From positions 186,001-250,000 of the forward strand of contig NZ_FNKA01000002.1 in NCBI RefSeq assembly GCF_900101335.1: 64,000 bases of DNA, written 5' to 3'. A model generated the notes under the pieces. The model had not been told where the DNA came from, did not search any database, and saw only the letters and a program-made list of their open reading frames with translations. The stretch comes from Quadrisphaera sp. DSM 44207. Its GTDB lineage: Bacteria > Actinomycetota > Actinomycetes > Actinomycetales > Quadrisphaeraceae. This document shows, one piece after another, positions 1 to 64,000 of this stretch (position 1 is its first letter; every line of letters begins with the position of its first letter). Position numbers and translations under genes: made by a program.

Positions 1-824
1 GCGTCGTCCGAGCGCAGGTGCGGCAGGAGGTTGTCCACGCTCAGGCGCAGGCTGGCGAGGGGGTTGCGCAGCTGGTGCGAGGCGTCCGCGACGAACGCGC
101 GCTGGTGGCGCAGGGTGGTCTCGACCACGGCGACCATGCGGTTGAACGACTCCGCCAGGCGCCGCACCTCCGGCGGCCCGCGGCGGGCGTCGACGCGCAC
201 CCGCGCGTCCCCGGCGGCGACCTGCGCGGCGGCGGCGTCCAGCTCGCGCAGCGGGCGCGCCTGCCAGCGCGTCAGCGGCGGGACGGCGAGCGCGGCGGCG
301 CCCGCGACGACCAGGCCGAGCGCGCCCCACGCCGCCCAGGTGCGGCGCAGGTCGGCCACGAGCGCCGGCGTGGGGGAGACGAGCACGACGGCGGCCTGCT
401 GGCCCTCGCCGGTCACGGGCTCGACGACGACGAGGGGCTCCTCGCTCCAGGGCCACACGGTCGGCGGCGCGCCGGGGCGGCTGCCGCCCAGCGCCGTGGC
501 GAGGTCGAGGTCGAGGCGGCCCTGCGGCTCCGGACCCAGGGCGGGCGGCGGGGAGCCGGCGAGCACGGCGCCGCCGGGCCCGAGGGCCGTCGCGGTGATG
601 CCGTAGACCTGCTCGTAGCGCTGCAGCTCAGAGGCCAGGGGCTCGCGCTGGCCGGTCTGCAGCACCTCCCCGGTGAGGGCGGCGAAGCGGCTGCCGTCGG
701 CGAGGCGGTCGAGGTAGACCTCCTGCGTCTGCCGGGTGGCGGTGGTGACCGCCAGCGGCACGCCGAGCGCCGCGAGCAGGAGGAGCAGGAGCGGGACGAG
801 GACGACGGCGGAGCGGCGCGCCAC
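1..824 (-). CDS. Sensor histidine kinase, N-terminal part (cut by window edge)
   Basis: The visible 274 codons begin at a GTG 7 bases after the response regulator stop. They show an N-terminal membrane segment (about residues 8-24, Leu/Val rich), an extracytoplasmic stretch of about 120 residues, a second membrane segment (Trp-Gly-Ala-Leu-Gly-Leu-Val-Val region), a HAMP linker (PLRELDAAAAQVAAGD) and a HisKA H-box, ASHQLRNPLASL, whose His is the expected autophosphorylation site. The catalytic ATPase domain lies outside the window. This is the standard layout of an OmpR-partner membrane sensor kinase. It is co-directional with the regulator at 831-1577, so the two form a pair. The ligand cannot be read from sequence; the nearby DctA gene makes organic acids a guess. 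Confidence 0.9.
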   Translation of the reverse strand, partial: MARRSAVVLVPLLLLLLAALGVPLAVTTATRQTQEVYLDRLADGSRFAALTGEVLQTGQREPLASELQRYEQVYGITATALGPGGAVLAGSPPPALGPEPQGRLDLDLATALGGSRPGAPPTVWPWSEEPLVVVEPVTGEGQQAAVVLVSPTPALVADLRRTWAAWGALGLVVAGAAALAVPPLTRWQARPLRELDAAAAQVAAGDARVRVDARRGPPEVRRLAESFNRMVAVVETTLRHQRAFVADASHQLRNPLASLRLSVDNLLPHLRSDD

Positions 825-830
825 GGCGGC

Positions 831-1577
831 TCAGGGCTCGTCGGGGAGCACGAGCGCGTACCCGGTGCCGCGCTCGGTGCGGATCGTCGGCACGCCCTCG
901 CCGGGCGCGGCCCGCCCCGCCAGCGCCGCCAGCTTCGCGCGCAGCGACGCCACGTGGGTGTCGACGGTGCGGAACGCGCCGGGCGGTCGGACGCCGCCCG
1001 CCAGCGGCGTCTGCCACACCTGCTCGGCGATCACGTCGCGGCGCACCACGGCGCCCGCGTGGCGGGAGAGCAGCGCCAGCAGGTCGAACTCCTTCGGCGT
1101 CAGGGGCAGCGGGTGCCCGCCGAGCTCGGCGCGCCGCTCGGCGCCGCGCACGCGCAGCGCGCCGAGGCGCAGCACCTGCCCGGTCGACCGCGCAAGGCCG
1201 CGCTCGGTGCGGGTGCGGCGCAGCACGGCCTCCACGCGGGCCAGCAGCTCGGCGACGCCGAACGGCTTGACGACGTAGTCGTCGGCGCCGCCGCGCAGCA
1301 GCCGCACGCGGGAGGCCTCCTCGCTGCGGGCCGTGACGGCGATGACCGCGGGGCCGCCGGGGCGGCCGTCGCCGGAGGAGCGGCGCCGCAGCGCGCGCAG
1401 GACGTCGGTGCCCTCGGCGTCCGGCAGGCCGAGGTCGAGCAGGACGAGGTCGGCCGGCGGTGCGGCCACCGCCTCCGCGGCCGTGGGCACGCGCACGACC
1501 TCGTAGCCGGCGTGGCGCAGGGCCGTGCTCAGGGCGCGCGCGACGCGGTCGTCGTCCTCGACCACCAGGATGCGCAC
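831..1577 (-). CDS. OmpR-family response regulator
   Basis: The protein has 248 residues. An N-terminal receiver domain carries the acidic pocket EDDD (residues 7-10), phosphoacceptor Asp48 in LLDLGLPD, and a conserved Lys in VVKPF. The C-terminal winged-helix domain (about residues 140-245) has the PLTPKEFDLLALL and GTGYAL signatures typical of OmpR/PhoB proteins. The DNA-binding domain contains a small extra loop rich in Gly and Pro around residue 190. It is transcribed leftward just before its kinase and just after dctA, with a hairpin between dctA and this gene. Control of dctA is an inference from position; actinobacterial regulators of this class act on many unrelated targets. Confidence 0.93.
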   Translation of the reverse strand: MRILVVEDDDRVARALSTALRHAGYEVVRVPTAAEAVAAPPADLVLLDLGLPDAEGTDVLRALRRRSSGDGRPGGPAVIAVTARSEEASRVRLLRGGADDYVVKPFGVAELLARVEAVLRRTRTERGLARSTGQVLRLGALRVRGAERRAELGGHPLPLTPKEFDLLALLSRHAGAVVRRDVIAEQVWQTPLAGGVRPPGAFRTVDTHVASLRAKLAALAGRAAPGEGVPTIRTERGTGYALVLPDEP

Positions 1578-1607
1578 GCGGCCAGGGTAGGAGCCGCACG
1601 GCGCCGG

Positions 1608-1636
1608 GGCCGAGAGCGCGCGGTGCGCTCCCGGCC
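1608..1636 (-). terminator. Hairpin after dctA
   Basis: Arms 1608-1619 and 1625-1636 pair over 12 bases with one mismatch around a 5-base loop (GCGGT). The hairpin lies 75 bases past the dctA stop and before the response regulator start, so it may stop or attenuate dctA transcription. There is no U-tract, which is usual in high-GC actinobacteria. Confidence 0.5.
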
Positions 1637-1710
1637 CCGGCCCCGGCGCCGAGCTCGAGCGGTGCCCGGGTGCGCCCGGAGCGCTCAGGGAGGGGGTGCT
1701 CAGCGGGTGC

Positions 1711-3156
1711 TCAGGGGGTGCGGGCCGGCTCCGCGGTCGCGGGGCGGGCGCCGTCCACCGCGGCGCCGTGGACCTCGCGCTGGCCCTCGTGGGCGCCGTG
1801 CCCGCCGTCCACGAGGGTCGACTCGTCGAAGGGAGCGCGGCCGGAGAGGACCTGGTCGACGCGGGCGCGGTCGATCTCCTTGACCCACGTGCCGATGAGC
1901 ACGGTGGCCACGGCGTTGCCGGTGAAGTTCGTGAGCGCCCGCGCCTCGGACATGAACCGGTCGATGCCGACGATGAACCCGACGCCGTCGAGCAGCTCGG
2001 GGCGGTGGCTCTGCAGGCCGCCGGCGAGGGTCGCGAGGCCGGCGCCGGTGACGCCGGCGGCGCCCTTCGAGGCGACGATCATGAAGACGAGCAGACCGAT
2101 CTGCTCGGGGACGGCCAGCGGCTGCCCGAGCGCCTGCGCGATGAACAGCGAGGCCATCGTCAGGTAGATGGCCGTGCCGTCGAGGTTGAAGGAGTAGCCG
2201 GTGGGGACGGTGATGCCGACCACCGGGCGGCTGACCCCCAGGTGCTCCATCTTCGCGATCAGGCGGGGCAGGGCGGTCTCGGAGGAGGACGTGGAGACGA
2301 TGAGCAGCAGCTCGCGGCCGAGGTAGCGCAGCAGCGAGAGCAGGTTCACGCCCGTGACGACGCGCAGCAGCAGGCCGAGGACGAGGAAGATGAAGATCGC
2401 GCAGGTGGCGTAGAAGCCGGCCATGAGGGTGACCAGGGCGCCGATGGCCGACCAGCCGGTCGCGCCGACGACCGAGGCGATGGCGCCGAAGGCGCCGAGC
2501 GGGGCCAGCCACATGATCATGGCGAGGACCTTGAAGACGACCTTCTGGAAGACGGCGACCGCGCGCAGCGCCGGCTCGCCCGCGGTGCCCAGGGCCTGGA
2601 TGGCGAAGCCGATGAGCAGCGCCACGAACAGGGTGGACAGCACGCTCTCGCCGACCAGGGGCGAGACCAGGGTGGTCGGGATGATGCTGAGGAGGAACCC
2701 GGCCAGGCCCTCGTTGGCCTCGTCCTCGGGGTCGGGCAGCGTCACCCCGGACAGCGGGTCCTCGGGCAGCACGAGGCTGTCGCCGGGGGAGACGAGGTTG
2801 CCGACCACGAGGCCGATCGCCAGCGCGAAGGTCGACATCGCGAGGAAGTAGCCGAGCGCCAGGGCGCCGACGCGGCCGACCGTGGCGGCGTGCCGGATCG
2901 AGCCGATGCCGAGCACGATGGTGCAGAAGATCACCGGCGAGATCATCATGCGGATGAGGTCGACGAAGCCGGTGCCGAGCGGGCGCAGGGCGATGCCGGT
3001 CTCGGAGAAGAAACCGCCGACGAGGGCGCCGGCCACGACGGCGACGACGACGGCGATGTAGAGCCAGTGGGAGCGGTCGCGCCCGCGGGGCACCGCGGGC
3101 GCTCCCCGCTCGGTCGATCCGCTGGGGCTGCTGGCGGAGTCCGCGGGTGTGCTCAT
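1711..3156 (-). CDS. dctA: DctA-type dicarboxylate/cation symporter
   Basis: The 481-residue membrane protein belongs to the dicarboxylate/amino acid:cation symporter (DAACS) family. Visible hallmarks are LIRMMISPVIFCTIVLGI in the first half, the serine-rich reentrant-loop motif STSSSETALPRLI, the transport-domain segment GYSFNLDGTAIYL and the final FTGNAVATVLIGTW. The order and spacing fit DctA/GltP proteins of usual length, with an extra 35-residue hydrophilic N-terminus. The start ATG has a strong AGGAGGG site upstream. The family imports succinate, fumarate, malate or aspartate/glutamate with protons or sodium; the DGTAIY and final helix look most like DctA. The adjacent two-component genes may sense its substrate, as in known Dct systems, although those usually use NtrC- or CitB-type regulators. 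Confidence 0.9.
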   Translation of the reverse strand: MSTPADSASSPSGSTERGAPAVPRGRDRSHWLYIAVVVAVVAGALVGGFFSETGIALRPLGTGFVDLIRMMISPVIFCTIVLGIGSIRHAATVGRVGALALGYFLAMSTFALAIGLVVGNLVSPGDSLVLPEDPLSGVTLPDPEDEANEGLAGFLLSIIPTTLVSPLVGESVLSTLFVALLIGFAIQALGTAGEPALRAVAVFQKVVFKVLAMIMWLAPLGAFGAIASVVGATGWSAIGALVTLMAGFYATCAIFIFLVLGLLLRVVTGVNLLSLLRYLGRELLLIVSTSSSETALPRLIAKMEHLGVSRPVVGITVPTGYSFNLDGTAIYLTMASLFIAQALGQPLAVPEQIGLLVFMIVASKGAAGVTGAGLATLAGGLQSHRPELLDGVGFIVGIDRFMSEARALTNFTGNAVATVLIGTWVKEIDRARVDQVLSGRAPFDESTLVDGGHGAHEGQREVHGAAVDGARPATAEPARTP

Positions 3157-3264
3157 CGGGGTCCCTCCTGCCGGTCCTCCGTCGGGCCGGCTCCGCCGGG
3201 ACGCTAGGAGCGGCGGGCGCGGCGGCGGCCGGCAGGGCGCGATCCCTGACGTTCCCCTGACGTT

Positions 3265-3304
3265 CGGGGCCGGTCGCCGGCGGCGGGCGCGGCGACCGGC
3301 CCCG
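3265..3304 (-). terminator. Strong hairpin after the peroxiredoxin-like gene
   Basis: A perfect 14-base inverted repeat (3265-3278 and 3291-3304) encloses a 12-base loop. It starts 12 bases past the stop of the gene at 3317-3973. It is the likely end of the leftward Nudix/cyclase/ThDP/peroxiredoxin operon. Confidence 0.75.
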
Positions 3305-3316
3305 GGGGAGCGGACC

Positions 3317-3973
3317 TCAGAGGGCGTCGACGGCGGCGAGGACCGCCGGGACCTCCGTGCGGCTGGTGTAGTCGACGTGGACGTCGGCGAAGCGGACGAC
3401 GCGGTCGGCGTCGACGACCAGCACGGTGGGGAAGGGGATGCCGGCGGTGCCGTCGGCGTTGCTGTCCGCGACGTCGAAGCCGAGCTCGGTGTGCGCCGCG
3501 CGCGCCTGCGCGCTGGGCTCCGTCAGCAGCCCCAGGCGCCTGATCAGGGCCGCCGAGGAGTCGGAGAGGACCGGGAAGCCGAGCTCGCCGCCGGTGGCCG
3601 CGGCCCTGGAGCCGTCGGGGGTCTGCGGGCTGATCGCCACCAGGGAGGCGCCGCGCCCGGCCAGCGCCGGCACGAGGTTCGCCTGGTACTCGCGCAGGGT
3701 GAGGTTGCAGTACGGGCACCAGGCGCCGCGGTAGAAGACGAGGACGGCGGGCCCGTCGCCGAGCGCCGCGTGCAGCCCGGTCGGGGTGCCCTCGGCGGTC
3801 AGCAGGTCGGCGTCCGGCAGGGGGTCGCCGGCGCGGACGGCGCCTGCCGGGACGCCGGCGGCGAGCAGGTCGGCCTGCTCTCGGGCGAAGACGTCGGCCA
3901 GGCGGGGCCCGACCTGGGCGGTGAAGCCCTCGTTGAAGGTCACGACCTGCTCGGCGATGGTCGGGTTGCTCAC
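3317..3973 (-). CDS. Peroxiredoxin-like (AhpC/TSA) protein
   Basis: The 218-residue thioredoxin-fold protein has the redox motif WCPYC at residues 85-89, preceded by VLVFYRGA, as in the peroxiredoxin-like branch of AhpC/TSA proteins. A conserved GIPFPTVLVVD strand supplies the cis-Pro. These proteins reduce peroxides or act as thiol oxidoreductases in the cytosol. The N-terminal 45 residues are helical, as usual for this subfamily. It is the last gene of the leftward group that starts with the Nudix gene and is 90 bases from the ThDP enzyme gene. Whether it protects an oxygen-sensitive step of that pathway is unknown. The terminator follows directly. Confidence 0.85.
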   Translation of the reverse strand: MSNPTIAEQVVTFNEGFTAQVGPRLADVFAREQADLLAAGVPAGAVRAGDPLPDADLLTAEGTPTGLHAALGDGPAVLVFYRGAWCPYCNLTLREYQANLVPALAGRGASLVAISPQTPDGSRAAATGGELGFPVLSDSSAALIRRLGLLTEPSAQARAAHTELGFDVADSNADGTAGIPFPTVLVVDADRVVRFADVHVDYTSRTEVPAVLAAVDAL

Positions 3974-4063
3974 GTGCTGCTCCTTGACGGGCTCGTCCGC
4001 TGCGGGTGCGCGCCGTCCCGGGGAGGGCGGGCGCCGCGGCTGGATCCTAGGTCGGGGGCGGGA

Positions 4064-5719
4064 TCAGTGGCCGCGGAAGGCCTCCGCGAGCCACCACGCG
4101 CCCCCGTCGCTGCTGATCTTGCAGTCCAGGACGATCGGCCCCTCGCGGGGCCCGGCCAGCCACGCGTCGAGGGCTCCCAGGTCGGCCGTGCTGCGCACGG
4201 TGGCCGCGGCGGCGCCGGCGCCGCGCGCCCACGCGGCGATGTCGGTGTCGGGGAAGACCACGGCGCCGTGGTCGGCGTCCGGGCCGAAGTGGTGCACCTC
4301 CGCGCCGTACGCGGCGTCGTCGTAGACGACCACCACCGCGCCCAGGCGCAGGCGCACGAGCGTCTCCAGCTCCGCGGCGGCCATGAGCAGGCCGCCGTCG
4401 CCCGTGCCGAGCACGGGCAGCCGGTCGGGGGCCGCCAGGGCGGCGCCGACGAGCGTCGCCAGGCCGAGGCCGACGGACTGGAAGGCCTGTGTGAAGCAGA
4501 AGCCGCGCTCATCCGGCACGGACCAGTAGGCGCTGGGGTAGCCCATGAAGTTGCCGGAGTCCACGGCCACGACCCGCTCGCGGGGCAGGCGCGCGTCGAC
4601 CTCGCGGCTGAGGCCGCGCGGGTCGATCGTCGTCGGGGTGGAGGAGTCCTCCGTCGGCACGCGCGTCCAGCGGCCCTCGGCGGCGATGCGCGCGGCCAGC
4701 TCGGGCGAGCGGTAGCCGGTGCTGCCGCCCCGTGGCGGTGCGCCCTGCGGCAGGCCGGCGAGCAGGGCGCGGGCGGTCGCCGCGACGTCCCCCAGCACGC
4801 CGAGGTCGACGGGCCGGTTGGCGCCGAGCGCGTCGACGTCGGCGTCGACCTGCACCACGACGGCGTCCTCGCCGAGCAGGCGGCCGTGGCGCGTCGTCCA
4901 CGCGGTCAGGCTCGCGCCCCAGGCCACGACGAGGTCCGCGCCGGTGATGAGCTCGGCCGCCAGCGGGGAGGCGAAGCCGCCGGAGATGCCGAGGTCGAAC
5001 GGGTCGCCCTCGAACAGGCCCTTGGCCACGGCGGTCGTCGCCAGCAGCGCCCCGGTGCGCTCGGCGAGCTCGCGCAGCAGCGGGCCGGCCCCGCGCGCTC
5101 CGCGGCCGGCGAGGAGCAGCGGACGCCGCGCGGCGGCGACGCGCGCGGCGAGGGCCTCGACGGCGGCCTCGCCGGGACGCGCGGGCACGGGCGGCCCGGG
5201 GTCGCGCAGCTGCGCCAGGGCGTCCTCGGGCGCGGGCGCGGCCTGCACGTCGAGGGGCAGGTTCAGCACCACGGTGCGCCGGGTGTCGCGGGCGGTGCGC
5301 CACGCTCGCAGCACGTCGGGGACCGCGCTGGCGGGGGAGTGGACCCGCTCGGGCACCGCGCCGACGCTGCGCACGAGCGCGTCCTGGTCGATCCGGAAGT
5401 TCGAGCGCACCGCGGAGCCGGCCGTGTCCGCGGCGAGGACGAGCAGGGGCGTGCGGCTCTTCGCCGCCTCCGCGACGCCCGTGACGGCGTTCGTCAGCCC
5501 GCAGCCCTGGTGCAGCGTGAGCACGCCGACGCGCCCGCTCGTGCGCGCCCAGGCGTCGGCCATCGTCGCCGCGCCGCCCTCGTGCCGTGCGGCGGTGAAG
5601 GGGACGCCGGCCGCGCGCAGCGCATTGGTGACCGCGAAGTTGCCGCTGCCGACCACCCCGAAGGCGCGCCCGGCCCCGAGGGCGGCGACCGCGCGCCCGA
5701 CGAGCTCGGCGACCTGCAC
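4064..5719 (-). CDS. Thiamine-diphosphate-dependent enzyme (acetolactate synthase-like)
   Basis: The 551-residue protein has the three-domain ThDP decarboxylase layout. The N-terminal PYR domain carries the catalytic Glu47 in ARHEGGAATMADAWAR, the central domain is Rossmann-like, and the C-terminal PP domain has GDGG (from residue 440). The GTG start lies 2 bases after the cyclase stop, with GAGGAG upstream. The second metal-binding position reads YDDAAYG (Asp467), where most relatives have Asn. The family includes acetolactate synthase, benzoylformate decarboxylase and sulfoacetaldehyde acetyltransferase, and the substrate cannot be assigned here. Pairing with a cyclase/formamidase-type hydrolase suggests catabolism of an amide, lactone or ring-derived 2-keto acid. 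That role is inference only. Confidence 0.85.
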   Translation of the reverse strand: MQVAELVGRAVAALGAGRAFGVVGSGNFAVTNALRAAGVPFTAARHEGGAATMADAWARTSGRVGVLTLHQGCGLTNAVTGVAEAAKSRTPLLVLAADTAGSAVRSNFRIDQDALVRSVGAVPERVHSPASAVPDVLRAWRTARDTRRTVVLNLPLDVQAAPAPEDALAQLRDPGPPVPARPGEAAVEALAARVAAARRPLLLAGRGARGAGPLLRELAERTGALLATTAVAKGLFEGDPFDLGISGGFASPLAAELITGADLVVAWGASLTAWTTRHGRLLGEDAVVVQVDADVDALGANRPVDLGVLGDVAATARALLAGLPQGAPPRGGSTGYRSPELAARIAAEGRWTRVPTEDSSTPTTIDPRGLSREVDARLPRERVVAVDSGNFMGYPSAYWSVPDERGFCFTQAFQSVGLGLATLVGAALAAPDRLPVLGTGDGGLLMAAAELETLVRLRLGAVVVVYDDAAYGAEVHHFGPDADHGAVVFPDTDIAAWARGAGAAAATVRSTADLGALDAWLAGPREGPIVLDCKISSDGGAWWLAEAFRGH

Positions 5720-5721
5720 CC

Positions 5722-6498
5722 TCAGCTCCTCTCGACCAGGGCGTACACGCGGGCCGGGCTGCCCGTGCCGCCGACGATCGGCAGCGGCGCGACCACGAGG
5801 ACGGCGCCGCGCGCGGGCAGCTGGTCCAGGTGCCGCAGCTGGGTCAGGCCGTACCGGTCGGCCCCGAGCAGGAAGTGGTGGGCGGGGAAGGGCGGCTCGA
5901 AGCCGCCGGCGGCGCCCGCGTCGATGCCCACGGTCTCCACCCCCAGCCCGGCGACCGCGCGCTCCTGCGCCAGCCAGCGGGCGGCGGCGGCCGACGGCCC
6001 CGGCGTGTGCGGCCCCTGCTCGTCGGCGTTGAGGAAGGGGGCGGCGTCGTGCGCGCGGGCGCTCCAGCCGGTGCGCAGCAGCACCCAGCCGCCGTCGGGC
6101 AGCGGCCCGTGCTCGTCCTCCCAGGCGAGCAGGTGCTCCGGCTCGAGGAGGAAGTCGGGGTCGGCCTGCGCCTGCGCGGTGACGTCGACGACCACCGCCG
6201 GGCCGACGAGGCGCCGCGGTGGCACGCGGTCGACGCTGTCGCCGTCCCGGCCGGTGACCCAGTGCGAGGGTGCGTCGAGGTGGGTGCCGGTGTGCTCGCC
6301 GGTGCGGATGTCGTTCCACGCCCACAGCGGGCCCGCCTCGTCGAACGCGCTGACCGGCTCCAGGCTCAGCGGGCGGGTGTTCGCGAACGGCTCGGGCAGC
6401 TGCAGCACCGGGGTGCTCGGGCTGAGCGGGGCGGTGAGGTCGACGATCGCGACCTCCCCGGAGGCCAGGGCCTCCAGCAGCGGGGAGAGGACGGGCAC
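5722..6498 (-). CDS. Cyclase-family (kynurenine formamidase-like) metal hydrolase
   Basis: The 258-residue protein has the family signature HTGTHLDAPSH: His69, His73, Asp75 and His79 are the expected metal ligands and general base. It also has the C-terminal GIDAGAAGG and HHFLLGAD blocks typical of the cyclase superfamily. The family hydrolyses N-formylkynurenine, isatin and cyclic amides in the cytosol. The GTG start at 6498 was chosen because GGAG lies 6 bases upstream and the conserved fold begins right after it; longer upstream reading frames show no homology. It is transcribed with, and nearly touches, the ThDP enzyme gene, so the two probably act in one pathway. No tryptophan pathway genes are visible, so kynurenine is only one option. 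Confidence 0.87.
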   Translation of the reverse strand: MPVLSPLLEALASGEVAIVDLTAPLSPSTPVLQLPEPFANTRPLSLEPVSAFDEAGPLWAWNDIRTGEHTGTHLDAPSHWVTGRDGDSVDRVPPRRLVGPAVVVDVTAQAQADPDFLLEPEHLLAWEDEHGPLPDGGWVLLRTGWSARAHDAAPFLNADEQGPHTPGPSAAAARWLAQERAVAGLGVETVGIDAGAAGGFEPPFPAHHFLLGADRYGLTQLRHLDQLPARGAVLVVAPLPIVGGTGSPARVYALVERS

Positions 6499-6545
6499 GG
6501 TGCTCCGATCGGGCGCAGGGGGTGGGTCGGGCCGGGCGGCCCCGG

Positions 6546-7013
6546 TCAGGTCGCGAACCACGCGGGGGCGTGCGGGTCGGCGGCGCGGCGGACGACGTCC
6601 GTCTGCCACCCCAGGTCCGGCAGGTCCGCCTCGGCGCACCAGACGACCTCGGTGGACTCGTCGTCCGCGACGTGCGCCCGCCCGGCCACCGCCCGGCAGG
6701 CGAAGGAGTGGTCGACGAACTGGCACCGGTCGCCGTCGGGGTAGGCCGTCGGCGGCAGCGTCTGCACGCCGACGAGGCGCTCGACCACCACGCCCACGCC
6801 CGTCTCCTCCAGCACCTCGCGGGCGCACGCGCGCGCCATCTGCTCGCCGGGCTCGGGGATGCCGCTGGGCAGCGCCCACGCCCCGGTGTCGCTGCGCCGG
6901 GTCAGCAGCACGCGGCCCGCGGCGTCGCGCACGACGGCGGTCACGCCGGGCAGCCACAGCAGGTCGTGCCCGATCCGGGCGCGCAGGGACGCGATGAACT
7001 CCGGGACCGGCAC
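6546..7013 (-). CDS. Nudix hydrolase
   Basis: The 155-residue protein has a full Nudix box, G51 through REVLEETG (65-72), with Glu57 in place; it binds Mg2+ and cleaves nucleoside-diphosphate-X substrates. The N-terminal LPGVTAVVRDAAGRVLL and the C-terminal WCAEADLP motif resemble the Nudix proteins of actinobacteria that are often annotated as NUDIX domain proteins without a defined substrate. The start is GTG with only a weak ribosome site. It is the first gene of the leftward run 7013-3317, with 47 bases to the cyclase gene, and may be only loosely related in function. Confidence 0.88.
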   Translation of the reverse strand: MPVPEFIASLRARIGHDLLWLPGVTAVVRDAAGRVLLTRRSDTGAWALPSGIPEPGEQMARACAREVLEETGVGVVVERLVGVQTLPPTAYPDGDRCQFVDHSFACRAVAGRAHVADDESTEVVWCAEADLPDLGWQTDVVRRAADPHAPAWFAT

Positions 7014-7102
7014 CCGCCCAGGCTACGGACCCCGACCCCGGGCCGGGCGCCGGTGCGGTCGCCCGGCGCGACGGCGCGGCGCCGGAGGGCCACGATGCGC
7101 CT

Positions 7103-9151
7103 GTGAGCGCCTCGTGGATCCGCTGGCCCTGGCCCGAGCAGCTCCTCGAGGGGCGGCCCCCCCTCGCCTACGGCGGGGACTACAACCCCGAGCAGTGGCC
7201 CCGGGAGGTGTGGGCGCAGGACGCCGCCCTGATGCAGGAGGCCGGCGTCAACCTCGTCACGCTCGGCGTCTTCTCCTGGGCGCGGCTGCAGCCGGCGCCG
7301 GACGCGTGGGACTTCGCCTGGCTGGACGAGGTGATGGACCTCATGGCCGCCTCCCGCATCGCGGTGGACCTCGCCACCGCCACCGCCTCCCCGCCGCCGT
7401 GGCTGACCTCCGCCCACCCGGAGGTCCTGCCGGTCGACCGCTCCGGGCACGTGCTGCACCAGGGCGCCCGGCAGGCGTACGCGCCGAGCTCCCCGCTGTT
7501 CCGCGAGCTGGCGCTGGAGCTCGTGGAGCGGATGGCGCAGCGCTACGGCGGCCACGAGGCGCTGGCGCTGTGGCACGTGTCGAACGAGATGGGCTGCCAC
7601 AACGCCCCGGACTACTCCGAGGCGGCGGAGATCGCGTTCCGCCGCTGGCTGGCCGAGCGCTACGGCGACGTCGAGGCGCTCAACACCGCGTGGGGCACGG
7701 ACTTCTGGAGCCAGCGCTACGGCTCCTTCGAGCAGGTGCAGCCGCCGCGGCTGGCGCCGACGTTCCCCAACCCCACCCAGGTCCTCGACTTCGCGCGCTT
7801 CACCTCCTGGCAGCTGCAGGACCAGCTGCGCGCCGAGGCCGCCGTGCTGCGCCGGGTCGCGCCCGACGTGCCCGTGACGACGAACTTCATGGTGATGGGG
7901 CACACGCAGCACCTGGACTACACCGCGTGGGCCGCCGACGTGGACCTGGTCGCCAACGACCACTACGTGATGGCCGCCGACCCGGACGGCCAGCACGAGC
8001 TGGCCTTCTCCGCCGACCACACCCGCGGCCTGGCGGGCGGGCGCCCGTGGGTGCTCATGGAGTCCTCGACCTCGGCGGTCAACTGGCAGCCGGTCAACCC
8101 GCCCAAGGCGCCCGGGCAGCTGCGCCGCAACAGCCTCGTGCAGGTCGCCCGCGGCGCGGACGCCGTCTGCTTCTTCCAGTGGCGCGCCTCGCGGGCCGGG
8201 GCGGAGAAGTACCACTCCGGGCTGGTCCCGCACGCCGGGGCCGACAGCCGCCTGTTCCGCGACGCCGTCGCCCTCGGCGCGGACCTGGCGGCGCTGCGCG
8301 AGGTCGTCGGCTCCACGATCACCAACGACGTCGCGCTGGTCTTCGACTACGAGGCCTGGTGGGTGCTCGACCAGCCCGCGCACCCGAGCGCGCAGCTGCA
8401 CTACCGCGAGGTCGCCGAGGCCTGGCACCGCTCGCTGTGGGAGAGCCGCGTCGGCGTGGACGTCGTGGGCCCCGACGCGGACCTGTCCGGCTACCGCGTG
8501 GTGCTCGTGCCGCTGCTGCACCTGGTGCGCGAGGAGACGGCGGCGCGGATCGCCTCCGCCGCCGAGGCCGGGGCGAGCGTCGTGGTGACGTACTTCTCCG
8601 GCGTCGTCGACGAGCACGACCACGTGCGCCTCGGCGGCCACCCCGGCGCCTTCCGCGACCTGCTCGGCGTGCGGGTGGAGGAGCTCGGCCCGCTGCTGCC
8701 GGGCACGACCGTGCACGTGCACGGGCCGTCGGTGGGCACGGCGACCGCCGGTACGTGGGTGGAGCCGGTCGACGTCGTCGACCCCGGGGCCACGGAGGTG
8801 GTCGCGCGCTACCTGGACGGCCCGCACGCCGGGGGGCCGGCCATCACGCGCGCGCGCCGCGGCAGCGGGTGGGCCTGGTACGTCAGCACCGAGCTGCAGG
8901 ACGCCGGACGGCGCCGGCTGGTGGGCCGGGTGCTCGCCGACGCCGGCGTCGCCCCCGCGGTCGCGGCGTCCGAGGGCGTCGAGGTCAGCGTGCGCCGCCG
9001 CGGGGAGGCGCAGTGGGTCTTCGCGGTCAACCACGGCCAGCACGCCGGCGAGGTGGGCGGCGGCGGGCTGGACCTGCTCACCGGCACCGAGCACGCGGGC
9101 CCGGTGCCGGTGCCCGCCGGGGGCGTGGTGGTGCTGCGCCGGCCCGCCTAG
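7103..9151 (+). CDS. GH42 beta-galactosidase
   Basis: The 682-residue protein follows the glycoside hydrolase family 42 pattern: YGGDYNPEQWP near the N-terminus, acid/base Glu162 in WHVSNEMG, nucleophile Glu320 in PWVLMESS, then the Rossmann-like trimerisation domain (VALVFDYEAWW) and a C-terminal beta domain. It has no signal peptide, so it acts on galactosides (or alpha-L-arabinopyranosides) taken into the cell. The GTG start was chosen because an upstream ATG at 7095 runs into a stop after three codons. It is followed one base later by an aldehyde dehydrogenase gene. The arabinoside importer locus 9 kb downstream makes plant polysaccharide side chains a plausible source of substrate. Confidence 0.95.
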   Translation: MSASWIRWPWPEQLLEGRPPLAYGGDYNPEQWPREVWAQDAALMQEAGVNLVTLGVFSWARLQPAPDAWDFAWLDEVMDLMAASRIAVDLATATASPPPWLTSAHPEVLPVDRSGHVLHQGARQAYAPSSPLFRELALELVERMAQRYGGHEALALWHVSNEMGCHNAPDYSEAAEIAFRRWLAERYGDVEALNTAWGTDFWSQRYGSFEQVQPPRLAPTFPNPTQVLDFARFTSWQLQDQLRAEAAVLRRVAPDVPVTTNFMVMGHTQHLDYTAWAADVDLVANDHYVMAADPDGQHELAFSADHTRGLAGGRPWVLMESSTSAVNWQPVNPPKAPGQLRRNSLVQVARGADAVCFFQWRASRAGAEKYHSGLVPHAGADSRLFRDAVALGADLAALREVVGSTITNDVALVFDYEAWWVLDQPAHPSAQLHYREVAEAWHRSLWESRVGVDVVGPDADLSGYRVVLVPLLHLVREETAARIASAAEAGASVVVTYFSGVVDEHDHVRLGGHPGAFRDLLGVRVEELGPLLPGTTVHVHGPSVGTATAGTWVEPVDVVDPGATEVVARYLDGPHAGGPAITRARRGSGWAWYVSTELQDAGRRRLVGRVLADAGVAPAVAASEGVEVSVRRRGEAQWVFAVNHGQHAGEVGGGGLDLLTGTEHAGPVPVPAGGVVVLRRPA

Positions 9152-9152
9152 G

Positions 9153-10622
9153 GTGCCCGGCGTGGAGGAGCAGGTGCTCCGGCCGCCCGCCGGAGCCGGG
9201 ACGGGGGCCGGGACCGGAGCCGGGACCGGGGACACGACCGGGGACGCCGTCGCGGCCGAGGTCGCGCGCGTGCGCTCCGCGTTCGAGGCCGGGGTGACGC
9301 GGCCGCTGGCCTGGCGGGAGGAGCAGCTGCGCGCCCTGCGCCGCCTGCTCGTCGAGCACGCCGGTGAGCTCGAGGCCGCCCTGGCCAGCGACCTCGGCAA
9401 GCACCCCGTCGAGGCGCAGCTGACGGAGATCGCCTTCGTCGTCGGCGAGGTCGACCACGCGCTGCGCCACCTGCGCCGCTGGCTGGCGCCCGCCCCCGTG
9501 CCGGTGCCGCTGGTGCTGCGCCCGGCGCGGGCGCAGGTGGTGCGCGACCCGCTGGGCGTCGTCCTGGTCATCGCGCCGTGGAACTACCCGCTGCAGCTGC
9601 TGCTGGCCCCGCTCGTCGGCGTGCTGGCCGGCGGGAACGCGGCCGTGCTCAAGCCGAGCGAGCTGGCCCGGGCCACGAGCGCCGCCGTGGCGCGGCTGCT
9701 GCCGCGCCACCTCGACGCGCGCGCCGTCGCGGTCGTCGAGGGCGGCCGCGAGCCGGCCGAGGCGCTGCTGCGCCAGCGCTTCGACCACGTCTTCTTCACC
9801 GGCGGGGCGCAGGTGGCGCGCGTCGTCGCGCGCGCGGCCGCCGAGCACCTGACGCCCGTGACCCTGGAGCTCGGCGGGAAGTCCCCGACGTACGTGGACG
9901 GGACGACGGACCTGCCGGCCGCGGCCCGGCGCATCGCGTGGGGCAAGTTCCTCAACGCCGGCCAGACCTGCGTGGCGCCCGACTACGTGCTCGCCACCCC
10001 GGACGTCGCCGACCGCCTCGGGCCGGCCCTCGCCGACGCCGTGCGCGACCTGTACGGCCCGGACCCGGCGACCAGCGACGACTACGGCCGCATCGTCTCC
10101 GACGCGCACCTGGCCCGCCTGGAGGCCCTGCTCGGCTCGGGGCGCGCGGTCACCGGCGGCCAGGTGCGGCGCGAGGAGCGCTACCTCGCCCCGACGGTGC
10201 TCGCCGACGTCGACCCGGACTCCCCGGTGATGCAGGAGGAGGTCTTCGGGCCGGTGCTGCCGATCGTGCGGGTGCCCGACCTCGACGCCGCCATCGCCTT
10301 CGTCAACGCCCGGCCCAAGCCGCTGGCGCTGTACGCCTTCACCGAGTCGCGGACGGCGCGCCGGCGCCTGCTGGAGGAGACGTCCTCGGGCGCGGTGGGC
10401 TTCGGCGTCCCGGCCGCCCACCTGTCCGTGCCCGGCCTGCCGTTCGGCGGGGTGGGGGAGAGCGGCACCGGCGCCTACCACGGCGAGCACTCGATCGCGA
10501 TCTTCACGCACGCCAAGGCGGTGCTGGCCAAGGACCTCACCCCGGACACCCTGCGGCTGCTGCAGCCGCCCTACCGGGGCGTTCGGAACGCGCTCCTGCG
10601 CCGCCTCCTGCCGCGCCGGTGA
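9153..10622 (+). CDS. Aldehyde dehydrogenase (class 3-like)
   Basis: The 489-residue enzyme has catalytic Cys273 in GQTCVAPDY, general base Glu239 in TLELGGKSP and Asn144 in APWNYP, and ends with a hydrophobic/basic tail (LLRRLLPRR). These features match class 3 and fatty-aldehyde type NAD(P)-dependent dehydrogenases, which oxidise medium-chain or aromatic aldehydes and may associate with membranes through the tail. GTG 9153 is one base after the GH42 stop; GTG 9162 is an alternative start. Residues 13-31 form a Gly/Thr repeat (GAGTG units), a low-complexity insertion not expected in the family. The link to the galactosidase is only positional. Confidence 0.93.
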   Translation: MPGVEEQVLRPPAGAGTGAGTGAGTGDTTGDAVAAEVARVRSAFEAGVTRPLAWREEQLRALRRLLVEHAGELEAALASDLGKHPVEAQLTEIAFVVGEVDHALRHLRRWLAPAPVPVPLVLRPARAQVVRDPLGVVLVIAPWNYPLQLLLAPLVGVLAGGNAAVLKPSELARATSAAVARLLPRHLDARAVAVVEGGREPAEALLRQRFDHVFFTGGAQVARVVARAAAEHLTPVTLELGGKSPTYVDGTTDLPAAARRIAWGKFLNAGQTCVAPDYVLATPDVADRLGPALADAVRDLYGPDPATSDDYGRIVSDAHLARLEALLGSGRAVTGGQVRREERYLAPTVLADVDPDSPVMQEEVFGPVLPIVRVPDLDAAIAFVNARPKPLALYAFTESRTARRRLLEETSSGAVGFGVPAAHLSVPGLPFGGVGESGTGAYHGEHSIAIFTHAKAVLAKDLTPDTLRLLQPPYRGVRNALLRRLLPRR

Positions 10623-10804
10623 GGCGGCGGTCCGGCCGGAGCGGGGGACGCCGCAGCGGACCGGGGTGGTGCCGCAGCGGACCGGACCGGATCCGCGGAA
10701 ACGCCGCGCACGGCCCGGGCGAGCGGTTAGCGTCGCGACCGCCCTGTGCCGAAGGCGTCACCGTGCACCCGCCCCGCCCGTCCCGCCGTCCCGAGGAGTC
10801 CGTC

Positions 10805-11086
10805 GTGATCCGTCTCCAGCGCAGCAAGGGCAGCTCCGAGGTCAAGGTCACCTTCGTCGTCGACGAGGAGGTCGCCCAGGGCCCGGTGTCCGTGGTCGGC
10901 ACCTTCAACGACTGGAGCCCCTACGCGCACATCCTGCGCAGGCGCAGCAACGGCACCCGCAGCGTCGCCGTGACGGTGCCCGCCGGCACGCCGGTGGTCT
11001 TCCGCTACCTCGGCGAGCACGGCCACTGGTTCGACGACCCGCAGGCCAGCGAGCACACCCCCGAGGGCGGTGTCCTGCACGTCTGA
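10805..11086 (+). CDS. Stand-alone CBM48/isoamylase-early-set protein
   Basis: The 93-residue protein consists almost entirely of one immunoglobulin-like early-set domain of the AMPK/CBM48 glycogen-binding type, with VVGTFNDWSP (typical of glycogen-branching and AMPK-beta modules) and FRYLGEHGHWFDDP. The GTG start follows a GAGGAG site. Such small proteins are widespread in actinobacteria and appear to bind glycogen or alpha-glucans in the cytosol, but no reaction is known. It is monocistronic: the 182-base gap upstream holds no gene and only a duplicated GCCGCAGCGGACCGG. Another possibility is a regulatory subunit of a remote carbohydrate enzyme. Confidence 0.8.
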   Translation: MIRLQRSKGSSEVKVTFVVDEEVAQGPVSVVGTFNDWSPYAHILRRRSNGTRSVAVTVPAGTPVVFRYLGEHGHWFDDPQASEHTPEGGVLHV

Positions 11087-11177
11087 GCCGCGCGCGGCCC
11101 GACCCCGGGCCCCGCTCTGCGCGCGCTCACAGGGCCCCGGGCTGTTCTTACCGGCGCAGGTGGCGCACAGTAGTGCC

Positions 11178-12407
11178 ATGCGCGCGTCCCGCCCCGCCAC
11201 CCGCTGGGCCCTGCCCACCACCGTCGCCGCCGCGGTCGTCGGGACCTCCCTGATCGTGCCGGCCGTCGCCAGCGCCGAGCCCGAGCTGCCGCCCACCACG
11301 GCCGCGGAGCTGCTCGAGGACCTCGCCGCCGCCGAGCCGCAGGACCACTCCGGCACGCTGGAGCAGACCACCGACCTCGGCCTGCCCGAGCTGCCCGCGG
11401 GGCAGGGCGCTGCGGGCGGCCTGTCCTCGCTCCTGGCGGGCACCACGACGGCCCAGGTGTGGGCCGACGGGCCCGACCGCTCGCGGCTGTCGGTGATCGA
11501 CGACCTCGCGGAGACGACCGTCGTCCGCGACGGCCAGGACCTGTGGGTCTGGCGCAGCGACACCGGCACCGCCGCGCACGGGCGGCTGCCCGAGCAGGCC
11601 GCCGAGGCGGAGGCCGCCGCGCCGCTGCCGATGGGGGCCGCGACCCCGGCCGAGGCCGCGCAGACGGCGCTGGCCGCGATCGAGCCGACCACCGCGGTCG
11701 AGCTCGACGGCACCGCCCGCGTCGCCGGCCGCGACGCCCACGAGCTCGTCCTGTCCCCGCGCGAGGAGGGGTCGCTGGTGGGCCGGGTGCGCCTGGCCGT
11801 GGACGCCGAGACCTCCTTGCCGCTGCGGGTGCAGGTGCTCGCCCGCGGGGCCTCGGAGCCGGCGTTCACCAGCGGGTACACCGACATCGACCTCACGACC
11901 CCCGACGCCGACGTCTTCGCGTTCGCGCCGCCGCAGGGCGCCGAGGTCACCGAGCTCGACCTCCCCGAGGGCGCCGTCCCGCCCGCCGAGGGCACCGGCG
12001 GCGCGGCGGTCTCGCCCGACGCCGGCCTGCCCGGCGTCGAGGCGCCCGCCGACCCGCGCGCGACCCCGCCGCCGGCGGTCGTCGGCGAGGGGTGGACGTC
12101 GGTGCTCGTGATGCACGGCACCGACCCGGCCGCGCTGCTCGACCCCGCGGCCGCGGCCGGCGCCGCGCAGGACGGCGCCGCGCAGGACGGCGAGCCCGGC
12201 TCGGGCGGCGGGGACCTCGGCGGCGTCGGCCAGGCGCTGGCGGCCGGCTTCCAGCCGTACGCCGGGGACGCCGGCGCCGGACGGGTGCTGAGCACCTCCC
12301 TGCTCACGGTCCTGGCCCTGGAGGACGGCCGCGTGCTCGTCGGCGCCGTCGGGCTCGACGCGCTCGAGCGCGCGGCGCTCGACCCCGCCGCCGCGCCCCT
12401 GCAGTGA
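11178..12407 (+). CDS. LolA/RseB-like secreted lipoprotein-carrier-fold protein
   Basis: The 409-residue exported protein has a signal peptide (ATRWALPTTVAAAVVG, cleavage near AVASAEP). A LolA-like half-barrel follows: repeated beta strands around TTAQVWADGPDRSRL, VVRDGQDLWVWRS and VRLAVDAETSLPLRVQVL. A long Pro/Ala/Gly-rich region and a conserved end domain (RVLSTSLLTVLALEDGRVLVGAV) complete it. Actinobacterial members usually sit beside an ABC transporter, exactly as here (8 bases to the ATPase gene), and are thought to handle a lipid or lipoprotein outside the membrane. ATG 11178 was chosen because the signal peptide begins there. The function is not known in detail; an RseB-like sensing role is an alternative. 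Confidence 0.75.
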   Translation: MRASRPATRWALPTTVAAAVVGTSLIVPAVASAEPELPPTTAAELLEDLAAAEPQDHSGTLEQTTDLGLPELPAGQGAAGGLSSLLAGTTTAQVWADGPDRSRLSVIDDLAETTVVRDGQDLWVWRSDTGTAAHGRLPEQAAEAEAAAPLPMGAATPAEAAQTALAAIEPTTAVELDGTARVAGRDAHELVLSPREEGSLVGRVRLAVDAETSLPLRVQVLARGASEPAFTSGYTDIDLTTPDADVFAFAPPQGAEVTELDLPEGAVPPAEGTGGAAVSPDAGLPGVEAPADPRATPPPAVVGEGWTSVLVMHGTDPAALLDPAAAAGAAQDGAAQDGEPGSGGGDLGGVGQALAAGFQPYAGDAGAGRVLSTSLLTVLALEDGRVLVGAVGLDALERAALDPAAAPLQ

Positions 12408-12414
12408 CCGGCCG

Positions 12415-13380
12415 GTGACGGCCGCCGTCGCCACCCAGGGCCTGACCAAGCGGTTCCGCAGCGGCCAGGTCGCCGTGCGCGACCTGGACCTGCACGTGCC
12501 CGCGGGCGCGGTGTACGGCTTCCTCGGTCCCAACGGCTCGGGCAAGACCACCACGATCCGCATGCTCCTGGGGCTGGTGGCGCCGACGTCCGGGGACGCC
12601 GAGCTGCTCGGCGAGGCGATGCCGGCCCGGCGCGCCGGCGTCCTGCCCCGAGTCGGCGCGCTCGTGGAGGGCCCGGCCTTCCACCCGTACCTGTCGGGAC
12701 GGGACAACCTGCGCCGCGCCGACGCGGCGGACCGCACGGTGGACCCGCGCACCTCGGCCGCCCGGATCGACGCCGCCCTCGAGCGCGTCGGGCTCTCGGC
12801 CGCGGCCACCAAGCGCTACCGCGTCTACTCCCTGGGCATGCGCCAGCGCCTCGGGCTCGCCGCGGCGCTGCTGCGCCCCCGCGAGCTGCTCGTGCTCGAC
12901 GAGCCCACCAACGGCCTGGACCCGCAGGGCACCCGCGAGGTGCGCACGCTCGTGCGCGAGCTGGCCGCCGACGGCGCCACGGTCTTCGTCTCCACCCACC
13001 TGCTCGCCGAGGTCGAGCAGCTGTGCAGCCACGTCGGGGTGATGAGCGCCGGGCAGCTCGTGGCGCAGGGCACCCTCGCGCAGGTCACGGCCGCGACCGG
13101 CACGCGCGTGCGGGTGGAGGCCCGCGACCCGCGGCGGGCGGCGGCCGTGCTCGCCGAGCACGGCCTGAGCCCGGCAACGGGTACCACCGGCGCCGCGGCC
13201 GGCTCCGCGGCCGACGGCGGGGCCGTCGTCGAGGCCGAGCTGGCCGGCGCGGACCCGGAGCGCCTCCTCGCCGCCCTGGTGGCCTCCGGGGCCGGGGTGC
13301 GCCAGTTCGCGCTGCAGCGGGCGACGCTGGAGGACCTGTTCGTGACCCTGACCGGTGAGGGGTTCGACGTCCGTGCCTGA
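12415..13380 (+). CDS. ABC transporter ATP-binding protein
   Basis: The 321-residue ATPase has Walker A GPNGSGKTT, signature YSLGMRQRLGLA (a variant of LSGGQ common in this exporter group), Walker B LLVLDEPTNGLD and the switch His in FVSTHLL. The C-terminal ~100 residues form the extension common to DrrA/CcmA-like exporters. GTG lies 8 bases after the LolA-like gene stop, and the downstream permease gene starts inside this gene, so the three genes are one unit. The fold class points to export of a drug, lipid or peptide rather than import. The substrate is unknown. Confidence 0.93.
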   Translation: MTAAVATQGLTKRFRSGQVAVRDLDLHVPAGAVYGFLGPNGSGKTTTIRMLLGLVAPTSGDAELLGEAMPARRAGVLPRVGALVEGPAFHPYLSGRDNLRRADAADRTVDPRTSAARIDAALERVGLSAAATKRYRVYSLGMRQRLGLAAALLRPRELLVLDEPTNGLDPQGTREVRTLVRELAADGATVFVSTHLLAEVEQLCSHVGVMSAGQLVAQGTLAQVTAATGTRVRVEARDPRRAAAVLAEHGLSPATGTTGAAAGSAADGGAVVEAELAGADPERLLAALVASGAGVRQFALQRATLEDLFVTLTGEGFDVRA

Positions 13381-14221
13381 GGCGGGGACGGGGCCGGTCG
13401 CGCTGCGGGACCTGCGCCTGCTGCGCTCGGAGCTGCGCCTGGTGCTCACGCGCCGGCGCAACCTCGTGATGCTCGCGGTGCTGGCGCTGGCCACCACGCT
13501 GATCGGGATCGCGATCGAGGTCTCCAGCGCGGACGCCGAGCCGGGGGAGGGGCCGCCGTTCCTGGCGAGCATCACCGAGAACGGGATCTTCCTGGCCTTC
13601 ACCGCCCTCGTCGCGTCGCTGCCGGTGTTCCTGCCGCTGGCGGTCTCGGTGGTCGCGGGGGAGTCCGTGGCGGGGGAGGCCAGCACCGGCACCCTGCGCT
13701 ACCTGCTGGTCACCCCGGTGGACCGCACGCGGCTGCTGGTGGTCAAGCTGCTCGCGATCGTCGTCTTCGGCCTCGTCGCCGCGCTCGTCGTGGCCGCGAC
13801 CGGAGTGGTGGTCGGGGCGCTGCTCTTCCCCGTCGGCCCGGTGCCGCTGCTCAGCGGCGTGACCGTCCCGTACGCGACGGGGCTGCTGCGCGTGGCCGCC
13901 GTGGCCCTGTACGTCGCGGCGATGCTGGCCACGGTGGCCGCCCTGGGCCTGTTCGTCTCCACCCTGACCGAGGTGCCGGTGGCCGCGATGTCGGCGACGG
14001 CGATCACGGTGGTCCTCGCGGAGATCCTCGACGCGGTGCCGCAGCTGGAGCCGATCCACCCCTGGCTGTTCACCCACGACTGGCTGGCGTTCGGGGACCT
14101 GCTGCGCGACCCCGTGCGCTGGGACGGCGTGCTGCACGGGCTCGCGGTCCAGGGCGGCTGGATCGCCGTCCTGCTCGCCCTCGCCTGGGCGCGCCTGACC
14201 AGCCGGGACGTCACGAGCTGA
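13373..14221 (+). CDS. ABC-2 type transporter permease
   Basis: The 282-residue membrane protein has about six hydrophobic segments and the ABC-2 signature order: a cytosolic N-terminus, helix NLVMLAVLALATTLIGIAI, the GEASTGTLRYLLVTPVDR coupling region, and further helices ending in LLALAWARL. GTG 13373 overlaps the ATPase stop by 8 bases; an upstream GTG at 13355 is possible but sits deeper inside the ATPase gene. It forms the channel of the exporter with the ATPase at 12415. The LolA-like protein encoded first may receive or deliver the cargo outside the membrane, by analogy with Lol systems; this is inference. Confidence 0.9.
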   Translation: MPEAGTGPVALRDLRLLRSELRLVLTRRRNLVMLAVLALATTLIGIAIEVSSADAEPGEGPPFLASITENGIFLAFTALVASLPVFLPLAVSVVAGESVAGEASTGTLRYLLVTPVDRTRLLVVKLLAIVVFGLVAALVVAATGVVVGALLFPVGPVPLLSGVTVPYATGLLRVAAVALYVAAMLATVAALGLFVSTLTEVPVAAMSATAITVVLAEILDAVPQLEPIHPWLFTHDWLAFGDLLRDPVRWDGVLHGLAVQGGWIAVLLALAWARLTSRDVTS

Positions 14222-14271
14222 GCGCCGCCGGCGGCTCCCGCGGCGCCTCGCGCGTGTGGTGGGATGCCCGC

Positions 14272-15546
14272 GTGGGCGAGCGGGGGAGCAACTGGGCCGG
14301 CAACTACACCTACCGGGCGTCGCAGGTGCACCGCCCGCGCACGCTGGAGGAGCTGCAGGAGGTCGTCGCGCGCGCGCCGCGCCTGAAGGCGCTCGGCACG
14401 CGCCACTCCTTCAACGGCGTCGCGGACACCGAGGGCGCTCAGGTCAGCCTCGCCGACCTGCCGCGCCGGGCCGAGCTGGACGCCGACCCCGAGGCCGGCA
14501 CCGGCACCGTCACCGTCGACGGAGGCAGCAGCTACGGGGCCCTGGCGGTGGCGCTGCAGGAGCGCGGCTGGGCGCTGCGCAACCTCGCCTCCCTGCCCCA
14601 CATCTGCGTCGCCGGGGCCGTCGCGACCGCCACGCACGGCTCGGGCGACGGCAACCGCAGCCTCGCCGACGCCGTGCGCGCCGTCGAGCTCGTCACCGGC
14701 GGCGGGCAGCTCGTGCGCATGACGCGCGAGGACGACGCCTTCGCCGGCGCGGTGGTGCACCTGGGCGCCCTCGGGGTGGTGACGGCGCTGGAGCTGGAGG
14801 TCGTGCCGACCTACGACGTGCGCCAGGACGTCTACGAGGACCTGCCGTGGGACGTCGTCCACGAGCGCTTCGACGAGATCACCACGGGTGTGTACAGCGT
14901 CAGCCTCTTCACCGCCTGGTCACCGCGCGGGGTGGACCAGGTGTGGCGCAAGAGCCTCGTGCCGGCGGGGAGCGCCGGCTCCGCTCCTCCCGACCTGTTC
15001 GGGGCCCGCCCCGCCACCCGGGCCCGCCACCCGCTGCCCGGCATGTCGGGGGAGAACTGCACCCCGCAGGGCGGGGTGCCGGGCCCCTGGCTGGACCGCC
15101 TGCCGCACTTCCAGCTGCGGTTCACCCCCAGCAGCGGGGAGGAGGTCCAGTCCGAGTACCTGCTGCCGCGCTCCGCCGTCCACGACGCGCTCGCCGCGAT
15201 GCGCGGGCTGCACGAGCGCGTGGCCCCGCTGCTGCAGGCGTGCGAGGTGCGCACCGTCGCCCCCGACGACCTGTGGCTGAGCCCCACCTGCGGGCAGGAC
15301 AGCGTCGGGATCCACTTCACGTGGCAGCGGCGCCAGGGCGAGGTCGAGCGGGTGCTGCGCGACGTCGAGGCCGCCCTCGTGCCCCTCGGCGCCCGCCCGC
15401 ACTGGGGGAAGGTCTCCTGCGTGCTCCCGCACGAGCTCGCCGCCCCCTACGAGCGGCTGGAGGACTTCCGGGCCCTCGCCCGCCGCCTGGACCCGCAGGG
15501 CACCTTCACCAGCGGCTTCACCCGGCGCGTGCTGCAGCTGGGCTGA
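14272..15546 (+). CDS. aldO: Alditol oxidase (AldO/xylitol oxidase family)
   Basis: The 424-residue VAO-family flavoenzyme closely follows Streptomyces AldO along its length: NWAGNYTY at the start, the histidyl-FAD site LGTRHSFN (His45, equivalent to AldO His46), NLASLPHICVAGAVATATHG in the FAD domain, and YSVSLFT and GRPHWGK-like C-terminal blocks. It oxidises terminal hydroxyls of sugar alcohols such as xylitol, sorbitol or glycerol, using oxygen and making hydrogen peroxide. GTG 14272 was chosen because homologous sequence begins there; GTG 14254 would add six residues. It is convergent with the LacI gene. No catalase is nearby. The gene lies between a lipid-type exporter and an arabinoside operon. 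Confidence 0.9.
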   Translation: MGERGSNWAGNYTYRASQVHRPRTLEELQEVVARAPRLKALGTRHSFNGVADTEGAQVSLADLPRRAELDADPEAGTGTVTVDGGSSYGALAVALQERGWALRNLASLPHICVAGAVATATHGSGDGNRSLADAVRAVELVTGGGQLVRMTREDDAFAGAVVHLGALGVVTALELEVVPTYDVRQDVYEDLPWDVVHERFDEITTGVYSVSLFTAWSPRGVDQVWRKSLVPAGSAGSAPPDLFGARPATRARHPLPGMSGENCTPQGGVPGPWLDRLPHFQLRFTPSSGEEVQSEYLLPRSAVHDALAAMRGLHERVAPLLQACEVRTVAPDDLWLSPTCGQDSVGIHFTWQRRQGEVERVLRDVEAALVPLGARPHWGKVSCVLPHELAAPYERLEDFRALARRLDPQGTFTSGFTRRVLQLG

Positions 15547-15559
15547 CGGGCCGGGCGCG

Positions 15560-16573
15560 TCAGGGGGCGCTCTCGCGCACCACGAGGCGGTGCGGGGCCA
15601 CCGCCGTGCGCGGGGGCAGGTCCGCGTCGTCCAGGCGCGAGGTGAGCAGGTCCAGGGCCGCGGCCGCGACGAAGGCGCGGTCGATCGCCACGGTCGTCAG
15701 CGTGGGCGCCGAGTAGGCGGCCTCGGGCAGGTCGTCGACGCCGACCACCGCGACGTCGTCCGGCACCGAGCGCCCGTGCCGGCGCAGCGAGCGCAGCGCG
15801 CCGAGCGCGAGGACGTCGTTGCTCGCGAAGACCGCGTCGACGTCCGGGTGCTCGGCGAGCAGGGCGTCGGTGGCGGCCTCGCCGTCCTCGCGCGTCCAAT
15901 CCGGCACCGGGCGCGCCAGGCCCGGCTCCGCGCGCAGGCCCGCCTCCTGCAGCGCGCTGGCCCAGCCGAGCTGGCGCTGCTCGGCCACCGAGGCGGGGCG
16001 CTCGGTCTTGGCCCCGACCATCGCCACGCGCCGCCGCCCGCCCGCCAGCAGGTGGCGGGTGGCGGTGCACGCCACGTCGACGCTGTCGATGCCGACGCGG
16101 TCCACCGCGGCGTGCGCGGCGTGCTCGCCGAGCAGCACCAGGGCCGTGTCGTGGCGGGGGGCGGTCAGCTCCTCCTCGGCCATCGCCAGCGGGGAGAGGA
16201 CCAGCCCGTCGACGAAGCGGACGCCGAAGCCGTCGGCGGCCTCCCGCTCGCGCTCGAGGAGCCCGTCGGTCTGCTCGACGAGGACGGTCAGGTCGTGCGC
16301 CCGCGCGGCGGTGACGAGGTGCCTGGCCAGGTCCGCGAAGTACGGCATGTCGATGCCCGGCACGGCGAGCGCCACCAGCCCGCTGCGCCCGCGCCGCAGC
16401 TGGCGCCCCGCGGCCTGCGGGCGGTAGCCCAGCTCGTCGACCACCCGCTGCACGCGCTCGCGGGTCTCGGCGCGCACGTGCACGTAGCCGTTGACGACGT
16501 TGCTGACGGTCTTCGGCGAGACGCCGGCGGCCAGGGCCACGTCGCGCATGGTGGCGGGTCGCCGGGCGCTCAC
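15560..16573 (-). CDS. LacI-family repressor of the arabinoside operon
   Basis: The 337-residue regulator has the LacI helix-turn-helix at residues 8-28 (TMRDVALAAGVSPKTVSNVV), the hinge region YRPQAAGRQLRRGRSG, and a periplasmic-binding-protein-like sensor domain ending VAVVGVDDLPEAAYSAPTLTTV. It is divergent from the solute-binding protein gene, and a CG-centred imperfect palindrome typical of LacI operators lies in the shared 91-base gap. It therefore probably represses the importer and GH51 genes until an arabinoside binds, and may control itself. The inducer is inferred from the neighbours, not from the protein. Confidence 0.92.
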   Translation of the reverse strand: MSARRPATMRDVALAAGVSPKTVSNVVNGYVHVRAETRERVQRVVDELGYRPQAAGRQLRRGRSGLVALAVPGIDMPYFADLARHLVTAARAHDLTVLVEQTDGLLEREREAADGFGVRFVDGLVLSPLAMAEEELTAPRHDTALVLLGEHAAHAAVDRVGIDSVDVACTATRHLLAGGRRRVAMVGAKTERPASVAEQRQLGWASALQEAGLRAEPGLARPVPDWTREDGEAATDALLAEHPDVDAVFASNDVLALGALRSLRRHGRSVPDDVAVVGVDDLPEAAYSAPTLTTVAIDRAFVAAAALDLLTSRLDDADLPPRTAVAPHRLVVRESAP

Positions 16574-16599
16574 GGCGATCAGTCTCGCGCGACCCGTCC

Positions 16600-16629
16600 T
16601 TGACAGGCGACCGAACCCTGCGCGACCGT
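16600..16629 (+). promoter_or_regulatory. Promoter of the solute-binding protein operon
   Basis: A perfect -35 box TTGACA (16600-16605) is followed after an 18-base spacer by GACCGT (16624-16629), a weak but acceptable actinobacterial -10. Predicted transcription would start around 16636, inside the palindrome at 16632-16647. Confidence 0.6.
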
Positions 16630-16631
16630 GC

Positions 16632-16647
16632 GTTTACCACGGTGTAA
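16632..16647. promoter_or_regulatory. LacI-type operator
   Basis: TTTACCACGGTGTAAA is a 16-base imperfect palindrome (outer TTTAC/GTAAA perfect, central CG) of the LacI-family type. It is among the most A/T-rich short stretches in the region, directly after the promoter and 17 bases before the ATG of the regulated operon. Binding here would block transcription initiation. Confidence 0.7.
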
Positions 16648-16664
16648 ATCGGAGGGGGCGGTCG

Positions 16665-17984
16665 ATGACGACCAGCAGGTCCATCTCGCGGCGCGCGTTC
16701 CTGCGCGCCGCCTCGGCGGCGGCCGGGGGCGCCGCCGGGGCCGCGGCCCTGTCGGGCTGCGGGCAGGGCGCCGGTGCCGGCGGGCGCACCCCGCTGGCGT
16801 ACTGGAACTTCTTCACCGGCGGCGACGGGGAGCGCATGGTCGGCCTCGTCGAGGCCTACCGCGACCAGGCGCCCGACGTCGACGTCACGGACACCACGCT
16901 GATGTGGGGCGCGCCGTACTACACGAAGCTGGCGATGGCCTGCGCCGGCGGGCGGGCGCCGGACCTGGCCACCCTGCACGCCTCCCGCCTCGCGACCTTC
17001 GGCGCCGACCTGGTCGACGAGTGGGACCTGGACGAGCTGGCCGCCCGGGGGGTGACCCCGGACCAGTTCCCCGAGCGCGTGCGGGAGCGCGTGAGCGTCG
17101 ACGGGCGCCTGATGGCCCTGCCGCTGGACACCCACCCGCTCGTGCTCTTCTACAACACCGAGGTGTGCGAGCAGGCCGGCCTGCTCGGCCCGGACGGCGC
17201 CCTGGCGCCGATCTCCGGCGCCGAGGCCCTCCTCGACGCCGGGCGGCGCGCCGCGGAGGTGACCGGCGCGAACGGCATCGCCGTCGGCGCGGCCGACGCC
17301 CTGGCCACGTGGATGGTCTTCTGGTCGCTGTTCACCCAGCTCGGCGGGGTGGTGGAGCTGCCCGACGGCGGCCCGGCGCAGGTCGACCGCGACGCGGCGG
17401 TGGAGGCGATGGCCTTCCTGCAGACCATGTGCGACGGGACCATCGCCTCGAGGACCCTCGACGGGCCCGCAGCCCCGGCCAGCTTCGCCAGCGGGCAGGC
17501 CGGCTTCCTCCTCATCGGCCCGTGGGAGGTCGTCACGGCGCAGAACGCCGGCGTGCCGTTCTCGATGACGCAGTTCCCCGCGGTCTTCGGCGACACCCCG
17601 TTCGTGCGCGCCGACAGCCACAGCCTCGTCCTGCCGACCCAGGCGGACGTCGACCCGGCGGCGCGCAGCGCCGCGTACGACATGGCGGTCTCGATGCTCA
17701 CCAACAGCCTGGACTGGGCCCGCGGCGGCCACATCCCCGCGCTGTCCTCCGTGGCGCAGAGCCCGGAGTACCTCGCGCTGCAGCCGCAGTCGAACTACCG
17801 GGGGGCCGCGGACGTCGTGGCCTTCGACCCCGAGGCGTACTTCTCCGGCTCCGGGTCGACCCTGATGTCGCGGGCGGGCCAGAGCCTGCAGGGCGTGACC
17901 TCCGGGGCGCTGACCCCCGAGCAGGGGGCCGACGACCTCATCGGCTGGCTCGACGCCCAGCTGACCCTGGGAGCCCCGCTGTGA
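16665..17984 (+). CDS. Sugar ABC transporter solute-binding lipoprotein
   Basis: The 439-residue protein has a twin-arginine style leader (SRRAFLRAAS) and a lipobox LSGC placing the lipidated Cys at residue 32, so it is exported folded or by Sec and anchored outside the membrane. The mature part is a family 1 extracellular solute-binding protein: LAYWNFFTGGDGERM, LPLDTHPLVLFYNTEV, FLLIGPWEVV and the C-terminal LQGVTSGALTPEQGAD. GGAGGGGG precedes the ATG. It is the first gene of an operon with two permeases and an arabinofuranosidase, so an arabino-oligosaccharide is the likely ligand. Confidence 0.92.
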   Translation: MTTSRSISRRAFLRAASAAAGGAAGAAALSGCGQGAGAGGRTPLAYWNFFTGGDGERMVGLVEAYRDQAPDVDVTDTTLMWGAPYYTKLAMACAGGRAPDLATLHASRLATFGADLVDEWDLDELAARGVTPDQFPERVRERVSVDGRLMALPLDTHPLVLFYNTEVCEQAGLLGPDGALAPISGAEALLDAGRRAAEVTGANGIAVGAADALATWMVFWSLFTQLGGVVELPDGGPAQVDRDAAVEAMAFLQTMCDGTIASRTLDGPAAPASFASGQAGFLLIGPWEVVTAQNAGVPFSMTQFPAVFGDTPFVRADSHSLVLPTQADVDPAARSAAYDMAVSMLTNSLDWARGGHIPALSSVAQSPEYLALQPQSNYRGAADVVAFDPEAYFSGSGSTLMSRAGQSLQGVTSGALTPEQGADDLIGWLDAQLTLGAPL

Positions 17985-18952
17985 GCGCCGTCGGGGCGCC
18001 GGCGACCACCGGCGCCGCCGCGCCGGGCGCGATCGTCTCCGGCCGCGCGCCGCGCGCCGCGGCCCGCCGCCGTGGCCGCCACGGCCTGAGCGGCGGCCGG
18101 GGAGGGTTCTGGTTCGTCCTGCCCTTCCTGCTCGTCTACGCCGCCTTCACCCTGTGGCCGCTCGTCCACGGCCTCGGGATGAGCTTCTTCGACACCAGCC
18201 TGATCAGCGACGACTCCAGCTTCGTGGGGCTGGCCAACTACGCGCGGCTCTTCGACGACCCGCAGGTGTGGCGAACCCTCGGGACCACCCTGCTGTTCAC
18301 GCTCCTCAGCACGGTCCCGCTCGTGCTCGTCGCGCTCGTCATGGCGCTGCTGGTGCACACCGGCACCCGCGGGCAGTGGTTCTGGCGCTTCGCGTACTTC
18401 GCGCCGTTCCTGCTGCCGGTCGCCACGGTCGTGCTCATCTGGCAGTGGCTCTTCCAGGGCGACTTCGGCCTGCTCAACGCCGCGCTCGGCTGGGTCGGCC
18501 TGGACCCGGTGGGCTGGACCACGGACCCGGACGTCGCGCTGTGGTCGACCGTGCTGCTGACCGTGTGGTGGACCGTCGGGTTCAACTTCCTGCTCTACCT
18601 CGCGGCGCTGCAGGCGATCCCGGCCACCGTGTACGAGGCCGCGGCCATCGACGGCGCGGGCGGCTGGCGGCGGCTGTTCTCCATCACCCTGCCGCTGCTG
18701 GGCGTGACCACCGGTCTCGTCGTCACGCTGCAGGTCCTGGCGTCCCTGAAGCTGTTCGACCAGGCGTACATCCTCTACGCCGGCAGCGGCGGCCCCGGCG
18801 GGGCGGCGGCGCCGATCCTGCAGCACGTCTACGACACCGGGTTCGTCAACTACCGCCTCGGCTACGCCTCGGCGATCTCGTACGTGTTCTTCGTGCTCGT
18901 CCTCGCGATCGCCCTGGTGCAGGCGCGCATCGCCGCCCGGAGGAGTTCCTGA
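17981..18952 (+). CDS. Sugar ABC permease, MalF/UgpA type
   Basis: The 323-residue inner-membrane protein has six predicted membrane helices after a 45-residue basic N-terminus and the EAA loop YEAAAIDGAGGWRRLFSITL that docks the ATPase. GTG overlaps the binding-protein stop by 4 bases (GTGA), giving translational coupling. It pairs with the second permease, whose start overlaps its stop. The carbohydrate uptake (CUT1) class is inferred from length and motif. No ATPase gene is present in this locus, so a shared MsiK-type ATPase elsewhere is probably used. Confidence 0.92.
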   Translation: MSAVGAPATTGAAAPGAIVSGRAPRAAARRRGRHGLSGGRGGFWFVLPFLLVYAAFTLWPLVHGLGMSFFDTSLISDDSSFVGLANYARLFDDPQVWRTLGTTLLFTLLSTVPLVLVALVMALLVHTGTRGQWFWRFAYFAPFLLPVATVVLIWQWLFQGDFGLLNAALGWVGLDPVGWTTDPDVALWSTVLLTVWWTVGFNFLLYLAALQAIPATVYEAAAIDGAGGWRRLFSITLPLLGVTTGLVVTLQVLASLKLFDQAYILYAGSGGPGGAAAPILQHVYDTGFVNYRLGYASAISYVFFVLVLAIALVQARIAARRSS

Positions 18953-19878
18953 TGGCCGTCCCCGCTGCCACCGCCCTGCGCTCGCCGCGCCCCCGCGACG
19001 CCGAGGCGGCCCCGCCGCGGCGCACCTCGCAGGGGCCCTCGAAGGCCCAGCGCGCCTCGCTGCTCACGCGGATCGCGCTGGCCACGGGCCTGGCCGTCCT
19101 CGCCGTCCTGTGGCTGGCGCCGCTGGCGTGGGCGCTGCTCACGTCCCTGAAGACGGAGGCGGACACCACCACGGTGCCCCTGGAGGTGGTGCCCGACAGC
19201 GGGTTCACCCTGCAGGCGTACCGGGCGGTGCTGGGCGACGACGACCTGGTCACCTGGTTCGTCAACAGCACCGTCGTCGCGGTCGTCGTCACGGCCGCGA
19301 CCGTGGCGCTGTCCGCGGCCGCCGCCTACGGCTTCTCCCGCACCCGCTTCCGCGGGCGCACCGCGCTGTTCGCGCTCACGGTCGCGGGCATCATGATCCC
19401 CCCGCAGATCCTCATCGTGCCGCTGTACCGGCAGATGCTCTCGTGGGGCACGGCCGACACCTTCGCGGGGATCATCCTCCCGCAGCTCGTGGCGCCGGCG
19501 ATGGTCTTCATCCTCAAGAAGTTCTTCGACGGCATCCCCACCGAGCTCGAGGAGGCCGCCCGCGTCGACGGCGCCGGCTCCTTCCGGATCTTCTGGCAGG
19601 TCGTGGTGCCGCTGTCCCGCTCGATCCTCGCGGCCGTGGCGATCTTCGTGTTCATCAGCGCCTGGAACAACTTCCTGTGGCCCTTCATCATCACCTCCGA
19701 CCCGGAGCTGATGACCCTGCCCGTCGGCCTGGTGCAGGTGCAGAGCAGCTTCGGCGTCCGCTACGCGCAGGTGATGGCCTCGGCGATCCTCGCCGGCCTG
19801 CCGCTGGTGGTGGTCTTCATGCTCTTCCAGCGCCAGATCATCCGCGGCGTCGCCACCACCGGCCTCGGCGGCACGTGA
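18952..19878 (+). CDS. Sugar ABC permease, MalG/UgpE type
   Basis: The 308-residue permease has six helices, the EAA loop LEEAARVDGAGSFRIFWQVV, and the conserved segment FISAWNNFLWPFIITSD found in CUT1 MalG-type subunits. ATG shares one base with the upstream stop (TGATG) and AGGAG precedes it. With the gene at 17981 it forms the channel for the arabinoside importer. Fifty-three bases separate it from the GH51 gene. Confidence 0.92.
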   Translation: MAVPAATALRSPRPRDAEAAPPRRTSQGPSKAQRASLLTRIALATGLAVLAVLWLAPLAWALLTSLKTEADTTTVPLEVVPDSGFTLQAYRAVLGDDDLVTWFVNSTVVAVVVTAATVALSAAAAYGFSRTRFRGRTALFALTVAGIMIPPQILIVPLYRQMLSWGTADTFAGIILPQLVAPAMVFILKKFFDGIPTELEEAARVDGAGSFRIFWQVVVPLSRSILAAVAIFVFISAWNNFLWPFIITSDPELMTLPVGLVQVQSSFGVRYAQVMASAILAGLPLVVVFMLFQRQIIRGVATTGLGGT

Positions 19879-19931
19879 GCAGCCCGACCCGCCCCGCCGA
19901 CCCGACCCCCCACCCCTCCCGGAGGACCCCC

Positions 19932-21467
19932 GTGCCCCGCGCCCGCCTGACCATCGACCCCGACTTCACGCTCGCGCCCGTGCCGCCGCGCCTGTTCGGC
20001 TCCTTCGTCGAGCACATGGGCCGCTGCGTCTACACCGGCATCTTCGAGCCGGGCCACCCGAAGGCCGACGAGGACGGCCTGCGCACCGACGTCCTCGACC
20101 TCGTCCGCGAGCTCGGCCCGACGGTCGTGCGCTACCCCGGCGGCAACTTCGTCTCCGGCTACGAGTGGGAGGATGGCGTCGGCCCGCGCGAGCAGCGCCC
20201 CCGCCGCCTGGACCGCGCGTGGCGCTCGATCGAGACCAACCAGTTCGGCCTCGCCGAGTTCGACCGGTGGGCGCGCCGGGCGGGGGCCGAGCCGATGATG
20301 GCGCTCAACCTGGGCACCCGGGGGGTGCAGGAGGCGTGCGACCTGCTGGAGTACGCCAACCACCCCGGCGGCACGAAGTTCTCCGACCTGCGGCGCGCGC
20401 ACGGCTCCGCGGAGCCGTTCGACGTCCGGCTGTGGTGCCTGGGCAACGAGATGGACGGCCCCTGGCAGACCGGGCACAAGACCGCCGCCGAGTACGGGCG
20501 CCTGGCCGCCGAGACCGCCCGCGCGATGCGCCAGGTCGACCCCACCGTGGAGCTGGTGGCCTGCGGCAGCTCCAGCCGGGCCATGCCGACCTTCGGGGAG
20601 TGGGAGCGCGTCGTCCTGGAGGAGACCTACGACCAGGTCGAGCACGTCTCCGCCCACGCCTACTACGAGGAGCGCGAGAGCCTCGGGACCGGCGACTTCC
20701 TCGCCAGCGCGGTCGACATGGACGCCTTCATCGAGTCCGTGGTCGCCACCGCCGACGCCGTGCGCGCCCGGGGGCGGCACACCAAGACGATCGACATCTC
20801 CTTCGACGAGTGGAACGTGTGGTACCAGGACCGCTGGCGCTCCACGCCCCGCGCCCGCGGGGAGGGCGGCTGGGAGGTCGCCCCGCGGGTGATCGAGGAC
20901 GAGTACACGATCACCGACGCCGTCGTCGTCGGCACGCTGCTGAACTCCCTGCTGCGCCACGGCGACCGCGTCACCGTCGCCTGCCAGGCGCAGCTGGTCA
21001 ACGTCATCGGCCTGCTGCGCAGCGAGCCGGGCGGGCCGGCGTGGAAGCAGACCATCGCCCACCCCTTCGAGCAGGTGCGCCGGCGCGCCACCGGGCAGAT
21101 CCTCGCCGTGCGCACCCGCAGCGACCGCTACGAGACGTCGCAGTTCGGGGACGTCGACGTCGTCGACGCCTCCGGCACCTGGGACGAGGACAGCGGCACC
21201 GTCTCCCTCTTCCTCGTCAACCGCGACCTGGCCGAGGCCGCGGACGTCGAGGTCGGGCTCGCCGGGTTCGCCGACGCGCGCGTCGCGCACGCCGCGGTGC
21301 TGGCGGCCGGGCCGGGCCAGGACCGGCACACCGCCAACACCGAGGCCGACCCGGACGCGGTGCGCCTGCGCCCGCTCGAGGGCGTGGCCGTGGACGGGCG
21401 CACCGCGCGCCTGAGCCTGCCGCCGCTGTCCTGGGCCGTCGTCCAGCTGAGCGCGCGCCGCGCCTGA
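19932..21467 (+). CDS. abfA: GH51 alpha-L-arabinofuranosidase
   Basis: The 511-residue cytosolic enzyme matches family 51: acid/base Glu173 in WCLGNEMDG and nucleophile Glu293 in SFDEWNVW, almost the same numbering as Geobacillus AbfA (175/294). Other conserved blocks are FGSFVEHMGRCVYTGIF, VVRYPGGNFVSGYEWEDG and the C-terminal beta-sandwich ending LPPLSWAVVQL. GTG follows a GGAGG site. There is no signal peptide, so it removes terminal arabinofuranose from oligosaccharides after import. It is the last gene of the LacI-controlled operon and is followed by a strong hairpin. Confidence 0.96.
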   Translation: MPRARLTIDPDFTLAPVPPRLFGSFVEHMGRCVYTGIFEPGHPKADEDGLRTDVLDLVRELGPTVVRYPGGNFVSGYEWEDGVGPREQRPRRLDRAWRSIETNQFGLAEFDRWARRAGAEPMMALNLGTRGVQEACDLLEYANHPGGTKFSDLRRAHGSAEPFDVRLWCLGNEMDGPWQTGHKTAAEYGRLAAETARAMRQVDPTVELVACGSSSRAMPTFGEWERVVLEETYDQVEHVSAHAYYEERESLGTGDFLASAVDMDAFIESVVATADAVRARGRHTKTIDISFDEWNVWYQDRWRSTPRARGEGGWEVAPRVIEDEYTITDAVVVGTLLNSLLRHGDRVTVACQAQLVNVIGLLRSEPGGPAWKQTIAHPFEQVRRRATGQILAVRTRSDRYETSQFGDVDVVDASGTWDEDSGTVSLFLVNRDLAEAADVEVGLAGFADARVAHAAVLAAGPGQDRHTANTEADPDAVRLRPLEGVAVDGRTARLSLPPLSWAVVQLSARRA

Positions 21468-21472
21468 GGCCG

Positions 21473-21513
21473 GTGGGGACCGGTGGCCGCGGGGGAGCCA
21501 CCGGTCCCCACCC
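21473..21513. terminator. Bidirectional terminator between abfA and tenA
   Basis: A perfect 16-base inverted repeat (21473-21488 and 21498-21513) with a 9-base loop lies 6 bases past the abfA stop and 67 bases past the tenA stop on the other strand. Three copies of a 10-11 base CCCTGTCCCAG-like unit follow directly (about 21514-21544). Confidence 0.8.
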
Positions 21514-21579
21514 CTGTCCCAGCCCTGTCCCAGCCCTGTCCCAGCCCGCGTCCCGGTGCGCGCCGGAGCCGCGGTGCCG

Positions 21580-22341
21580 TCAGGCGCCGGCGGCCCCGCC
21601 GTCCTCGCCGATCGCGCCGTCGCCGTCCCGGTCGTCCAGGGGCCACCGCTCGCGCGCGTGGGCGGCCGCCCAGAAGGCGTGCTCGAACGCCACGGCGGTG
21701 CGGAACGCCTCGTGCATGGCCGGGACCAGCGTCGGCTGCGCGAGCGCGGCGTCGTCCACGAGCGCCCGGGCCCGCGCCGTCGCGCCCTGGAACTCCTCGG
21801 CGTCGTAGGCGGCGACCCAGCGGGCGTAGGGGTGCTCCCCGGCCGCGGCGGCCGTCGCGGCCGCGGCCAGGCGCCGTGCGACGTCGGCGTAGACCCAGAA
21901 GCAGGGCAGGACGGCGGCCGCGGCCACCGCGTAGGGCGCGGTGGCGGCCGCGGCGACCAGGTAGCAGGTGTAGCCCAGGCACGTCGGCGACGGCCGGGGT
22001 GACGACCGTGACGGCGCCGCGGTGGGGTCTGCGGCGGGGTCCGCGGCTGCCGGGTCGAGCAGCGCCCCGGAGAGCAGGTCCTCGTGCAGGGCGGCCTCGA
22101 CCACCCCCGTGGTGTGCGCCGAGCGCGCCCAGAAGCCCGCCGCGGCGGTGTCCGGGGCCCGGGCCGCCAGCAGCGCCAGCGCCCGCGCGTACCCGGCCAG
22201 GTACAGGGCGTCCTGCTCCAGGTAGTGGCGGAACGCGGCCGGGTCGAGGGAGCCGTCGGCGAGCTCCCTCAGGAAGGCCAGGTCGTCGATCGCCGCCCGC
22301 AGGCCGCTGGTGCGCTCCCACGCCTGCTCGCTGAAGCTCAC
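21580..22341 (-). CDS. tenA: TenA-family thiaminase II / thiamine salvage hydrolase
   Basis: The 253-residue protein is TenA-like: SFSEQAWE at the start, YLEQDALYLAGYARALALL, the nucleophile Cys147 in LPCFWVY, and the C-terminal catalytic Glu in AVAFEHAFW. It hydrolyses thiamine breakdown products such as formylamino- or aminopyrimidine to HMP for reuse. GTG overlaps the thiD stop (GTGA). Residues 96-118 form a Pro/Ala/Asp/Ser-rich insertion between helices that is not usual in the family; the core is otherwise complete. It is the last gene of the riboswitch-controlled operon. Confidence 0.92.
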   Translation of the reverse strand: MSFSEQAWERTSGLRAAIDDLAFLRELADGSLDPAAFRHYLEQDALYLAGYARALALLAARAPDTAAAGFWARSAHTTGVVEAALHEDLLSGALLDPAAADPAADPTAAPSRSSPRPSPTCLGYTCYLVAAAATAPYAVAAAAVLPCFWVYADVARRLAAAATAAAAGEHPYARWVAAYDAEEFQGATARARALVDDAALAQPTLVPAMHEAFRTAVAFEHAFWAAAHARERWPLDDRDGDGAIGEDGGAAGA

Positions 22342-23156
22342 CGCCACCACCGCGCCAGGGTGTGCACCGGCCCGTGCCCGGACCCGACGCCCAGGTCGGC
22401 GCCGGCCAGGAGCGCCTCGTGCAGGTGGTCGCGGGCGTCCTCGACGATGCGGTACCAGGCCTGCTCGTCCTGCCCGGGACGGCGCGTCGCGGCGAGCGCG
22501 GTGAGCGCCGCCGCGAGCGCGCAGCCCGTGCCGTGGGTGTTCGACGTCGCCACGCGCGGGCGGGTGACGAGCGCGGTGCCCTGCGCCGTGGCCAGGACGT
22601 CGACGCTGTGCTCGCCGCCGAGGTGCCCGCCCTTGAGCAGCACCGCGCGCGGGCCCAGGGCGCGCAGCGCGTGCGCCTGCTCGAGCAGCTCGTCGGTGCT
22701 CGCGGCGGGAGCCCGCTCCAGCAGGACCGCCGCCTCCGGCGCGTTGGGCGTGAGCACGTCCGCCAGCGGCAGCAGCTCCTCGCGCACGGCGTCGACGGCG
22801 CCGGCGTCGAGGAGGCGGTCCCCGCTCGTGGCGACCATGACCGGGTCGACGACCAGCGCGCCGACGTCGCGCGCGCGGAGCACCTGCGCCACCGCCCGCA
22901 CCACCTCCGCGGTGGCGAGCATGCCGGTCTTCGCGGCGTGCACCGCCACGTCGTCGAGGAGGGTCTCCAGCTGCTGGCGCACGAAGTCGGCCGGGACCAC
23001 GTGCACCCCGCTCACCCCGCGGGTGCTCTGGGCGGTCAGCGCCGTCAGCACGGCCGTGCCGTAGGCGCCGAGCGCGCTGAAGGTCTTCAGGTCCGCCTGG
23101 ATCCCGGCCCCGCCGCTGGGGTCGCTGCCGGCGACGCTCAGCGCGACGGCGGTCAC
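22338..23156 (-). CDS. thiD: Hydroxymethylpyrimidine/phosphomethylpyrimidine kinase
   Basis: The 272-residue ribokinase-fold enzyme has the HMP site [20 protein letters not shown] at the N-terminus, [16 protein letters not shown] and the anion hole NTHGTGC near the C-terminus. It phosphorylates HMP and then HMP-P to HMP-PP, the pyrimidine half of thiamine phosphate. GTG overlaps the thiE stop and the tenA GTG overlaps its own stop, so thiE, thiD and tenA are tightly coupled. Confidence 0.97.
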
Positions 23157-23821
23157 GGCAGCAGCCGCGCCGCGGCGGCGCGCGGGTCGGCGGCGGCGGC
23201 CACGGCGGAGACGACGCAGATCCCATCGACGCCGGTGGCGCGCACGGCGGGGGCGCGCTCGGCGTCGACGCCGCCGATGGCGACCGTGGCCACGCCGGCG
23301 CGGCGGGCGGGCGCGACGAGCGCGCGCAGCCCGTCCAGGCCCAGCGGCGCCGCGGCGTCGGGCTTGGTGGGGGTCGCCCACACCGGCCCCAGGCCCCAGT
23401 AGTCCACCGTGCCGGGCGGCAGGTCCGCCGCCGCGGCCGCCTCCGCCGCGCTGCCCACCGACAGGCCCACGAGGCGCTGCGGCCCGAGCAGGGCGCGCAC
23501 CTCCTCGGCCGGCAGGTCCGACTGCCCCACGTGCACGCCGTCCGCGCCGGCCAGCACCGCGACGTCCACGGCGTCGTCGACGAGCACGGCCACGGACGGG
23601 TGGTCCGCCAGCGCGTCGCGGACGGCGCGCACGAGCGCCAGCAGGTCGCGGGCCGAGGCGCGCTTGTCGCGCACCTGCACCGCGCTCGCGCCTCCCGCGG
23701 CGGCGGCGCGGACGACGTCCGGCACCGCGCGCGGCGCGCTCAGGGCGGTGTCGGTGACCAGGTACAGCGTCGGGTCGAGCGGGCGCCGCCCGGCGGCGGC
23801 CCCCGCGGCGACGGCGCTCAC
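23153..23821 (-). CDS. thiE: Thiamine-phosphate synthase
   Basis: The 222-residue TIM-barrel enzyme has LYLVTDTAL, the pyrophosphate-binding [30 protein letters not shown] and VAIGGVDAE, all standard ThiE motifs. It joins HMP-PP and thiazole phosphate to make thiamine phosphate. GTG overlaps the thiM stop by 4 bases. Length and motifs are complete. Confidence 0.97.
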
Positions 23822-24681
23822 CGCCCACCCGCCGGGCTCTCGTGCGCCGCCAGCTCCCCGGCCGAGAGGTCGGCGGCGGCCAGCTGCGCGCCGTCCACCG
23901 CGTCCAGCGCGTCGAGCCAGGCGGCCGCGAACGTGCCCGGGCCCCCGCACACCGCGGCGGCCCGCTCGGCGGCGAGCGCGACGTGGGCGGAGGCGGCGCT
24001 CGCCGCGACGAGGCGGTCGGGGACGATCGCGGCGTACGCGGCGACCAGGGCGCCGAGCGCGCACCCGGCGCCCGTGGTGCGGGTGAGCAGCACGTGCCCG
24101 CCGCCGACCCGGACGACGCGGCGGCCGTCGGTGAGGACGTCGACCGCGCCGCTGACGGCGACCGCCCCACCGGTGCGCCGCGCCAGCGCCGCGGCGCCCG
24201 CGAGGGCCTCCTCGGGGGAGGAGGTGCTGTCGACGCCGCGCCCGCCCGCCCCGGACCCGGCCAGGGCGAGCACCTCCGAGGCGTTGCCGCGCACCACGGC
24301 CGGGCGGTGCGCGAGCAGCTCGCCCGCCAGCTGCGTGCGCCACGGCAGCGGCCCGACGGCCACCGGGTCGAGCACCCACGGGGTGGCGTGCTCGGCGGCC
24401 GCGGCGGTGGCCAGGCGCATCGCCTCGGCGGTGCGGGCGCTGACGGTGCCGACGTTGACGAGCACGGCCGAGGCCGCGGCGGCGAAGCCCGCCGCCTCGT
24501 GCGGGTCGTCGACCATGGCGGGCGAGGCCCCGGCGGCCAGCAGCGCGTTGGCGGTCAGGGCCTGCACCACGGTGTTGGTCAGGCACTGCACGAGCGGGCC
24601 GTCGCGGCGCAGCCGCTCGCGCGCCGCGGCGACGTCGTCGCGCAGGGTGGACGGATCGCGTGGTGCCGCAATGGCGCTCAT
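23818..24681 (-). CDS. thiM: Hydroxyethylthiazole kinase
   Basis: The 287-residue kinase has [48 protein letters not shown] and the catalytic [11 protein letters not shown]. It phosphorylates the thiazole alcohol salvaged from thiamine breakdown. It is the first gene after the TPP riboswitch, and the ATG is read from the SD site enclosed in the aptamer. thiM, thiE, thiD and tenA together form a salvage set; de novo genes thiC and thiG are not in the window. Confidence 0.97.
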
Positions 24682-24684
24682 GCC

Positions 24685-24762
24685 GTGACATCCCTCCGCC
24701 AGCATGACCTGGACAGGTTCGACGGGTGTGATCTCAGCCCCGGGCGGGGCACCCCGTGTCAC
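24685..24762 (-). ncRNA. TPP riboswitch (THI element)
   Basis: Read on the minus strand the element has ACACGGGGTGC, GGGCTGAGATCACACCC, GAACCTG and CAGGTCATGCTGGCGGAGGG, the canonical THI-box elements in order. P1 is closed by GTGACA (24762-24757) with TGTCAC (24690-24685). The GGAGGG ribosome site for thiM (24697-24692) is enclosed by P1, so ligand binding should hide it and stop translation. Recognition is by consensus, not by covariance scoring. Confidence 0.96.
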
Positions 24763-24772
24763 TTCGCCGCCG

Positions 24773-24778
24773 ACCGTA
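24773..24778 (-). promoter_or_regulatory. Possible -10 box of the thi operon
   Basis: On the minus strand TACGGT matches the actinobacterial TANNNT -10 and would start transcription right at the 5' edge of the riboswitch. No good -35 is seen. Confidence 0.4.
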
Positions 24779-24888
24779 GCAGCGCGCTGCCGGGGGCGCC
24801 ACGGCGTCCCGGCCGCGGTGGCGGCGCGGGTGCGCCCCGTGCTCGGATGGCGCCGGGGGCACGAGCCCCGGGAGCAGGGAGGTGCGCC

Positions 24889-25866
24889 GTGGAGCACGTG
24901 AGGCTGGGCGGGTCCGGGCTGGAGGTCTCGCGCCTCTGCCTGGGGTGCATGAGCTACGGCGACCCCCAGCGCGGCACCCACCCGTGGACCCTGCCCGAGG
25001 AGGAGGCCCGCCCCTTCGTCCGACGGGCGCTGGAGCTGGGCGTCACGTTCTTCGACACCGCGAACGTGTACTCGGCCGGCAGCAGCGAGGAGATCCTCGG
25101 GCGGGCGCTGAAGGACTTCGCGGCCTCCCGCGAGGAGGTCGTGATCGCCACGAAGGTCCACGGGCGGATGCGGCCGGGCCCCAACGGCGCCGGGCTCTCC
25201 CGCGCGGCGATCATGACCGAGATCGACGCCAGCCTGCGCCGCCTCGGCACCGACCACGTCGACCTGTACCAGGTCCACCGCTGGGACCCGCTGACGCCGA
25301 TCGAGGAGACCCTCGAGGCGCTGCACGACGTCGTCAGGGCCGGCAAGGCCCGCTACCTCGGGGCCTCCTCCATGTGGGCGTGGCAGTTCTCCAAGGCCCT
25401 GCACACCGCCGAGCTGCGCGGCTGGACCCGGTTCGTGAGCATGCAGGACCACTACAACCTGCTCCAGCGCGAGGAGGAGCGGGAGATGCTGCCGCTGTGC
25501 GCGGACCAGGGCGTCGGCGTCCTGCCCTGGAGCCCGCTCGCCCGCGGCCGCCTGACCCGCGACTGGGACGAGCGCACCGAGCGCTCGCAGACCGACGCCT
25601 TCGGGCGCGACCTCTACGACACCTCCGCCTCGGACCGCGCGATCGCCGAGCGCGTCGCGCAGGTGGCCGAGCAGCGCGGGGTGCCGCGCGCGCAGGTCGC
25701 GCTGGCGTGGGTGGCCTCGCGGCCGCAGGTCACCGCGCCGATCGTCGGCGCCACGAAGCTGCACCACCTCGAGGACGCCGTGGCGGCGCTGTCGCTGCGG
25801 CTGTCCGAGGAGGAGGTCACCCTGCTCGAGGAGCCGTACGCGCCGCACCCCGTCGCCGGGTTCTGA
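24889..25866 (+). CDS. Aldo/keto reductase
   Basis: The 325-residue NADPH-dependent TIM-barrel oxidoreductase shows the catalytic tetrad: Asp and Tyr in [10 protein letters not shown], Lys in VIATKVHG, His in LYQVHRWDP. Nucleotide-binding elements [10 protein letters not shown] and VGATKLHHL are also present. The sequence resembles the YajO/Tas-like general reductases acting on sugars or aldehydes. GTG has GGGAGG upstream and the gene is divergent from the thi operon. Residues [11 protein letters not shown] and [11 protein letters not shown] fit that subgroup. The substrate is unknown. Confidence 0.94.
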
Positions 25867-25889
25867 CGCGCGAGGACGGGCGCGCGAGG

Positions 25890-26105
25890 ATGGGCGGCGT
25901 GGACGAGGTGCGCATCCGCGAGGACGTCATCCGGCTCGGCCAGCTGCTGAAGCTGGCCGGGGCCGTCGACTCCGGCGCGGACGTCAAGCCGCTGCTGGAC
26001 AGCGGCGCCGTCACCGTCAACGGCGAGGTCGAGACCCGGCGCGGGCGGCAGGTCCGCCGCGGGGACGTCGTCGCGGTGGACGGCGACCCCCGTCGCGTCG
26101 TCTGA
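25890..26105 (+). CDS. Small RNA-binding S4-domain protein
   Basis: The 71-residue protein is one S4 domain: [26 protein letters not shown] followed by [19 protein letters not shown]. It matches the YbcJ/YaaA-type RNA-binding S4 proteins, thought to bind structured RNA or ribosomes. It lies 24 bases after the aldo/keto reductase gene and may be co-transcribed. The ATG has a weak site; GTG 25899 is another possible start. Its stop codon lies inside the palindrome 26102-26127. Confidence 0.88.
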
Positions 26106-26127
26106 GCGCCCCGGCCGGGGCGCTCAG
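26102..26127. terminator. Palindromic terminator overlapping two stop codons
   Basis: A 26-base perfect palindrome (11-base stem, GGCC loop) begins inside the stop region of the S4 gene and ends inside that of the convergent DUF4126-like gene, so both stop codons are part of the stem. It should terminate transcription from both sides. Confidence 0.75.
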
Positions 26128-27209
26128 AAGGTGCGGGTGAGGCCGCCGCTGATCGCGCGCAGGTCGATCTGCGCGACGGTGCCGTCGGCACCGCGGCGCT
26201 CCACGCGCGGCGGCAGGCCGGAGCCGGTGCGGGTGCCGGTGCGGCCGGTGCGGCCGGTGCGGGTGCCGCGGCGCTCCGCCGCGTCCCCGTCGGCACCCGA
26301 GCGCGAGCGCGACCGGCACGCGAGCGCGGTCAGCGCGACGCCGACGCCGTCCTCGAGCAGCCCCGCGGGCACGAGGCCCAGGCGCTCGCTCGCCCACCGG
26401 CGCCACGCGATGCCGCCGTAGGTGCCCAGCGCCGAGCCCGCCGCGCCGGCGACCAGGGGCAGGGCGCCGTTGCGCCCGTCCCGGCGGGCCAGCGCCGCGG
26501 CGCCGACGGCACCGGACGTCGTGCGCAGCGCCACCGACGGCGGCAGCGTGCGGTCGGGGGTGACCGGCAGCTTGTCCGCGGTCACCTCGGCGGCCGCCGC
26601 GAGCAGCACCGCACCCCGCGACACGCCGCGGGTGGCGCCGGTGAGCACGGGGCCGGCGACGCCGAGGGTGCTGCGCAGCCCCGAGGCGACGCCGAGGGCG
26701 GTGGAGCGGAGCAGCAGCCCGGGGCCCGCGGCGCGCCGGCGGCGGTCGCCCCGGTCGAGCAGGTCGAGGGTGGCGTGCGCGGCGACGCCGTAGGACAGGT
26801 GCGAGGCGCTGTCGAGCAGCCAGTCCGAGCCCGACCAGCGGCGCGGGTCGGTGACCCCGAGCAGCGTCATGGGCACGTCGGTGGCGGCCATGGCGGCGGC
26901 GCCGGTCACGAGCGGCCCGAGGGGCCCGGGGAAGCGGATGCCCGCCGAGCGGGCGACGCTGGCGAGGACGCCGACGGCGAGCCCGTTGGTGTACCCGCTG
27001 AGCTCGCCGAGGGCTCCCAGGCGGTTGCGCCGCTCGTCGCCCCTGCTGGTCACCCGGGTGCCGGTGGCGCGGGCGAGGACCTCGACCGTCTGCGCGGGCG
27101 CGCTGCTCGCGTCCCGGCCGCGCACGGCCATGTCGAGGTAGGTGACGGCGTTGAGGGCCGTGGTGCCGACCGCGCCCGCGGCCAGCCCGCGCCTGATCGC
27201 TCCGCTCAT
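26124..27209 (-). CDS. Membrane protein with C-terminal DUF4126-like domain
   Basis: The 361-residue protein has two parts. Residues 1-160 contain several short hydrophobic segments (AAGAVGTTALNAVTYLDMAV, GLAVGVLASVARSAGI, ATDVPMTLLGV) of a conserved but uncharacterised actinobacterial type. Residues ~170-300 resemble DUF4126: STALGVASGLRSTLGVAGP, TADKLPVTPDRTLPPS, GALPLVAGAAGSALGTYGGI. The C-terminal tail has RTGRTGRTG repeats and many charges. Both halves look membrane-embedded. No function is known; DUF4126 alone is common in bacteria as a ~180-residue membrane protein. It is convergent with the S4 gene and shares its terminator. Confidence 0.65.
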   Translation of the reverse strand: MSGAIRRGLAAGAVGTTALNAVTYLDMAVRGRDASSAPAQTVEVLARATGTRVTSRGDERRNRLGALGELSGYTNGLAVGVLASVARSAGIRFPGPLGPLVTGAAAMAATDVPMTLLGVTDPRRWSGSDWLLDSASHLSYGVAAHATLDLLDRGDRRRRAAGPGLLLRSTALGVASGLRSTLGVAGPVLTGATRGVSRGAVLLAAAAEVTADKLPVTPDRTLPPSVALRTTSGAVGAAALARRDGRNGALPLVAGAAGSALGTYGGIAWRRWASERLGLVPAGLLEDGVGVALTALACRSRSRSGADGDAAERRGTRTGRTGRTGTRTGSGLPPRVERRGADGTVAQIDLRAISGGLTRTF

Positions 27210-27285
27210 GCCCCCACGGTCGCGGCCCCCGCGGCGTCCGGCAACCGGGACGCGACGGGGGCCGCGGCCGCCGCGGAAGCGGTCC

Positions 27286-27345
27286 GCGGCGACGGGGTCA
27301 GCGGCGACGGGGTCAGCGGCGGCGGGGTCAGCGGCGGCGGGGTCC
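27286..27345. repeat. 15-base tandem repeat over an aldo/keto reductase stop codon
   Basis: Four units of GCGGCGACGGGGTCA (two exact, two with one or two changes). The TGA stop of the minus-strand gene at 27328 is the last triplet of unit 3, and because the unit is a multiple of three, units 2 and 1 provide two more in-frame TGA codons downstream. Confidence 0.9.
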
Positions 27346-28386
27346 GCGGCCGCCCTCGACGGGGCGGCTGCGCTGCTGCACGCCCGGCCCGCCGTACGGG
27401 TAGTCCGCGGGCGCCGGGTCGCTGGCGGCGTCCAGGGCCGCGGTCTCCTCGGCGCCCAGGTGCAGGCCGGCGGCGCCGAGGTTGTCCTGCAGCTGCTCCA
27501 GGGTGCGGGCGCCGAGGATCACGGAGGTCACCGAGGGCCGGTCGACGAGCCAGGCCAGGGCCACCTGCGACATCGGCACCCCGCGGGCGTCCGCGATGCT
27601 CCGCACGGCGTCGATCACGTCCCAGGTGCGCTGCTGCACCGAGCGGCGGCCGTAGGCCTCGACGCCGCGCTCCGGGTCCTCGCCCAGGCGGGTGGCGCCG
27701 GTCGGGCGCTCCTCGCGGGTGTACTTGCCCGTCAGCCAGCCCCCGCCCAGCGGCGACCACGGCAGCAGGCCGAGGCCGGCGTCCAGGCAGGACGGCACGA
27801 CCTCCCACTCGACCTCGCGGACCAGGAGGTTGTACTGCGGCTGCAGCGTCACGGGCGCGGACAGCCCCAGCTCGCGGGCCACGGCGACGGCCTTCTGCAC
27901 CTGCCAGCCGGTGTAGTTCGACAGGCCCACGTAGCGGACCTTGCCCGCCCGCACCGCGTCGTCGAGGGTGGAGAGGGTCTCCTCCAGCGGCGTCAGCGGG
28001 TCCCAGGAGTGCACCTGGTACTCGTCGACCTCGTCGACCCCGAGGCGGCGCAGGGACGCGTCCAGCGCCCGCTGCAGGTGGCGCCGGGACAGGCCGACGT
28101 CGTTGGGGCCCTCGCCCATCGGGAAGCGGCCCTTGGTGGCGAGCACCACGGAGTCGCGCACCTCGGCCGGCCGGGCGGCCAGCCAGCGGCCGATGATCTC
28201 CTCCGACGTGCCGGCGGTGTAGACGTCGGCGGTGTCGACCAGCGTGCCGCCGGCCTCGACGAAGGCGTCGAGCTGGGCGTGGCTGCCCGCCTCGTCGGTC
28301 TCCGCGCCGAACGTCATCGTGCCGAGCGCGTACGTCGAGACGGCGCACCCGCTGCTGCCCAGGGTCCTGTGCTCCACGCCTCCCAT
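27328..28386 (-). CDS. Aldo/keto reductase, second copy
   Basis: The 352-residue reductase has Asp/Tyr in VDTADVYTAG, Lys in VLATKGRF, His in YQVHSWDP and the cofactor loop PWSPLGGGWLTGKY. It is about the same fold as the gene at 24889 but clearly a different subfamily (closer to YajO/AKR12-like actinobacterial reductases). The C-terminal tail after residue 330 is Gly/Arg-rich and ends in the tandem repeat at 27286-27345, so the tail may have been lengthened by repeat expansion. Start at ATG 28386. The 27-base repeat array lies just upstream. Confidence 0.93.
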   Translation of the reverse strand: MGGVEHRTLGSSGCAVSTYALGTMTFGAETDEAGSHAQLDAFVEAGGTLVDTADVYTAGTSEEIIGRWLAARPAEVRDSVVLATKGRFPMGEGPNDVGLSRRHLQRALDASLRRLGVDEVDEYQVHSWDPLTPLEETLSTLDDAVRAGKVRYVGLSNYTGWQVQKAVAVARELGLSAPVTLQPQYNLLVREVEWEVVPSCLDAGLGLLPWSPLGGGWLTGKYTREERPTGATRLGEDPERGVEAYGRRSVQQRTWDVIDAVRSIADARGVPMSQVALAWLVDRPSVTSVILGARTLEQLQDNLGAAGLHLGAEETAALDAASDPAPADYPYGGPGVQQRSRPVEGGRGPRRR

Positions 28387-28415
28387 CCTGCCGCGACCTC
28401 CCGGGCGCGCCAGCC

Positions 28416-28523
28416 CAGACCCGCTCGCGCAGGACGCCGGTTCGGACCCGCTCGCGCAGGACGCCGGTTCGGACCCGCTCGCGCAGGACGCCGGCTCAGA
28501 CCTGCTTGTGCAGGACCAGGGGG
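28416..28523. repeat. 27-base tandem repeat derived from the recQ 3' end
   Basis: Four 27-base units: 28416-28442, 28443-28469, 28470-28496 and the divergent 28497-28523. The last unit is the final coding segment of the recQ-like gene. Units 1-3 differ from each other at only one or two places, while the coding copy has several more changes. Confidence 0.85.
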
Positions 28524-30574
28524 TGCACCGAGCCGGAGCCGGCCTCGCGCAGCAGCGCGGCGGCCACCGCGAGGGTCCACCCGGACCGGCTGGTGTCGTC
28601 CAGCAGCAGCACCGGCCCCTGCGGCACGGGAGCGGCCAGCGACAGGCGCGCCAGCGCGGCGGTGGCGGCCGCCGTGCTCGTGGCGGCGGCGTCCTGGCGG
28701 GGCCCGTCGGGGTCGGCCGCCAGCACGGGCACCACCTGCAGGCGCCCCAGCGCCCCGAGGCGCTCGGCGAGGTCGCGCAGCAGCGCGCCGTGCCGGCGGG
28801 AGGGCACCCACGTCACCCACGTCGGGCGCCCGGCGGGCCAGCCCCAGCGCGCGAGGGTGCGCACCAGGCCGTCGAGGACCTCCTGCGGCACGGGCTCGTC
28901 CGCGCGCAGGGCGGCCGTGACGGCCTCCCCCCACGCCGGGTCCTCCGCGAGCGCGAGCGCCCGGCCGGGCTCGGCGCGCTGGTCGAGAGGGATCCGCCCG
29001 CGCCGCGGGGCCCCCGACGGCCACATCCGCCGCGGCTCGAGCACGGTGACCTGCGAGCGCAGGTGCGCCAGGGCGGCGGCGACCGAGCCCGGCTGCGGGG
29101 AGGCGCCGGGGGGCGGCAGGGAGCCGGTGCACACCGAGCAGCGGCCGCAGTCCTGCGCCTGCGGGTCGTCGAGGGCCTCGCGCAGCGTGCGCATCAGGCA
29201 CCGGGCGCCGCAGAGGTAGGAGCGCATGACGTCCTGCTCCGCGCGGCGGGCCGCGGCCACGCCGGCGATCCGCTCGGCGTCGTAGCGCCACGGCGCCCCC
29301 GTCGCGCGCCAGCCGCCCTCGGCGCGCTCGACGGCGCCGTCGACGTCGAGGACCTTCAGCAGCGCCTCCAGCCGCCCGCGGCGCAGCCCGCTCTCGACCT
29401 CCAGCACGGGCAGGCTCATCGGGGCGGGGGCGGCGGCGAGCACGTCGAGCACGCGGCGCACCACCGGCTCGGGCGGGAACGCGGTGGAGTCGAAGTACGC
29501 CCAGATCCGCTCGTCGGCGGCCGTGGGCAGCAGGACGCCCACCGCGCCGTCCAGGGCCCGCCCGGCCCGGCCGACGTGCTGGTAGTAGGCGACCGGGGAC
29601 GAGGGCGCGCCGAGGTGGAGCACGAACGACAGGCGCGGGTGGTCGTAGCCCATGCCGAGCGAGGACGTGGCGACCAGGGCCCGCAGCGACCCCTCGAGCA
29701 GCGCGCGCTCCAGGCGCTCGCGCTCGGCCGGCTCGGTCGCCGAGGAGTAGGCCGCCACCGAGTGCCCCCGGGCGGTGAGGAACTCGGCGAGCCGCGTCGT
29801 CTCGGCGACGGTGAGGGTGTAGACGATCCCGCTGCCCGGCTGCGCGGCCACCGCCTCGGCGATCCACGCGTACGCGGTCGCGACGTCGGGGGTGGGCACG
29901 ACCGCGAGCGCGAGGCCCTCCCGCTCCAGCGGGCCGCGCAGGGTCAGGGTGTCCTCGCCGAGCTGCGCCGCGACGTCCGCGCTGACCCGCGCGTTGGCGG
30001 TGGCGGTGGTCGCCAGGACGGGCGTGCCCTCGGGCAGCCCCTGCAGCACCGTGGCGATGCGCCGGTAGTCGGGGCGGAAGTCGTGGCCCCAGTCGGAGAT
30101 GCAGTGCGCCTCGTCGACGACGAGCAGCCCCAGCCGCGGGGCCAGGTGCGGCAGCACGCGGGCGCGGAAGCCGGCGGAGTTCAGCCGCTCGGGGGAGACG
30201 AGCAGGACGTCCACGTCGTCGGCGGCCAGGCGCGCCTCGACCGCCGGCCACTCCTCGAGGTTGGCCGAGTTGATCGTGACCGCGCGCAGGCCCGAGCGCT
30301 CGGCGGCCGCGACCTGGTCGCGCATGAGCGCCAGCAGGGGCGAGACGACGAGGGTGGGGCCCCCGCCGGCGGCCCGGCGCAGCGCGGTCGCGACCCAGTA
30401 CACCGCGGACTTGCCCCACCCGGTGCGCTGGACGACGACGACGCGCCGCCGCTGCGCCACCAGGGCCTCCACCGCCGTCCACTGGTCCTCGCGCAGCTGC
30501 GCCGCGGGCCCGGCCAGGGCGCGCAGGTGCTGCTCGGCGGCCTCGCGCAGGCCGGCGGTCGGGGCGGTGCTCAT
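28496..30574 (-). CDS. recQ: RecQ-family helicase with C-terminal phosphoribosyltransferase-like domain
   Basis: The 692-residue protein has Walker A QRTGWGKS (49-56), DEAH box VVDEAHCISDWGHDFRPDYR, ATTATA motif III, the motif VI region YYQHVGRAGR and a zinc-binding Cys cluster (CGARC, then CGRCSVC), all RecQ features. Beyond about residue 530 there is no HRDC domain. A phosphoribosyltransferase-like fold ends in the PRPP-loop-like VLLLDDTSRSGWT (from 655). RecQ enzymes unwind DNA 3' to 5' in repair. Such RecQ-PRT fusions are known in actinobacteria, but the role of the extra domain is not. Start ATG 30574. Confidence 0.9.
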   Translation of the reverse strand: MSTAPTAGLREAAEQHLRALAGPAAQLREDQWTAVEALVAQRRRVVVVQRTGWGKSAVYWVATALRRAAGGGPTLVVSPLLALMRDQVAAAERSGLRAVTINSANLEEWPAVEARLAADDVDVLLVSPERLNSAGFRARVLPHLAPRLGLLVVDEAHCISDWGHDFRPDYRRIATVLQGLPEGTPVLATTATANARVSADVAAQLGEDTLTLRGPLEREGLALAVVPTPDVATAYAWIAEAVAAQPGSGIVYTLTVAETTRLAEFLTARGHSVAAYSSATEPAERERLERALLEGSLRALVATSSLGMGYDHPRLSFVLHLGAPSSPVAYYQHVGRAGRALDGAVGVLLPTAADERIWAYFDSTAFPPEPVVRRVLDVLAAAPAPMSLPVLEVESGLRRGRLEALLKVLDVDGAVERAEGGWRATGAPWRYDAERIAGVAAARRAEQDVMRSYLCGARCLMRTLREALDDPQAQDCGRCSVCTGSLPPPGASPQPGSVAAALAHLRSQVTVLEPRRMWPSGAPRRGRIPLDQRAEPGRALALAEDPAWGEAVTAALRADEPVPQEVLDGLVRTLARWGWPAGRPTWVTWVPSRRHGALLRDLAERLGALGRLQVVPVLAADPDGPRQDAAATSTAAATAALARLSLAAPVPQGPVLLLDDTSRSGWTLAVAAALLREAGSGSVHPLVLHKQV

Positions 30575-30760
30575 GAGCGGATCACGGGGACCATCGTGCC
30601 GCGGCGCCCCGACAGCGCTCCGCCGTCCGGGGCCGGCGCCGGCGGCGCAGGACGCCGCGAACCGCCCCGAGCCGGGCCGAGCCGGGCCGAGCCGGGGCGA
30701 TCAGGACGACTCCGGCGCGCCTCCCGCGCCGCCGCGGCGCCGGCTGGTACTCCTGGGCGG

Positions 30761-31282
30761 GTGCGACTCCTCGACGTCCTGCGCCGGCTCGTCCCGCCGC
30801 GACCGGCCGCCGCCCCCGCGTGGGCGGCCCCGCCGGTGTGGACGGCCGTGCCGGCCCGCGCCGGCGCGAGCGGCACCGCTCCGACGACGGCGGCGCTCGC
30901 GGCGGTGGCCCCGGCGGCCTCGTGGGTGCCGACGCCCCGGCCCGCCGCCCGCCCGGCCCCCGAGCCCGCGCCCGCCGTCGGCCCGGTGCCCGCAGCTCCA
31001 GCGCTTGCCGCCGCTCCGGCGCCTCCCGCGGCCGCGCCGGCGCCCACCGCGGTGGTGCGGGCGTGGGCTCGGCAGAACGGCTTCGCCGTCAACGACAGGG
31101 GCCGGCTGTCCAACGCCGTCGTGGCCGCCTTCGCCGCCGCCCACGACACCGCCGCCCACGACACCGCCGCCCACGACACCGCCGCCCACGACACCGCCGC
31201 CCACGACACCGCCGCCCACGACACCGCCGCCCACGACACCGCGCACGACACCGCCGCGCCCGACGCCGCCGCGGTCCCGTGA
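30761..31282 (+). CDS. Lsr2-type DNA-binding-domain protein with AAHDT repeats
   Basis: The 173-residue protein has three parts. Residues 1-95 are Pro/Ala rich and disordered. Residues 97-128 (VVRAWARQNGFAVNDRGRLS) match the Lsr2 C-terminal domain, including the Arg113-Gly-Arg115 motif that enters the minor groove of AT-rich DNA in Lsr2. Residues 127-165 are seven AAHDT pentapeptides plus a short copy. The Lsr2 N-terminal dimerisation domain is missing. It probably binds DNA or is a decoy or modulator of true Lsr2, and the His/Asp repeats could bind metal; both are inference. The 186-base gap to recQ holds three GCCGGGCCGA repeats. GTG start. Confidence 0.65.
   Translation: MRLLDVLRRLVPPRPAAAPAWAAPPVWTAVPARAGASGTAPTTAALAAVAPAASWVPTPRPAARPAPEPAPAVGPVPAAPALAAAPAPPAAAPAPTAVVRAWARQNGFAVNDRGRLSNAVVAAFAAAHDTAAHDTAAHDTAAHDTAAHDTAAHDTAAHDTAHDTAAPDAAAVP
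31136..31240 (+). repeat. 15-base tandem repeat (7 copies) encoding AAHDT
   Basis: Seven identical copies of GCCGCCCACGACACC in frame, followed by a 12-base degenerate copy. Third codon positions are identical in all copies, so expansion is recent by slippage or recombination. Confidence 0.97.
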
Positions 31283-31388
31283 CGGGCGGGGGCGGACGAC
31301 CTGGCCGATTCGCCGGACGCCGCCCGCTGCTCACCCCTAGCGTTCCGACGACGCCGGAGAGGAGCTCCGGCCGGAACGAGGGACGGTC

Positions 31389-31919
31389 ATGGCGACCAGG
31401 CAGGTGCTCCACCAAGCGGTCCTCCCGGCACGGCGCGGGGCGGCTCCCGCCGGCCCCGTGCTCGACCTGACCGCCGCCGGCCCGGCAGCCGGCTGGGTGG
31501 CGCCCTCGGCGTCCGCCGCGGGCCGCGCCGCCGAGGAGGCGCCGCGAGGGCCGCACGCCTCGGTGCCGCACCTGACCGAGTGGCGTCCTGGAGGGGTCTC
31601 GCGGCGGCTGCGCACCGCGCAGGTGCTCGTGGTCGGCGTCCTCGCCGCGGCCGCCGGGGCGGGCATCGCCTCGGGGGAGTCCGAGGAGCTGGCGGTGGCC
31701 CGGGACGGCGCCCGCGCGGCGCAGGTCGCCGAGCAGGAGGCGTCGGCGCGCGCGCAGGAGGGCTGGGCGGCCGCGGACGCGGCCCGCGCGGACCTGCAGC
31801 GCGCCACCGCCGCGCAGGCCGCCGCCGAGGCCCGGGCCACCGAGGCGGAGCAGCGCCTGGCCGCCGCGCAGGCCGCTCCCGCGAAGACGTCCGCGAAGTC
31901 GGGCGCCGGCCGGGGCTGA
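31389..31919 (+). CDS. Single-pass membrane protein with Ala-rich coiled coil
   Basis: The 176-residue protein has a disordered 70-residue N-terminus, one membrane segment (about 76-94: TAQVLVVGVLAAAAGAGIAS), then an Ala/Glu/Arg heptad-like helix (AVARDGARAAQVAEQEASAR) to a Lys-rich end. GAGGGA precedes ATG 31389. No family is recognised. The coiled coil would lie outside if the N-terminus is cytosolic. It is convergent with the S9 peptidase gene. Confidence 0.6.
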   Translation: MATRQVLHQAVLPARRGAAPAGPVLDLTAAGPAAGWVAPSASAAGRAAEEAPRGPHASVPHLTEWRPGGVSRRLRTAQVLVVGVLAAAAGAGIASGESEELAVARDGARAAQVAEQEASARAQEGWAAADAARADLQRATAAQAAAEARATEAEQRLAAAQAAPAKTSAKSGAGRG

Positions 31920-31940
31920 CCCGGGGCGCTCGGACCCGGC

Positions 31941-34163
31941 TCAGGCCGGCCGGCCGCCGTCCGCGGCGGGCCCGTCGAGCGGGGCGCCGTCGAGCGGGGC
32001 GCCGGCGAGCCCGAGCACGTCGAGCACCCACGCGTACTCGTACGCGCGCTCGCGCCACGCCTCGTAGCGCCCGCTGCGCCCGCCGTGGCCGCCGTCGACC
32101 TCCGTCTTCAGCAGCACCTGCGGCGCCCCGCCGCCGACCTCGCGCAGCCGCGCCACCCACTTGGCGGGCTCGACGTAGAGCACCCGCGTGTCGTGCAGGC
32201 TCGTCGTGGCGAGGATCGGCGGGTACGGGCGCGCGGCGACGTTCTCGTAGGGCGAGTACGTCTTCATCGCCGCGTACACCGCGGGGTCGCGCAGCGGGTC
32301 CCCCCACTCCTCCTGCTCGGTCACCGTCAGCGGCAGCGACTCGTCGAGCATGGTGGTCAGCGGGTCCACGAACGGCACGGCCGCGAGGATCCCGGCGAAG
32401 TCGGACGGCGCGAGGTTCGCCACGGCGCCCACGAGCAGCCCTCCGGCGCTGCCGCCCATGGCCGCGAGCCGGGAGGGGTCGATCCAGCCGGCGCGCCCGA
32501 GGTGCTCGGCGACGGCGACGAAGTCGGTGAAGGTGTTCGGCTTCGCCAGGCCCTTGCCGTCCTGGTACCAGTGCCGCCCGAGCTCCCCGCCCCCGCGCAC
32601 GTGCGCGACCGCGAAGACGACGCCGCGGTCGAGCAGCGAGAGGCGCGAGGGGCTGAAGACGGGGTCGGTGCTGTGCTCGTAGGCGCCGTAGCCGTACAGC
32701 AGGCCGGGCGCCGTGCCGTCGCGAGGGGTGCCGGCGCGCACGACGACCGAGACCGGCACGCGGGTCCCGTCCGGCGCGCTCGCCCAGTCGCGGTGCTCCT
32801 CGTAGTCGGCGGGGTCGTAGCCGCCGAGCACGGGCATCCGCTTGCGCACGAGGACCTCGCCGTCGGCGACGCGCAGGTCCACGACCGCGGGCGGGACGAC
32901 GAAGGAGCCGTGCTCCAGGCGCAGCAGCGGCGCGGCGAAGGACCGGTTCGAGGACACCGCCGTGCTCGACAGCTCCTCGGCGAAGGCGACCTCCCGCGGG
33001 GCGCCGAGCCCGTCCGGGCCCACGGGGAGCACCGCGACGCGGGGCAGGGCCTCGCGCCGGTAGGAGAGGGCGACGAAGTCCGCGAAGGCGTCCACGTCGT
33101 CCAGTCGCGTACCGGGGGAGTGCTCGACGACGGTGCGCCAGCGCTCGGGGGCGGGGTCGTCGGCGTCGACGACGGCGAGCGCGAAGTCCTCGGCGCCCTC
33201 GTCGTGCAGCACCAGCAGCACGTCCCGGCCGCCGACGACGGCGTGGTCGACGGCGTACTCCACGCCCTCGCGGCGCGCGGCCACCAGGCGGGGCTCGCCC
33301 TCCGGGGCGCCGGCGTCGAGCAGGTGCACCTCGGTGGTGGTCTTGGACTCGGCGCTGATCACCAGGTACCGGTCGCTGCGGGTGCGTCCCACGCCGAGCC
33401 AGAACCGCTCGTCGGGCTCCTCGTGCACGACCGCGTCCTCGGCCACCGGCGTGCCGACGCGGTGGCGCACGACGCGGTGCGGGCGCCAGGAGGCGTCGAC
33501 GGTGACGTACAGGACGGTCCGCGAGTCCGCCGCCCAGGTCGCGCCGTAGAAGACGCCCGGCACCTCGTCGGGCAGGTCCGCCCCCGTGGCCAGGTCGCGC
33601 ACCCGCAGGGTGAAGCGCTCGTCGCCCGTGGTGTCCACCGACCACGCCAGGAGCCGACCGTCGGGGCTGACGGCCGCGGCGCCCAGGGCGAAGAAGGCGT
33701 GCCCGTCCGCCTGCGCGTCGCCGTCGAGCATCACCCGCTCCCCGGGCGGGGGAGCCCCGTCCTCGGTCGAGGGCGGGGTCCAGTCGTCGGGCGCGGTCAC
33801 CGGGCAGCGGCACAGCAGCGGGTGCTGCCCGCCCTGCACGGTGCGCGTGTAGTACCACCAGTCGCCCTCGCGCACGGGCACCGACAGGTCGCTCTCCTGC
33901 GTGCGGGAGCGGATCTCCTCGAACAGCGTCCCGCGCAGCCCCTGCAGGTGGGCGGTGCGCGCGGCCGCGTAGGCGTTCTCGGCGTCCAGGTGGGCGTGCA
34001 CGGCCGGGTCCTGCGCGTCCCGCAGCCACTCGTAGGGGTCGACGACGACGTCGCCGTGGTGCACGCGCTCGGTCGGCACCCGCTGCGCGACGGGCGGGGC
34101 GACGGGCGGGGCGCCGGCCGGCTCGACGGCCGCTGCCGCGGGGGAGGGGGCGGTCTCGCTCAC
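31941..34163 (-). CDS. ptrB: S9 family peptidase, oligopeptidase B-like
   Basis: The 740-residue enzyme has an N-terminal beta-propeller (DPYEWLRDAQDPAV, ALGAAAVSPDGRLLAWSVDTT) and a C-terminal alpha/beta hydrolase with catalytic Ser572 (GGSAGG), Asp658 (SLHDTRV) and His693 (DGGHGGRSGR). Oligopeptidase B markers such as AHVRGGGELGRHWY and GKGLAKPNTFTDF are present. It cleaves short peptides after basic residues in the cytosol. The end GAPLDGAPLDG is a short internal repeat. It is divergent from a TetR gene with a 107-base gap and may share its control region. Confidence 0.95.
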   Translation of the reverse strand: MSETAPSPAAAAVEPAGAPPVAPPVAQRVPTERVHHGDVVVDPYEWLRDAQDPAVHAHLDAENAYAAARTAHLQGLRGTLFEEIRSRTQESDLSVPVREGDWWYYTRTVQGGQHPLLCRCPVTAPDDWTPPSTEDGAPPPGERVMLDGDAQADGHAFFALGAAAVSPDGRLLAWSVDTTGDERFTLRVRDLATGADLPDEVPGVFYGATWAADSRTVLYVTVDASWRPHRVVRHRVGTPVAEDAVVHEEPDERFWLGVGRTRSDRYLVISAESKTTTEVHLLDAGAPEGEPRLVAARREGVEYAVDHAVVGGRDVLLVLHDEGAEDFALAVVDADDPAPERWRTVVEHSPGTRLDDVDAFADFVALSYRREALPRVAVLPVGPDGLGAPREVAFAEELSSTAVSSNRSFAAPLLRLEHGSFVVPPAVVDLRVADGEVLVRKRMPVLGGYDPADYEEHRDWASAPDGTRVPVSVVVRAGTPRDGTAPGLLYGYGAYEHSTDPVFSPSRLSLLDRGVVFAVAHVRGGGELGRHWYQDGKGLAKPNTFTDFVAVAEHLGRAGWIDPSRLAAMGGSAGGLLVGAVANLAPSDFAGILAAVPFVDPLTTMLDESLPLTVTEQEEWGDPLRDPAVYAAMKTYSPYENVAARPYPPILATTSLHDTRVLYVEPAKWVARLREVGGGAPQVLLKTEVDGGHGGRSGRYEAWRERAYEYAWVLDVLGLAGAPLDGAPLDGPAADGGRPA

Positions 34164-34251
34164 GCGGGCGAGCCTAGGGCGCGTCCTGGCGGTCCTCCGG
34201 GGCGCCCGAGGGCGGGTGGCGGGGCGGCGCCGGCTCGACCGGGACCGAGGT

Positions 34252-34270
34252 GAACGACACCGTTTCGTAC
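34252..34270. promoter_or_regulatory. Probable TetR operator
   Basis: GAACGACACCGTTTCGTAC is a 19-base imperfect palindrome (outer GxACGA/TCGTxC, inner AC/GT) immediately before ATG 34271. It has the form of TetR-family operators and probably mediates autoregulation. An initiation site overlapping it would give a leaderless or very short-leader mRNA. Confidence 0.65.
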
Positions 34271-34918
34271 ATGACGACCACGGACGCCGGCGTCGCCCGC
34301 TCCCCGCGGGGACGGGCCCGGGAGGAGGCCATCCTGGCCGCGGCCGTCGAGCTGGTCAGCGAGGTCGGGTACGAGCGGCTCACCTGCGACGCCATCGCCG
34401 CCCGGGCCCGCGCCTCCAAGGCGACGATCTACCGCCGGTGGTCCGGCAAGGCCGAGCTGGTCGCCGACGCGCTGCGCCGCCAGGCCCAGGGCGACGGCCC
34501 GATCGCCCTCCCGGACACCGGCAGCCTGCGCGGGGACCTCCTGGCCGCCGTGCGGGCGACCGCCCGGGCCGTCACGGGCACCGGCGACCTCGCCGGCCCC
34601 TCCCTGCTCGGCCTGGTCGAGGCCGTGCGCGACGACCCGGTGCTGCGCGCCCAGGTGCGCTCGCAGATCGAGGACGGCAGCGCCCGGGTCGGCCGGGACG
34701 TCTGCGCCCGCGCCGCCGCCCGCGGCGAGCTCCTCACCCACGTCGAGGGCGGCCCCGTGGTGGTGGTGGCCGTCGCCCACGTGCTCCTGACGACGCTGCT
34801 GCACGGCGCGCCACCCACCGACGGCGAACGAGCCGCGCTGGTCGACACCGTGCTGCTGCCCCTGCTGGGCGCCTCCCCGCGCCCCTCCCCTTCCTCGTCC
34901 CGAGGGGACCACCGATGA
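34271..34918 (+). CDS. TetR-family regulator
   Basis: The 215-residue protein has the TetR helix-turn-helix RLTCDAIAARARASKATIYRRW (about 35-56) with AILAAAVELVSEVGY before it, and a ligand domain of the AcrR-like C-terminal type. ATG 34271 was chosen because the operator ends just before it; GTG 34250 is possible but would place the operator inside the gene. Its stop overlaps the start of the epoxide hydrolase gene (ATGA), so both are one operon, and the regulator probably derepresses in response to the hydrolase substrate or a related compound. Confidence 0.92.
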   Translation: MTTTDAGVARSPRGRAREEAILAAAVELVSEVGYERLTCDAIAARARASKATIYRRWSGKAELVADALRRQAQGDGPIALPDTGSLRGDLLAAVRATARAVTGTGDLAGPSLLGLVEAVRDDPVLRAQVRSQIEDGSARVGRDVCARAAARGELLTHVEGGPVVVVAVAHVLLTTLLHGAPPTDGERAALVDTVLLPLLGASPRPSPSSSRGDHR

Positions 34919-36147
34919 CCCAGCACACCGCCGACCCGCTCACCGGCCAGCCCGACGGGCGGGCCTCCGAGCGGGTCGCGCCCTTCCACCTGGCCGTGCC
35001 CGAGGAGCAGCTGGCCGATCTGCGCCGGCGCCTGGCCGCCACCCGCTGGCCCGACCGCGAGACCGTTCCCGGCACCAGCCAGGGCCCGCAGCTGGCCGAG
35101 GTCCAGGCCCTGGTCCGGCGCTGGGCCACCGGCTACGACTGGCGCCCCGCCGAGGCCCTGCTGAACGGCCTGGGGCAGTCCACCACCACCATCGACGGCC
35201 CGGACGTCCACTTCCTGCACGTCCGCTCACCCCTCCCCGGCGCCCTGCCGCTGGTGATGACCCACGGCTGGCCCGGCTCGGTGCTGGAGTTCCGCAAGGT
35301 CGTCGGACCCCTGACCGACCCCGTCGCCTCCGGCGGCAGCGCCGACGACGCCTTCGACCTGGTCATCCCCTCCCTGCCCGGGTTCGGCTTCTCCGGCAGG
35401 CCCACCACGACCGGCTGGGACCTGTGCCGCACCGCCCGGGCGTGGATCACCCTGATGCACCGGCTCGGCCACGCCCGGTGGGGCGCCCAGGGCGGCGACC
35501 TCGGCGCCGGGATCACCGAGGAGATGGCCGCCATCACCACGGCCGGCGACGCGGCGGCCACCACCCCCACCGGGCTGGTCGGCATCCACCTGAACACGGC
35601 GATGTCCTCCCCCACCCCCGAGGAGGTGGCGCAGGCCACCGCCGAGGAGGCGGTGATGCTGCAGGAGGCGGCCTACTACTGGCAGGAGCTGTCCGGGTAC
35701 GCCAAGGTGCAGTCCACCCGCCCGCAGACCATCGGCTACTCCCTGGCCGACTTCCCGGCCGGCCTCGCCGCGTGGCTGTACGCGATGTTCCAGGACGTCG
35801 GCGGCTCGCGCGGGAACGCCGAGGCCGCCTTCGACGTCGACGAGATGATCGACGACATCATGCTGTACTGGCTGCCGAACACCGGCGCCTCCGCGGCGCG
35901 GATGTACTGGGAGATGACCCGGGCCCGCTGGTCGCCCGCCGCCCGCGTCGAGGCGCCGGTCGCGGTGCCCACCGGGATCACCGTCATGCCGGGCGAGTAC
36001 GTGCGCACGTCCCGCCGCTGGGCCGAGCGCCGCTACAGCGACCTCGTCCACTTCGACCAGCTCCCCGCCGGCGGGCACCTCGCCGCCCTGGAGCAGCCGG
36101 ACGCCCTCGTCGAGGAGGTGCGCACCACCTTCCGCGGGCTGCGCTGA
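34915..36147 (+). CDS. Microsomal-type epoxide hydrolase
   Basis: The 410-residue protein has the N-terminal epoxide-hydrolase (EHN) domain (FHLAVPEEQLADLRRRLAATRWPD) followed by an alpha/beta hydrolase: oxyanion motif HGWP (117-120), nucleophile Asp195 in GAQGGDLGAG, LPGFGFSG and catalytic His in GGHLAALEQPD. It opens epoxides to diols by an ester intermediate. ATG overlaps the TetR stop by 4 bases. Many soil bacteria use these enzymes for detoxification. The substrate is unknown. Confidence 0.93.
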   Translation: MTQHTADPLTGQPDGRASERVAPFHLAVPEEQLADLRRRLAATRWPDRETVPGTSQGPQLAEVQALVRRWATGYDWRPAEALLNGLGQSTTTIDGPDVHFLHVRSPLPGALPLVMTHGWPGSVLEFRKVVGPLTDPVASGGSADDAFDLVIPSLPGFGFSGRPTTTGWDLCRTARAWITLMHRLGHARWGAQGGDLGAGITEEMAAITTAGDAAATTPTGLVGIHLNTAMSSPTPEEVAQATAEEAVMLQEAAYYWQELSGYAKVQSTRPQTIGYSLADFPAGLAAWLYAMFQDVGGSRGNAEAAFDVDEMIDDIMLYWLPNTGASAARMYWEMTRARWSPAARVEAPVAVPTGITVMPGEYVRTSRRWAERRYSDLVHFDQLPAGGHLAALEQPDALVEEVRTTFRGLR

Positions 36148-36272
36148 GACCGTGACGGACGAGGAGGCCCGCTCCGGCCACGAGCGGCGGGGCGGGCATG
36201 CCGCGCGCCGCCGCGTCGTTGAGGAACGTCGTCGAGGAACGCAGCACCCGTCGTCCCCTCCAGGAGGAGCGC

Positions 36273-36644
36273 ATGGCCACCGTCACCGCCACCACCGACA
36301 CCTTCGAGCAGCTCGTCGTCGACCACGACGTCGTCCTCGTGGACTGGTGGGCCACCTGGTGCGGCCCGTGCCGCCAGTTCGGCCCGGTCTTCGAGCGCGC
36401 CTCCGAGGCGCACCCGGACGTCACCTTCGCCAAGGTCGACACGGACGCCGAGCAGGCGCTCGCGGCGCAGGCCGGCATCACGTCGATCCCGACGCTCATG
36501 GCCTTCCGCGAGGGCGTGCTCGTCTTCTCCCAGCCGGGCGCGCTGCCCGCTCCCGCCCTCGAGCAGGTCATCACGGCCGTGAAGGACCTGGACATGGACG
36601 ACGTGCGGGCGCGCCTGGCCGAGCGCGAGGCGCAGCAGGGCTGA
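36273..36644 (+). CDS. Thioredoxin-family protein
   Basis: The 123-residue protein has WCGPC (Cys30, Cys33) after VVLVDWWAT, cis-Pro in ITSIPTLMAF, and the full thioredoxin fold plus a short charged C-terminal helix. ATG follows AGGAGGA. It reduces protein disulfides in the cytosol. It is not co-directional with either neighbour; the upstream 125 bases hold a duplicated TCGTTGAGGAACG-like element. Confidence 0.92.
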   Translation: MATVTATTDTFEQLVVDHDVVLVDWWATWCGPCRQFGPVFERASEAHPDVTFAKVDTDAEQALAAQAGITSIPTLMAFREGVLVFSQPGALPAPALEQVITAVKDLDMDDVRARLAEREAQQG

Positions 36645-36652
36645 GCCGCCGG

Positions 36653-36692
36653 CCGTGCTGGCGCTAGCGCACCGAGCGCAGCGCCAGCACGG
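36653..36692. terminator. Hairpin between thioredoxin and phytochrome genes
   Basis: A perfect 13-base inverted repeat (36653-36665 and 36680-36692) with a 14-base loop spans the stop and last codons of the phytochrome-phosphatase gene and lies 9 bases past the thioredoxin stop. It probably terminates both convergent genes. Confidence 0.6.
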
Positions 36693-38922
36693 TCGTGTCG
36701 TCCGCGTGCGCCGAGACCGTGCCGACGAGGCGCTCGCAGTAGGCGTCGAGGTCGTCCGAGGGCGCGGCGACGGCGTCCAGGAGGCGGGCGATCCGCTCGT
36801 CCCAGGAGCCGCTGCGCTCCTCGACGAGCCCGTCGCTGTAGAGCAGGAGCAGCTCGCCCGGGTCAAGGTGCAGGCGCGCGGAGGCGTAGTCCACGCCCGC
36901 CACGAGCCCCAGCGCCGGCCCGCGGGCCTCCTCCTCGAGCAGGCCCGTGCCGCCGGCGCCGAGGCGCACGAGCGGGGGGTGCCCGGCGTTCGCGACGTCC
37001 ACCGCACCGGTGCCGGGGTCGAGGACGGCGACGACCGCCGTCGCCAGCTCCCCCGGCAGCAGGGAGACCACGAGGTCGTTGAGGCGGCTGAGCGCCTGGC
37101 CCGGGTCCTCCGTGCTCAGCAGGTAGGCGCGCAGGCCGTTGCGCATCTGCGCCGAGATCGCGGAGACGGCCAGCCCGTGCCCCGCGACGTCGCCCAGCGC
37201 GATCGCGACGCGCCCGCTGGCGAGCGGGATGACGTCGTACCAGTCGCCGCCGACGACGTCGTCGCTGTGCGGGGAGTAGCGCACCGCGACGTCGACCTGG
37301 GGCAGGTCGGGCAGCCGCTCGAGGAGCAGCGTCTGCTGCAGGGCGGTGGCCAGGCGGCTGGTGCGCTCGACCTCGCGCAGCAGGGAGTCCGACAGGTGGC
37401 GCGCGAACGCGGTGGCCACCTCCACCTCGTGCGGCGCCCACGGCGTCGCGGTGCGGCGCACCAGCTCGCTCCACGCCGCGAACGACGCCCGCGGGCTCAG
37501 CCGCGGCCCGTCCTCGCCGTCGACGACGACCTCGCCCGAGCGCGGGTCCCCGCCCCAGGTGACCTCCCGCAGCACCTCGGGGCGGAACCAGGCGACCAGG
37601 TCCCCGGGCCGCCCGCCGGCCAGCGGGGCCGCCAGCACGCCGCTGGCCGCAGCGCTCAGGCCGGCCAGCTCCGGCACCGCCTCGGCCAGGGCGGAGGTGA
37701 CCAGCCCCTCGGGGCCCAGCCGCTCGGCCAGGGCGAGCACGTCCGCGGCGTCCGGGGTCGAGCCGAGCAGCCGCAGCTCCCCGTGCAGGCGCACCGCCGC
37801 GCCGCCGCACGGCACGAGGTCGGCGAGCGTGGTCTCCTCGCGCGTCAGGGCCTCCAGCGGCAGGTCCGGGCGGGCGGCGAGCAGCTCGGTCAGGCGCGAG
37901 CGCACGGCCGCGGACGCGAGGACGGCCTCGTAGGAGTCGCGCCGCTGCACCGTCGGCAGCAGCAGCGAGGCCGTGCGGCCGAGGAACTCGGCGGCCGAGC
38001 GCACGGGCTGGGCGGGCCGGTGCGCCCCGGCGCAGTGGTGGCACGCGACGAGCCCCCACAGCCGCCCCTCGTGCAGCAGGGAGATCGACATGGACGCCGC
38101 GACGCCCATGTTCCGCAGGTACTGCAGGTGCACGGGCGAGACGCTGCGCAGCCCCGCCTGCGAGAGGTCCAGCGGCGCCCCGGTGCCCGGGTGCAGCGGG
38201 GGCACGAGCGGGGCCGGGAGGTACTCGACGTCGGCGATGATCCTCAGCCACTGCGTCGCGTACAGCGCGCGGGCCTGGGCGGGGATGTCCGAGGCGGGGT
38301 AGTGCAGGCCGAGGAAGGGCTCGAGGTCCTCGCGGCGGTCCTCGGCGACCACCTCGCCGTTCCAGGCGTCGTCGAAGCGGTAGACCATGACGCGGTCGAA
38401 GCCGGTCAGGCGGCGCACCTCGCTCGCCAGCACCTCGCAGAGCCGGGCCGCCGACGTCGCCTCCTGCAGGCGGCGCAGCGCCACGGGCAGCAGGTGGTGC
38501 CACGGGGCCTCGTGCGCGCCGTCCGCCGCCGGCTCCAGCTCGAGGACGACGAGGTCCTCGCTGCGGTGGGCGAGGACGTCCACGGCCGCGCCCGTCGGCG
38601 TCGCCACGGCCCGGGGGGAGGCCGCCACGTCGTCCGCGCCGCTCGCGACGGCCCGCGCGAGCGGGACGGCGTCCGGCAGCAGGTCCGCCAGCGCGGCGCC
38701 GAGCAGGTCGGGCGCCGGCCGCCCCACGAGGCGCTCGGCGCCGGTGGAGGCGACCGCGACGGCGAGGTCGTCCGGGCGCAGCGCCAGCAGCACGCCGTGC
38801 GGCTGGACGCTGCCCGGCACCCGGATCGGTTCGGTGTCGCAGGCGCGCGCCGCCCGGGCGGCGACGTCGTCGGGGACGGCGCCCCCCGGCGTCCCCCCTC
38901 CCCGGTCCGTCAGGTCCGTCAC
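36664..38922 (-). CDS. Bacteriophytochrome fused to PP2C/SpoIIE phosphatase
   Basis: The 752-residue protein has the full photosensory core. In the PAS domain the biliverdin-binding Cys28 precedes EPIRVPGSVQPHG. The GAF domain has Tyr181 in VMVYRFD, PASDIP (209-214, Asp212), His265 in SPVHLQYLRNMG and His295 in VACHH. The PHY domain has the tongue motifs WGG (456) and PRASF (477-481). After a signalling helix comes a SpoIIE/PP2C domain (about 535-750) with metal-site motifs GGDWYD (558-563), GDVAGHG (Asp578), YSDGLVE and DDTTVL. It should switch phosphatase activity with red/far-red light and dephosphorylate a STAS protein. GTG overlaps the STAS gene stop (GTGA), giving a fixed pair. No heme oxygenase gene is in the window, so biliverdin must be made elsewhere. 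Confidence 0.93.
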   Translation of the reverse strand: MTDLTDRGGGTPGGAVPDDVAARAARACDTEPIRVPGSVQPHGVLLALRPDDLAVAVASTGAERLVGRPAPDLLGAALADLLPDAVPLARAVASGADDVAASPRAVATPTGAAVDVLAHRSEDLVVLELEPAADGAHEAPWHHLLPVALRRLQEATSAARLCEVLASEVRRLTGFDRVMVYRFDDAWNGEVVAEDRREDLEPFLGLHYPASDIPAQARALYATQWLRIIADVEYLPAPLVPPLHPGTGAPLDLSQAGLRSVSPVHLQYLRNMGVAASMSISLLHEGRLWGLVACHHCAGAHRPAQPVRSAAEFLGRTASLLLPTVQRRDSYEAVLASAAVRSRLTELLAARPDLPLEALTREETTLADLVPCGGAAVRLHGELRLLGSTPDAADVLALAERLGPEGLVTSALAEAVPELAGLSAAASGVLAAPLAGGRPGDLVAWFRPEVLREVTWGGDPRSGEVVVDGEDGPRLSPRASFAAWSELVRRTATPWAPHEVEVATAFARHLSDSLLREVERTSRLATALQQTLLLERLPDLPQVDVAVRYSPHSDDVVGGDWYDVIPLASGRVAIALGDVAGHGLAVSAISAQMRNGLRAYLLSTEDPGQALSRLNDLVVSLLPGELATAVVAVLDPGTGAVDVANAGHPPLVRLGAGGTGLLEEEARGPALGLVAGVDYASARLHLDPGELLLLYSDGLVEERSGSWDERIARLLDAVAAPSDDLDAYCERLVGTVSAHADDTTVLALRSVR

Positions 38923-39260
38923 GCCCGCAGCGCCTCGTCGAGGGTGTCCACCACGGGCACGACCACTGCCAGGCCGACGTGGTCGACCACGCGGCGCGGG
39001 ATGCGCGCGGACGGCGGGCACACCAGCGCCACGGCGGCGCCCGCCCGCGCGCCCGCGCGGGCCACCAGGCCCACCGCGCGGGCGCCGGTGGAGTCGAGGA
39101 ACGTGCAGGTGCTCAGGTCGACGACGAGCGGGCACCCGGTGCTCAGGGCGTCGTGGGCCGCCGCGTCGAGGTGCGGCGCGGTGGCGACGTCGAGCTCGCC
39201 CGTGACGCGCAGGACGGTGCGGTCGCCGACCCGGTGCGACTGCACGGCGAAGTCCTGCAC
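38919..39260 (-). CDS. STAS-domain anti-sigma factor antagonist
   Basis: The 113-residue single STAS domain has GELDVATAPHLDAA and LVVDLSTCTFLDSTGARAV; Ser57 in DST is the expected phosphorylation site (as in SpoIIAA/RsbV). It would bind the RsbW-like kinase when dephosphorylated and release a sigma factor. GTG has GGGAG upstream. Its stop overlaps the phytochrome-phosphatase start, and the divergent gene at 39338 encodes the likely kinase. The predicted circuit is phosphatase activates STAS, STAS binds the kinase. Confidence 0.92.
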   Translation of the reverse strand: MQDFAVQSHRVGDRTVLRVTGELDVATAPHLDAAAHDALSTGCPLVVDLSTCTFLDSTGARAVGLVARAGARAGAAVALVCPPSARIPRRVVDHVGLAVVVPVVDTLDEALRA

Positions 39261-39337
39261 GGAGCTCCCGGTGTGCCAAAGTGGTGGAGGCCTGGTGGCG
39301 TGTCATCATCGCACCTGACGGATGCGGAGGTGACGCG

Positions 39338-39874
39338 GTGGAGCTGGCCTACGGCCTCCGGCTGCCGACGGACGTGCGGTACGTCTCCCTCGTGCGGCGG
39401 CTGCTGGTGACCACGCTCGAGGAGCTGCTGGTGGAGGCCGACTGCGTCGGCGACGTCGCCCTCGCGATCACCGAGGCGTGCGCGAACGTGGTCAAGCACG
39501 CCGGCAGCCTCGAGGACTTCGAGATCGCCGTGCAGCTGGACGGCACCGTCTGCCGCATCACGGTCGTCGACCACGGCGTCGGCTACCGCGGGCCGGGCGC
39601 GCAGGACGGCGGCGCCACCACCGGCCCGGCCGGCACCGGCACTGCGGCCGACCCCGGGTCCGGCTCCTCCGCAGGCGCCGAGGCCGCCGCCGCGGCGGAC
39701 GCGCTCGAGGACGCGGACCTGCCGGACGCGGACCCGCTCACGCACGGGCGCGGCATCGGCCTGATGGAGCTGCTGGTGGACCAGCTGCACTTCGTGCCCG
39801 ACGTGGACGGCACCACGCTGGTGCTCGTCAAGAACCTGCGGGTGCAGCCGGGCTCGATCCTCCTGGCCGCCTGA
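39338..39874 (+). CDS. RsbW/SpoIIAB-like anti-sigma kinase
   Basis: The 178-residue GHKL ATPase has the N box ITEACANVVKHA (Glu46, Asn50), G1 box VVDHGVGY, G2 GRGIGLMELLVDQL and GTTLVLVK. In the ATP-lid region it carries an insertion of roughly 45 residues rich in Gly, Ala, Asp and Thr (after GYRGPG, up to DADPLTHG), which is unusual in this family. It is predicted to bind and phosphorylate the STAS protein at 38919 and to hold an unidentified sigma factor. The GTG was chosen for its GGAGG site. It is divergent with a 77-base gap. Confidence 0.9.
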   Translation: MELAYGLRLPTDVRYVSLVRRLLVTTLEELLVEADCVGDVALAITEACANVVKHAGSLEDFEIAVQLDGTVCRITVVDHGVGYRGPGAQDGGATTGPAGTGTAADPGSGSSAGAEAAAAADALEDADLPDADPLTHGRGIGLMELLVDQLHFVPDVDGTTLVLVKNLRVQPGSILLAA

Positions 39875-39921
39875 GCCCCTCGGCCCGACGCCCCTCGACG
39901 CGGGCACGGCCCCTCGACGCA

Positions 39922-39953
39922 GCGCAGCCCCCGGCGGGTGCCGGGGGCTGCGC
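39922..39953. terminator. Bidirectional terminator after the anti-sigma kinase and OsmC genes
   Basis: A perfect 14-base stem (39922-39935 and 39940-39953) with a GGGT loop lies between two convergent genes, about 40-50 bases from each stop. Confidence 0.8.
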
Positions 39954-39992
39954 CGCGACTGCATCCAGGCTCGATCCAGGCCCGGGCGCGGC

Positions 39993-40430
39993 TCAGTCGA
40001 GCGCGGCGTCCAGGGTCATGTCGACCGCCTTGAGCGCCTTGCTGACCGGGCACGAGACCTTGGCCTCCTGCGCGGCCTTCTCGAAGCCGGCGGCGTCGAG
40101 CCCGTCGACCTCGCCGCGCACCTTCAGCGCGATGCCGGTGATCTGGAAGCCGCCGGCCGGGTCCGGGCCCAGCGAGACGTCCGCGCTGACCTCCAGGTGC
40201 TGCGGGGTGCCGCCGGCCTGGCCGATCAGCGCCGACAGCTGCATGGCGAAGCAGGAGGAGTGCGCGGCGGCGATGAGCTCCTCGGGGCTGGTGACGCCCT
40301 CGGCGTCGTCGGCCGCGCGGCGGGGGAAGGAGACGTGGTACGTCCCCACACCGGAGCTGGTGAGCTCGACCTGGCCCGAGCCCTCCTGCAGGGTCCCGTT
40401 CCACGCGGTGCGGGCGGTCCTCGTCGGCAT
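39993..40430 (-). CDS. OsmC-family peroxide/thiol protein
   Basis: The 145-residue protein has the two OsmC redox cysteines, in AAAHSSCFAMQLS and KVSCPVSKAL, with TSPEELIAAAHS. It reduces organic hydroperoxides. It is co-directional with no close neighbour; the ATG has GAGAGGAGCACC upstream. A link to light stress from the nearby phytochrome locus is tempting but only positional. Confidence 0.93.
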   Translation of the reverse strand: MPTRTARTAWNGTLQEGSGQVELTSSGVGTYHVSFPRRAADDAEGVTSPEELIAAAHSSCFAMQLSALIGQAGGTPQHLEVSADVSLGPDPAGGFQITGIALKVRGEVDGLDAAGFEKAAQEAKVSCPVSKALKAVDMTLDAALD

Positions 40431-40595
40431 GGTGCTCCTCTCGACGGCGGCCCCCCGGGCGGGAGCCGCTCCTCGGCGAGCCTGTCCCGCGGATCGGTCG
40501 CGCGCAACTCATCCTCGGCGCGGCGCCGCGCGGGGTGCCGCGGCCCGTGCCGCGGCGCCGGCTCACCCTGCCGCAGCGGGAGGACCGGGTCTAGC

Positions 40596-42698
40596 GTGCC
40601 GCAGGTGCTCGCGCCGACGAACCCCTACGCCACGCCCAGCGACCTGCCGCACCAGCTGCCGCCGTTCGACCGGATCCGGGTCGAGCACCACCGCCCCGCG
40701 CTGGAGGCCGGCATGGCCGAGCAGCGCGCCGAGGTGGAGGCGATCGCCACCGACCCGGCCGAGCCGACCTTCGCGAACACCGTCGAGGCGCTCGAGCGCT
40801 CCGGGCGGCTGCTCGCGCGGGCGGCGAACACCTTCTTCAACCTCACCAGCTCGGTCTCCAGCGAGCAGCTGCGCGCGGTCGAGAGCGAGGTCGCGCCCCT
40901 GCTGGCGGCGCACTCGGACGCCATCCACCTCGACCCGCGCCTGTTCGCGCGCATCGACGCCGTGCGCGCCCGGGCGGCCGGTGACGCTGCAGGGCTGGAC
41001 GCCGAGCAGCGCGCCGTCCTGGAGCGCTACCACACCGACTTCGTGCGCGCCGGCGCCGCGCTGGGGCCCGAGGAGCAGCAGCGGCTGCGCGCGCTGAACG
41101 AGGAGCTGTCGGCGCTGACGACGGCGTTCGGCACGCACCTGCTGGAGGAGACCAACGCGCTCGCGGTGCTCGTGGAGGACGCCGCCGCCCTCGACGGCCT
41201 CTCGCCGCAGGAGGTCTCCGCCGCCGCGCAGGCCGCCCGCGCCCGCGGGCACGAGGGCGGCCACCTGCTGCCGCTGGCCCTGCCGACGGCCCAGCCGGTG
41301 CTGGCCTCCCTGCGCGACCGGGACCTGCGCGAGCGCGTGCACACCGCGTCGGTGACGCGCGGCGCGCGCGGCGGGGAGCACGACACGCGCGCCCTCGTGG
41401 TGCGGATCGCGGCGCTGCGCGCGCAGCGGTCGGCCCTGCTGGGCTTTCCTGCGCACGCCGACTGGGTGGTCGCGGACCAGACCGCGGGCTCGCGCGAGAC
41501 GGTCATGACGATGCTGACCTCGCTGGTGCCGGCGGCGACGTCCAACGCGCGCGGGGAGCAGGCGGAGCTCACGGCCGCCCTGCACGCCGACGGCCACACC
41601 GGCCCGCTGCGCCCGTGGGACTGGGCGCACTACGCCGAGCGCGTGCGCCGCGAGCGGTTCGCGGTGGACGCCGCGGCGCTGCGCCCGTACTTCCCGCTCG
41701 ACGCCGTCCTGACCGACGGCGTCTTCTGGGCGGCGCAGCAGCTGTACGGGCTGGAGCTGACCGAGCGCACGGACCTGCCCGTCCCGCACCCCGACGTGCG
41801 GGTGTGGGAGGTGCGCGACGAGGACGGGCGCGAGCGGGGCCTGTTCCTCGGCGACTTCTTCGCCCGCGAGTCCAAGCGCGGCGGAGCGTGGATGAGCACC
41901 TACGTCGACCAGTCGCACCTGCTGGGCACCCTGCCCGTCGTCGTCGTCACCCTCAACGTCCCCCCGCCCGCGCCCGGGGAGCCGGCGCTGCTGAGCGTCG
42001 ACGAGGTCGACACCGCCTTCCACGAGTTCGGGCACGCGCTGCACGGGCTGCTCTCCGACGTCCGCCACCCGCGCCTGTCGGGGACCACCGTGCCGCGCGA
42101 CTTCGTCGAGTACCCCTCGCAGGTCAACGAGTTCTGGGCCTGGGAGCCGGTCGTGCTCGCCCGCTACGCCCGCCACCACGCCACGGGCGAGGCGCTGCCG
42201 GGCGAGCAGGTGGAGCGGCTGCGGGCGGCGCAGTCGTACGGGCAGGGGCACGCGACCACGGAGATCCTCGCCGCGATGCTGCTCGACCAGGCCTGGCACC
42301 AGCTCGACCCGGCGGAGGAGGTGGCGGTGCAGGACGTGGAGGCGTTCGAGGCGGCGGCCCTGGAGCGGTTCGGCGTCGCGCTCGAGGCCGTGCCACCGCG
42401 CTACCGCAGCACCTACTTCAACCACGTCTTCGGCGGCGGCTACAGCGCCGGGTACTACTCCTACCTGTGGAGCGAGGTGCTCGACGCCGACACGGTCGAG
42501 TGGTTCCGCGAGCACGGCGGGCTGCGCCGCGCCAACGGCGCCGCCTTCGCCGCCGCGCTGCTCTCGCGCGGCGGCACGGTGGACCCGATGGCCGCCTACG
42601 CGGCCTTCCGCGGTCGCGGCCCGCGCATCGAGCCGCTGCTGGAGCGCCGCGGCCTGACGGGCGCCGAGATGACGCTGCCGGAGGACGAGGCCGGCTGA
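40596..42698 (+). CDS. M3-family metallopeptidase (oligopeptidase A/Dcp-like)
   Basis: The 700-residue protease has the M3 zinc site HEFGHALH (476-483) with third ligand Glu505 in FVEYPSQ, and the conserved tail HVFGGGYSAGYYSYLWSEV. It cleaves oligopeptides in the cytosol (Dcp or OpdA type). GTG 40596 is favoured by GGGAGG upstream; GTG 40605 is an alternative. Length is normal for the family. Confidence 0.95.
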   Translation: MPQVLAPTNPYATPSDLPHQLPPFDRIRVEHHRPALEAGMAEQRAEVEAIATDPAEPTFANTVEALERSGRLLARAANTFFNLTSSVSSEQLRAVESEVAPLLAAHSDAIHLDPRLFARIDAVRARAAGDAAGLDAEQRAVLERYHTDFVRAGAALGPEEQQRLRALNEELSALTTAFGTHLLEETNALAVLVEDAAALDGLSPQEVSAAAQAARARGHEGGHLLPLALPTAQPVLASLRDRDLRERVHTASVTRGARGGEHDTRALVVRIAALRAQRSALLGFPAHADWVVADQTAGSRETVMTMLTSLVPAATSNARGEQAELTAALHADGHTGPLRPWDWAHYAERVRRERFAVDAAALRPYFPLDAVLTDGVFWAAQQLYGLELTERTDLPVPHPDVRVWEVRDEDGRERGLFLGDFFARESKRGGAWMSTYVDQSHLLGTLPVVVVTLNVPPPAPGEPALLSVDEVDTAFHEFGHALHGLLSDVRHPRLSGTTVPRDFVEYPSQVNEFWAWEPVVLARYARHHATGEALPGEQVERLRAAQSYGQGHATTEILAAMLLDQAWHQLDPAEEVAVQDVEAFEAAALERFGVALEAVPPRYRSTYFNHVFGGGYSAGYYSYLWSEVLDADTVEWFREHGGLRRANGAAFAAALLSRGGTVDPMAAYAAFRGRGPRIEPLLERRGLTGAEMTLPEDEAG

Positions 42699-42799
42699 GG
42701 CACGGGGCGAGCCGGCGGAGGAGGCGAGCCGGCGGACGGGGCGCGAGGCGGGCGGCGTGGGGCAGGATGTGCCGACCGACACGACGACGTGGAGGACGG

Positions 42800-44566
42800 A
42801 TGGCGGCAGCGTGCGAGCGCGCGGCGCAGGCGCAGGCGCTGGCCGACCTGGCCGAGGGCCTGGCGGGGGAGTTCTCGCTGCGACCCCTGCTGGAGCGGGT
42901 GCTGCGCTCGGCCGTGGCCCTGCTGGGCTGCTCGGACGGCTCGATCAGCCTGGTCGACCACAGCAGCGGCACCTACCGCAAGGAGGCGGACGTCGGGGTG
43001 GCCTGCCAGTCGGGCCGCTCCTTCCCGCTGGTGGAGGGCCTGACCGGTGAGGTGGTGCGCGCCGGCGGGCCCGTCGTCGTCGACGACTACCGGCAGGTGC
43101 GCGGCGGGCACCTGCACCCCGCCGACCGCGCGCGCCTGCACGCCGCCGTCGGCGTCCCGGTGCGCTGGGGGCCCGCCGTGCTCGGGGCCGTCGTCGTCTT
43201 CTCCGCCGACCCGGCGCGGCGCTTCCGGCCGGCGGACGTGGAGCTGCTGAGCCTGTTCGCCCGCCACGCCGCCATCGCGATCACCAACGCCCGCCTGCAC
43301 GCCGTCGCGGCCGAGCGGGGGTGGGCGGAGGCCGCGGCGCGCGAGCGGGAGCGCTCGGCGCGGCAGGTGCAGGAGCGCCTCAGCCGCCAGCTGGCCACCC
43401 TCCTCGTGCACCTCGAGCGCGCCGCGGGCGACGGCGGCGCGGACGGCGGCGCGGACGGCGGCGCGGACGGCGGCGCGGACGGCGGCGCGGACGGCCCGCG
43501 GGAGGCGCTGGGCGCGGCCGCGGCGGTCGCGCGCTCGGCGCTGGCGATCGCCCGCTCCGCCGGCGCGCAGCCCGACGACCTCCCGGAGGGGCTGACGCTG
43601 CACGACGCGGTCGCGGCGGAGGTCGCGTGGGCGCGGACGGCGGCGGGCCTGGACGGCCGCCTCGTCGTCGCCGGCCAGGTGCGGGCGCCCGACGCGGAGG
43701 TCGCCGGCCACCTGCTGCGCGCGACCCGCTGCGCCGTGGTGCGCGCCGTGGCCCGCAGCCGCGCCGCCGTGCTGCGCGTGGGGCTGGTGCACGGCGCGGA
43801 GGGCGTCGTGCTGCTGGTCGAGGACGACGGCAGCGGGGAGGCCGGCGACGACGGCCTCGCGCGGGTCGTCGCGCGCACCCGGGCGCTCGGCGGCGCGGCG
43901 GAGCTGACCACGACGCCGGGGTGGGGCACCACCCTGCGCGTGCAGCTGCCGTACCGGCTGGCGGGGGAGCACCGCCCGGCGCGCACCGGCGTCCTCGTCG
44001 TCGACGGGCGGCCCGCGGTGCGCAGCGGGCTCGCCGCGCTGATCGGCCAGGGCGGCCCCGCCGTGCGCGTGCTCGGCGACGTCGGGCGCGCCGGCGACGT
44101 CCCGGACGCCGTGCGGCTGCTGCGCCCGGACGTCGTCGTCCTCGGCGACCGGCTGGCCGACGCCGCCCCCGCCCAGGTGGTGGCGGCCCTGCTGGAGCAG
44201 GACCCGCGGGCCGCGGTCGTCCTCGTCGAGGAGCCGGCCGGGGCCGCCGTGCCCGTGGCGGGGCTGCGCGGGCGCGTCAGCGCCGAGGCCACCGGCCCGG
44301 AGCTGGTGCAGGCGGTGGTGCGGGCGGCCGACGCGCCGTCCGCCGCCGCGGCGCCGGCCGGCGGCGACGGACGGGCCCCGACCCCGCGCGAGCTGGAGGT
44401 GCTGCACCTGCTCGAGCGCGGCTGCTCGGACCGGCGGATCGCCGAGGAGCTCGTCATCTCCCGCAAGACGGTGGAGAAGCACGTCGGCGCGCTGCTGCGC
44501 AAGCACGGCGTGCACAGCCGCGCCGCGCTCGTCGCCCAGCGCAGCCGCCTGCTCCTGCCCGGGTGA
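42800..44566 (+). CDS. GAF / degenerate kinase / degenerate receiver / LuxR regulator
   Basis: The 588-residue protein reads as a whole two-component pathway in one chain. An N-terminal GAF domain (15-165) is followed by a HisKA_3-like helix where the H-box has Gln191 and Glu192 instead of His-Asp, and a HATPase-like domain in which the N-box Glu/Asn are Cys311/Arg315 but DDGSG remains. A receiver-like domain (398-515) follows, where the phosphoacceptor aligns with Gly449 (Asp450 is next to it). A normal LuxR helix-turn-helix ends the protein (TPRELEVLHLLERGCSDRRI). Phosphotransfer is unlikely, so the GAF probably controls the HTH directly. Five GGAD repeats lie at 212-231. ATG follows GGAGG. 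Confidence 0.85.
   Translation: MAAACERAAQAQALADLAEGLAGEFSLRPLLERVLRSAVALLGCSDGSISLVDHSSGTYRKEADVGVACQSGRSFPLVEGLTGEVVRAGGPVVVDDYRQVRGGHLHPADRARLHAAVGVPVRWGPAVLGAVVVFSADPARRFRPADVELLSLFARHAAIAITNARLHAVAAERGWAEAAARERERSARQVQERLSRQLATLLVHLERAAGDGGADGGADGGADGGADGGADGPREALGAAAAVARSALAIARSAGAQPDDLPEGLTLHDAVAAEVAWARTAAGLDGRLVVAGQVRAPDAEVAGHLLRATRCAVVRAVARSRAAVLRVGLVHGAEGVVLLVEDDGSGEAGDDGLARVVARTRALGGAAELTTTPGWGTTLRVQLPYRLAGEHRPARTGVLVVDGRPAVRSGLAALIGQGGPAVRVLGDVGRAGDVPDAVRLLRPDVVVLGDRLADAAPAQVVAALLEQDPRAAVVLVEEPAGAAVPVAGLRGRVSAEATGPELVQAVVRAADAPSAAAAPAGGDGRAPTPRELEVLHLLERGCSDRRIAEELVISRKTVEKHVGALLRKHGVHSRAALVAQRSRLLLPG
43433..43492 (+). repeat. 12-base tandem repeat (5 copies) encoding GGAD
   Basis: Five identical copies of GGCGGCGCGGAC in frame in the linker between the kinase-like helix and the HATPase-like domain of the LuxR hybrid gene. 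Confidence 0.95.
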
Positions 44567-44570
44567 GCGG

Positions 44571-44602
44571 GGGTGGGATCCCCCACCCGCAGATGGGGGA
44601 TC
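44571..44602 (+). promoter_or_regulatory. Two overlapping alternative hairpins
   Basis: GGGTGGG (44571-44577) pairs with CCCACCC (44582-44588). Alternatively GATCCCCCA (44577-44585) pairs with TGGGGGATC (44594-44602). The two cannot form together. They lie 4 bases past the LuxR hybrid stop and about 92 bases before the aldolase start. They may be a terminator or an attenuator. Confidence 0.45.
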
Positions 44603-44694
44603 CGCCCGATCCGCGCCCGGTCCGCGCCCGCCTAGCGTGCAGGGGTCCTGTCCGCCCGCGCCGGCTCCGGCGCGCCCGCAGCCCCGGAGGCCCC

Positions 44695-45555
44695 GTGCCG
44701 GTCGTGCCGCTGAAGGAGATCGTCGACGCCGCGTTCGCGGAGCGCTACGGCGTCCCTGCGATCAACGTCGTCAACGACCTCACCCTCGAGGGCGTCCTCG
44801 CCGGGGCCGTGCAGGCCCGCTCGCCGCTGATCGTGCAGACGTCGGTGAAGACGGTGCGCGCGATCGGCTCCGATGTGCTCATCGCGACGTGGAAGGCCAT
44901 GACGGCGGGCATCGAGGTGCCGGTCAGCCTCCACCTGGACCACTGCCCGGACCGCGCGGTGATCAGCGAGTGCCTGGCCAAGGGCTGGAACTCGGTGCTC
45001 TTCGACGCCCACGAGCTGCCCGTGGAGGAGAACCAGCGCCAGACCGTCGAGGTCGTCGCCGAGGCCCGCCGGTACGGGGCGAGCGTGGAGGGCGAGATCG
45101 AGGGGATCACCGGGATCGAGGACGGCGTCGGCTCCGACGAGGCGTCCGCGCGCCAGACCGTGGAGGTCCAGGTCGGCTTCGTCCGCGCCACCGGCGTGGA
45201 CGTCTTCGCCCCGGCCATCGGCAACGCGCACGGGGAGTACAGGAGCGCGCCGGTGCTGGACGTCGACCGGGTCAGCGACATCGTGGCCCAGGTGCCGGTG
45301 CCGATCGCCCTGCACGGCGGCACGGGCCTGAGCGACGAGGCGTTCACGGACCTGATCGCCCGCGGCTGCGCGAAGGTCAACATCTCCACGGCGTTGAAGA
45401 CGACGTTCATGCGCTCCTCGCTGGCGAACCTGCGCGCGGCCGAGGAGAAGGGCACGTGGGACCCGCCCACCCTGTTCAGCGCCGTCCAGCAGGACGTCGT
45501 CGACCTGACCACCGGCCTGGCGCGCATCTTCGGCAGCGCCGGCAGGGCGGCCTGA
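44695..45555 (+). CDS. Class II ketose-bisphosphate aldolase
   Basis: The 286-residue TIM-barrel enzyme has the zinc and substrate motifs of class II aldolases: VPAINVVNDLTLEGVL, LHLDHCPD, FAPAIGNAHGEY, LHGGTGLSDEAF and KVNISTALK. It splits ketose phosphates to DHAP and an aldehyde. Length and motifs lie nearer to GatY/KbaY-like or unknown-specificity enzymes than to glycolytic Fba. GTG follows CCGGAGG. It starts a cluster with a HAD phosphatase and a DhaL/DhaK kinase. Confidence 0.9.
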   Translation: MPVVPLKEIVDAAFAERYGVPAINVVNDLTLEGVLAGAVQARSPLIVQTSVKTVRAIGSDVLIATWKAMTAGIEVPVSLHLDHCPDRAVISECLAKGWNSVLFDAHELPVEENQRQTVEVVAEARRYGASVEGEIEGITGIEDGVGSDEASARQTVEVQVGFVRATGVDVFAPAIGNAHGEYRSAPVLDVDRVSDIVAQVPVPIALHGGTGLSDEAFTDLIARGCAKVNISTALKTTFMRSSLANLRAAEEKGTWDPPTLFSAVQQDVVDLTTGLARIFGSAGRAA

Positions 45556-45558
45556 GCC

Positions 45559-46401
45559 GTGCCCGCCCTGGTCTTCGACTGCGACGGCGTCCTCGCCGAC
45601 ACCGAGCGCGACGGGCACCTGCCCGCGTTCAACGCGACCTTCGCCGAGTTCGGCCTCCCCGTGCGCTGGAGCGAGGAGGAGTACGCCGAGAAGCTGCGCG
45701 TCGGCGGCGGCAAGGAGCGCATGGCGACCCTGTTCACCCCCGAGCTCGTCGCGTCGGCGGGCCTGCCCGCCGACGCGGCCGGGCAGAAGGAGGCCCTGGC
45801 CGCCTGGCACCGGCGCAAGACCGCGGTGTACACGGACTCGATCGAGCGCGGGATCGTGCCGCCGCGCTCCGGCGTCGCGCGGGTCGTGGAGGAGGCCGCG
45901 GCCGCCGGCTGGCAGCTCGCGGTGGCCTCCACCTCCGCCGAGCCGTCGGTGCGCGCCGTCCTCGAGCACGTCGTCGGCCCGCAGCGGGCGGCGTCGTTCG
46001 AGGTGCTCGCCGGGGACGTCGTCCCGGCGAAGAAGCCCGACCCGGCGATCTACCTGCTGGCCCTCGAGCGGCTCGGGGTCGACCCGGACGACGTGGTCGT
46101 CGTCGAGGACAGCCGCAACGGGCTGCTCGCCGCCCGCGGCGCGGGGCTGCGCTGCGTCGTCACGGTCAGCAGCTACACGACCGAGGAGGACTTCACGGGC
46201 GCCTCCCTGGTCGTCACCGAGCTGGGGGACCCGGGCGGGCCGGCCGCGCGCGTGCTCGCCGACCCCGCCGGCGTCGAGCCGGGGCCCGTGGTCGGCCTCG
46301 CCGAGCTCCAGCGGGTCCTGCAGCGGCCCGCACCCCCTGCCCCCGGCGCCGCCGTCCCCCGGGACGCCGGCCCCGCGACCACCACGAAGGAGGAGCGATG
46401 A
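45559..46401 (+). CDS. HAD-family phosphatase (CbbY-like)
   Basis: The 280-residue HAD hydrolase has motif I DCDGVLADTERD, cap motif LRVGGGKERM, motif II VASTSA, Lys in PAKKPDPAIY and motif IV VVVEDSRNG. It dephosphorylates sugar phosphates or acts as phosphoglucomutase-like. GTG is 3 bases after the aldolase stop. Its last 30 residues are Pro/Ala-rich and overlap the next start (ATGA). The aldolase and HAD pair suggests removal of phosphate from the aldolase product. Confidence 0.9.
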   Translation: MPALVFDCDGVLADTERDGHLPAFNATFAEFGLPVRWSEEEYAEKLRVGGGKERMATLFTPELVASAGLPADAAGQKEALAAWHRRKTAVYTDSIERGIVPPRSGVARVVEEAAAAGWQLAVASTSAEPSVRAVLEHVVGPQRAASFEVLAGDVVPAKKPDPAIYLLALERLGVDPDDVVVVEDSRNGLLAARGAGLRCVVTVSSYTTEEDFTGASLVVTELGDPGGPAARVLADPAGVEPGPVVGLAELQRVLQRPAPPAPGAAVPRDAGPATTTKEER

Positions 46402-47045
46402 GCCCTGCCGGCCAGGAGGACGTCGAGCGGGTGGTGCGGTGCGTCGCGCGCACCGTCGTCGCGCACGAGGAGGAGTTCGGCGACCTCGACGCCGTCGCCG
46501 GGGACGGGGACTTCGGGTTCTCCATGGCGCGCGGCTTCGAGAAGGTCCTCGCCGACTGGGACGCCTTCGACCGCACCGACGCCGGCACCTTCCTCACCAA
46601 GGTCGCCATGACCATCACCAGCCGGATCGGGGGCACCTCCGGCCCGATCTGGGGCACGGCCTTCCTGCGGGCCGGGACGACGCTGAAGGGCGAGGACGCC
46701 GTCACCGGGGAGGACGTCGTCGCCGCCCTGCGCGCCGCCGCCGAGGGCATCAAGGCCCGCGGCGGCGCGGACCTCGGCGACAAGACCCTGCTGGACTCCC
46801 TCGTGCCGGCCACCGACGCCCTCGAGCGGGAGGTCGCGGCGGGCTCGCCGCGGGCCCGGCTGTTCGCGGTCTTCGCCGAGACCGCGCGCGCCAGCGCCGA
46901 CGCGACGGCGTCCCTGCAGGCCCGGCGCGGCCGGGCCAGCTACACCGGCGAGCGCAGCATCGGCTCCGTGGACGCCGGCGCCACCGCCGTCGCGATCCTC
47001 GCCGAGGCCGTGGCCCAGGAGGAGTCCGCGTCCTCGTCGTCCTGA
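46398..47045 (+). CDS. dhaL: Dihydroxyacetone-kinase-like subunit DhaL
   Basis: The 215-residue ATP-binding subunit has LDAVAGDGDFGFSM (the Asp cluster that binds Mg-ATP), GGTSGPIWGTAFLRAG, GDKTLLDSLVPA and SIGSVDAGAT. It phosphorylates the substrate held by DhaK. ATG overlaps the HAD stop. The usual order is K then L; here L precedes K, which occurs in kinases for tetruloses and other ketoses. No DhaM is present, so ATP is the probable donor. The end (ESASSSS) leads into the stop-codon repeat 47036-47105. Confidence 0.92.
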   Translation: MSPAGQEDVERVVRCVARTVVAHEEEFGDLDAVAGDGDFGFSMARGFEKVLADWDAFDRTDAGTFLTKVAMTITSRIGGTSGPIWGTAFLRAGTTLKGEDAVTGEDVVAALRAAAEGIKARGGADLGDKTLLDSLVPATDALEREVAAGSPRARLFAVFAETARASADATASLQARRGRASYTGERSIGSVDAGATAVAILAEAVAQEESASSSS

Positions 47046-47105
47046 CCTCCGGCGTCGTCCTGACCCCGCAGTCGTCGTGATCCCCGCAGTCGTCCTGACC
47101 CCGCA
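47036..47105 (+). repeat. 17-18-base repeat over the dhaL stop codon
   Basis: Four units of GTCGTCCTGACCCCGCA-like sequence (18, 17, 18 and 17 bases), each containing TGA. The first TGA is the real stop of dhaL. The array fills most of the gap to dhaK. Confidence 0.85.
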
Positions 47106-47141
47106 CCGCGTCCGTCCACCCGCAGCGCCGTGGAGGCCCTC

Positions 47142-48137
47142 GTGAAGAAGTTCGTCAACGACCCCAAGCAGTTCGTCCCGGAGATGCTCCGCGGCCTGGC
47201 CCTGGCCAATCCGGACACCCTGCGCTACGTGCCCGAGCACAACCTGATCCACCGCGCCGACGCCCCCGTGCAGGGCAAGGTCTCGATCATCCAGGGCTCG
47301 GGATCCGGCCACGAGCCGGCCCACGTGATGATCGTCGGCCGCGGCATGCTGGACGCCGCCTGCCCCGGCGACGTCTTCGCGGCCCCGCCCATGGACTACG
47401 TGTACGAGACCGCCAAGCTCATGGCCACCGACGCCGGCGTCCTGCTGCTGGTGAACAACTACACCGGTGACCGCATGGCCTTCGACATGGCCCGCGAGAT
47501 GGTGGAGGCCGAGGGCATCAAGGTGGCCACCCTCGTCGTCGACGACGACGTCGCGGTGAAGGACTCCACCTACACCGTCGGGCGCCGCGGCGTGGCCGGC
47601 AACTTCTTCGTCATCAAGGCGGTGGCGGCCGCCGCCGAGCGTGGCGCCTCCCTGGAGGAGGTCGTCGAGGTCGGCAGGAGGGTCAACGCCGTCACGCGCA
47701 CCATGGGCCTCGCGCTCAGCTCCTGCACGCCGCCGGCGAAGGGCTCCCCCCTGTTCGAGATCGGGGAGGACGAGATGGAGGTCGGCATCGGCATCCACGG
47801 CGAGCCCGGCCGCAGCCGTGAGGGGGTCACCGACGCCAACGGGGTCGTCGACCTCCTGCTCACCCCGGTCGTGGAGGACCTGCCCTTCGCCGAGGGCGAC
47901 CGGGTCGCCCTGATGGTCAACGGGCTCGGCGGCACGCCGATCAGCGAGCTGTACCTGCTCTACGGCATCGCCCACCAGCGCCTCGCCGACCGCGGCGTCG
48001 CGGTCGGGCGCAGCTACGTGGGCGAGTACTGCACCTCCCTGGAGATGGCCGGCGCGTCCCTGACGCTGGTGCGCCTGGACGACGAGGTCGAGGAGCTCCT
48101 CGCGGCGCCCGCGGAGGTCCCGGTCCGGGTGTTCTGA
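47142..48137 (+). CDS. dhaK: Dihydroxyacetone-kinase-like subunit DhaK
   Basis: The 331-residue subunit has the substrate-binding GSGSGHEPAH (52-61) with catalytic His57, NNYTGD (105-110), and the hemiaminal-forming His219 in GIGIHGEPG; these match the E. coli DhaK residues closely. GTG 47142 was chosen because GGAGG precedes it and homology begins at KKFVNDP; GTG 47130 would add four residues. It binds dihydroxyacetone or another short ketose covalently for phosphorylation by DhaL. Neighbours suggest a ketose other than DHA. Confidence 0.95.
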   Translation: MKKFVNDPKQFVPEMLRGLALANPDTLRYVPEHNLIHRADAPVQGKVSIIQGSGSGHEPAHVMIVGRGMLDAACPGDVFAAPPMDYVYETAKLMATDAGVLLLVNNYTGDRMAFDMAREMVEAEGIKVATLVVDDDVAVKDSTYTVGRRGVAGNFFVIKAVAAAAERGASLEEVVEVGRRVNAVTRTMGLALSSCTPPAKGSPLFEIGEDEMEVGIGIHGEPGRSREGVTDANGVVDLLLTPVVEDLPFAEGDRVALMVNGLGGTPISELYLLYGIAHQRLADRGVAVGRSYVGEYCTSLEMAGASLTLVRLDDEVEELLAAPAEVPVRVF

Positions 48138-48152
48138 CGGGTCCGCGCGCGG

Positions 48153-51100
48153 TCAGCCGCGCAGGGCGCGCAGCGCCGCGAGGATGCGCTTCTCCGAGAC
48201 CGGGGACGGCGTGCCGAGGGTCTGCGCGAACAGGCTGATCCGCAGCTCCTCGAGCATCCACCGCACCGCGCGCACGTCCTCGCCCGACCGGCGCGCCGGC
48301 GGCAGCGCCGCGAGGGTGCGCTCGTGCTCCTGGGTCATCCGCTGCACCACGCCGGTGCGGTCCCGGTCGCGCACGCGGTCGCGCGGCAGCGCGTCGAGGC
48401 GGCGGGAGATGCCGTGCAGGTAGCGCAGCAGGTCCGGCAGGCGCTGCAGGCCGGTCTCGGCGACGAAGCCGGGGTGCACGAGCCCGTCCAGCTGGGCCCG
48501 GGCGTCGGTCAGGGAGGGCAGCAGCGCCAGGTCCGCCGTCCCCTCCAGGCGCCGGCGCACGTCCGCGGCCGTCGCCAGCACGCGCCGGACGACGCCGAGG
48601 GCCTGCGCGGCGGTCGGCACCAGGCGCGGGCGCACGGCGGCGACCACCGCGTCGAAGGCGGCGCGGGTGCGCACGTCGCCGCCGCCGCTGCCGCTGTGCT
48701 CGGCGACGAGGGCGTCCACGGCGGCGGCCGCGACGTCGTCCAGCAGCGCCTCCACCCCGCCCGGCGCGGTGGCCAGGGCGAGCTTGTCGGCGTTGGAGAG
48801 CCCGTCGAGCACCGCCCGGGCGGGCGAGGGCAGCGCGGCGCGCACCAGGGCCCGCACGCCCGCCGGGTGGGCGGCCACCTGCTCCGCCGGCGTCGCCAGC
48901 ACCCGCAGCGCCACCGCCGCGCGCCCGCCGGTGCTGCTGGTGCCGCCGTCCTCGACGACCAGCGCGGGGTGGCCGACGACGGGGCGCCCGTCGGGGCCGA
49001 CCCGCTCCACGGTCTGCGGGATCGGGTCGACGTCCGGCCACCGCGTCAGGCCCGTGCGCTCCAGGGCGTCCCCGGCCCGGGCGACCGCCCGCGAGACCGC
49101 CGAGCGCGTCTGCCCGCGCAGCCGGGCCCGCAACCCCTCGAGGTCCTTCCCCGACGCCACCACCCGCCCGCGCTCGTCCTCGATCGCGAAGGTCGGGCGC
49201 AGGTGCGCGGGCACGGCGTCCGGTGACCACGCCTCGCGCGGCACCACGACGCCGCGCCGGGCGCGCAGCAGCTCGCCCAGCGCCTCGACGAGCGGCTGGC
49301 GCGGCGGCGTGCGCGGCAGCGCCGCCAGCAGCGCGCGGGCGGTGTCGGGCACGGGCACCAGCTGCACCCGCAGCGGCTTGGGCAGGCCCCGCAGCAGCGC
49401 GGTGACGAGCTCGAGGCGGAACCCGGGCACCTGCCAGTCCAGGCCCGCGCTGGAGACCTGGTTGAGCACGGCCAGCGGCACGTGCACGCTCACCCCGTCG
49501 TCCGGCGCGCCCGGCTCGAAGCGGTACGTCAGGTCCAGCACGAGGTCGCCCTCGCGCCAGTGCAGCGGGAAGTCCTCCTCGGCCACCGGCGCCGCCTCGT
49601 CGCGCACGAGCGCGGCGGGGTCGAAGACCAGCAGGTCCGGGCGCCGGCGCCGCTCGGCCTTCCACCAGGCGTCGAAGTGGCGCGCGGAGACGACGTCCTG
49701 CGGGACGCGCGCGTCGTAGAAGGCGAACAGCGTCTCGTCGTCGACGAGCAGGTCGCGCCGCCGCGTGCGCGCCTGCAGCTCCTCGACCTCCTCGAGCAGC
49801 TCGCGGTTGCGCGCCAGGAAGCGGTGGTGCGACGTCCAGTCGCCCTCGACGAGGGCCCGGCGGATGAACAGCTCCCGCGACAGCTGCGGGTCGATGCGCC
49901 CGTAGCCGACCGTGCGGCCCGTCACCACCGGCAGCCCGTAGAGGGTGACGCGCTCGGTGGCCACGACCGCGCCGCGCTTGCGCTCCCAGCGCGGCTCGCT
50001 GTGCTGCCGCTTGACCAGGTGCCCGGCCAGCTGCTCCACCCACAGGGGGTCGATGCGCGCCGTCGTCCGGGCCCACAGCCGCGAGGTCTCCACCAGCTCG
50101 CCGGCGACCACCCACGCCGGCGGCCTCTTCGCCAGCACCGAGCCGGGGCTGAGGGCGAACCGGGCGCCGCGGGCGCCGAGGAACTCCTGCGGCCGCGACG
50201 TCGAGGCGGTGTCCTTCAGGCCCACGTGCGAGAGCAGGCCCGCGAGCAGGGCCTGGTGGACGGCGTCGCGCACCGCCTCCAGCTCCTCCCCGGTGCGCAC
50301 CGGGGCGCCGCCGGAGGTGCCGGTGCCCAGCCCCAGGGTCTTCGTCACCCGGCGCAGCTGGGCGTGCAGGTCCTGCCACTCGCGGATGCGCAGGAAGTGG
50401 AGGAACTCCGCGCGGCACGCGCGCCGGAAGGCGCTGGAGGACAGCTCGCGCTGCTGGGTGCGCAGGTGGTCCCACAGCGCCACGTGCCCGAGGAAGTCGC
50501 TGCCCTCCACGGCGAAGCGGCGGTGCGAGGCCGCGGCGGCCTCCTGCGCGTCCGCCGGGCGCTCGCGCACGTCCTGCACCGACATCGCCGCGACGACCAC
50601 GAGGACCTCGGGCAGCACGCCGAGCCCGTCGGCCGCCAGCAGCATGCGCGCCAGCCGCGGGTCGAGGGGGATCTGCGCGATCCGCCGTCCGGTCTCGGTC
50701 AGGCGCTCGCGCGGGTCGGTGCGCGCGGGGTCGAGGGCGCCGAGCTCGTGCAGCAGCGCGACGCCGTCGCGCACCTGGCGCCGGTCGGGCGGGTCGAGGA
50801 AGGGGAAGGACTCCACCTCGCCGAGGCCGAGGGAGGTCATCTGCAGGATGACCGAGGCGAGGTTGGTGCGCTGGACCTCCGGCTCGGTGTAGCGGGGGCG
50901 GGAGAGGTAGTCCTCCTCGCTGTAGAGCCGGATCGCGACGCCCTCGGCCACGCGCCCGCAGCGCCCCGCCCGCTGGTCCGCGGAGGCCTGGGAGATCGGC
51001 TCGATCGGCAGGCGCTGGACCTTGGTGCGCAGGCTGTAGCGGCTGGTGCGCGCCGTCCCGGCGTCGACGACGTACCGGATGCCCGGCACCGTCAGCGACG

Positions 51101-52277
51101 TCTCGGCCACGTTCGTCGACAGCACGACGCGGCGCCCGGTGTGCGGGGCGAAGACGCGGTGCTGCTCGGCCGCCGACAGGCGCCCGTACAGCGGCAGCAC
51201 CTCGGTGCCCCGCAGCGCCGCGCCGCCCAGGGCGTCGGCGGTGTCGCGGATCTCCCGCTCCCCGGAGAGGAAGACGAGGACGTCGCCGGGTCCCTCGGCG
51301 GCCAGCTCCTGGACGGCGTCCACGACGGCCTCGACCTGGTCGCGCACCACGGTGGTCGCCGGCCGGTCGTGGTCGGGGTCCTCCGCGTCGTCGTCCGCGT
51401 CGTCGTCCGCGTCGCTCGAGCCGCTGGAGGCGGTCGCGGCGGTGGGGACCTCCTCCACGAGCGGGCGGTAGCGGACCTGCACGGGGTAGGTGCGCCCGGA
51501 GACCTCGACGACGGGGACCTCGCCGGCCACGGCGGCGAAGTGCTCGGCGAAGCGGGCCGGCTCGATGGTCGCGGAGGTGACGACGAGCTTGAGGTCCGGG
51601 CGGCGCGGCAGCAGCCGGTGCAGGTAGCCGAGGAGGAAGTCGATGGTCAGGCTCCGCTCGTGGGCCTCGTCGACGACGATCGTGTCGTAGGCGCGCAGGT
51701 CGCGGTCGCGCTGGACCTCCGCGAGCAGGATCCCGTCGGTCATGAGCTTGACGAGGCTGTCGGGGCCGACCTCGTCGGTGAAGCGCACGGCGTAGCCGAC
51801 GGCGCCGCCGACCCGGGTGCCCAGCTCCTCCGCGACGCGCTCGGCAACCGACCGCGCCGCGATCCGGCGCGGCTGGGTGTGGCCGACCATGCCGCGCACG
51901 CCGCGGCCGAGCTCGAGGCAGATCTTCGGCAGCTGCGTCGTCTTGCCCGAGCCGGTCTCGCCGGCGACCACGACGACCTGGTGGTCGCGGATCGCGGCGG
52001 CCAGGCCGTCGCGGCGCTGGCTGACGGGCAGCTGCTCGGGGTAGCGGATCGCCGGCACCGAGGCCCGCCGGCGGGCGACCTGCTCCTCGCTGGCGGCCAC
52101 GGCGGCGGCGACGCTCGCCAGGGCCCGCTCGCGCTCGCGGGGGTCGCGGGTGCGGTGCAGGGCGTCGAGGCGCCGGCGCAGGCGCTGCTCGTCGCGCAGC
52201 ATCACGCCCTCGAGCCGCTGCACCAGCGCCCGCGCGTCCAGCGGCGGGGCGAGGTCGACGGCCGAGGCGGTGTCCAT
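48153..52277 (-). CDS. hrpA: ATP-dependent RNA helicase HrpA
   Basis: The 1374-residue DEAH-box helicase has Walker A GETGSGKTTQLPK, QPRRIAARSVAERVAEELG, DEAH in TIVVDEAHERSLTIDF, SATI, and motif VI QRAGRCGR in DQRAGRCGRV. The long C-terminal half with DUF3418-like sequence is typical of HrpA. In E. coli HrpA processes mRNA and resolves stalled ribosomes. An acidic Asp/Ser repeat loop (DADDDADDDAEDPD) lies near residue 295. It is convergent with dhaK, with only a 15-base gap. Confidence 0.95.
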   Translation of the reverse strand: MDTASAVDLAPPLDARALVQRLEGVMLRDEQRLRRRLDALHRTRDPRERERALASVAAAVAASEEQVARRRASVPAIRYPEQLPVSQRRDGLAAAIRDHQVVVVAGETGSGKTTQLPKICLELGRGVRGMVGHTQPRRIAARSVAERVAEELGTRVGGAVGYAVRFTDEVGPDSLVKLMTDGILLAEVQRDRDLRAYDTIVVDEAHERSLTIDFLLGYLHRLLPRRPDLKLVVTSATIEPARFAEHFAAVAGEVPVVEVSGRTYPVQVRYRPLVEEVPTAATASSGSSDADDDADDDAEDPDHDRPATTVVRDQVEAVVDAVQELAAEGPGDVLVFLSGEREIRDTADALGGAALRGTEVLPLYGRLSAAEQHRVFAPHTGRRVVLSTNVAETSLTVPGIRYVVDAGTARTSRYSLRTKVQRLPIEPISQASADQRAGRCGRVAEGVAIRLYSEEDYLSRPRYTEPEVQRTNLASVILQMTSLGLGEVESFPFLDPPDRRQVRDGVALLHELGALDPARTDPRERLTETGRRIAQIPLDPRLARMLLAADGLGVLPEVLVVVAAMSVQDVRERPADAQEAAAASHRRFAVEGSDFLGHVALWDHLRTQQRELSSSAFRRACRAEFLHFLRIREWQDLHAQLRRVTKTLGLGTGTSGGAPVRTGEELEAVRDAVHQALLAGLLSHVGLKDTASTSRPQEFLGARGARFALSPGSVLAKRPPAWVVAGELVETSRLWARTTARIDPLWVEQLAGHLVKRQHSEPRWERKRGAVVATERVTLYGLPVVTGRTVGYGRIDPQLSRELFIRRALVEGDWTSHHRFLARNRELLEEVEELQARTRRRDLLVDDETLFAFYDARVPQDVVSARHFDAWWKAERRRRPDLLVFDPAALVRDEAAPVAEEDFPLHWREGDLVLDLTYRFEPGAPDDGVSVHVPLAVLNQVSSAGLDWQVPGFRLELVTALLRGLPKPLRVQLVPVPDTARALLAALPRTPPRQPLVEALGELLRARRGVVVPREAWSPDAVPAHLRPTFAIEDERGRVVASGKDLEGLRARLRGQTRSAVSRAVARAGDALERTGLTRWPDVDPIPQTVERVGPDGRPVVGHPALVVEDGGTSSTGGRAAVALRVLATPAEQVAAHPAGVRALVRAALPSPARAVLDGLSNADKLALATAPGGVEALLDDVAAAAVDALVAEHSGSGGGDVRTRAAFDAVVAAVRPRLVPTAAQALGVVRRVLATAADVRRRLEGTADLALLPSLTDARAQLDGLVHPGFVAETGLQRLPDLLRYLHGISRRLDALPRDRVRDRDRTGVVQRMTQEHERTLAALPPARRSGEDVRAVRWMLEELRISLFAQTLGTPSPVSEKRILAALRALRG

Positions 52278-52411
52278 GCTCAGGACAGCGTAGGCGCGCC
52301 CCGATCTCGTCCCGGTCCGCGCGCCCGTCGGCGCGGGGCTGCGACGGTGTCCTGCGGGGGAGGAGCCTCGCCGTCGCGTGTGGGGAGCGGCGCGCCGGGT
52401 AGGGCGGCGCC

Positions 52412-52561
52412 ATGAGCGAGCAGGCGCAGAGCGGGCAGGGCAAGACCGGCGGGCTGCCGGGGGCGAACGCGGACCCGCGCACCGCGGAGCTGGCCGCGGA
52501 CCAGGCGGCCGAGGTCATGCCGACGGAGGAGTCGGACACCCAGGCGCCGCGCGACCGGTGA
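52412..52561 (+). CDS. Small hydrophilic protein (49 residues)
   Basis: A short reading frame MSEQAQSGQGKTGGLPG... to ...TQAPRDR runs from ATG 52412 to TGA with normal high-GC codon use for this genome. It is rich in Ala, Glu, Asp and Gln, with no hydrophobic segment, so it is probably disordered. The ribosome site is weak (GGGCGG). It is followed 21 bases later by the sirtuin gene. No family is recognised. Confidence 0.5.
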   Translation: MSEQAQSGQGKTGGLPGANADPRTAELAADQAAEVMPTEESDTQAPRDR

Positions 52562-52582
52562 GCGCTGCCGCACACTGGTGAC

Positions 52583-53545
52583 GTGGCGGGGGCGGACGGC
52601 GCGACGCAGCGCGATCTGGAGCAGCTGACCGGGCTCGTCGCCGCCGGCCGCGTCCTCGTCCTCTCGGGAGCCGGCATGTCGACCGGCTCCGGCATCCCGG
52701 ACTACCGCGGCCCGACCGGCGCGCTGCGACGCCACACGCCCATGACGTACCAGGAGTTCATCGGCGACCGCGAGGCGCGGCGGCGGTACTGGGCGCGCGG
52801 GTTCGTCGGCTGGCGCCAGGTCGCCGCCGCCCGCCCCAACCCGGCCCACGAGGCGGTCGCCGCGCTGCAGGAGCGGGGCCTCGTCGGCACGGTGGTCACC
52901 CAGAACGTCGACGGGCTCCACCAGGCCGCGGGGTCGCCGCTCGTGGTGGAGCTGCACGGCGCGCTCGACCGCGTCGTCTGCCTCGACTGCGGCGCTCTGC
53001 TGCCGCGCGCGCAGCTGGACCGGCGCCTGCGCGCGGCGAACGCCGAGTTCGACGCCCGCGCGGCCGAGCTGGTCGCGGGCCGGCAGGTCAACCCGGACGG
53101 CGACGTGGAGCTGCCCGAGGACGTCGTGCGCTGCTTCCAGGTGGTGCCGTGCCCGGTGTGCGAGGGCGGCGTGCTCAAGCCCGACGTCGTCTTCTTCGGC
53201 GAGAGCGTGCCGCGCGAGCGGGTGCGGCGCTGCTTCGACCTGCTGGCCTCGGCGCGCTCGCTGCTGGTCCTGGGCTCGTCCCTGACGGTGATGAGCGGGT
53301 ACCGGTTCGTGCGGGCGGCGGCGAAGGCGGGGCAGCCGGTGGCCGTCGTCAACGCCGGCGCCACCCGCGGGGACGGCGAGGCGAGCCTGAAGGTCGACGC
53401 GCCGCTGGCCCCGACGCTGCAGGCGGTGCTGGCGGCGCTCGACGGCTCGGGTGCTGAGGGCGGCGGGGCAGTCGAGGGCGGCGAGGCAGTTGAGGGCGGC
53501 AGAGGCGTCGGGCGGCCCGGGCGCGGCGCCGTCCTCGCCGGCTGA
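52583..53545 (+). CDS. Sirtuin (NAD-dependent protein deacetylase)
   Basis: The 320-residue Sir2 protein has GAGMSTGSGIPDYRG, TQNVDGLHQAAG, catalytic His in VELHGALDRVVC, zinc cysteines CLDC and CPVC, and LGSSLTVMSGYRFV. It removes acyl groups from lysine using NAD. GTG start. The C-terminal tail has three 18-base repeat units (53456-53509) coding for EGG(G/E)AV-like sequence, which is not part of the enzyme core. A strong hairpin follows. Confidence 0.94.
   Translation: MAGADGATQRDLEQLTGLVAAGRVLVLSGAGMSTGSGIPDYRGPTGALRRHTPMTYQEFIGDREARRRYWARGFVGWRQVAAARPNPAHEAVAALQERGLVGTVVTQNVDGLHQAAGSPLVVELHGALDRVVCLDCGALLPRAQLDRRLRAANAEFDARAAELVAGRQVNPDGDVELPEDVVRCFQVVPCPVCEGGVLKPDVVFFGESVPRERVRRCFDLLASARSLLVLGSSLTVMSGYRFVRAAAKAGQPVAVVNAGATRGDGEASLKVDAPLAPTLQAVLAALDGSGAEGGGAVEGGEAVEGGRGVGRPGRGAVLAG
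53456..53509 (+). repeat. 18-base tandem repeat in the sirtuin tail
   Basis: Three units starting GAGGGCGGC, with 3-5 differences, in frame. Confidence 0.85.
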
Positions 53546-53604
53546 CGACCCTGACGGCGCCGCGCCGCAGACGCGGGACCCGCCCGGCGCTCCTGGCCGG
53601 GCGT

Positions 53605-53659
53605 GAGGTGTCACGGGTGGGGGTGCGGAGGTCCCCCGCACCCCCACCCGTGACACCTC
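53605..53659. terminator. Long perfect hairpin between sirtuin and acyl-CoA oxidase genes
   Basis: A perfect 24-base inverted repeat (53605-53628 and 53636-53659) with a 7-base loop lies 59 bases past the sirtuin stop and 47 bases past the oxidase stop on the other strand. It is a bidirectional terminator, or possibly a copy of a mobile palindromic element given its length. Confidence 0.75.
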
Positions 53660-53706
53660 GAGGGCGGCCACCGCGGGAGAGGTGCAGGGCGCGCGGAGCC
53701 GGTGCC

Positions 53707-55845
53707 TCAGTCCTGCAGCACCGCCGCCTGCAGCCACTCGTCGGGGATGCCGAACCCGGCGACCAGGCGCGAGGCGTGCGGGCGCAGCTGCGCGCACAGG
53801 TCGTTCACGGCCCGCACGAGGGCCTTCGAGCGCGCCGGGGTGATCCAGCCGCGCTCGAGCAGCCAGGCGCGGTCGGCCTCGAGGTCGGCGAGCACGTGCA
53901 GGTCGAGGGTGCGCGAGAGCAGCGCCCTCGCCTGCGGGTCCTGACACGCCCGCACCGCGCGGTCGAACGCCTCGGCGACCTCCCGGGCCACGTGCGCGCG
54001 AGCGGCCAGCACGAGGTGGTCCTGCACGTCGTTGCTGATCGTGAAGGCGTCGGCGCCGGCCTTCTTCGCCCGCCGCATGCGGGTGGCGAGGGTCTCGAGC
54101 ACCCGCCGCTCGCGCCACTGCAGCGTGCGCAGCTGCCACTCGCGGTCCAGCAGCTCGGCGGTCTCGTCGCGGCCCGGTGCCACCTCGGTGATCCGCCCCA
54201 CCAGCTGGCGCGCCTGCGTGCGGCTGGCGAGGGTCGCCACGAGCTGCGCGGTCGCCGCGCGCGCGGTGCCGAGGGTGTCGAGGTCCTCGAAGGAGTCGCG
54301 GTAGGCGGTCAGCAGGCCCTTGGCGACCAGCTGCAGGAGCACGGTGTTGTCGCCCTCGAACGTCGTGAACACGTCCGTGTCGGCCTTCAGCTGCCCGAGC
54401 CGGTTCTCCGAGAGGTACCCCGCGCCGCCGCACGCCTCGCGCGCGGCCTGGATCGTCGCGCTCGCGTGCCACGTGGCGGTCGCCTTCATCCCGGCTGCGC
54501 GCGCTTCCAGGCGCCGCTGCGCCTCGCTGTCCGCGCTCGCGCCGCGCAGCACCGGGTTCTGCACCTCGTGCAGCTGCTCGGTCAGCTCGTCCTGGGCGAA
54601 GCCGAGGGCCACGGTGGTGGCGAGCGCCGGCAGCAGGCGCCGCTGGTGGGTGCGGTAGTCCAGCAGCAGCACCTCCTCCCCGGCGCCGCCGGCGCGCGGG
54701 AACTGCCGGCGCCGCTCGGCGTAGCCGACCGCGATGGCCAGCGCGGTGCGGGTCGCGGCCAGCGCGCCGCCGCCGATGCAGACCCGGCCCTTGACCAGGG
54801 CGCCGAGCGTGGTGAAGAAGCGCGCGTTGCGGCTGGCCATCGGGCTGGAGTAGGTGCCGTCGGTGGCGACGCTGCCGTAGCGGTCCAGCAGCGCCTCGCG
54901 CGGCACGCGCACGGAGTCGAAGAGGATCCGCCCGTTGTCCACCCCGTTCAGGCCCGCCTTGCGCCCGCAGTCGAGCAGCGTCACGCCGGGCAGCGGGTCC
55001 CCGGCCTCGTCGCGCACCGGGACGAGGAAGGCGTGCACCCCGTGCGCCTCGCCGAGGCTGCGCAGCTGGGCGAAGACGACGGCCGCGCGGGCGTCGCGGG
55101 CGGCGCCGCCGATGTAGTCCTTGCGCGCCTGCGGGTCGGGGGAGTGGATCACGAACTCCTCCGTGTGCGCGTCGTAGGTCGCCGTGGTGCGCAGCGACGC
55201 GACGTCGGAGCCGTGGCCGGTCTCGGTCATGGCGAAGCAGCCGAGCAGCGAGCCGTCGAGCGCGCCCGGCAGGTGGGCGCGGCGGTGGCGCTCGGTGCCC
55301 AGGGCCTGGATCGCGCCGGCGAACAGGCCCCACTGCACGCCGGACTTGATCGTCAGGGACAGGTCGACGTGGCCGAGCATCTCGAAGTCGACCGTCTGCG
55401 CGCCGATGTCCTCGCGCCCGCCGACGTCCGCGGAGAACCCGTCCAGGTGGTCCCCGAGCGCGGCCAGCGCGCGCAGGCGCTGCGTCGTCAGCGCCCGGTG
55501 CTCCTCGGTGCCCAGGTGGTCGGTGGGGCGGGCGAGCTCGGCGGGCAGGCTCGCGCGGATGCGCTCGCGCACCTCGTGCCGGTGCCCGTCCATCACCCGC
55601 CGCAGGACGTCGGGATCGGCGGCCAGATCGGGAGCGGTGGCCGCCACCGCGCCCCGGGCGGTCGCCGAGCCCCGGCGCGGGACGGGCACCGCCGTCCCGG
55701 GCGCCGCGGCTCCCGACGTCGCGACGACGGCCTGCTCGGCGACCTGGGCGGCGACCCGCGCGTCGGCGGCCGCGTCGGCGGCCGCGTCGGCGGCCGCGTC
55801 GGCGGTCGCGTCGGCGGCTGGGGCGCCTGCGTCGGTGGTGCTCAT
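53707..55845 (-). CDS. Acyl-CoA oxidase-like flavoprotein
   Basis: The 712-residue protein has the acyl-CoA oxidase/dehydrogenase layout. An N-terminal helical domain is followed by FAMTETGHGSDVASLRT at the FAD/substrate site, YIGGAARDARAAVVFAQL, GVDNGRILFDSVRVPR, AREACGGAGYLSENR, and a long C-terminal second domain ending WLQAAVLQ. Peroxisomal-type oxidases are two-domain like this and make hydrogen peroxide; dehydrogenase activity cannot be excluded. ATG overlaps the TetR stop. Residues 8-30 are an ADAA repeat (55760-55819). It is divergent from the thiolase gene. Confidence 0.9.
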   Translation of the reverse strand: MSTTDAGAPAADATADAAADAAADAAADARVAAQVAEQAVVATSGAAAPGTAVPVPRRGSATARGAVAATAPDLAADPDVLRRVMDGHRHEVRERIRASLPAELARPTDHLGTEEHRALTTQRLRALAALGDHLDGFSADVGGREDIGAQTVDFEMLGHVDLSLTIKSGVQWGLFAGAIQALGTERHRRAHLPGALDGSLLGCFAMTETGHGSDVASLRTTATYDAHTEEFVIHSPDPQARKDYIGGAARDARAAVVFAQLRSLGEAHGVHAFLVPVRDEAGDPLPGVTLLDCGRKAGLNGVDNGRILFDSVRVPREALLDRYGSVATDGTYSSPMASRNARFFTTLGALVKGRVCIGGGALAATRTALAIAVGYAERRRQFPRAGGAGEEVLLLDYRTHQRRLLPALATTVALGFAQDELTEQLHEVQNPVLRGASADSEAQRRLEARAAGMKATATWHASATIQAAREACGGAGYLSENRLGQLKADTDVFTTFEGDNTVLLQLVAKGLLTAYRDSFEDLDTLGTARAATAQLVATLASRTQARQLVGRITEVAPGRDETAELLDREWQLRTLQWRERRVLETLATRMRRAKKAGADAFTISNDVQDHLVLAARAHVAREVAEAFDRAVRACQDPQARALLSRTLDLHVLADLEADRAWLLERGWITPARSKALVRAVNDLCAQLRPHASRLVAGFGIPDEWLQAAVLQD
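55760..55819 (-). repeat. 12-base tandem repeat in the oxidase N-terminus
   Basis: Five units of GCGTCGGCGGCC (the last two with one change each), encoding ADAA repeats on the minus strand. Confidence 0.92.
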
Positions 55846-56621
55846 CGTTCCTCCTCCTCGAGGCCCGGCACGGGCGCCGTGCCCGCCGGGGTGGTGCTGA
55901 GCCCGGTGCCGGGCCCGGACGGCACCCCGCTCGGCGCGCCGCTCAGCGACCCGCTCGTTGCGCCGCTCGAGCCCGGTGCGCCGAGCCCGCCCTGCTCCGG
56001 CAGGACGGCGGCGAGCCCGCCCCAGGCCAGGGCCGTCAGCTGCTCGGCCAGGACGGCGGCGGGCAGGCGCCCCACCTGCCCGGACCAGTGGTCGGCCGCG
56101 GCCCGCACGAGGCCGATCAGCCCGTGGCCCCACGCGCCCGTGGCCTCCGCGCGAGCGCCGCGGGCGCGCAGGTGCGTCGTGATCAGGCGCGCCACCTCGT
56201 CCCCGAGCGCGGCGGACAGCCCCGAGACCGGGTCGCTCGCCGGCAGGCGGTCCAGGCCCGGGCGGTGGACGACGAAGCGGTACACGTGCGGGTCGGCCTC
56301 CACCAGGCGCAGGTAGGTCGCGATGGCGGCGGCGAGGGCCTCGCGCGGGGTGGTCGTGCCCGTGATGGCGGTGCGCAGCTCGGAGACGATGCGCCGGTCC
56401 ACGCGCGCGGCGACCGCGAGGTAGAGCTCCTCCTTGTCGGCGAAGTGCCGGTAGAGGACGGTCTTGCTCGTGCCGGCGAGGGCGGCGATCTCGTCCATGC
56501 CCACGGACGGGCCGTGGCGCGTGATGGCCCGCAGCGCGGCGTCGACCAGCTCGGCCCGCCGGGTGCGGCGGTGCTGCTCCCAGCGCGTGGTGCGCCGGTC
56601 CGTCGCCTGCAGGGTGCTCAC
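55842..56621 (-). CDS. TetR-family regulator of the lipid cluster
   Basis: The 259-residue protein has the TetR HTH (MDEIAALAGTSKTVLYRHFADKEELYLAVA) at about residues 42-71, with RRTRRAELVDAALRAI before it. A Gly/Ser/Pro tail of about 50 residues at the C-terminus is unusual. Its stop overlaps the acyl-CoA oxidase start (ATGA). The shared gap to the thiolase gene has an inverted repeat (56649-56675) that could be its operator. It probably senses a fatty acyl-CoA or similar compound, by analogy with actinobacterial lipid TetR proteins. Confidence 0.9.
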   Translation of the reverse strand: MSTLQATDRRTTRWEQHRRTRRAELVDAALRAITRHGPSVGMDEIAALAGTSKTVLYRHFADKEELYLAVAARVDRRIVSELRTAITGTTTPREALAAAIATYLRLVEADPHVYRFVVHRPGLDRLPASDPVSGLSAALGDEVARLITTHLRARGARAEATGAWGHGLIGLVRAAADHWSGQVGRLPAAVLAEQLTALAWGGLAAVLPEQGGLGAPGSSGATSGSLSGAPSGVPSGPGTGLSTTPAGTAPVPGLEEEER

Positions 56622-56648
56622 CCGCGGCACGCTACCGTCGGTGACAGC

Positions 56649-56675
56649 GTATGCGCTACCCCTGGTACCGCATAC
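56649..56675. promoter_or_regulatory. Possible TetR operator before the thiolase gene
   Basis: GTATGCG (56649-56655) and CGCATAC (56669-56675) form a perfect 7-base inverted repeat with a 13-base spacer, in an A/T-richer part of the divergent region. It fits control of both the TetR/oxidase and the thiolase operons. Confidence 0.55.
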
Positions 56676-56760
56676 TCGTCGTTCCGGATACTGTGCGCAA
56701 CGGCGCCCGATCCGCGCGCCCGTCCGCTTCCCCGTGCACCGCAGCACCCCAGGAGGACCC

Positions 56761-58074
56761 GTGGCCGACTCCCCGCGCTGCGCCGCCGTCGTCGGCGGCA
56801 ACCGCACCCCCTTCGCCCGGGCGAACCGCCGCTACGCCGGCGCCTCGGCGCTCGACCTGCTCACCGCGGCCCTCGACGGCCTGGTCGCCCGGTTCTCCCT
56901 GCAGGACGAGCGGGTCGGCGAGGTCGTCGCCGGCGCCGTCCTCAAGCACAGCCGCGACCTGAACCTCGCCCGCGAGGCCGTGCTCGGCACCAAGCTCTCG
57001 CCCGCGACGCCCGCGTACGACGTCCAGCAGGCGTGCGCCACGGGCCTGGAGGCCGCCGTCCTCGTCGCGAACAAGATCGCGCTCGGGCAGGTGGAGTCCG
57101 GGATCGCCGGCGGCGTCGACAGCGCCAGCGACGCGCCCGTGGCCCTCGGCGACGACCTGCGCCGCGCCCTGCTGGCCCTGCGCTCGGCGCGCACGCCGGC
57201 CCAGCGCCTGAGGGTCCTCGCGCGGCTGCGCCCGGGGCAGCTGGCGCTGGAGGCGCCGCGCAACAGCGAGCCCCGCACCGGGATGTCGATGGGCGAGCAC
57301 GCCGCCGTCACCGCCGCCCGCTGGGGCACCACCCGCTCGGCGCAGGACGAGCTGGCCCTCGCCAGCCACCGCAACCTCGCCGCCGCGTACGAGCGGGGCT
57401 TCTTCGACGACCTGCTCACCCCGCACCTGGGGCTCACGCGCGACGACTCCCTGCGCCCCGACACCAGCCTCGAGGCGCTGGCGGCCCTGAAGCCCGTCTT
57501 CGGCACCGGCCCGGGCGCGCAGGGCGAGGCGACCATGACGGCCGGGAACTCCACGCCCCTGACGGACGGCGCGTCCGCGGTGCTGCTGGCCAGCGACGAG
57601 TGGGCCCGCTCGCACCGCCTGCCGGTGCTGGCACACCTGGTGGACGCCGAGAGCGCGGCGGTCGACTTCGTCCACGGCGAGGAGGGCCTGCTCATGGCGC
57701 CCGCCTACGCCACCGCGCGCCTGCTGGCCCGCCGCGAGCTGACGCTGCAGGACTTCGACCTGTACGAGATCCACGAGGCGTTCGCCTCCACCGTGCTCGC
57801 CACCCTGGCCGCGTGGGAGGACGAGGCGTTCTGCCGCGAGCGGCTCGGCCTCGGCGCCCCGCTGGGCGCGGTCGACCGCAGCCGGCTCAACGTGACCGGC
57901 TCCTCCCTGGCGACCGGGCACCCCTTCGCCGCCACCGGCGGCCGGATCCTCGCCACCACCGCGAAGCTGCTCGCCGAGCGCAAGGCGGCCGGGCAGCTGC
58001 GGCACGGCCGGGCGCTGATCTCCGTGTGCGCCGCCGGTGGGCAGGGCGTGGTGGCGATCGTGGAGGCCGCGTGA
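56761..58074 (+). CDS. Thiolase (FadA2-like acetyl-CoA acetyltransferase)
   Basis: The 437-residue thiolase has the acylated Cys in DVQQACATGLEA, HEAFAST, GHPFAATGGR and the second Cys in SVCAAGGQG. A long insertion (ALRSARTPAQRLRVLARLRPG) lies before the loop domain, as in the SCP2/FadA2 branch. GTG follows AGGAGG. The next gene starts inside its stop (GTGA). It probably takes part in fatty acid breakdown or ketoacyl-CoA formation with FabG4 and HtdX encoded downstream. Confidence 0.93.
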   Translation: MADSPRCAAVVGGNRTPFARANRRYAGASALDLLTAALDGLVARFSLQDERVGEVVAGAVLKHSRDLNLAREAVLGTKLSPATPAYDVQQACATGLEAAVLVANKIALGQVESGIAGGVDSASDAPVALGDDLRRALLALRSARTPAQRLRVLARLRPGQLALEAPRNSEPRTGMSMGEHAAVTAARWGTTRSAQDELALASHRNLAAAYERGFFDDLLTPHLGLTRDDSLRPDTSLEALAALKPVFGTGPGAQGEATMTAGNSTPLTDGASAVLLASDEWARSHRLPVLAHLVDAESAAVDFVHGEEGLLMAPAYATARLLARRELTLQDFDLYEIHEAFASTVLATLAAWEDEAFCRERLGLGAPLGAVDRSRLNVTGSSLATGHPFAATGGRILATTAKLLAERKAAGQLRHGRALISVCAAGGQGVVAIVEAA

Positions 58075-59567
58075 GCCGCGCTCACCGTCCCCGGAACAGG
58101 AGCGGCGAGGGCGCCGCGACGGCGCCGCGCCCGGTCGACCGCTACCGCGAGCTGACCGCCGCCGGGCCCGGCGCGTGGGTGGCGCGCCGCCTGGGGCTGC
58201 CGCGCCCGGTGGCCCTGCGCCGCACCGAGCCGGGCCAGCCGCTGCTGGCCGGGCCCGCCCTCGTGCTCGGCGCGGGCGCGGCGCCCCTGGCCGGCGGCCT
58301 CGCCGACGTGCTGCGGGCGGGCGGGGCGCAGGTGCATCCCGAGCTGTCCGGGGTCGCCGCCGGCGCGGCCCTGGGCGCCGTCGTCCTCGACGCCTCCGCC
58401 GTCGCGACCGTCGAGGACCTCGAGCAGGTGCGCGCCGCCCTCGCGCCGGCCTTCCGGCGGCTCGGGCCCTGCGGGCGGCTGCTGCTCGTCGGCGCGCCCG
58501 TCCCGCCCGGGACGGCACCCGGCGCGAGCGGGGGCGCGAGCGGGGGCGCGAGCGGGGGCACGGGCACGGCCAGCAGCGCGGCCGCCGTCGAGCGCGCCGC
58601 GGTGCAGCAGGCGCTGGAGGGCCTGAGCCGCTCGGCCGCCAAGGAGGCGCGGGCGGGCGCGACCGCGAACCTGCTGCGGGTGGACCCGGCCGACCCGGCC
58701 GCGGCGGTGGCGGGCGCGGCGTCCACGCTGCTCTTCCTCGCCTCGGCCCGCTCGGCGTTCGTCTCCGGCCAGGTGGTCACGGCGGCTCCCGTGCCGGCGC
58801 CCGCGGCGCCTCCGCCCGCCGGTGAGCAGCCGCTGGCCGGACGCGTGGCCGTCGTCACCGGGGCCGCGCGCGGCATCGGCGCCGCCATCGCCGAGGTCCT
58901 CGCCGCCCGCGGCGCGCACGTGGTGGGCGTCGACGTCCCCGCCGCCGGCGAGGCCCTCGCCGCCGTGGCCAACCGCACCGGCGGCTCCGCCCTGCAGATG
59001 GACGTCACGGCGCCGAGTGCGCCCGCGCGCCTGCTCGAGCACCTGCTCGCCCGCCACGGGGGAGCGGACGTCGTCGTGCACAACGCCGGCATCACGCGCG
59101 ACCGCCTGCTCGTCAACCTCGACGCGCAGCGGTGGGCCTCGGTGCTGGCCGTGAACCTCGCGGCGCCCCTGCGGCTGACGGACGCGCTGCTCGCCGCGGA
59201 CGGCGCGCTGCGACCGGGCGCGCGCGTGGTCGCCGTCTCGTCGATGAGCGGCATCGCCGGCAACCGCGGCCAGACGAACTACGCCGCCAGCAAGGCCGGC
59301 CTGATCGGCGCCGTGCGCGCCCTCGCTCCCGCGCTCGCGCAGCGGTCGGGGACCGTCAACGCCGTCGCGCCGGGCTTCATCGAGACGGAGATGACCGCGC
59401 GCACGCCCCTGCTCACCCGTGAGGCGGGACGCCGCCTGAGCAGCCTGCACCAGGGCGGCCTGCCGGTCGACGTCGCCGAGGCGGTCGCGTGGCTGGCCGA
59501 GCCCGCCTCGGCGGGCGTCACCGGCCAGGTGGTGCGCGTGGACGGCCAGAACCTCATCGGCGCATGA
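58071..59567 (+). CDS. fabG4: FabG4-type 3-oxoacyl reductase (high-molecular-weight SDR)
   Basis: The 498-residue protein has an N-terminal flavodoxin-like/degenerate SDR half and a C-terminal SDR with VVTGAARGIGAAIA, NAGITRDRLL, SSMSGIAGNRGQTNYAASKAGL (Ser, Tyr, Lys) and VAPGFIETEMTA. This matches mycobacterial FabG4, an NADH-dependent reductase for long 3-oxoacyl substrates. GTG overlaps the thiolase stop. Three GASG repeats (58521-58556) lie in the N-terminal half. It sits between FadA2-like and HtdX-like genes, as in Mycobacterium. Confidence 0.93.
   Translation: MSRAHRPRNRSGEGAATAPRPVDRYRELTAAGPGAWVARRLGLPRPVALRRTEPGQPLLAGPALVLGAGAAPLAGGLADVLRAGGAQVHPELSGVAAGAALGAVVLDASAVATVEDLEQVRAALAPAFRRLGPCGRLLLVGAPVPPGTAPGASGGASGGASGGTGTASSAAAVERAAVQQALEGLSRSAAKEARAGATANLLRVDPADPAAAVAGAASTLLFLASARSAFVSGQVVTAAPVPAPAAPPPAGEQPLAGRVAVVTGAARGIGAAIAEVLAARGAHVVGVDVPAAGEALAAVANRTGGSALQMDVTAPSAPARLLEHLLARHGGADVVVHNAGITRDRLLVNLDAQRWASVLAVNLAAPLRLTDALLAADGALRPGARVVAVSSMSGIAGNRGQTNYAASKAGLIGAVRALAPALAQRSGTVNAVAPGFIETEMTARTPLLTREAGRRLSSLHQGGLPVDVAEAVAWLAEPASAGVTGQVVRVDGQNLIGA
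58521..58556 (+). repeat. 12-base tandem repeat in fabG4
   Basis: Three identical copies of GGCGCGAGCGGG encode GASG repeats in a flexible loop. Confidence 0.9.
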
Positions 59568-60499
59568 GCGGGCCCGCGGCCGGCGAGCAGGTGCTCGTCA
59601 GCGCCCCGCCGTCACTGGCGCGCCTGTACGCGCGCTCGCTGGCCGGGGGCCGGCGCGGCGGCGGGCTGGGCGAGCGCACGCTCGTGCTCCGGCAGGTGGA
59701 CGTCGACGCCGAGCGGGTCGCGGCCTACGCCCGCACCTGCGGCTACCCCGCCGCCGGCGCCGTGCCGCTGCCCTACCCCCACCTGCTCGCCTTCCCCCTG
59801 CAGGTGCAGCTCATGGTCACCGAGGCGTTCCCGTTCCGGCTGCTGGGGCTCGTGCACGTGCGCCAGCAGGTGGTGGCGCACCGGCGCCTGAGCCTCACCG
59901 ACCGGCCGAGCGTGCAGGTGCGCGCCGAGCGCCTGGTGCCGCACCCGCGCGGGGCCACGGTGGACCTGCTCGCGCGCGTCGACGTCGGCGGGGAGGCGGT
60001 GTGGGAGGGGCGCAGCACCTACCTCGCCCGCGGCGCCCGCACGTCCGGGGACGCCGCTCCCACCGAGGTCGCCGACATCGGCGACGCCGCCGACGCCGCC
60101 GCCGGGGCGACCGGGGTGGCGCCCACCGGCCCCCGCGACGACGGTGCGCCGATGCCGACCACGGCCCTGTGGCGCGTGCCGGCCGACACCGGACGGCGCT
60201 ACGCCGCCGTCAGCGGCGACGTCAACCCGATCCACCTGCACCCGCTCGCCGCCCGGGCGCTGGGCTTCCCGCGCGCCATCGCCCACGGCATGTGGACGGC
60301 GGCCCGCGCCCTCGCCGCGCTCGAGCCGCGCCTGCCGCAGGCCGTGCGCGTCGACGTGCAGTTCCGCCGCCCGGTGCTGCTGCCCGCCGCGCTCGCCTTC
60401 GCCGCCGCACGCCCGGCCCAGGGCGGCTGGGACGTCGTGGTGCGCTCGCGCGCGGGGGAGCGGGTGCACCTGCTGGGGGCCGTGCGCCCGCTGGGCTGA
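59564..60499 (+). CDS. htdX: MaoC-like dehydratase (HtdX-like)
   Basis: The 311-residue double hotdog protein has the hydratase motif YAAVSGDVNPIHLHPLAARALGF and AIAHGMWTAARALAAL in the second half. The first half is a divergent hotdog. This is the arrangement of (R)-specific hydratases such as HtdX. It hydrates or dehydrates long 3-hydroxyacyl-CoA. ATG overlaps the fabG4 stop. A Gly/Ala/Asp linker (about residues 165-200) joins the halves. It completes the oxidase/thiolase/reductase/hydratase set. Confidence 0.9.
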   Translation: MSGPAAGEQVLVSAPPSLARLYARSLAGGRRGGGLGERTLVLRQVDVDAERVAAYARTCGYPAAGAVPLPYPHLLAFPLQVQLMVTEAFPFRLLGLVHVRQQVVAHRRLSLTDRPSVQVRAERLVPHPRGATVDLLARVDVGGEAVWEGRSTYLARGARTSGDAAPTEVADIGDAADAAAGATGVAPTGPRDDGAPMPTTALWRVPADTGRRYAAVSGDVNPIHLHPLAARALGFPRAIAHGMWTAARALAALEPRLPQAVRVDVQFRRPVLLPAALAFAAARPAQGGWDVVVRSRAGERVHLLGAVRPLG

Positions 60500-60510
60500 G
60501 CCCGCCGCCG

Positions 60511-61098
60511 TCACGCCTCGGGGCGCACCGCGCGGTAGACCAGCTGCACCATGCCGTTGGCGAACGGGCGCACCCGCTCCAGCGCGAAGGGCTCCTCGAC
60601 CCGGCCGGCGAACAGCGGCACGCCGGCGCCCAGCACGACGGGGACGACGGTCAGCTCCACGGTGTCGAGCAGCCCGGCGTCCACGAGGTCCTGGGCGGGC
60701 GGCCCGCCGCCGACGAGCCACACGTCCTTCCCGCCCGACGCGGGCAGCGCCTCCTCGGCGACGACCTCGCGCGCCGGCCGGCTGGTCAGGCGCACATCAG
60801 CGCCCGGTGGCACGGGCAGATCACGGGAGGTGAGCACCCACGTCGGGCCGTCCGGGTGCGGCCAGGCGGCCCCGCCGTCCATCTCGGCCAGCAGGAACTC
60901 GTAGGTGCGCGCGCCCATGACCCAGCCGCCGACGTCCGCGGCGAAGCGCTCGAAGTCGCCGTCCAGCGGCTCGCCGTCGGCCGGGTGCCCGGTGTAGCCG
61001 GTCAGCCACGCGATGGAGTGATCGGTCTCGGCGAGGTACCCGTCGAGGGACTGCGCGGCGTAGTAGCGGACGCGGGGTCGGGCGGGCGCGTCGTCCAT
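60511..61098 (-). CDS. DHFR/RibD-like reductase
   Basis: The 195-residue protein has YYAAQSLDGYLAE, WVMGARTYEFLLAE, WVLTSRDL and VWLVGGGPPAQDLVDAGL, typical of the RibD-C/DHFR-like family. These reduce pyrimidine-like or unknown substrates with NADPH. It is convergent with htdX (11 bases apart) and co-directional with nothing nearby. Function unknown. Confidence 0.88.
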   Translation of the reverse strand: MDDAPARPRVRYYAAQSLDGYLAETDHSIAWLTGYTGHPADGEPLDGDFERFAADVGGWVMGARTYEFLLAEMDGGAAWPHPDGPTWVLTSRDLPVPPGADVRLTSRPAREVVAEEALPASGGKDVWLVGGGPPAQDLVDAGLLDTVELTVVPVVLGAGVPLFAGRVEEPFALERVRPFANGMVQLVYRAVRPEA

Positions 61099-61138
61099 GC
61101 CCGAACGCTACGCCGCGGCGGCGGCCGCGGCCGGGACC

Positions 61139-61351
61139 TCAGTCCTGCTCGAGCGCGGACGGCTTGTGCACGGCCTCGCGGCCGCTCCTGTCGCTCTCGA
61201 CGAGGTACTGCGGGTCGTCCTCGCTGGCCCGCACCGTGCGCCCGGCGGCCTTCGTGTCCTCGGTGATCTCCTGCTCCACCTCACCGGAGGTCGTGGAGCC
61301 GTGGCTCTTCCAGCTCACGTGGTCGCCCTCGCGGAACTCGTCCTTCGCCAT
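61139..61351 (-). CDS. DUF2945 / hypervirulence-associated Tudor-like small protein
   Basis: The 70-residue protein begins AKDEFREGDHVSWKSHGS and continues GEVEQEITEDTKAAGRTVRASEDDPQYLVESD to a His-Lys end, matching the small SH3/Tudor-like DUF2945 family. Its role is unknown. ATG 61351 was chosen because family homology starts there; an upstream in-frame ATG (61384) lies in the centre of a 38-base palindrome. Confidence 0.8.
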   Translation of the reverse strand: MAKDEFREGDHVSWKSHGSTTSGEVEQEITEDTKAAGRTVRASEDDPQYLVESDRSGREAVHKPSALEQD

Positions 61352-61364
61352 CCCCGCCGGGTAC

Positions 61365-61402
61365 CCGTCGCCGAGGCGGCGCATGCGCCGCCTCGGCGAC
61401 GG
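61365..61402. repeat. 38-base perfect palindrome
   Basis: The stretch reads identically on both strands, centred on GCATGC. It lies 14 bases before the DUF2945 gene and about 165 bases before fdhA. No loop is present, so it can form a cruciform or a stem in mRNA, or bind a dimeric protein. Confidence 0.9.
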
Positions 61403-61567
61403 CGACCACCGGCCTTGCCAGGTTCACCCGCCCGGCCTACCGTGCGAGCACCCCGGGACAGCGACGTCACAGGAGACGCCGCCGCCCGGGCGGGCGCGCC
61501 TGACCCGATCCTCGGCCGGACCGCGCCCTCGACGACGCCCCGGTGCGGGCAGGGAGGCGGGCTTCGA

Positions 61568-62791
61568 GTGCCAGGCAACAAGGCGGTCGCGTACAAGGGT
61601 CCCGGCAAGGTCGAGGTGATCGACACCGACTACCCCACCTTCGAGCTGAAGGACGGCCCCGGCGTCAACCCCGCCAACGTCGGCCGGCAGGTGCGTCACG
61701 GCGTCATCCTCAAGACGGTCTCGACGAACATCTGCGGCTCCGACCAGCACATGGTGCGCGGACGCACCACGGCGCCGTCCGACCTCGTGCTGGGCCACGA
61801 GATCACCGGCGAGGTCGTCGAGGTCGGCCCCGACGTCGAGTTCGTCAAGGAGGGCGACCTCGTCTCGGTGCCCTTCAACATCGCCTGCGGTCGCTGTCGC
61901 AACTGCAAGGAGCGCAAGACGGGCATCTGCCTGAACGTCAACCCCGACCGCCCGGGCTCGGCGTACGGGTACGTCGACATGGGCGGGTGGGTCGGCGGCC
62001 AGGCCGAGTACGTGCTCGTGCCCTACGCCGACTGGAACCTGCTGGTGTTCCCCGACAAGGACCAGGCGATGGAGAAGATCCTTGACCTGACCATGCTCTC
62101 GGACATCTTCCCCACCGGCTTCCACGGCGCGGTGACGGCCGGGGTGGGCGTCGGCTCCACCGTCTACATCGCGGGCGCGGGGCCGGTGGGCCTGGCGGCC
62201 GCGGTCGGCGCGCAGCTGCTGGGCGCGGCCGTGGTCGTCGTCGGCGACCTCAACGAGGACCGCCTCGCGCAGGCCCGCAGCTTCGGCTGCGAGACGGTCG
62301 ACGTCTCCAAGGGCGACCCGAAGGACCAGGTCGAGCAGATCCTCGGCGTGCCGGAGGTCGACTGCGGCGTCGACGCGGTCGGCTTCGAGGCCCGCGGGCA
62401 CGGCGAGGGCGCCAAGCAGGAGGCGCCCGCCACGGTGCTCAACTCCCTGATGGGCCTGACCGCGGCCGGCGGCGCGCTGGGCATCCCCGGCCTGTACGTC
62501 ACGGGCGACCCGGGCGGGGTGGACGAGGCGGCCAAGAAGGGCTCCCTCTCCCTGGACCTGGGCACCGGCTGGGCGAAGTCGCTGTCCTTCACCACGGGCC
62601 AGTGCCCGGTGATGAAGTACAACCGGCAGCTGATGATGGCGATCCTGCACGACCGGGTGCAGATCGCGAAGGCCGTCAACGCCACGCCGATCTCCCTGCA
62701 GGACGCCCCGCGCGGCTACGCCGAGTTCGACTCCGGCGCGGCCCGCAAGTACGTCCTCGACCCCCACGGGGTCATCGGGCAGAAGGGCTGA
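61568..62791 (+). CDS. fdhA: Glutathione-independent formaldehyde dehydrogenase
   Basis: The 407-residue zinc enzyme has NICGSDQHMVRG, GHEITGEVVEVG, the structural-zinc Cys cluster CGRCRNCKERKTGIC, GWVGGQAEYVLVPYADWNLL and AGAGPVGLAAAVGA. It matches the FdhA (PFDH) branch that oxidises formaldehyde with bound NAD and no glutathione. GTG 61568 has GGGAGG upstream. It is flanked by the 38-base palindrome and the 62817-62868 hairpin. No methylotrophy genes are near, so detoxification is likely. Confidence 0.95.
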   Translation: MPGNKAVAYKGPGKVEVIDTDYPTFELKDGPGVNPANVGRQVRHGVILKTVSTNICGSDQHMVRGRTTAPSDLVLGHEITGEVVEVGPDVEFVKEGDLVSVPFNIACGRCRNCKERKTGICLNVNPDRPGSAYGYVDMGGWVGGQAEYVLVPYADWNLLVFPDKDQAMEKILDLTMLSDIFPTGFHGAVTAGVGVGSTVYIAGAGPVGLAAAVGAQLLGAAVVVVGDLNEDRLAQARSFGCETVDVSKGDPKDQVEQILGVPEVDCGVDAVGFEARGHGEGAKQEAPATVLNSLMGLTAAGGALGIPGLYVTGDPGGVDEAAKKGSLSLDLGTGWAKSLSFTTGQCPVMKYNRQLMMAILHDRVQIAKAVNATPISLQDAPRGYAEFDSGAARKYVLDPHGVIGQKG

Positions 62792-62816
62792 GCGGGCGGG
62801 CCTCGGGCCCGCACCC

Positions 62817-62868
62817 GCCGCGGGGCGCTCCCGCACCGGCCGTGGCCGGTGCGGGAGCGCCCCGCGGC
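62817..62868. terminator. Long hairpin after fdhA
   Basis: Arms 62817-62841 and 62844-62868 are exact reverse complements (25 bases), giving about a 24-base stem with a CGTG loop. It lies 25 bases past the fdhA stop. Confidence 0.75.
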
Positions 62869-63037
62869 GCGCGAGCCGCTCGTCGGTGGAGGGGTGCGGG
62901 ACGGGAGCCCGGTCCGCGTCCACGCCAGGCGCTGCGCCGCCGGGCGCACCCGCAGCCGGGAGCAGCCGGGAGGAGCCGAGTAGCCGCGAGGGGCTGGTGC
63001 GGGTGCGCGCGCGGGCCCGCGGGTGTCTGCTGGGGGC

Positions 63038-63697
63038 GTGCGGATCGGGATCATCGGGTCGGGCGCCGTCGGGTCGGCGCTGCTGCGGCGCGCGCGGGCG
63101 GCGAAGCTGGCGGCGGCGGTCGCGAACTCGCGGGGGCCGTCGTCCCTGGCGCGGCTGGGCGCGCAGGCGGGCGCCGCCGCGGGCACGGTCGAGGAGGTGG
63201 CCGAGGTCGCCGACATGGTCGTGCTCGCGGTGCCCTTCGGCGCCGTGCGCGACCTGCCCGCCCGCGCCTTCGACGGGCGCGTGGTGATCGACGCCACCAA
63301 CCACCTGCCCGAGCGGGACGGGCCGGCGCCGGAGGTGGAGGGCGGCACGACGGCGTCGTCCCTGCTGGTCGCCGCCCACCTCTCCGGCGCTCGGGTGGTC
63401 AAGGCCTTCAACACCCTGCCGGCCGAGCAGCTCGAGCGCGGGGCGCGCCCCGCCGAGGACCCCGAGCGCCTGGGGGTGCCCGTGGCCGCGGACGACGAGG
63501 ACGCCAAGGCGCTGGTCAGCCGCCTGGTGGACCGCCTCGGCTTCACGCCGGTCGACGGCGGCACGCTGGCCGACAGCGAGGACCAGGAGCCCGGGACGCC
63601 GGTCTTCGGCGCCGTCGCGACGGCCGACGAGGTGCGCACCCTGCTGCACGGCGGCCGCGGCGCGCAGTCGCCGCACGCCCCGCGCGCCGTGCGGTGA
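63038..63697 (+). CDS. NADP/F420 oxidoreductase-like protein
   Basis: The 219-residue Rossmann protein has VRIGIIGSGAVGSALL, VADMVVLAVPFGAVRDL, VIDATNHLP and RVVKAFNTLPAEQL, as in NADPH-dependent F420 reductases and related NAD(P)-binding proteins. Actinobacteria use F420 widely, but F420 use cannot be read directly here. GTG 63038 was chosen at the glycine motif. The 246-base gap after fdhA contains the hairpin and no gene. The end is Gly/Arg-rich. Confidence 0.88.
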   Translation: MRIGIIGSGAVGSALLRRARAAKLAAAVANSRGPSSLARLGAQAGAAAGTVEEVAEVADMVVLAVPFGAVRDLPARAFDGRVVIDATNHLPERDGPAPEVEGGTTASSLLVAAHLSGARVVKAFNTLPAEQLERGARPAEDPERLGVPVAADDEDAKALVSRLVDRLGFTPVDGGTLADSEDQEPGTPVFGAVATADEVRTLLHGGRGAQSPHAPRAVR

Positions 63698-63736
63698 GCG
63701 GCCCCGTCGGGGCCGCGGCGGGGCGCTGAGCGGGCC

Positions 63737-64000
63737 GTGCCGGAGGGGGACAGCGTCGCGCGGGTGGCGCGCTCACTCGACACCGCCCTGGCCGGGCGCG
63801 AGCTCGCCGTGGGGCGCCTGCGGGTGCCGGCCCACGCCACCGCCGACCTCGCCGGGTGGCGCGTGCTCGGCACCGCCACGCACGGCAAGCACCTGCTGAC
63901 CCGCCTCGCCCGCGGCGGCGAGACCCCGCTGACGCTGCACACCCACCTGCGCATGGACGGGCAGTGGGCGCTGCTGGACCCGGGCCGGCGCCTGCCGTCG
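63737..64000 (+). CDS. Nei/Fpg-type DNA glycosylase, start only
   Basis: The visible 88 codons begin (V/M)PEGDSVARVARSL, with Pro2/Glu3 as in endonuclease VIII (Nei) enzymes, then the beta-hairpin Lys in THGKHLLTRL and TLHTHLRMDGQW. These proteins excise oxidised bases and cut the strand by beta/delta elimination. The helix-two-turn-helix and zinc finger are beyond the window edge. The start is GTG 63737. Confidence 0.9.
   Translation, partial: MPEGDSVARVARSLDTALAGRELAVGRLRVPAHATADLAGWRVLGTATHGKHLLTRLARGGETPLTLHTHLRMDGQWALLDPGRRLPS

Follow-up and report, generated by a model that had tools for sequence, protein, structure and literature searches.

The window analysed here is a 64-kb stretch of DNA from Quadrisphaera sp. 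DSM 44207, within which the gene of interest lies between a RecQ-like helicase gene and a prolyl oligopeptidase gene. The features of this region are as follows.

28496..30574, minus strand: divergent neighbour encoding a RecQ-like DEAD/DEAH helicase; homologues occur in 13/13 family genomes
30761..31282, plus strand: ORF of 173 aa encoding a putative detached Lsr2 DNA-binding-domain protein; its GTG start is a guess
30761..31036, plus strand: N-terminal leader of 92 aa with 33 Ala and 22 Pro; coding signal mixed
31037..31141, plus strand: Lsr2 DNA-binding domain PF23359, aa 93-127, with W102 and R113-G114-R115 kept
31136..31240, plus strand: seven identical 15-bp units encoding AAHDT, the first of which overlaps the domain end
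31241..31279, plus strand: decayed last part of the array, encoding AHDT AAPDA AAVP
31389..31919, plus strand: downstream ORF of 176 aa in which one putative membrane helix and a coiled part rich in Ala/Glu were seen by eye
31941..34163, minus strand: prolyl oligopeptidase (S9), which together with RecQ brackets a variable interval

The frame at 30761-31282 on the plus strand is open and translates to a 173-aa protein with the architecture described in the original prediction. Its openness is no evidence of a gene, as at a GC content of 77% this frame runs without a stop over 1016 codons. GC content by codon position is more telling: both the domain (0.74/0.63/0.97) and the tail that follows it (0.81/0.62/0.98) are coding-like, with RecQ at 0.80/0.57/1.00 for comparison. 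The Pro/Ala leader gave a mixed signal (0.89/0.82/0.90), with third-position GC down to 0.80 around 30965, and upstream of 30761 the codon-position pattern is lost and the sequence is not coding-like. The GTG at 30761 is just one candidate start, and translation may in fact begin at a codon downstream of it; no clear ribosome-binding site was seen by eye before this codon. A scan for promoters and terminators found none, which is uninformative given that about none would be expected by chance. In the AlphaFold model, the leader is predicted to be mostly without helix or strand, except for a short helix at aa 3-10 (MRLLDVLRRL).

Profile searches support the claim that the protein carries an Lsr2 DNA-binding domain; the refuting outcome named in the original prediction, a domain that profiles would show not to be Lsr2-like, did not arise. 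In Pfam, aa 93-127 matched PF23359 at E=1.7e-12, the score of 46.9 bits exceeding the cut-off of 26.9, and PHROG 1223, 'Lsr2-like', matched the protein at E=1.2e-10. A sequence search of the PDB returned only the Lsr2 C-domains 2kng, 6qkq and 6qkp (E 0.002-0.005). Foldseek comparison of the predicted model with the PDB gave two matches only, 2kng (E 0.34; rmsd 0.9 over 34 columns, probability 0.99) and 6qkp (E 1.6), which at these E values count as supportive only; against viral models, the same approach returned nothing below E 2.4, and NCBIfam held no Lsr2 match to the protein up to E=1. Within an alignment of 30 sequences, W102, R113 and G114 are invariant, and R115 is present in the window protein, so that the RGR motif is kept as had been proposed. 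PF23359 was the sole Pfam domain detected up to E=1, with no match to PF11774 and none to a catalytic or ATPase domain, which bears out the stated absence of the Lsr2 dimer domain. The original prediction also held that a Pro/Ala-rich segment had replaced that domain. The leader is indeed there and PF11774 is absent, but replacement as a history is doubtful: because the window domain seems nearer to unpaired or fused Lsr2 domains than to canonical Lsr2, albeit with overlapping ranges, the dimer domain may never have been there.

PF23359 without PF11774 is not rare in the order. Among 119 order genomes, PF23359 was matched in 102 and PF11774 in 102, and in a net count made by eye from per-genome tables, PF23359 matches outnumber PF11774 matches in 25 of the 102 domain-positive genomes, the window genome included. 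Five genomes show the reverse excess, with fewer PF23359 matches (G067, G070, G084, G092 and G106), and two, G008 and G010, come out even in this net count though both carry exonuclease fusions. Pfam confirmed C-terminal fusions of the domain to RNase_T, ERCC4 and NAD-ligase domains. The exonuclease (RNase_T) fusions are L016, L151 and L152, of which the latter two also have BRCT-type matches and L151 extends past the domain. Exonuclease-like frames of ~540-590 aa that end in an Lsr2 domain occur in 6/6 g4 genomes (L009, L015, L016, L025, L030 and L055; Pfam on L016); we take the exonuclease to be of the 'DEDDh' type, and the remaining 7 family genomes gave no hit to the exonuclease part at E<=1e-10. 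An ERCC4-type nuclease with a C-terminal Lsr2 domain was found at L017, L115 and L130 (Pfam on L017 and L115). At L150 (G005:C1:341500-344500, genus g3), a NAD-dependent DNA ligase carries the Lsr2 domain after BRCT (Pfam), and G004:C53:2580 and G006:C9:4411 are, from their frame length, likely to be similar ligase-Lsr2 frames. SbcC-like frames with a C-terminal Lsr2 domain were found at L105 (G111), L146 (G176) and L147 (G137); Pfam was run on L105, whose SbcC Walker B match of 20.9 bits falls under the cut-off of 27.

Candidate stand-alone domains were also seen. L161 (G065:C181) is a 124-aa frame with PF23359 only, a different N-terminus and RGP instead of RGR; its genome has no PF11774 match, but is 62% complete. 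At L164 (G060:C11), an Lsr2 DNA-binding domain frame lies directly behind a transposase frame, presumably of the IS3 type; because the transposase frame ends just upstream, L164 may be a broken Lsr2 and not a natural domain-only protein.

To place the window domain among these types, we compared 81 distinct 29-residue domain cores, taken from all retrieved loci. We classed 61 as canonical, by a motif for the dimer domain upstream and not by PF11774 itself, and 17 as unpaired or fused; two cores at contig edges (L008 and L014) were dropped, and the window core was kept separate. Leave-one-out matrices parted the 61 canonical cores from the 17 unpaired or fused ones with an AUC of 0.905, a value flattered by sisters within classes, several of the unpaired domains being close sisters. 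The window domain scored -11.9, compared with a canonical median of +21 (minimum -15.8) and an unpaired median of -19 (maximum +30.3), and appears to group with the unpaired or fused type, within overlapping ranges. By BLOSUM62, over the short compared length of 29-35 aa, the nearest two cores were those of g4 exonuclease-Lsr2 fusions (score 99; 19/29 residues identical, or 20/30), with L008 (96) and canonical copies (94-92) close behind.

Downstream of the domain, the DNA contains exactly seven identical GCCGCCCACGACACC units, which start at 31136, 31151, 31166, 31181, 31196, 31211 and 31226 (step 15), in agreement with the seven perfect, DNA-identical AAHDT repeats of the original prediction. 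These are followed by one AHDT and then by decayed copies. The genome set covers the genus with the window genome only, so that the variation in repeat number between strains expected in the original prediction is a conjecture. The first unit overlaps the domain end, which indicates that the tail grows out of the domain, and AAH or AGH, the residues with which the repeat unit opens, directly follows the core in 37/81 domains and forms the seed of the repeat. The tail probably arose by slippage of a 15-bp unit that encodes the domain's own last residues. It reaches 46 residues past the domain, whereas 66 of the 81 collected copies, all kinds included, end no more than 6 residues from the core; after aa 127, the protein has 8 His and 9 Asp. 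The array has the top TRF score in the window (236 among 41 rows), the next being 163 and 132. Tandem-repeat periods divisible by three make up 24/35 tallied rows, which indicates that such repeats are common in the window and that the AAHDT array is their most extreme example. Other strong arrays lie at 28418-28516 (27 bp x 3.7, score 163) and 43430-43495 (12 bp x 5.5, 100% match), and their periods, like that of the AAHDT array, are multiples of three.

A comparable tail occurs on the SbcC-like fusion L105, from another family of the order, in which the stretch AAHDLAAHDLAAHD follows the Lsr2 domain and the C-terminal end is AAHDLAAHDLAAHDGEGTG, consistent with parallel growth of an AAHD-type pentad, here AAHDL. 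L146 and L147, the sister sequences of L105, have no more than one pentad unit each. We searched 396 order genomes for AAHD-x-AAHD, with a pyrimidine as the middle base of x, and found the pattern in 5/396, more than once only in the window genome and G111. In these two genomes it stands behind an Lsr2 domain, and in the other three it occurs once each, elsewhere. A control in which the pattern was read backwards was found in 9/396 order genomes, which indicates that AAHD-x-AAHD as such is not enriched. We also considered whether the tail belongs to a known family and rejected this idea: AAHDT-AAHDT was found in 15 genome-contig stretches, none of them in a frame that carries an Lsr2 domain motif as well, and had no occurrence in the viral contigs searched. 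AlphaFold drew a helix over residues 118-162 with a 30-row alignment (block pLDDT 82-94 over aa 121-160) and over 118-164 without an alignment, with low overall pTM in both cases (0.37 and 0.32, respectively). AlphaFold is prone to draw Ala-rich repeats as helix. Because of this easy over-prediction and the low pTM, we treat as hypothetical the model in which the tail extends the domain's second helix; each Asp would precede the next His by four residues, which suits salt bridges along a helix.

The window genome (G000; 3.2 Mb, 4 contigs, 97% complete) also encodes one complete Lsr2 with both domains at C1:921606-921980, where its only PF11774 match lies (C1:921807-921980), and the window gene is the sole other PF23359 match above cut-off. 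AT tracts are nearly absent from the surrounding DNA, with 2 runs of at least four A/T in the 64-kb window and none within 30000-32500. We opened the RecQ region in six relatives, and in four of them RecQ and the oligopeptidase adjoin, in the same order as in the window in G002, G008 and G011 and reversed and nearly touching in G001; in G003 and G007, the two genes do not adjoin within the stretch taken. What lies between them differs per genome, with a short frame that we take to be CarD-like in G002, another frame, presumably hydrolase-like, in G011 and other sequence, 3.6 kb long, in G008. Since the content differs in each relative, we regard the interval as a variable spot. No Lsr2-domain match at E<=0.001 was found in the opened RecQ regions of G001, G002, G008 and G011, and the remaining 118 of the 119 order-sample genomes, 8 of the 12 other family genomes among them, contained no match to the downstream ORF at 31389-31919 at E<=1e-5.

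Matches to the window protein were obtained in 13/13 family genomes at E<=0.001, centred on the domain, and in 118/396 order genomes at E<=1e-5 with 8 candidates per genome scored. No clear orthologue that extends beyond the domain and its low-complexity flanks was found in the 12 other family genomes or, with 8 candidates per genome scored, in the 395 other order genomes. The alignments of greatest length, which start at residues 13-32 and stop at 127-132, involve the g4 exonuclease fusions and a single long frame of G138; ahead of the domain, they pass through the Pro/Ala-rich linker. L008 (G002) was rejected as an orthologue, because its sequence starts at a contig edge and its score (+22) is a canonical one; L014, which also starts at a contig edge, scores -17. 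A seeded search of a genome-contig database yielded no homologue beyond the domain, and a search for a phage or plasmid origin gave no phage record and one partial plasmid match, annotated as Lsr2 of Rhodococcus koreensis; both negatives are soft, because tblastn with a 44-residue query is weak, as is the seed method.

An origin from a g4-type exonuclease fusion is possible from these comparisons. The leader start MRLLDVLRRL scores 13 against the g4 exonuclease start MGVLDRLMRR, and none of 284 other coding-like starts scores as high, in a comparison that was chosen after the fact, uses a guessed start and counts some of the 284 twice or more owing to overlapping loci. Direct descent from such a fusion at a shared locus is not supported: in 5/6 g4 genomes the fusion is found 3' of RecQ, at a distance of ~18-21 kb (the sixth, G012, has them on separate small contigs), and the window gene lies on the 5' side. 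A homologue of the g4 exonuclease was not found in the window genome at E<=1e-10.

Taken together, the reading we favour, at about even chances and from sequence comparison, is that the window protein is a monovalent DNA-binding offshoot of a repair-type Lsr2 domain, encoded by a lineage-specific small gene. If made, the protein would, by analogy with Lsr2, contact AT-rich DNA through the minor groove; as a monomer, it would bind only weakly and for a short time. With one binding domain and no polymerising domain, it is not expected to bridge or silence DNA as Lsr2 does. The accessible part of a study of Mycobacterium smegmatis reports that Lsr2 without its N-terminal domain is diffuse, with 86% of tracked molecules highly mobile and dwell times twofold lower, and that the strain resembles an lsr2 deletion (PMC7858621). 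By this analogy, as far as that part of the study goes, the window protein should be a weak competitor, and its acidic tail should weaken DNA binding further. A reading that fits almost as well, though we consider it the less probable, is that the ORF is a non-functional relic, namely the end of a former Lsr2-domain fusion, perhaps of the g4 exonuclease type, that came to lie in a variable interval, gained low-complexity expansions and is barely or not expressed. Such a relic would account for the missing orthologue, the variability of the RecQ-oligopeptidase interval, the lack of a clear ribosome-binding site by eye and the mixed coding signal of the low-complexity leader, and it is consistent with the resemblance of MRLLDVLRRL to the exonuclease start, subject to the post hoc choice of that comparison, in a genome with no g4 exonuclease homologue at E<=1e-10. 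However, the frame is intact, third-position GC in the domain and tail is coding-like, and the invariant W and the RGR are kept, all of which speak against a relic.

The mechanisms offered in the original prediction are without support, although its observations on the sequence are confirmed. It proposed that the protein could act as an Lsr2 antagonist; a monomeric domain would then take AT-rich sites and stop filament growth of the genomic protein. The domain is of the same type and has no polymerising part, a complete Lsr2 is encoded elsewhere in the genome, and truncated phage Lsr2 has been suggested to act as a dominant negative, but in the excerpted account that variant has the oligomerisation and not the DNA-binding domain (PMC10066036). 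We consider antagonism unlikely, given that N-terminally truncated M. smegmatis Lsr2 is mostly mobile with short dwell in the available part of that report (PMC7858621), that the 9 Asp of the tail should lower DNA affinity and that AT tracts are so scarce in the window. Improbable to a somewhat greater degree is a role as an unattached adaptor that serves a repair enzyme encoded nearby, for instance RecQ, in which detached Lsr2 domains would be a reusable tether to AT-rich or easily melted DNA and the AAHD-type tail a helical spacer, its length tuned by slippage, twice independently. The least probable proposal is a metal-responsive anchor, in which the His/Asp tail would bind Zn, Ni or Co and tether or switch the DNA-binding domain. 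The 8 His and 9 Asp of the tail, and the i,i+4 placement of Asp and His on the predicted helix, would suit such a role; yet a like pentad grew independently on the SbcC-like fusion and in unrelated frames without an Lsr2 motif, as would be expected from slippage, and neither of the identified flanking genes, for RecQ and the oligopeptidase, is a metal gene.

The window gene itself is probably a minor orphan. The wider lead is the recurrence of the Lsr2 DNA-binding domain, unaccompanied by the dimerisation domain, on exonucleases, ERCC4 nucleases, a NAD-dependent DNA ligase and SbcC-like proteins, which raises the question of whether an Lsr2 domain steers repair enzymes to AT-rich or Lsr2-coated DNA, and a PF23359 match alone does not imply a silencer. 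Lsr2, a nucleoid-associated xenogeneic silencer composed of PF11774 and PF23359, shares with the window protein the latter domain (2kng, 6qkp and 6qkq), whereas the window protein lacks the dimerisation domain and instead has a Pro/Ala leader and 46 residues after the domain. Among the literature found, as far as its accessible parts go, the only published Lsr2-domain fusion to a repair protein is Ku-Lsr2 of cluster J mycobacteriophages, in which an Lsr2 DNA-binding domain without a dimerisation domain is appended to a DNA-repair protein (PMC8612146). According to the same excerpt, the phage protein has a Ku-like part of ~250 residues in front, in contrast to the window protein, which has no second recognisable domain (PMC8612146). 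H-NST and phage Lsr2 without a DNA-binding domain are, in the portions of the reports available, likewise half silencers made alone, but they keep the oligomerisation half, the opposite of that retained in the window protein (PMC8612146, PMC10066036). The g4 exonuclease-Lsr2 fusions have the closest domain sequences and similar first ten residues; however, the exonuclease domain is absent from the window protein, and the locus differs. The SbcC-like L105 shares with the window protein the AAHD-type pentads after the domain, but has three AAHD units and a large ATPase-like part in front, whereas the window protein has eight HDT units.
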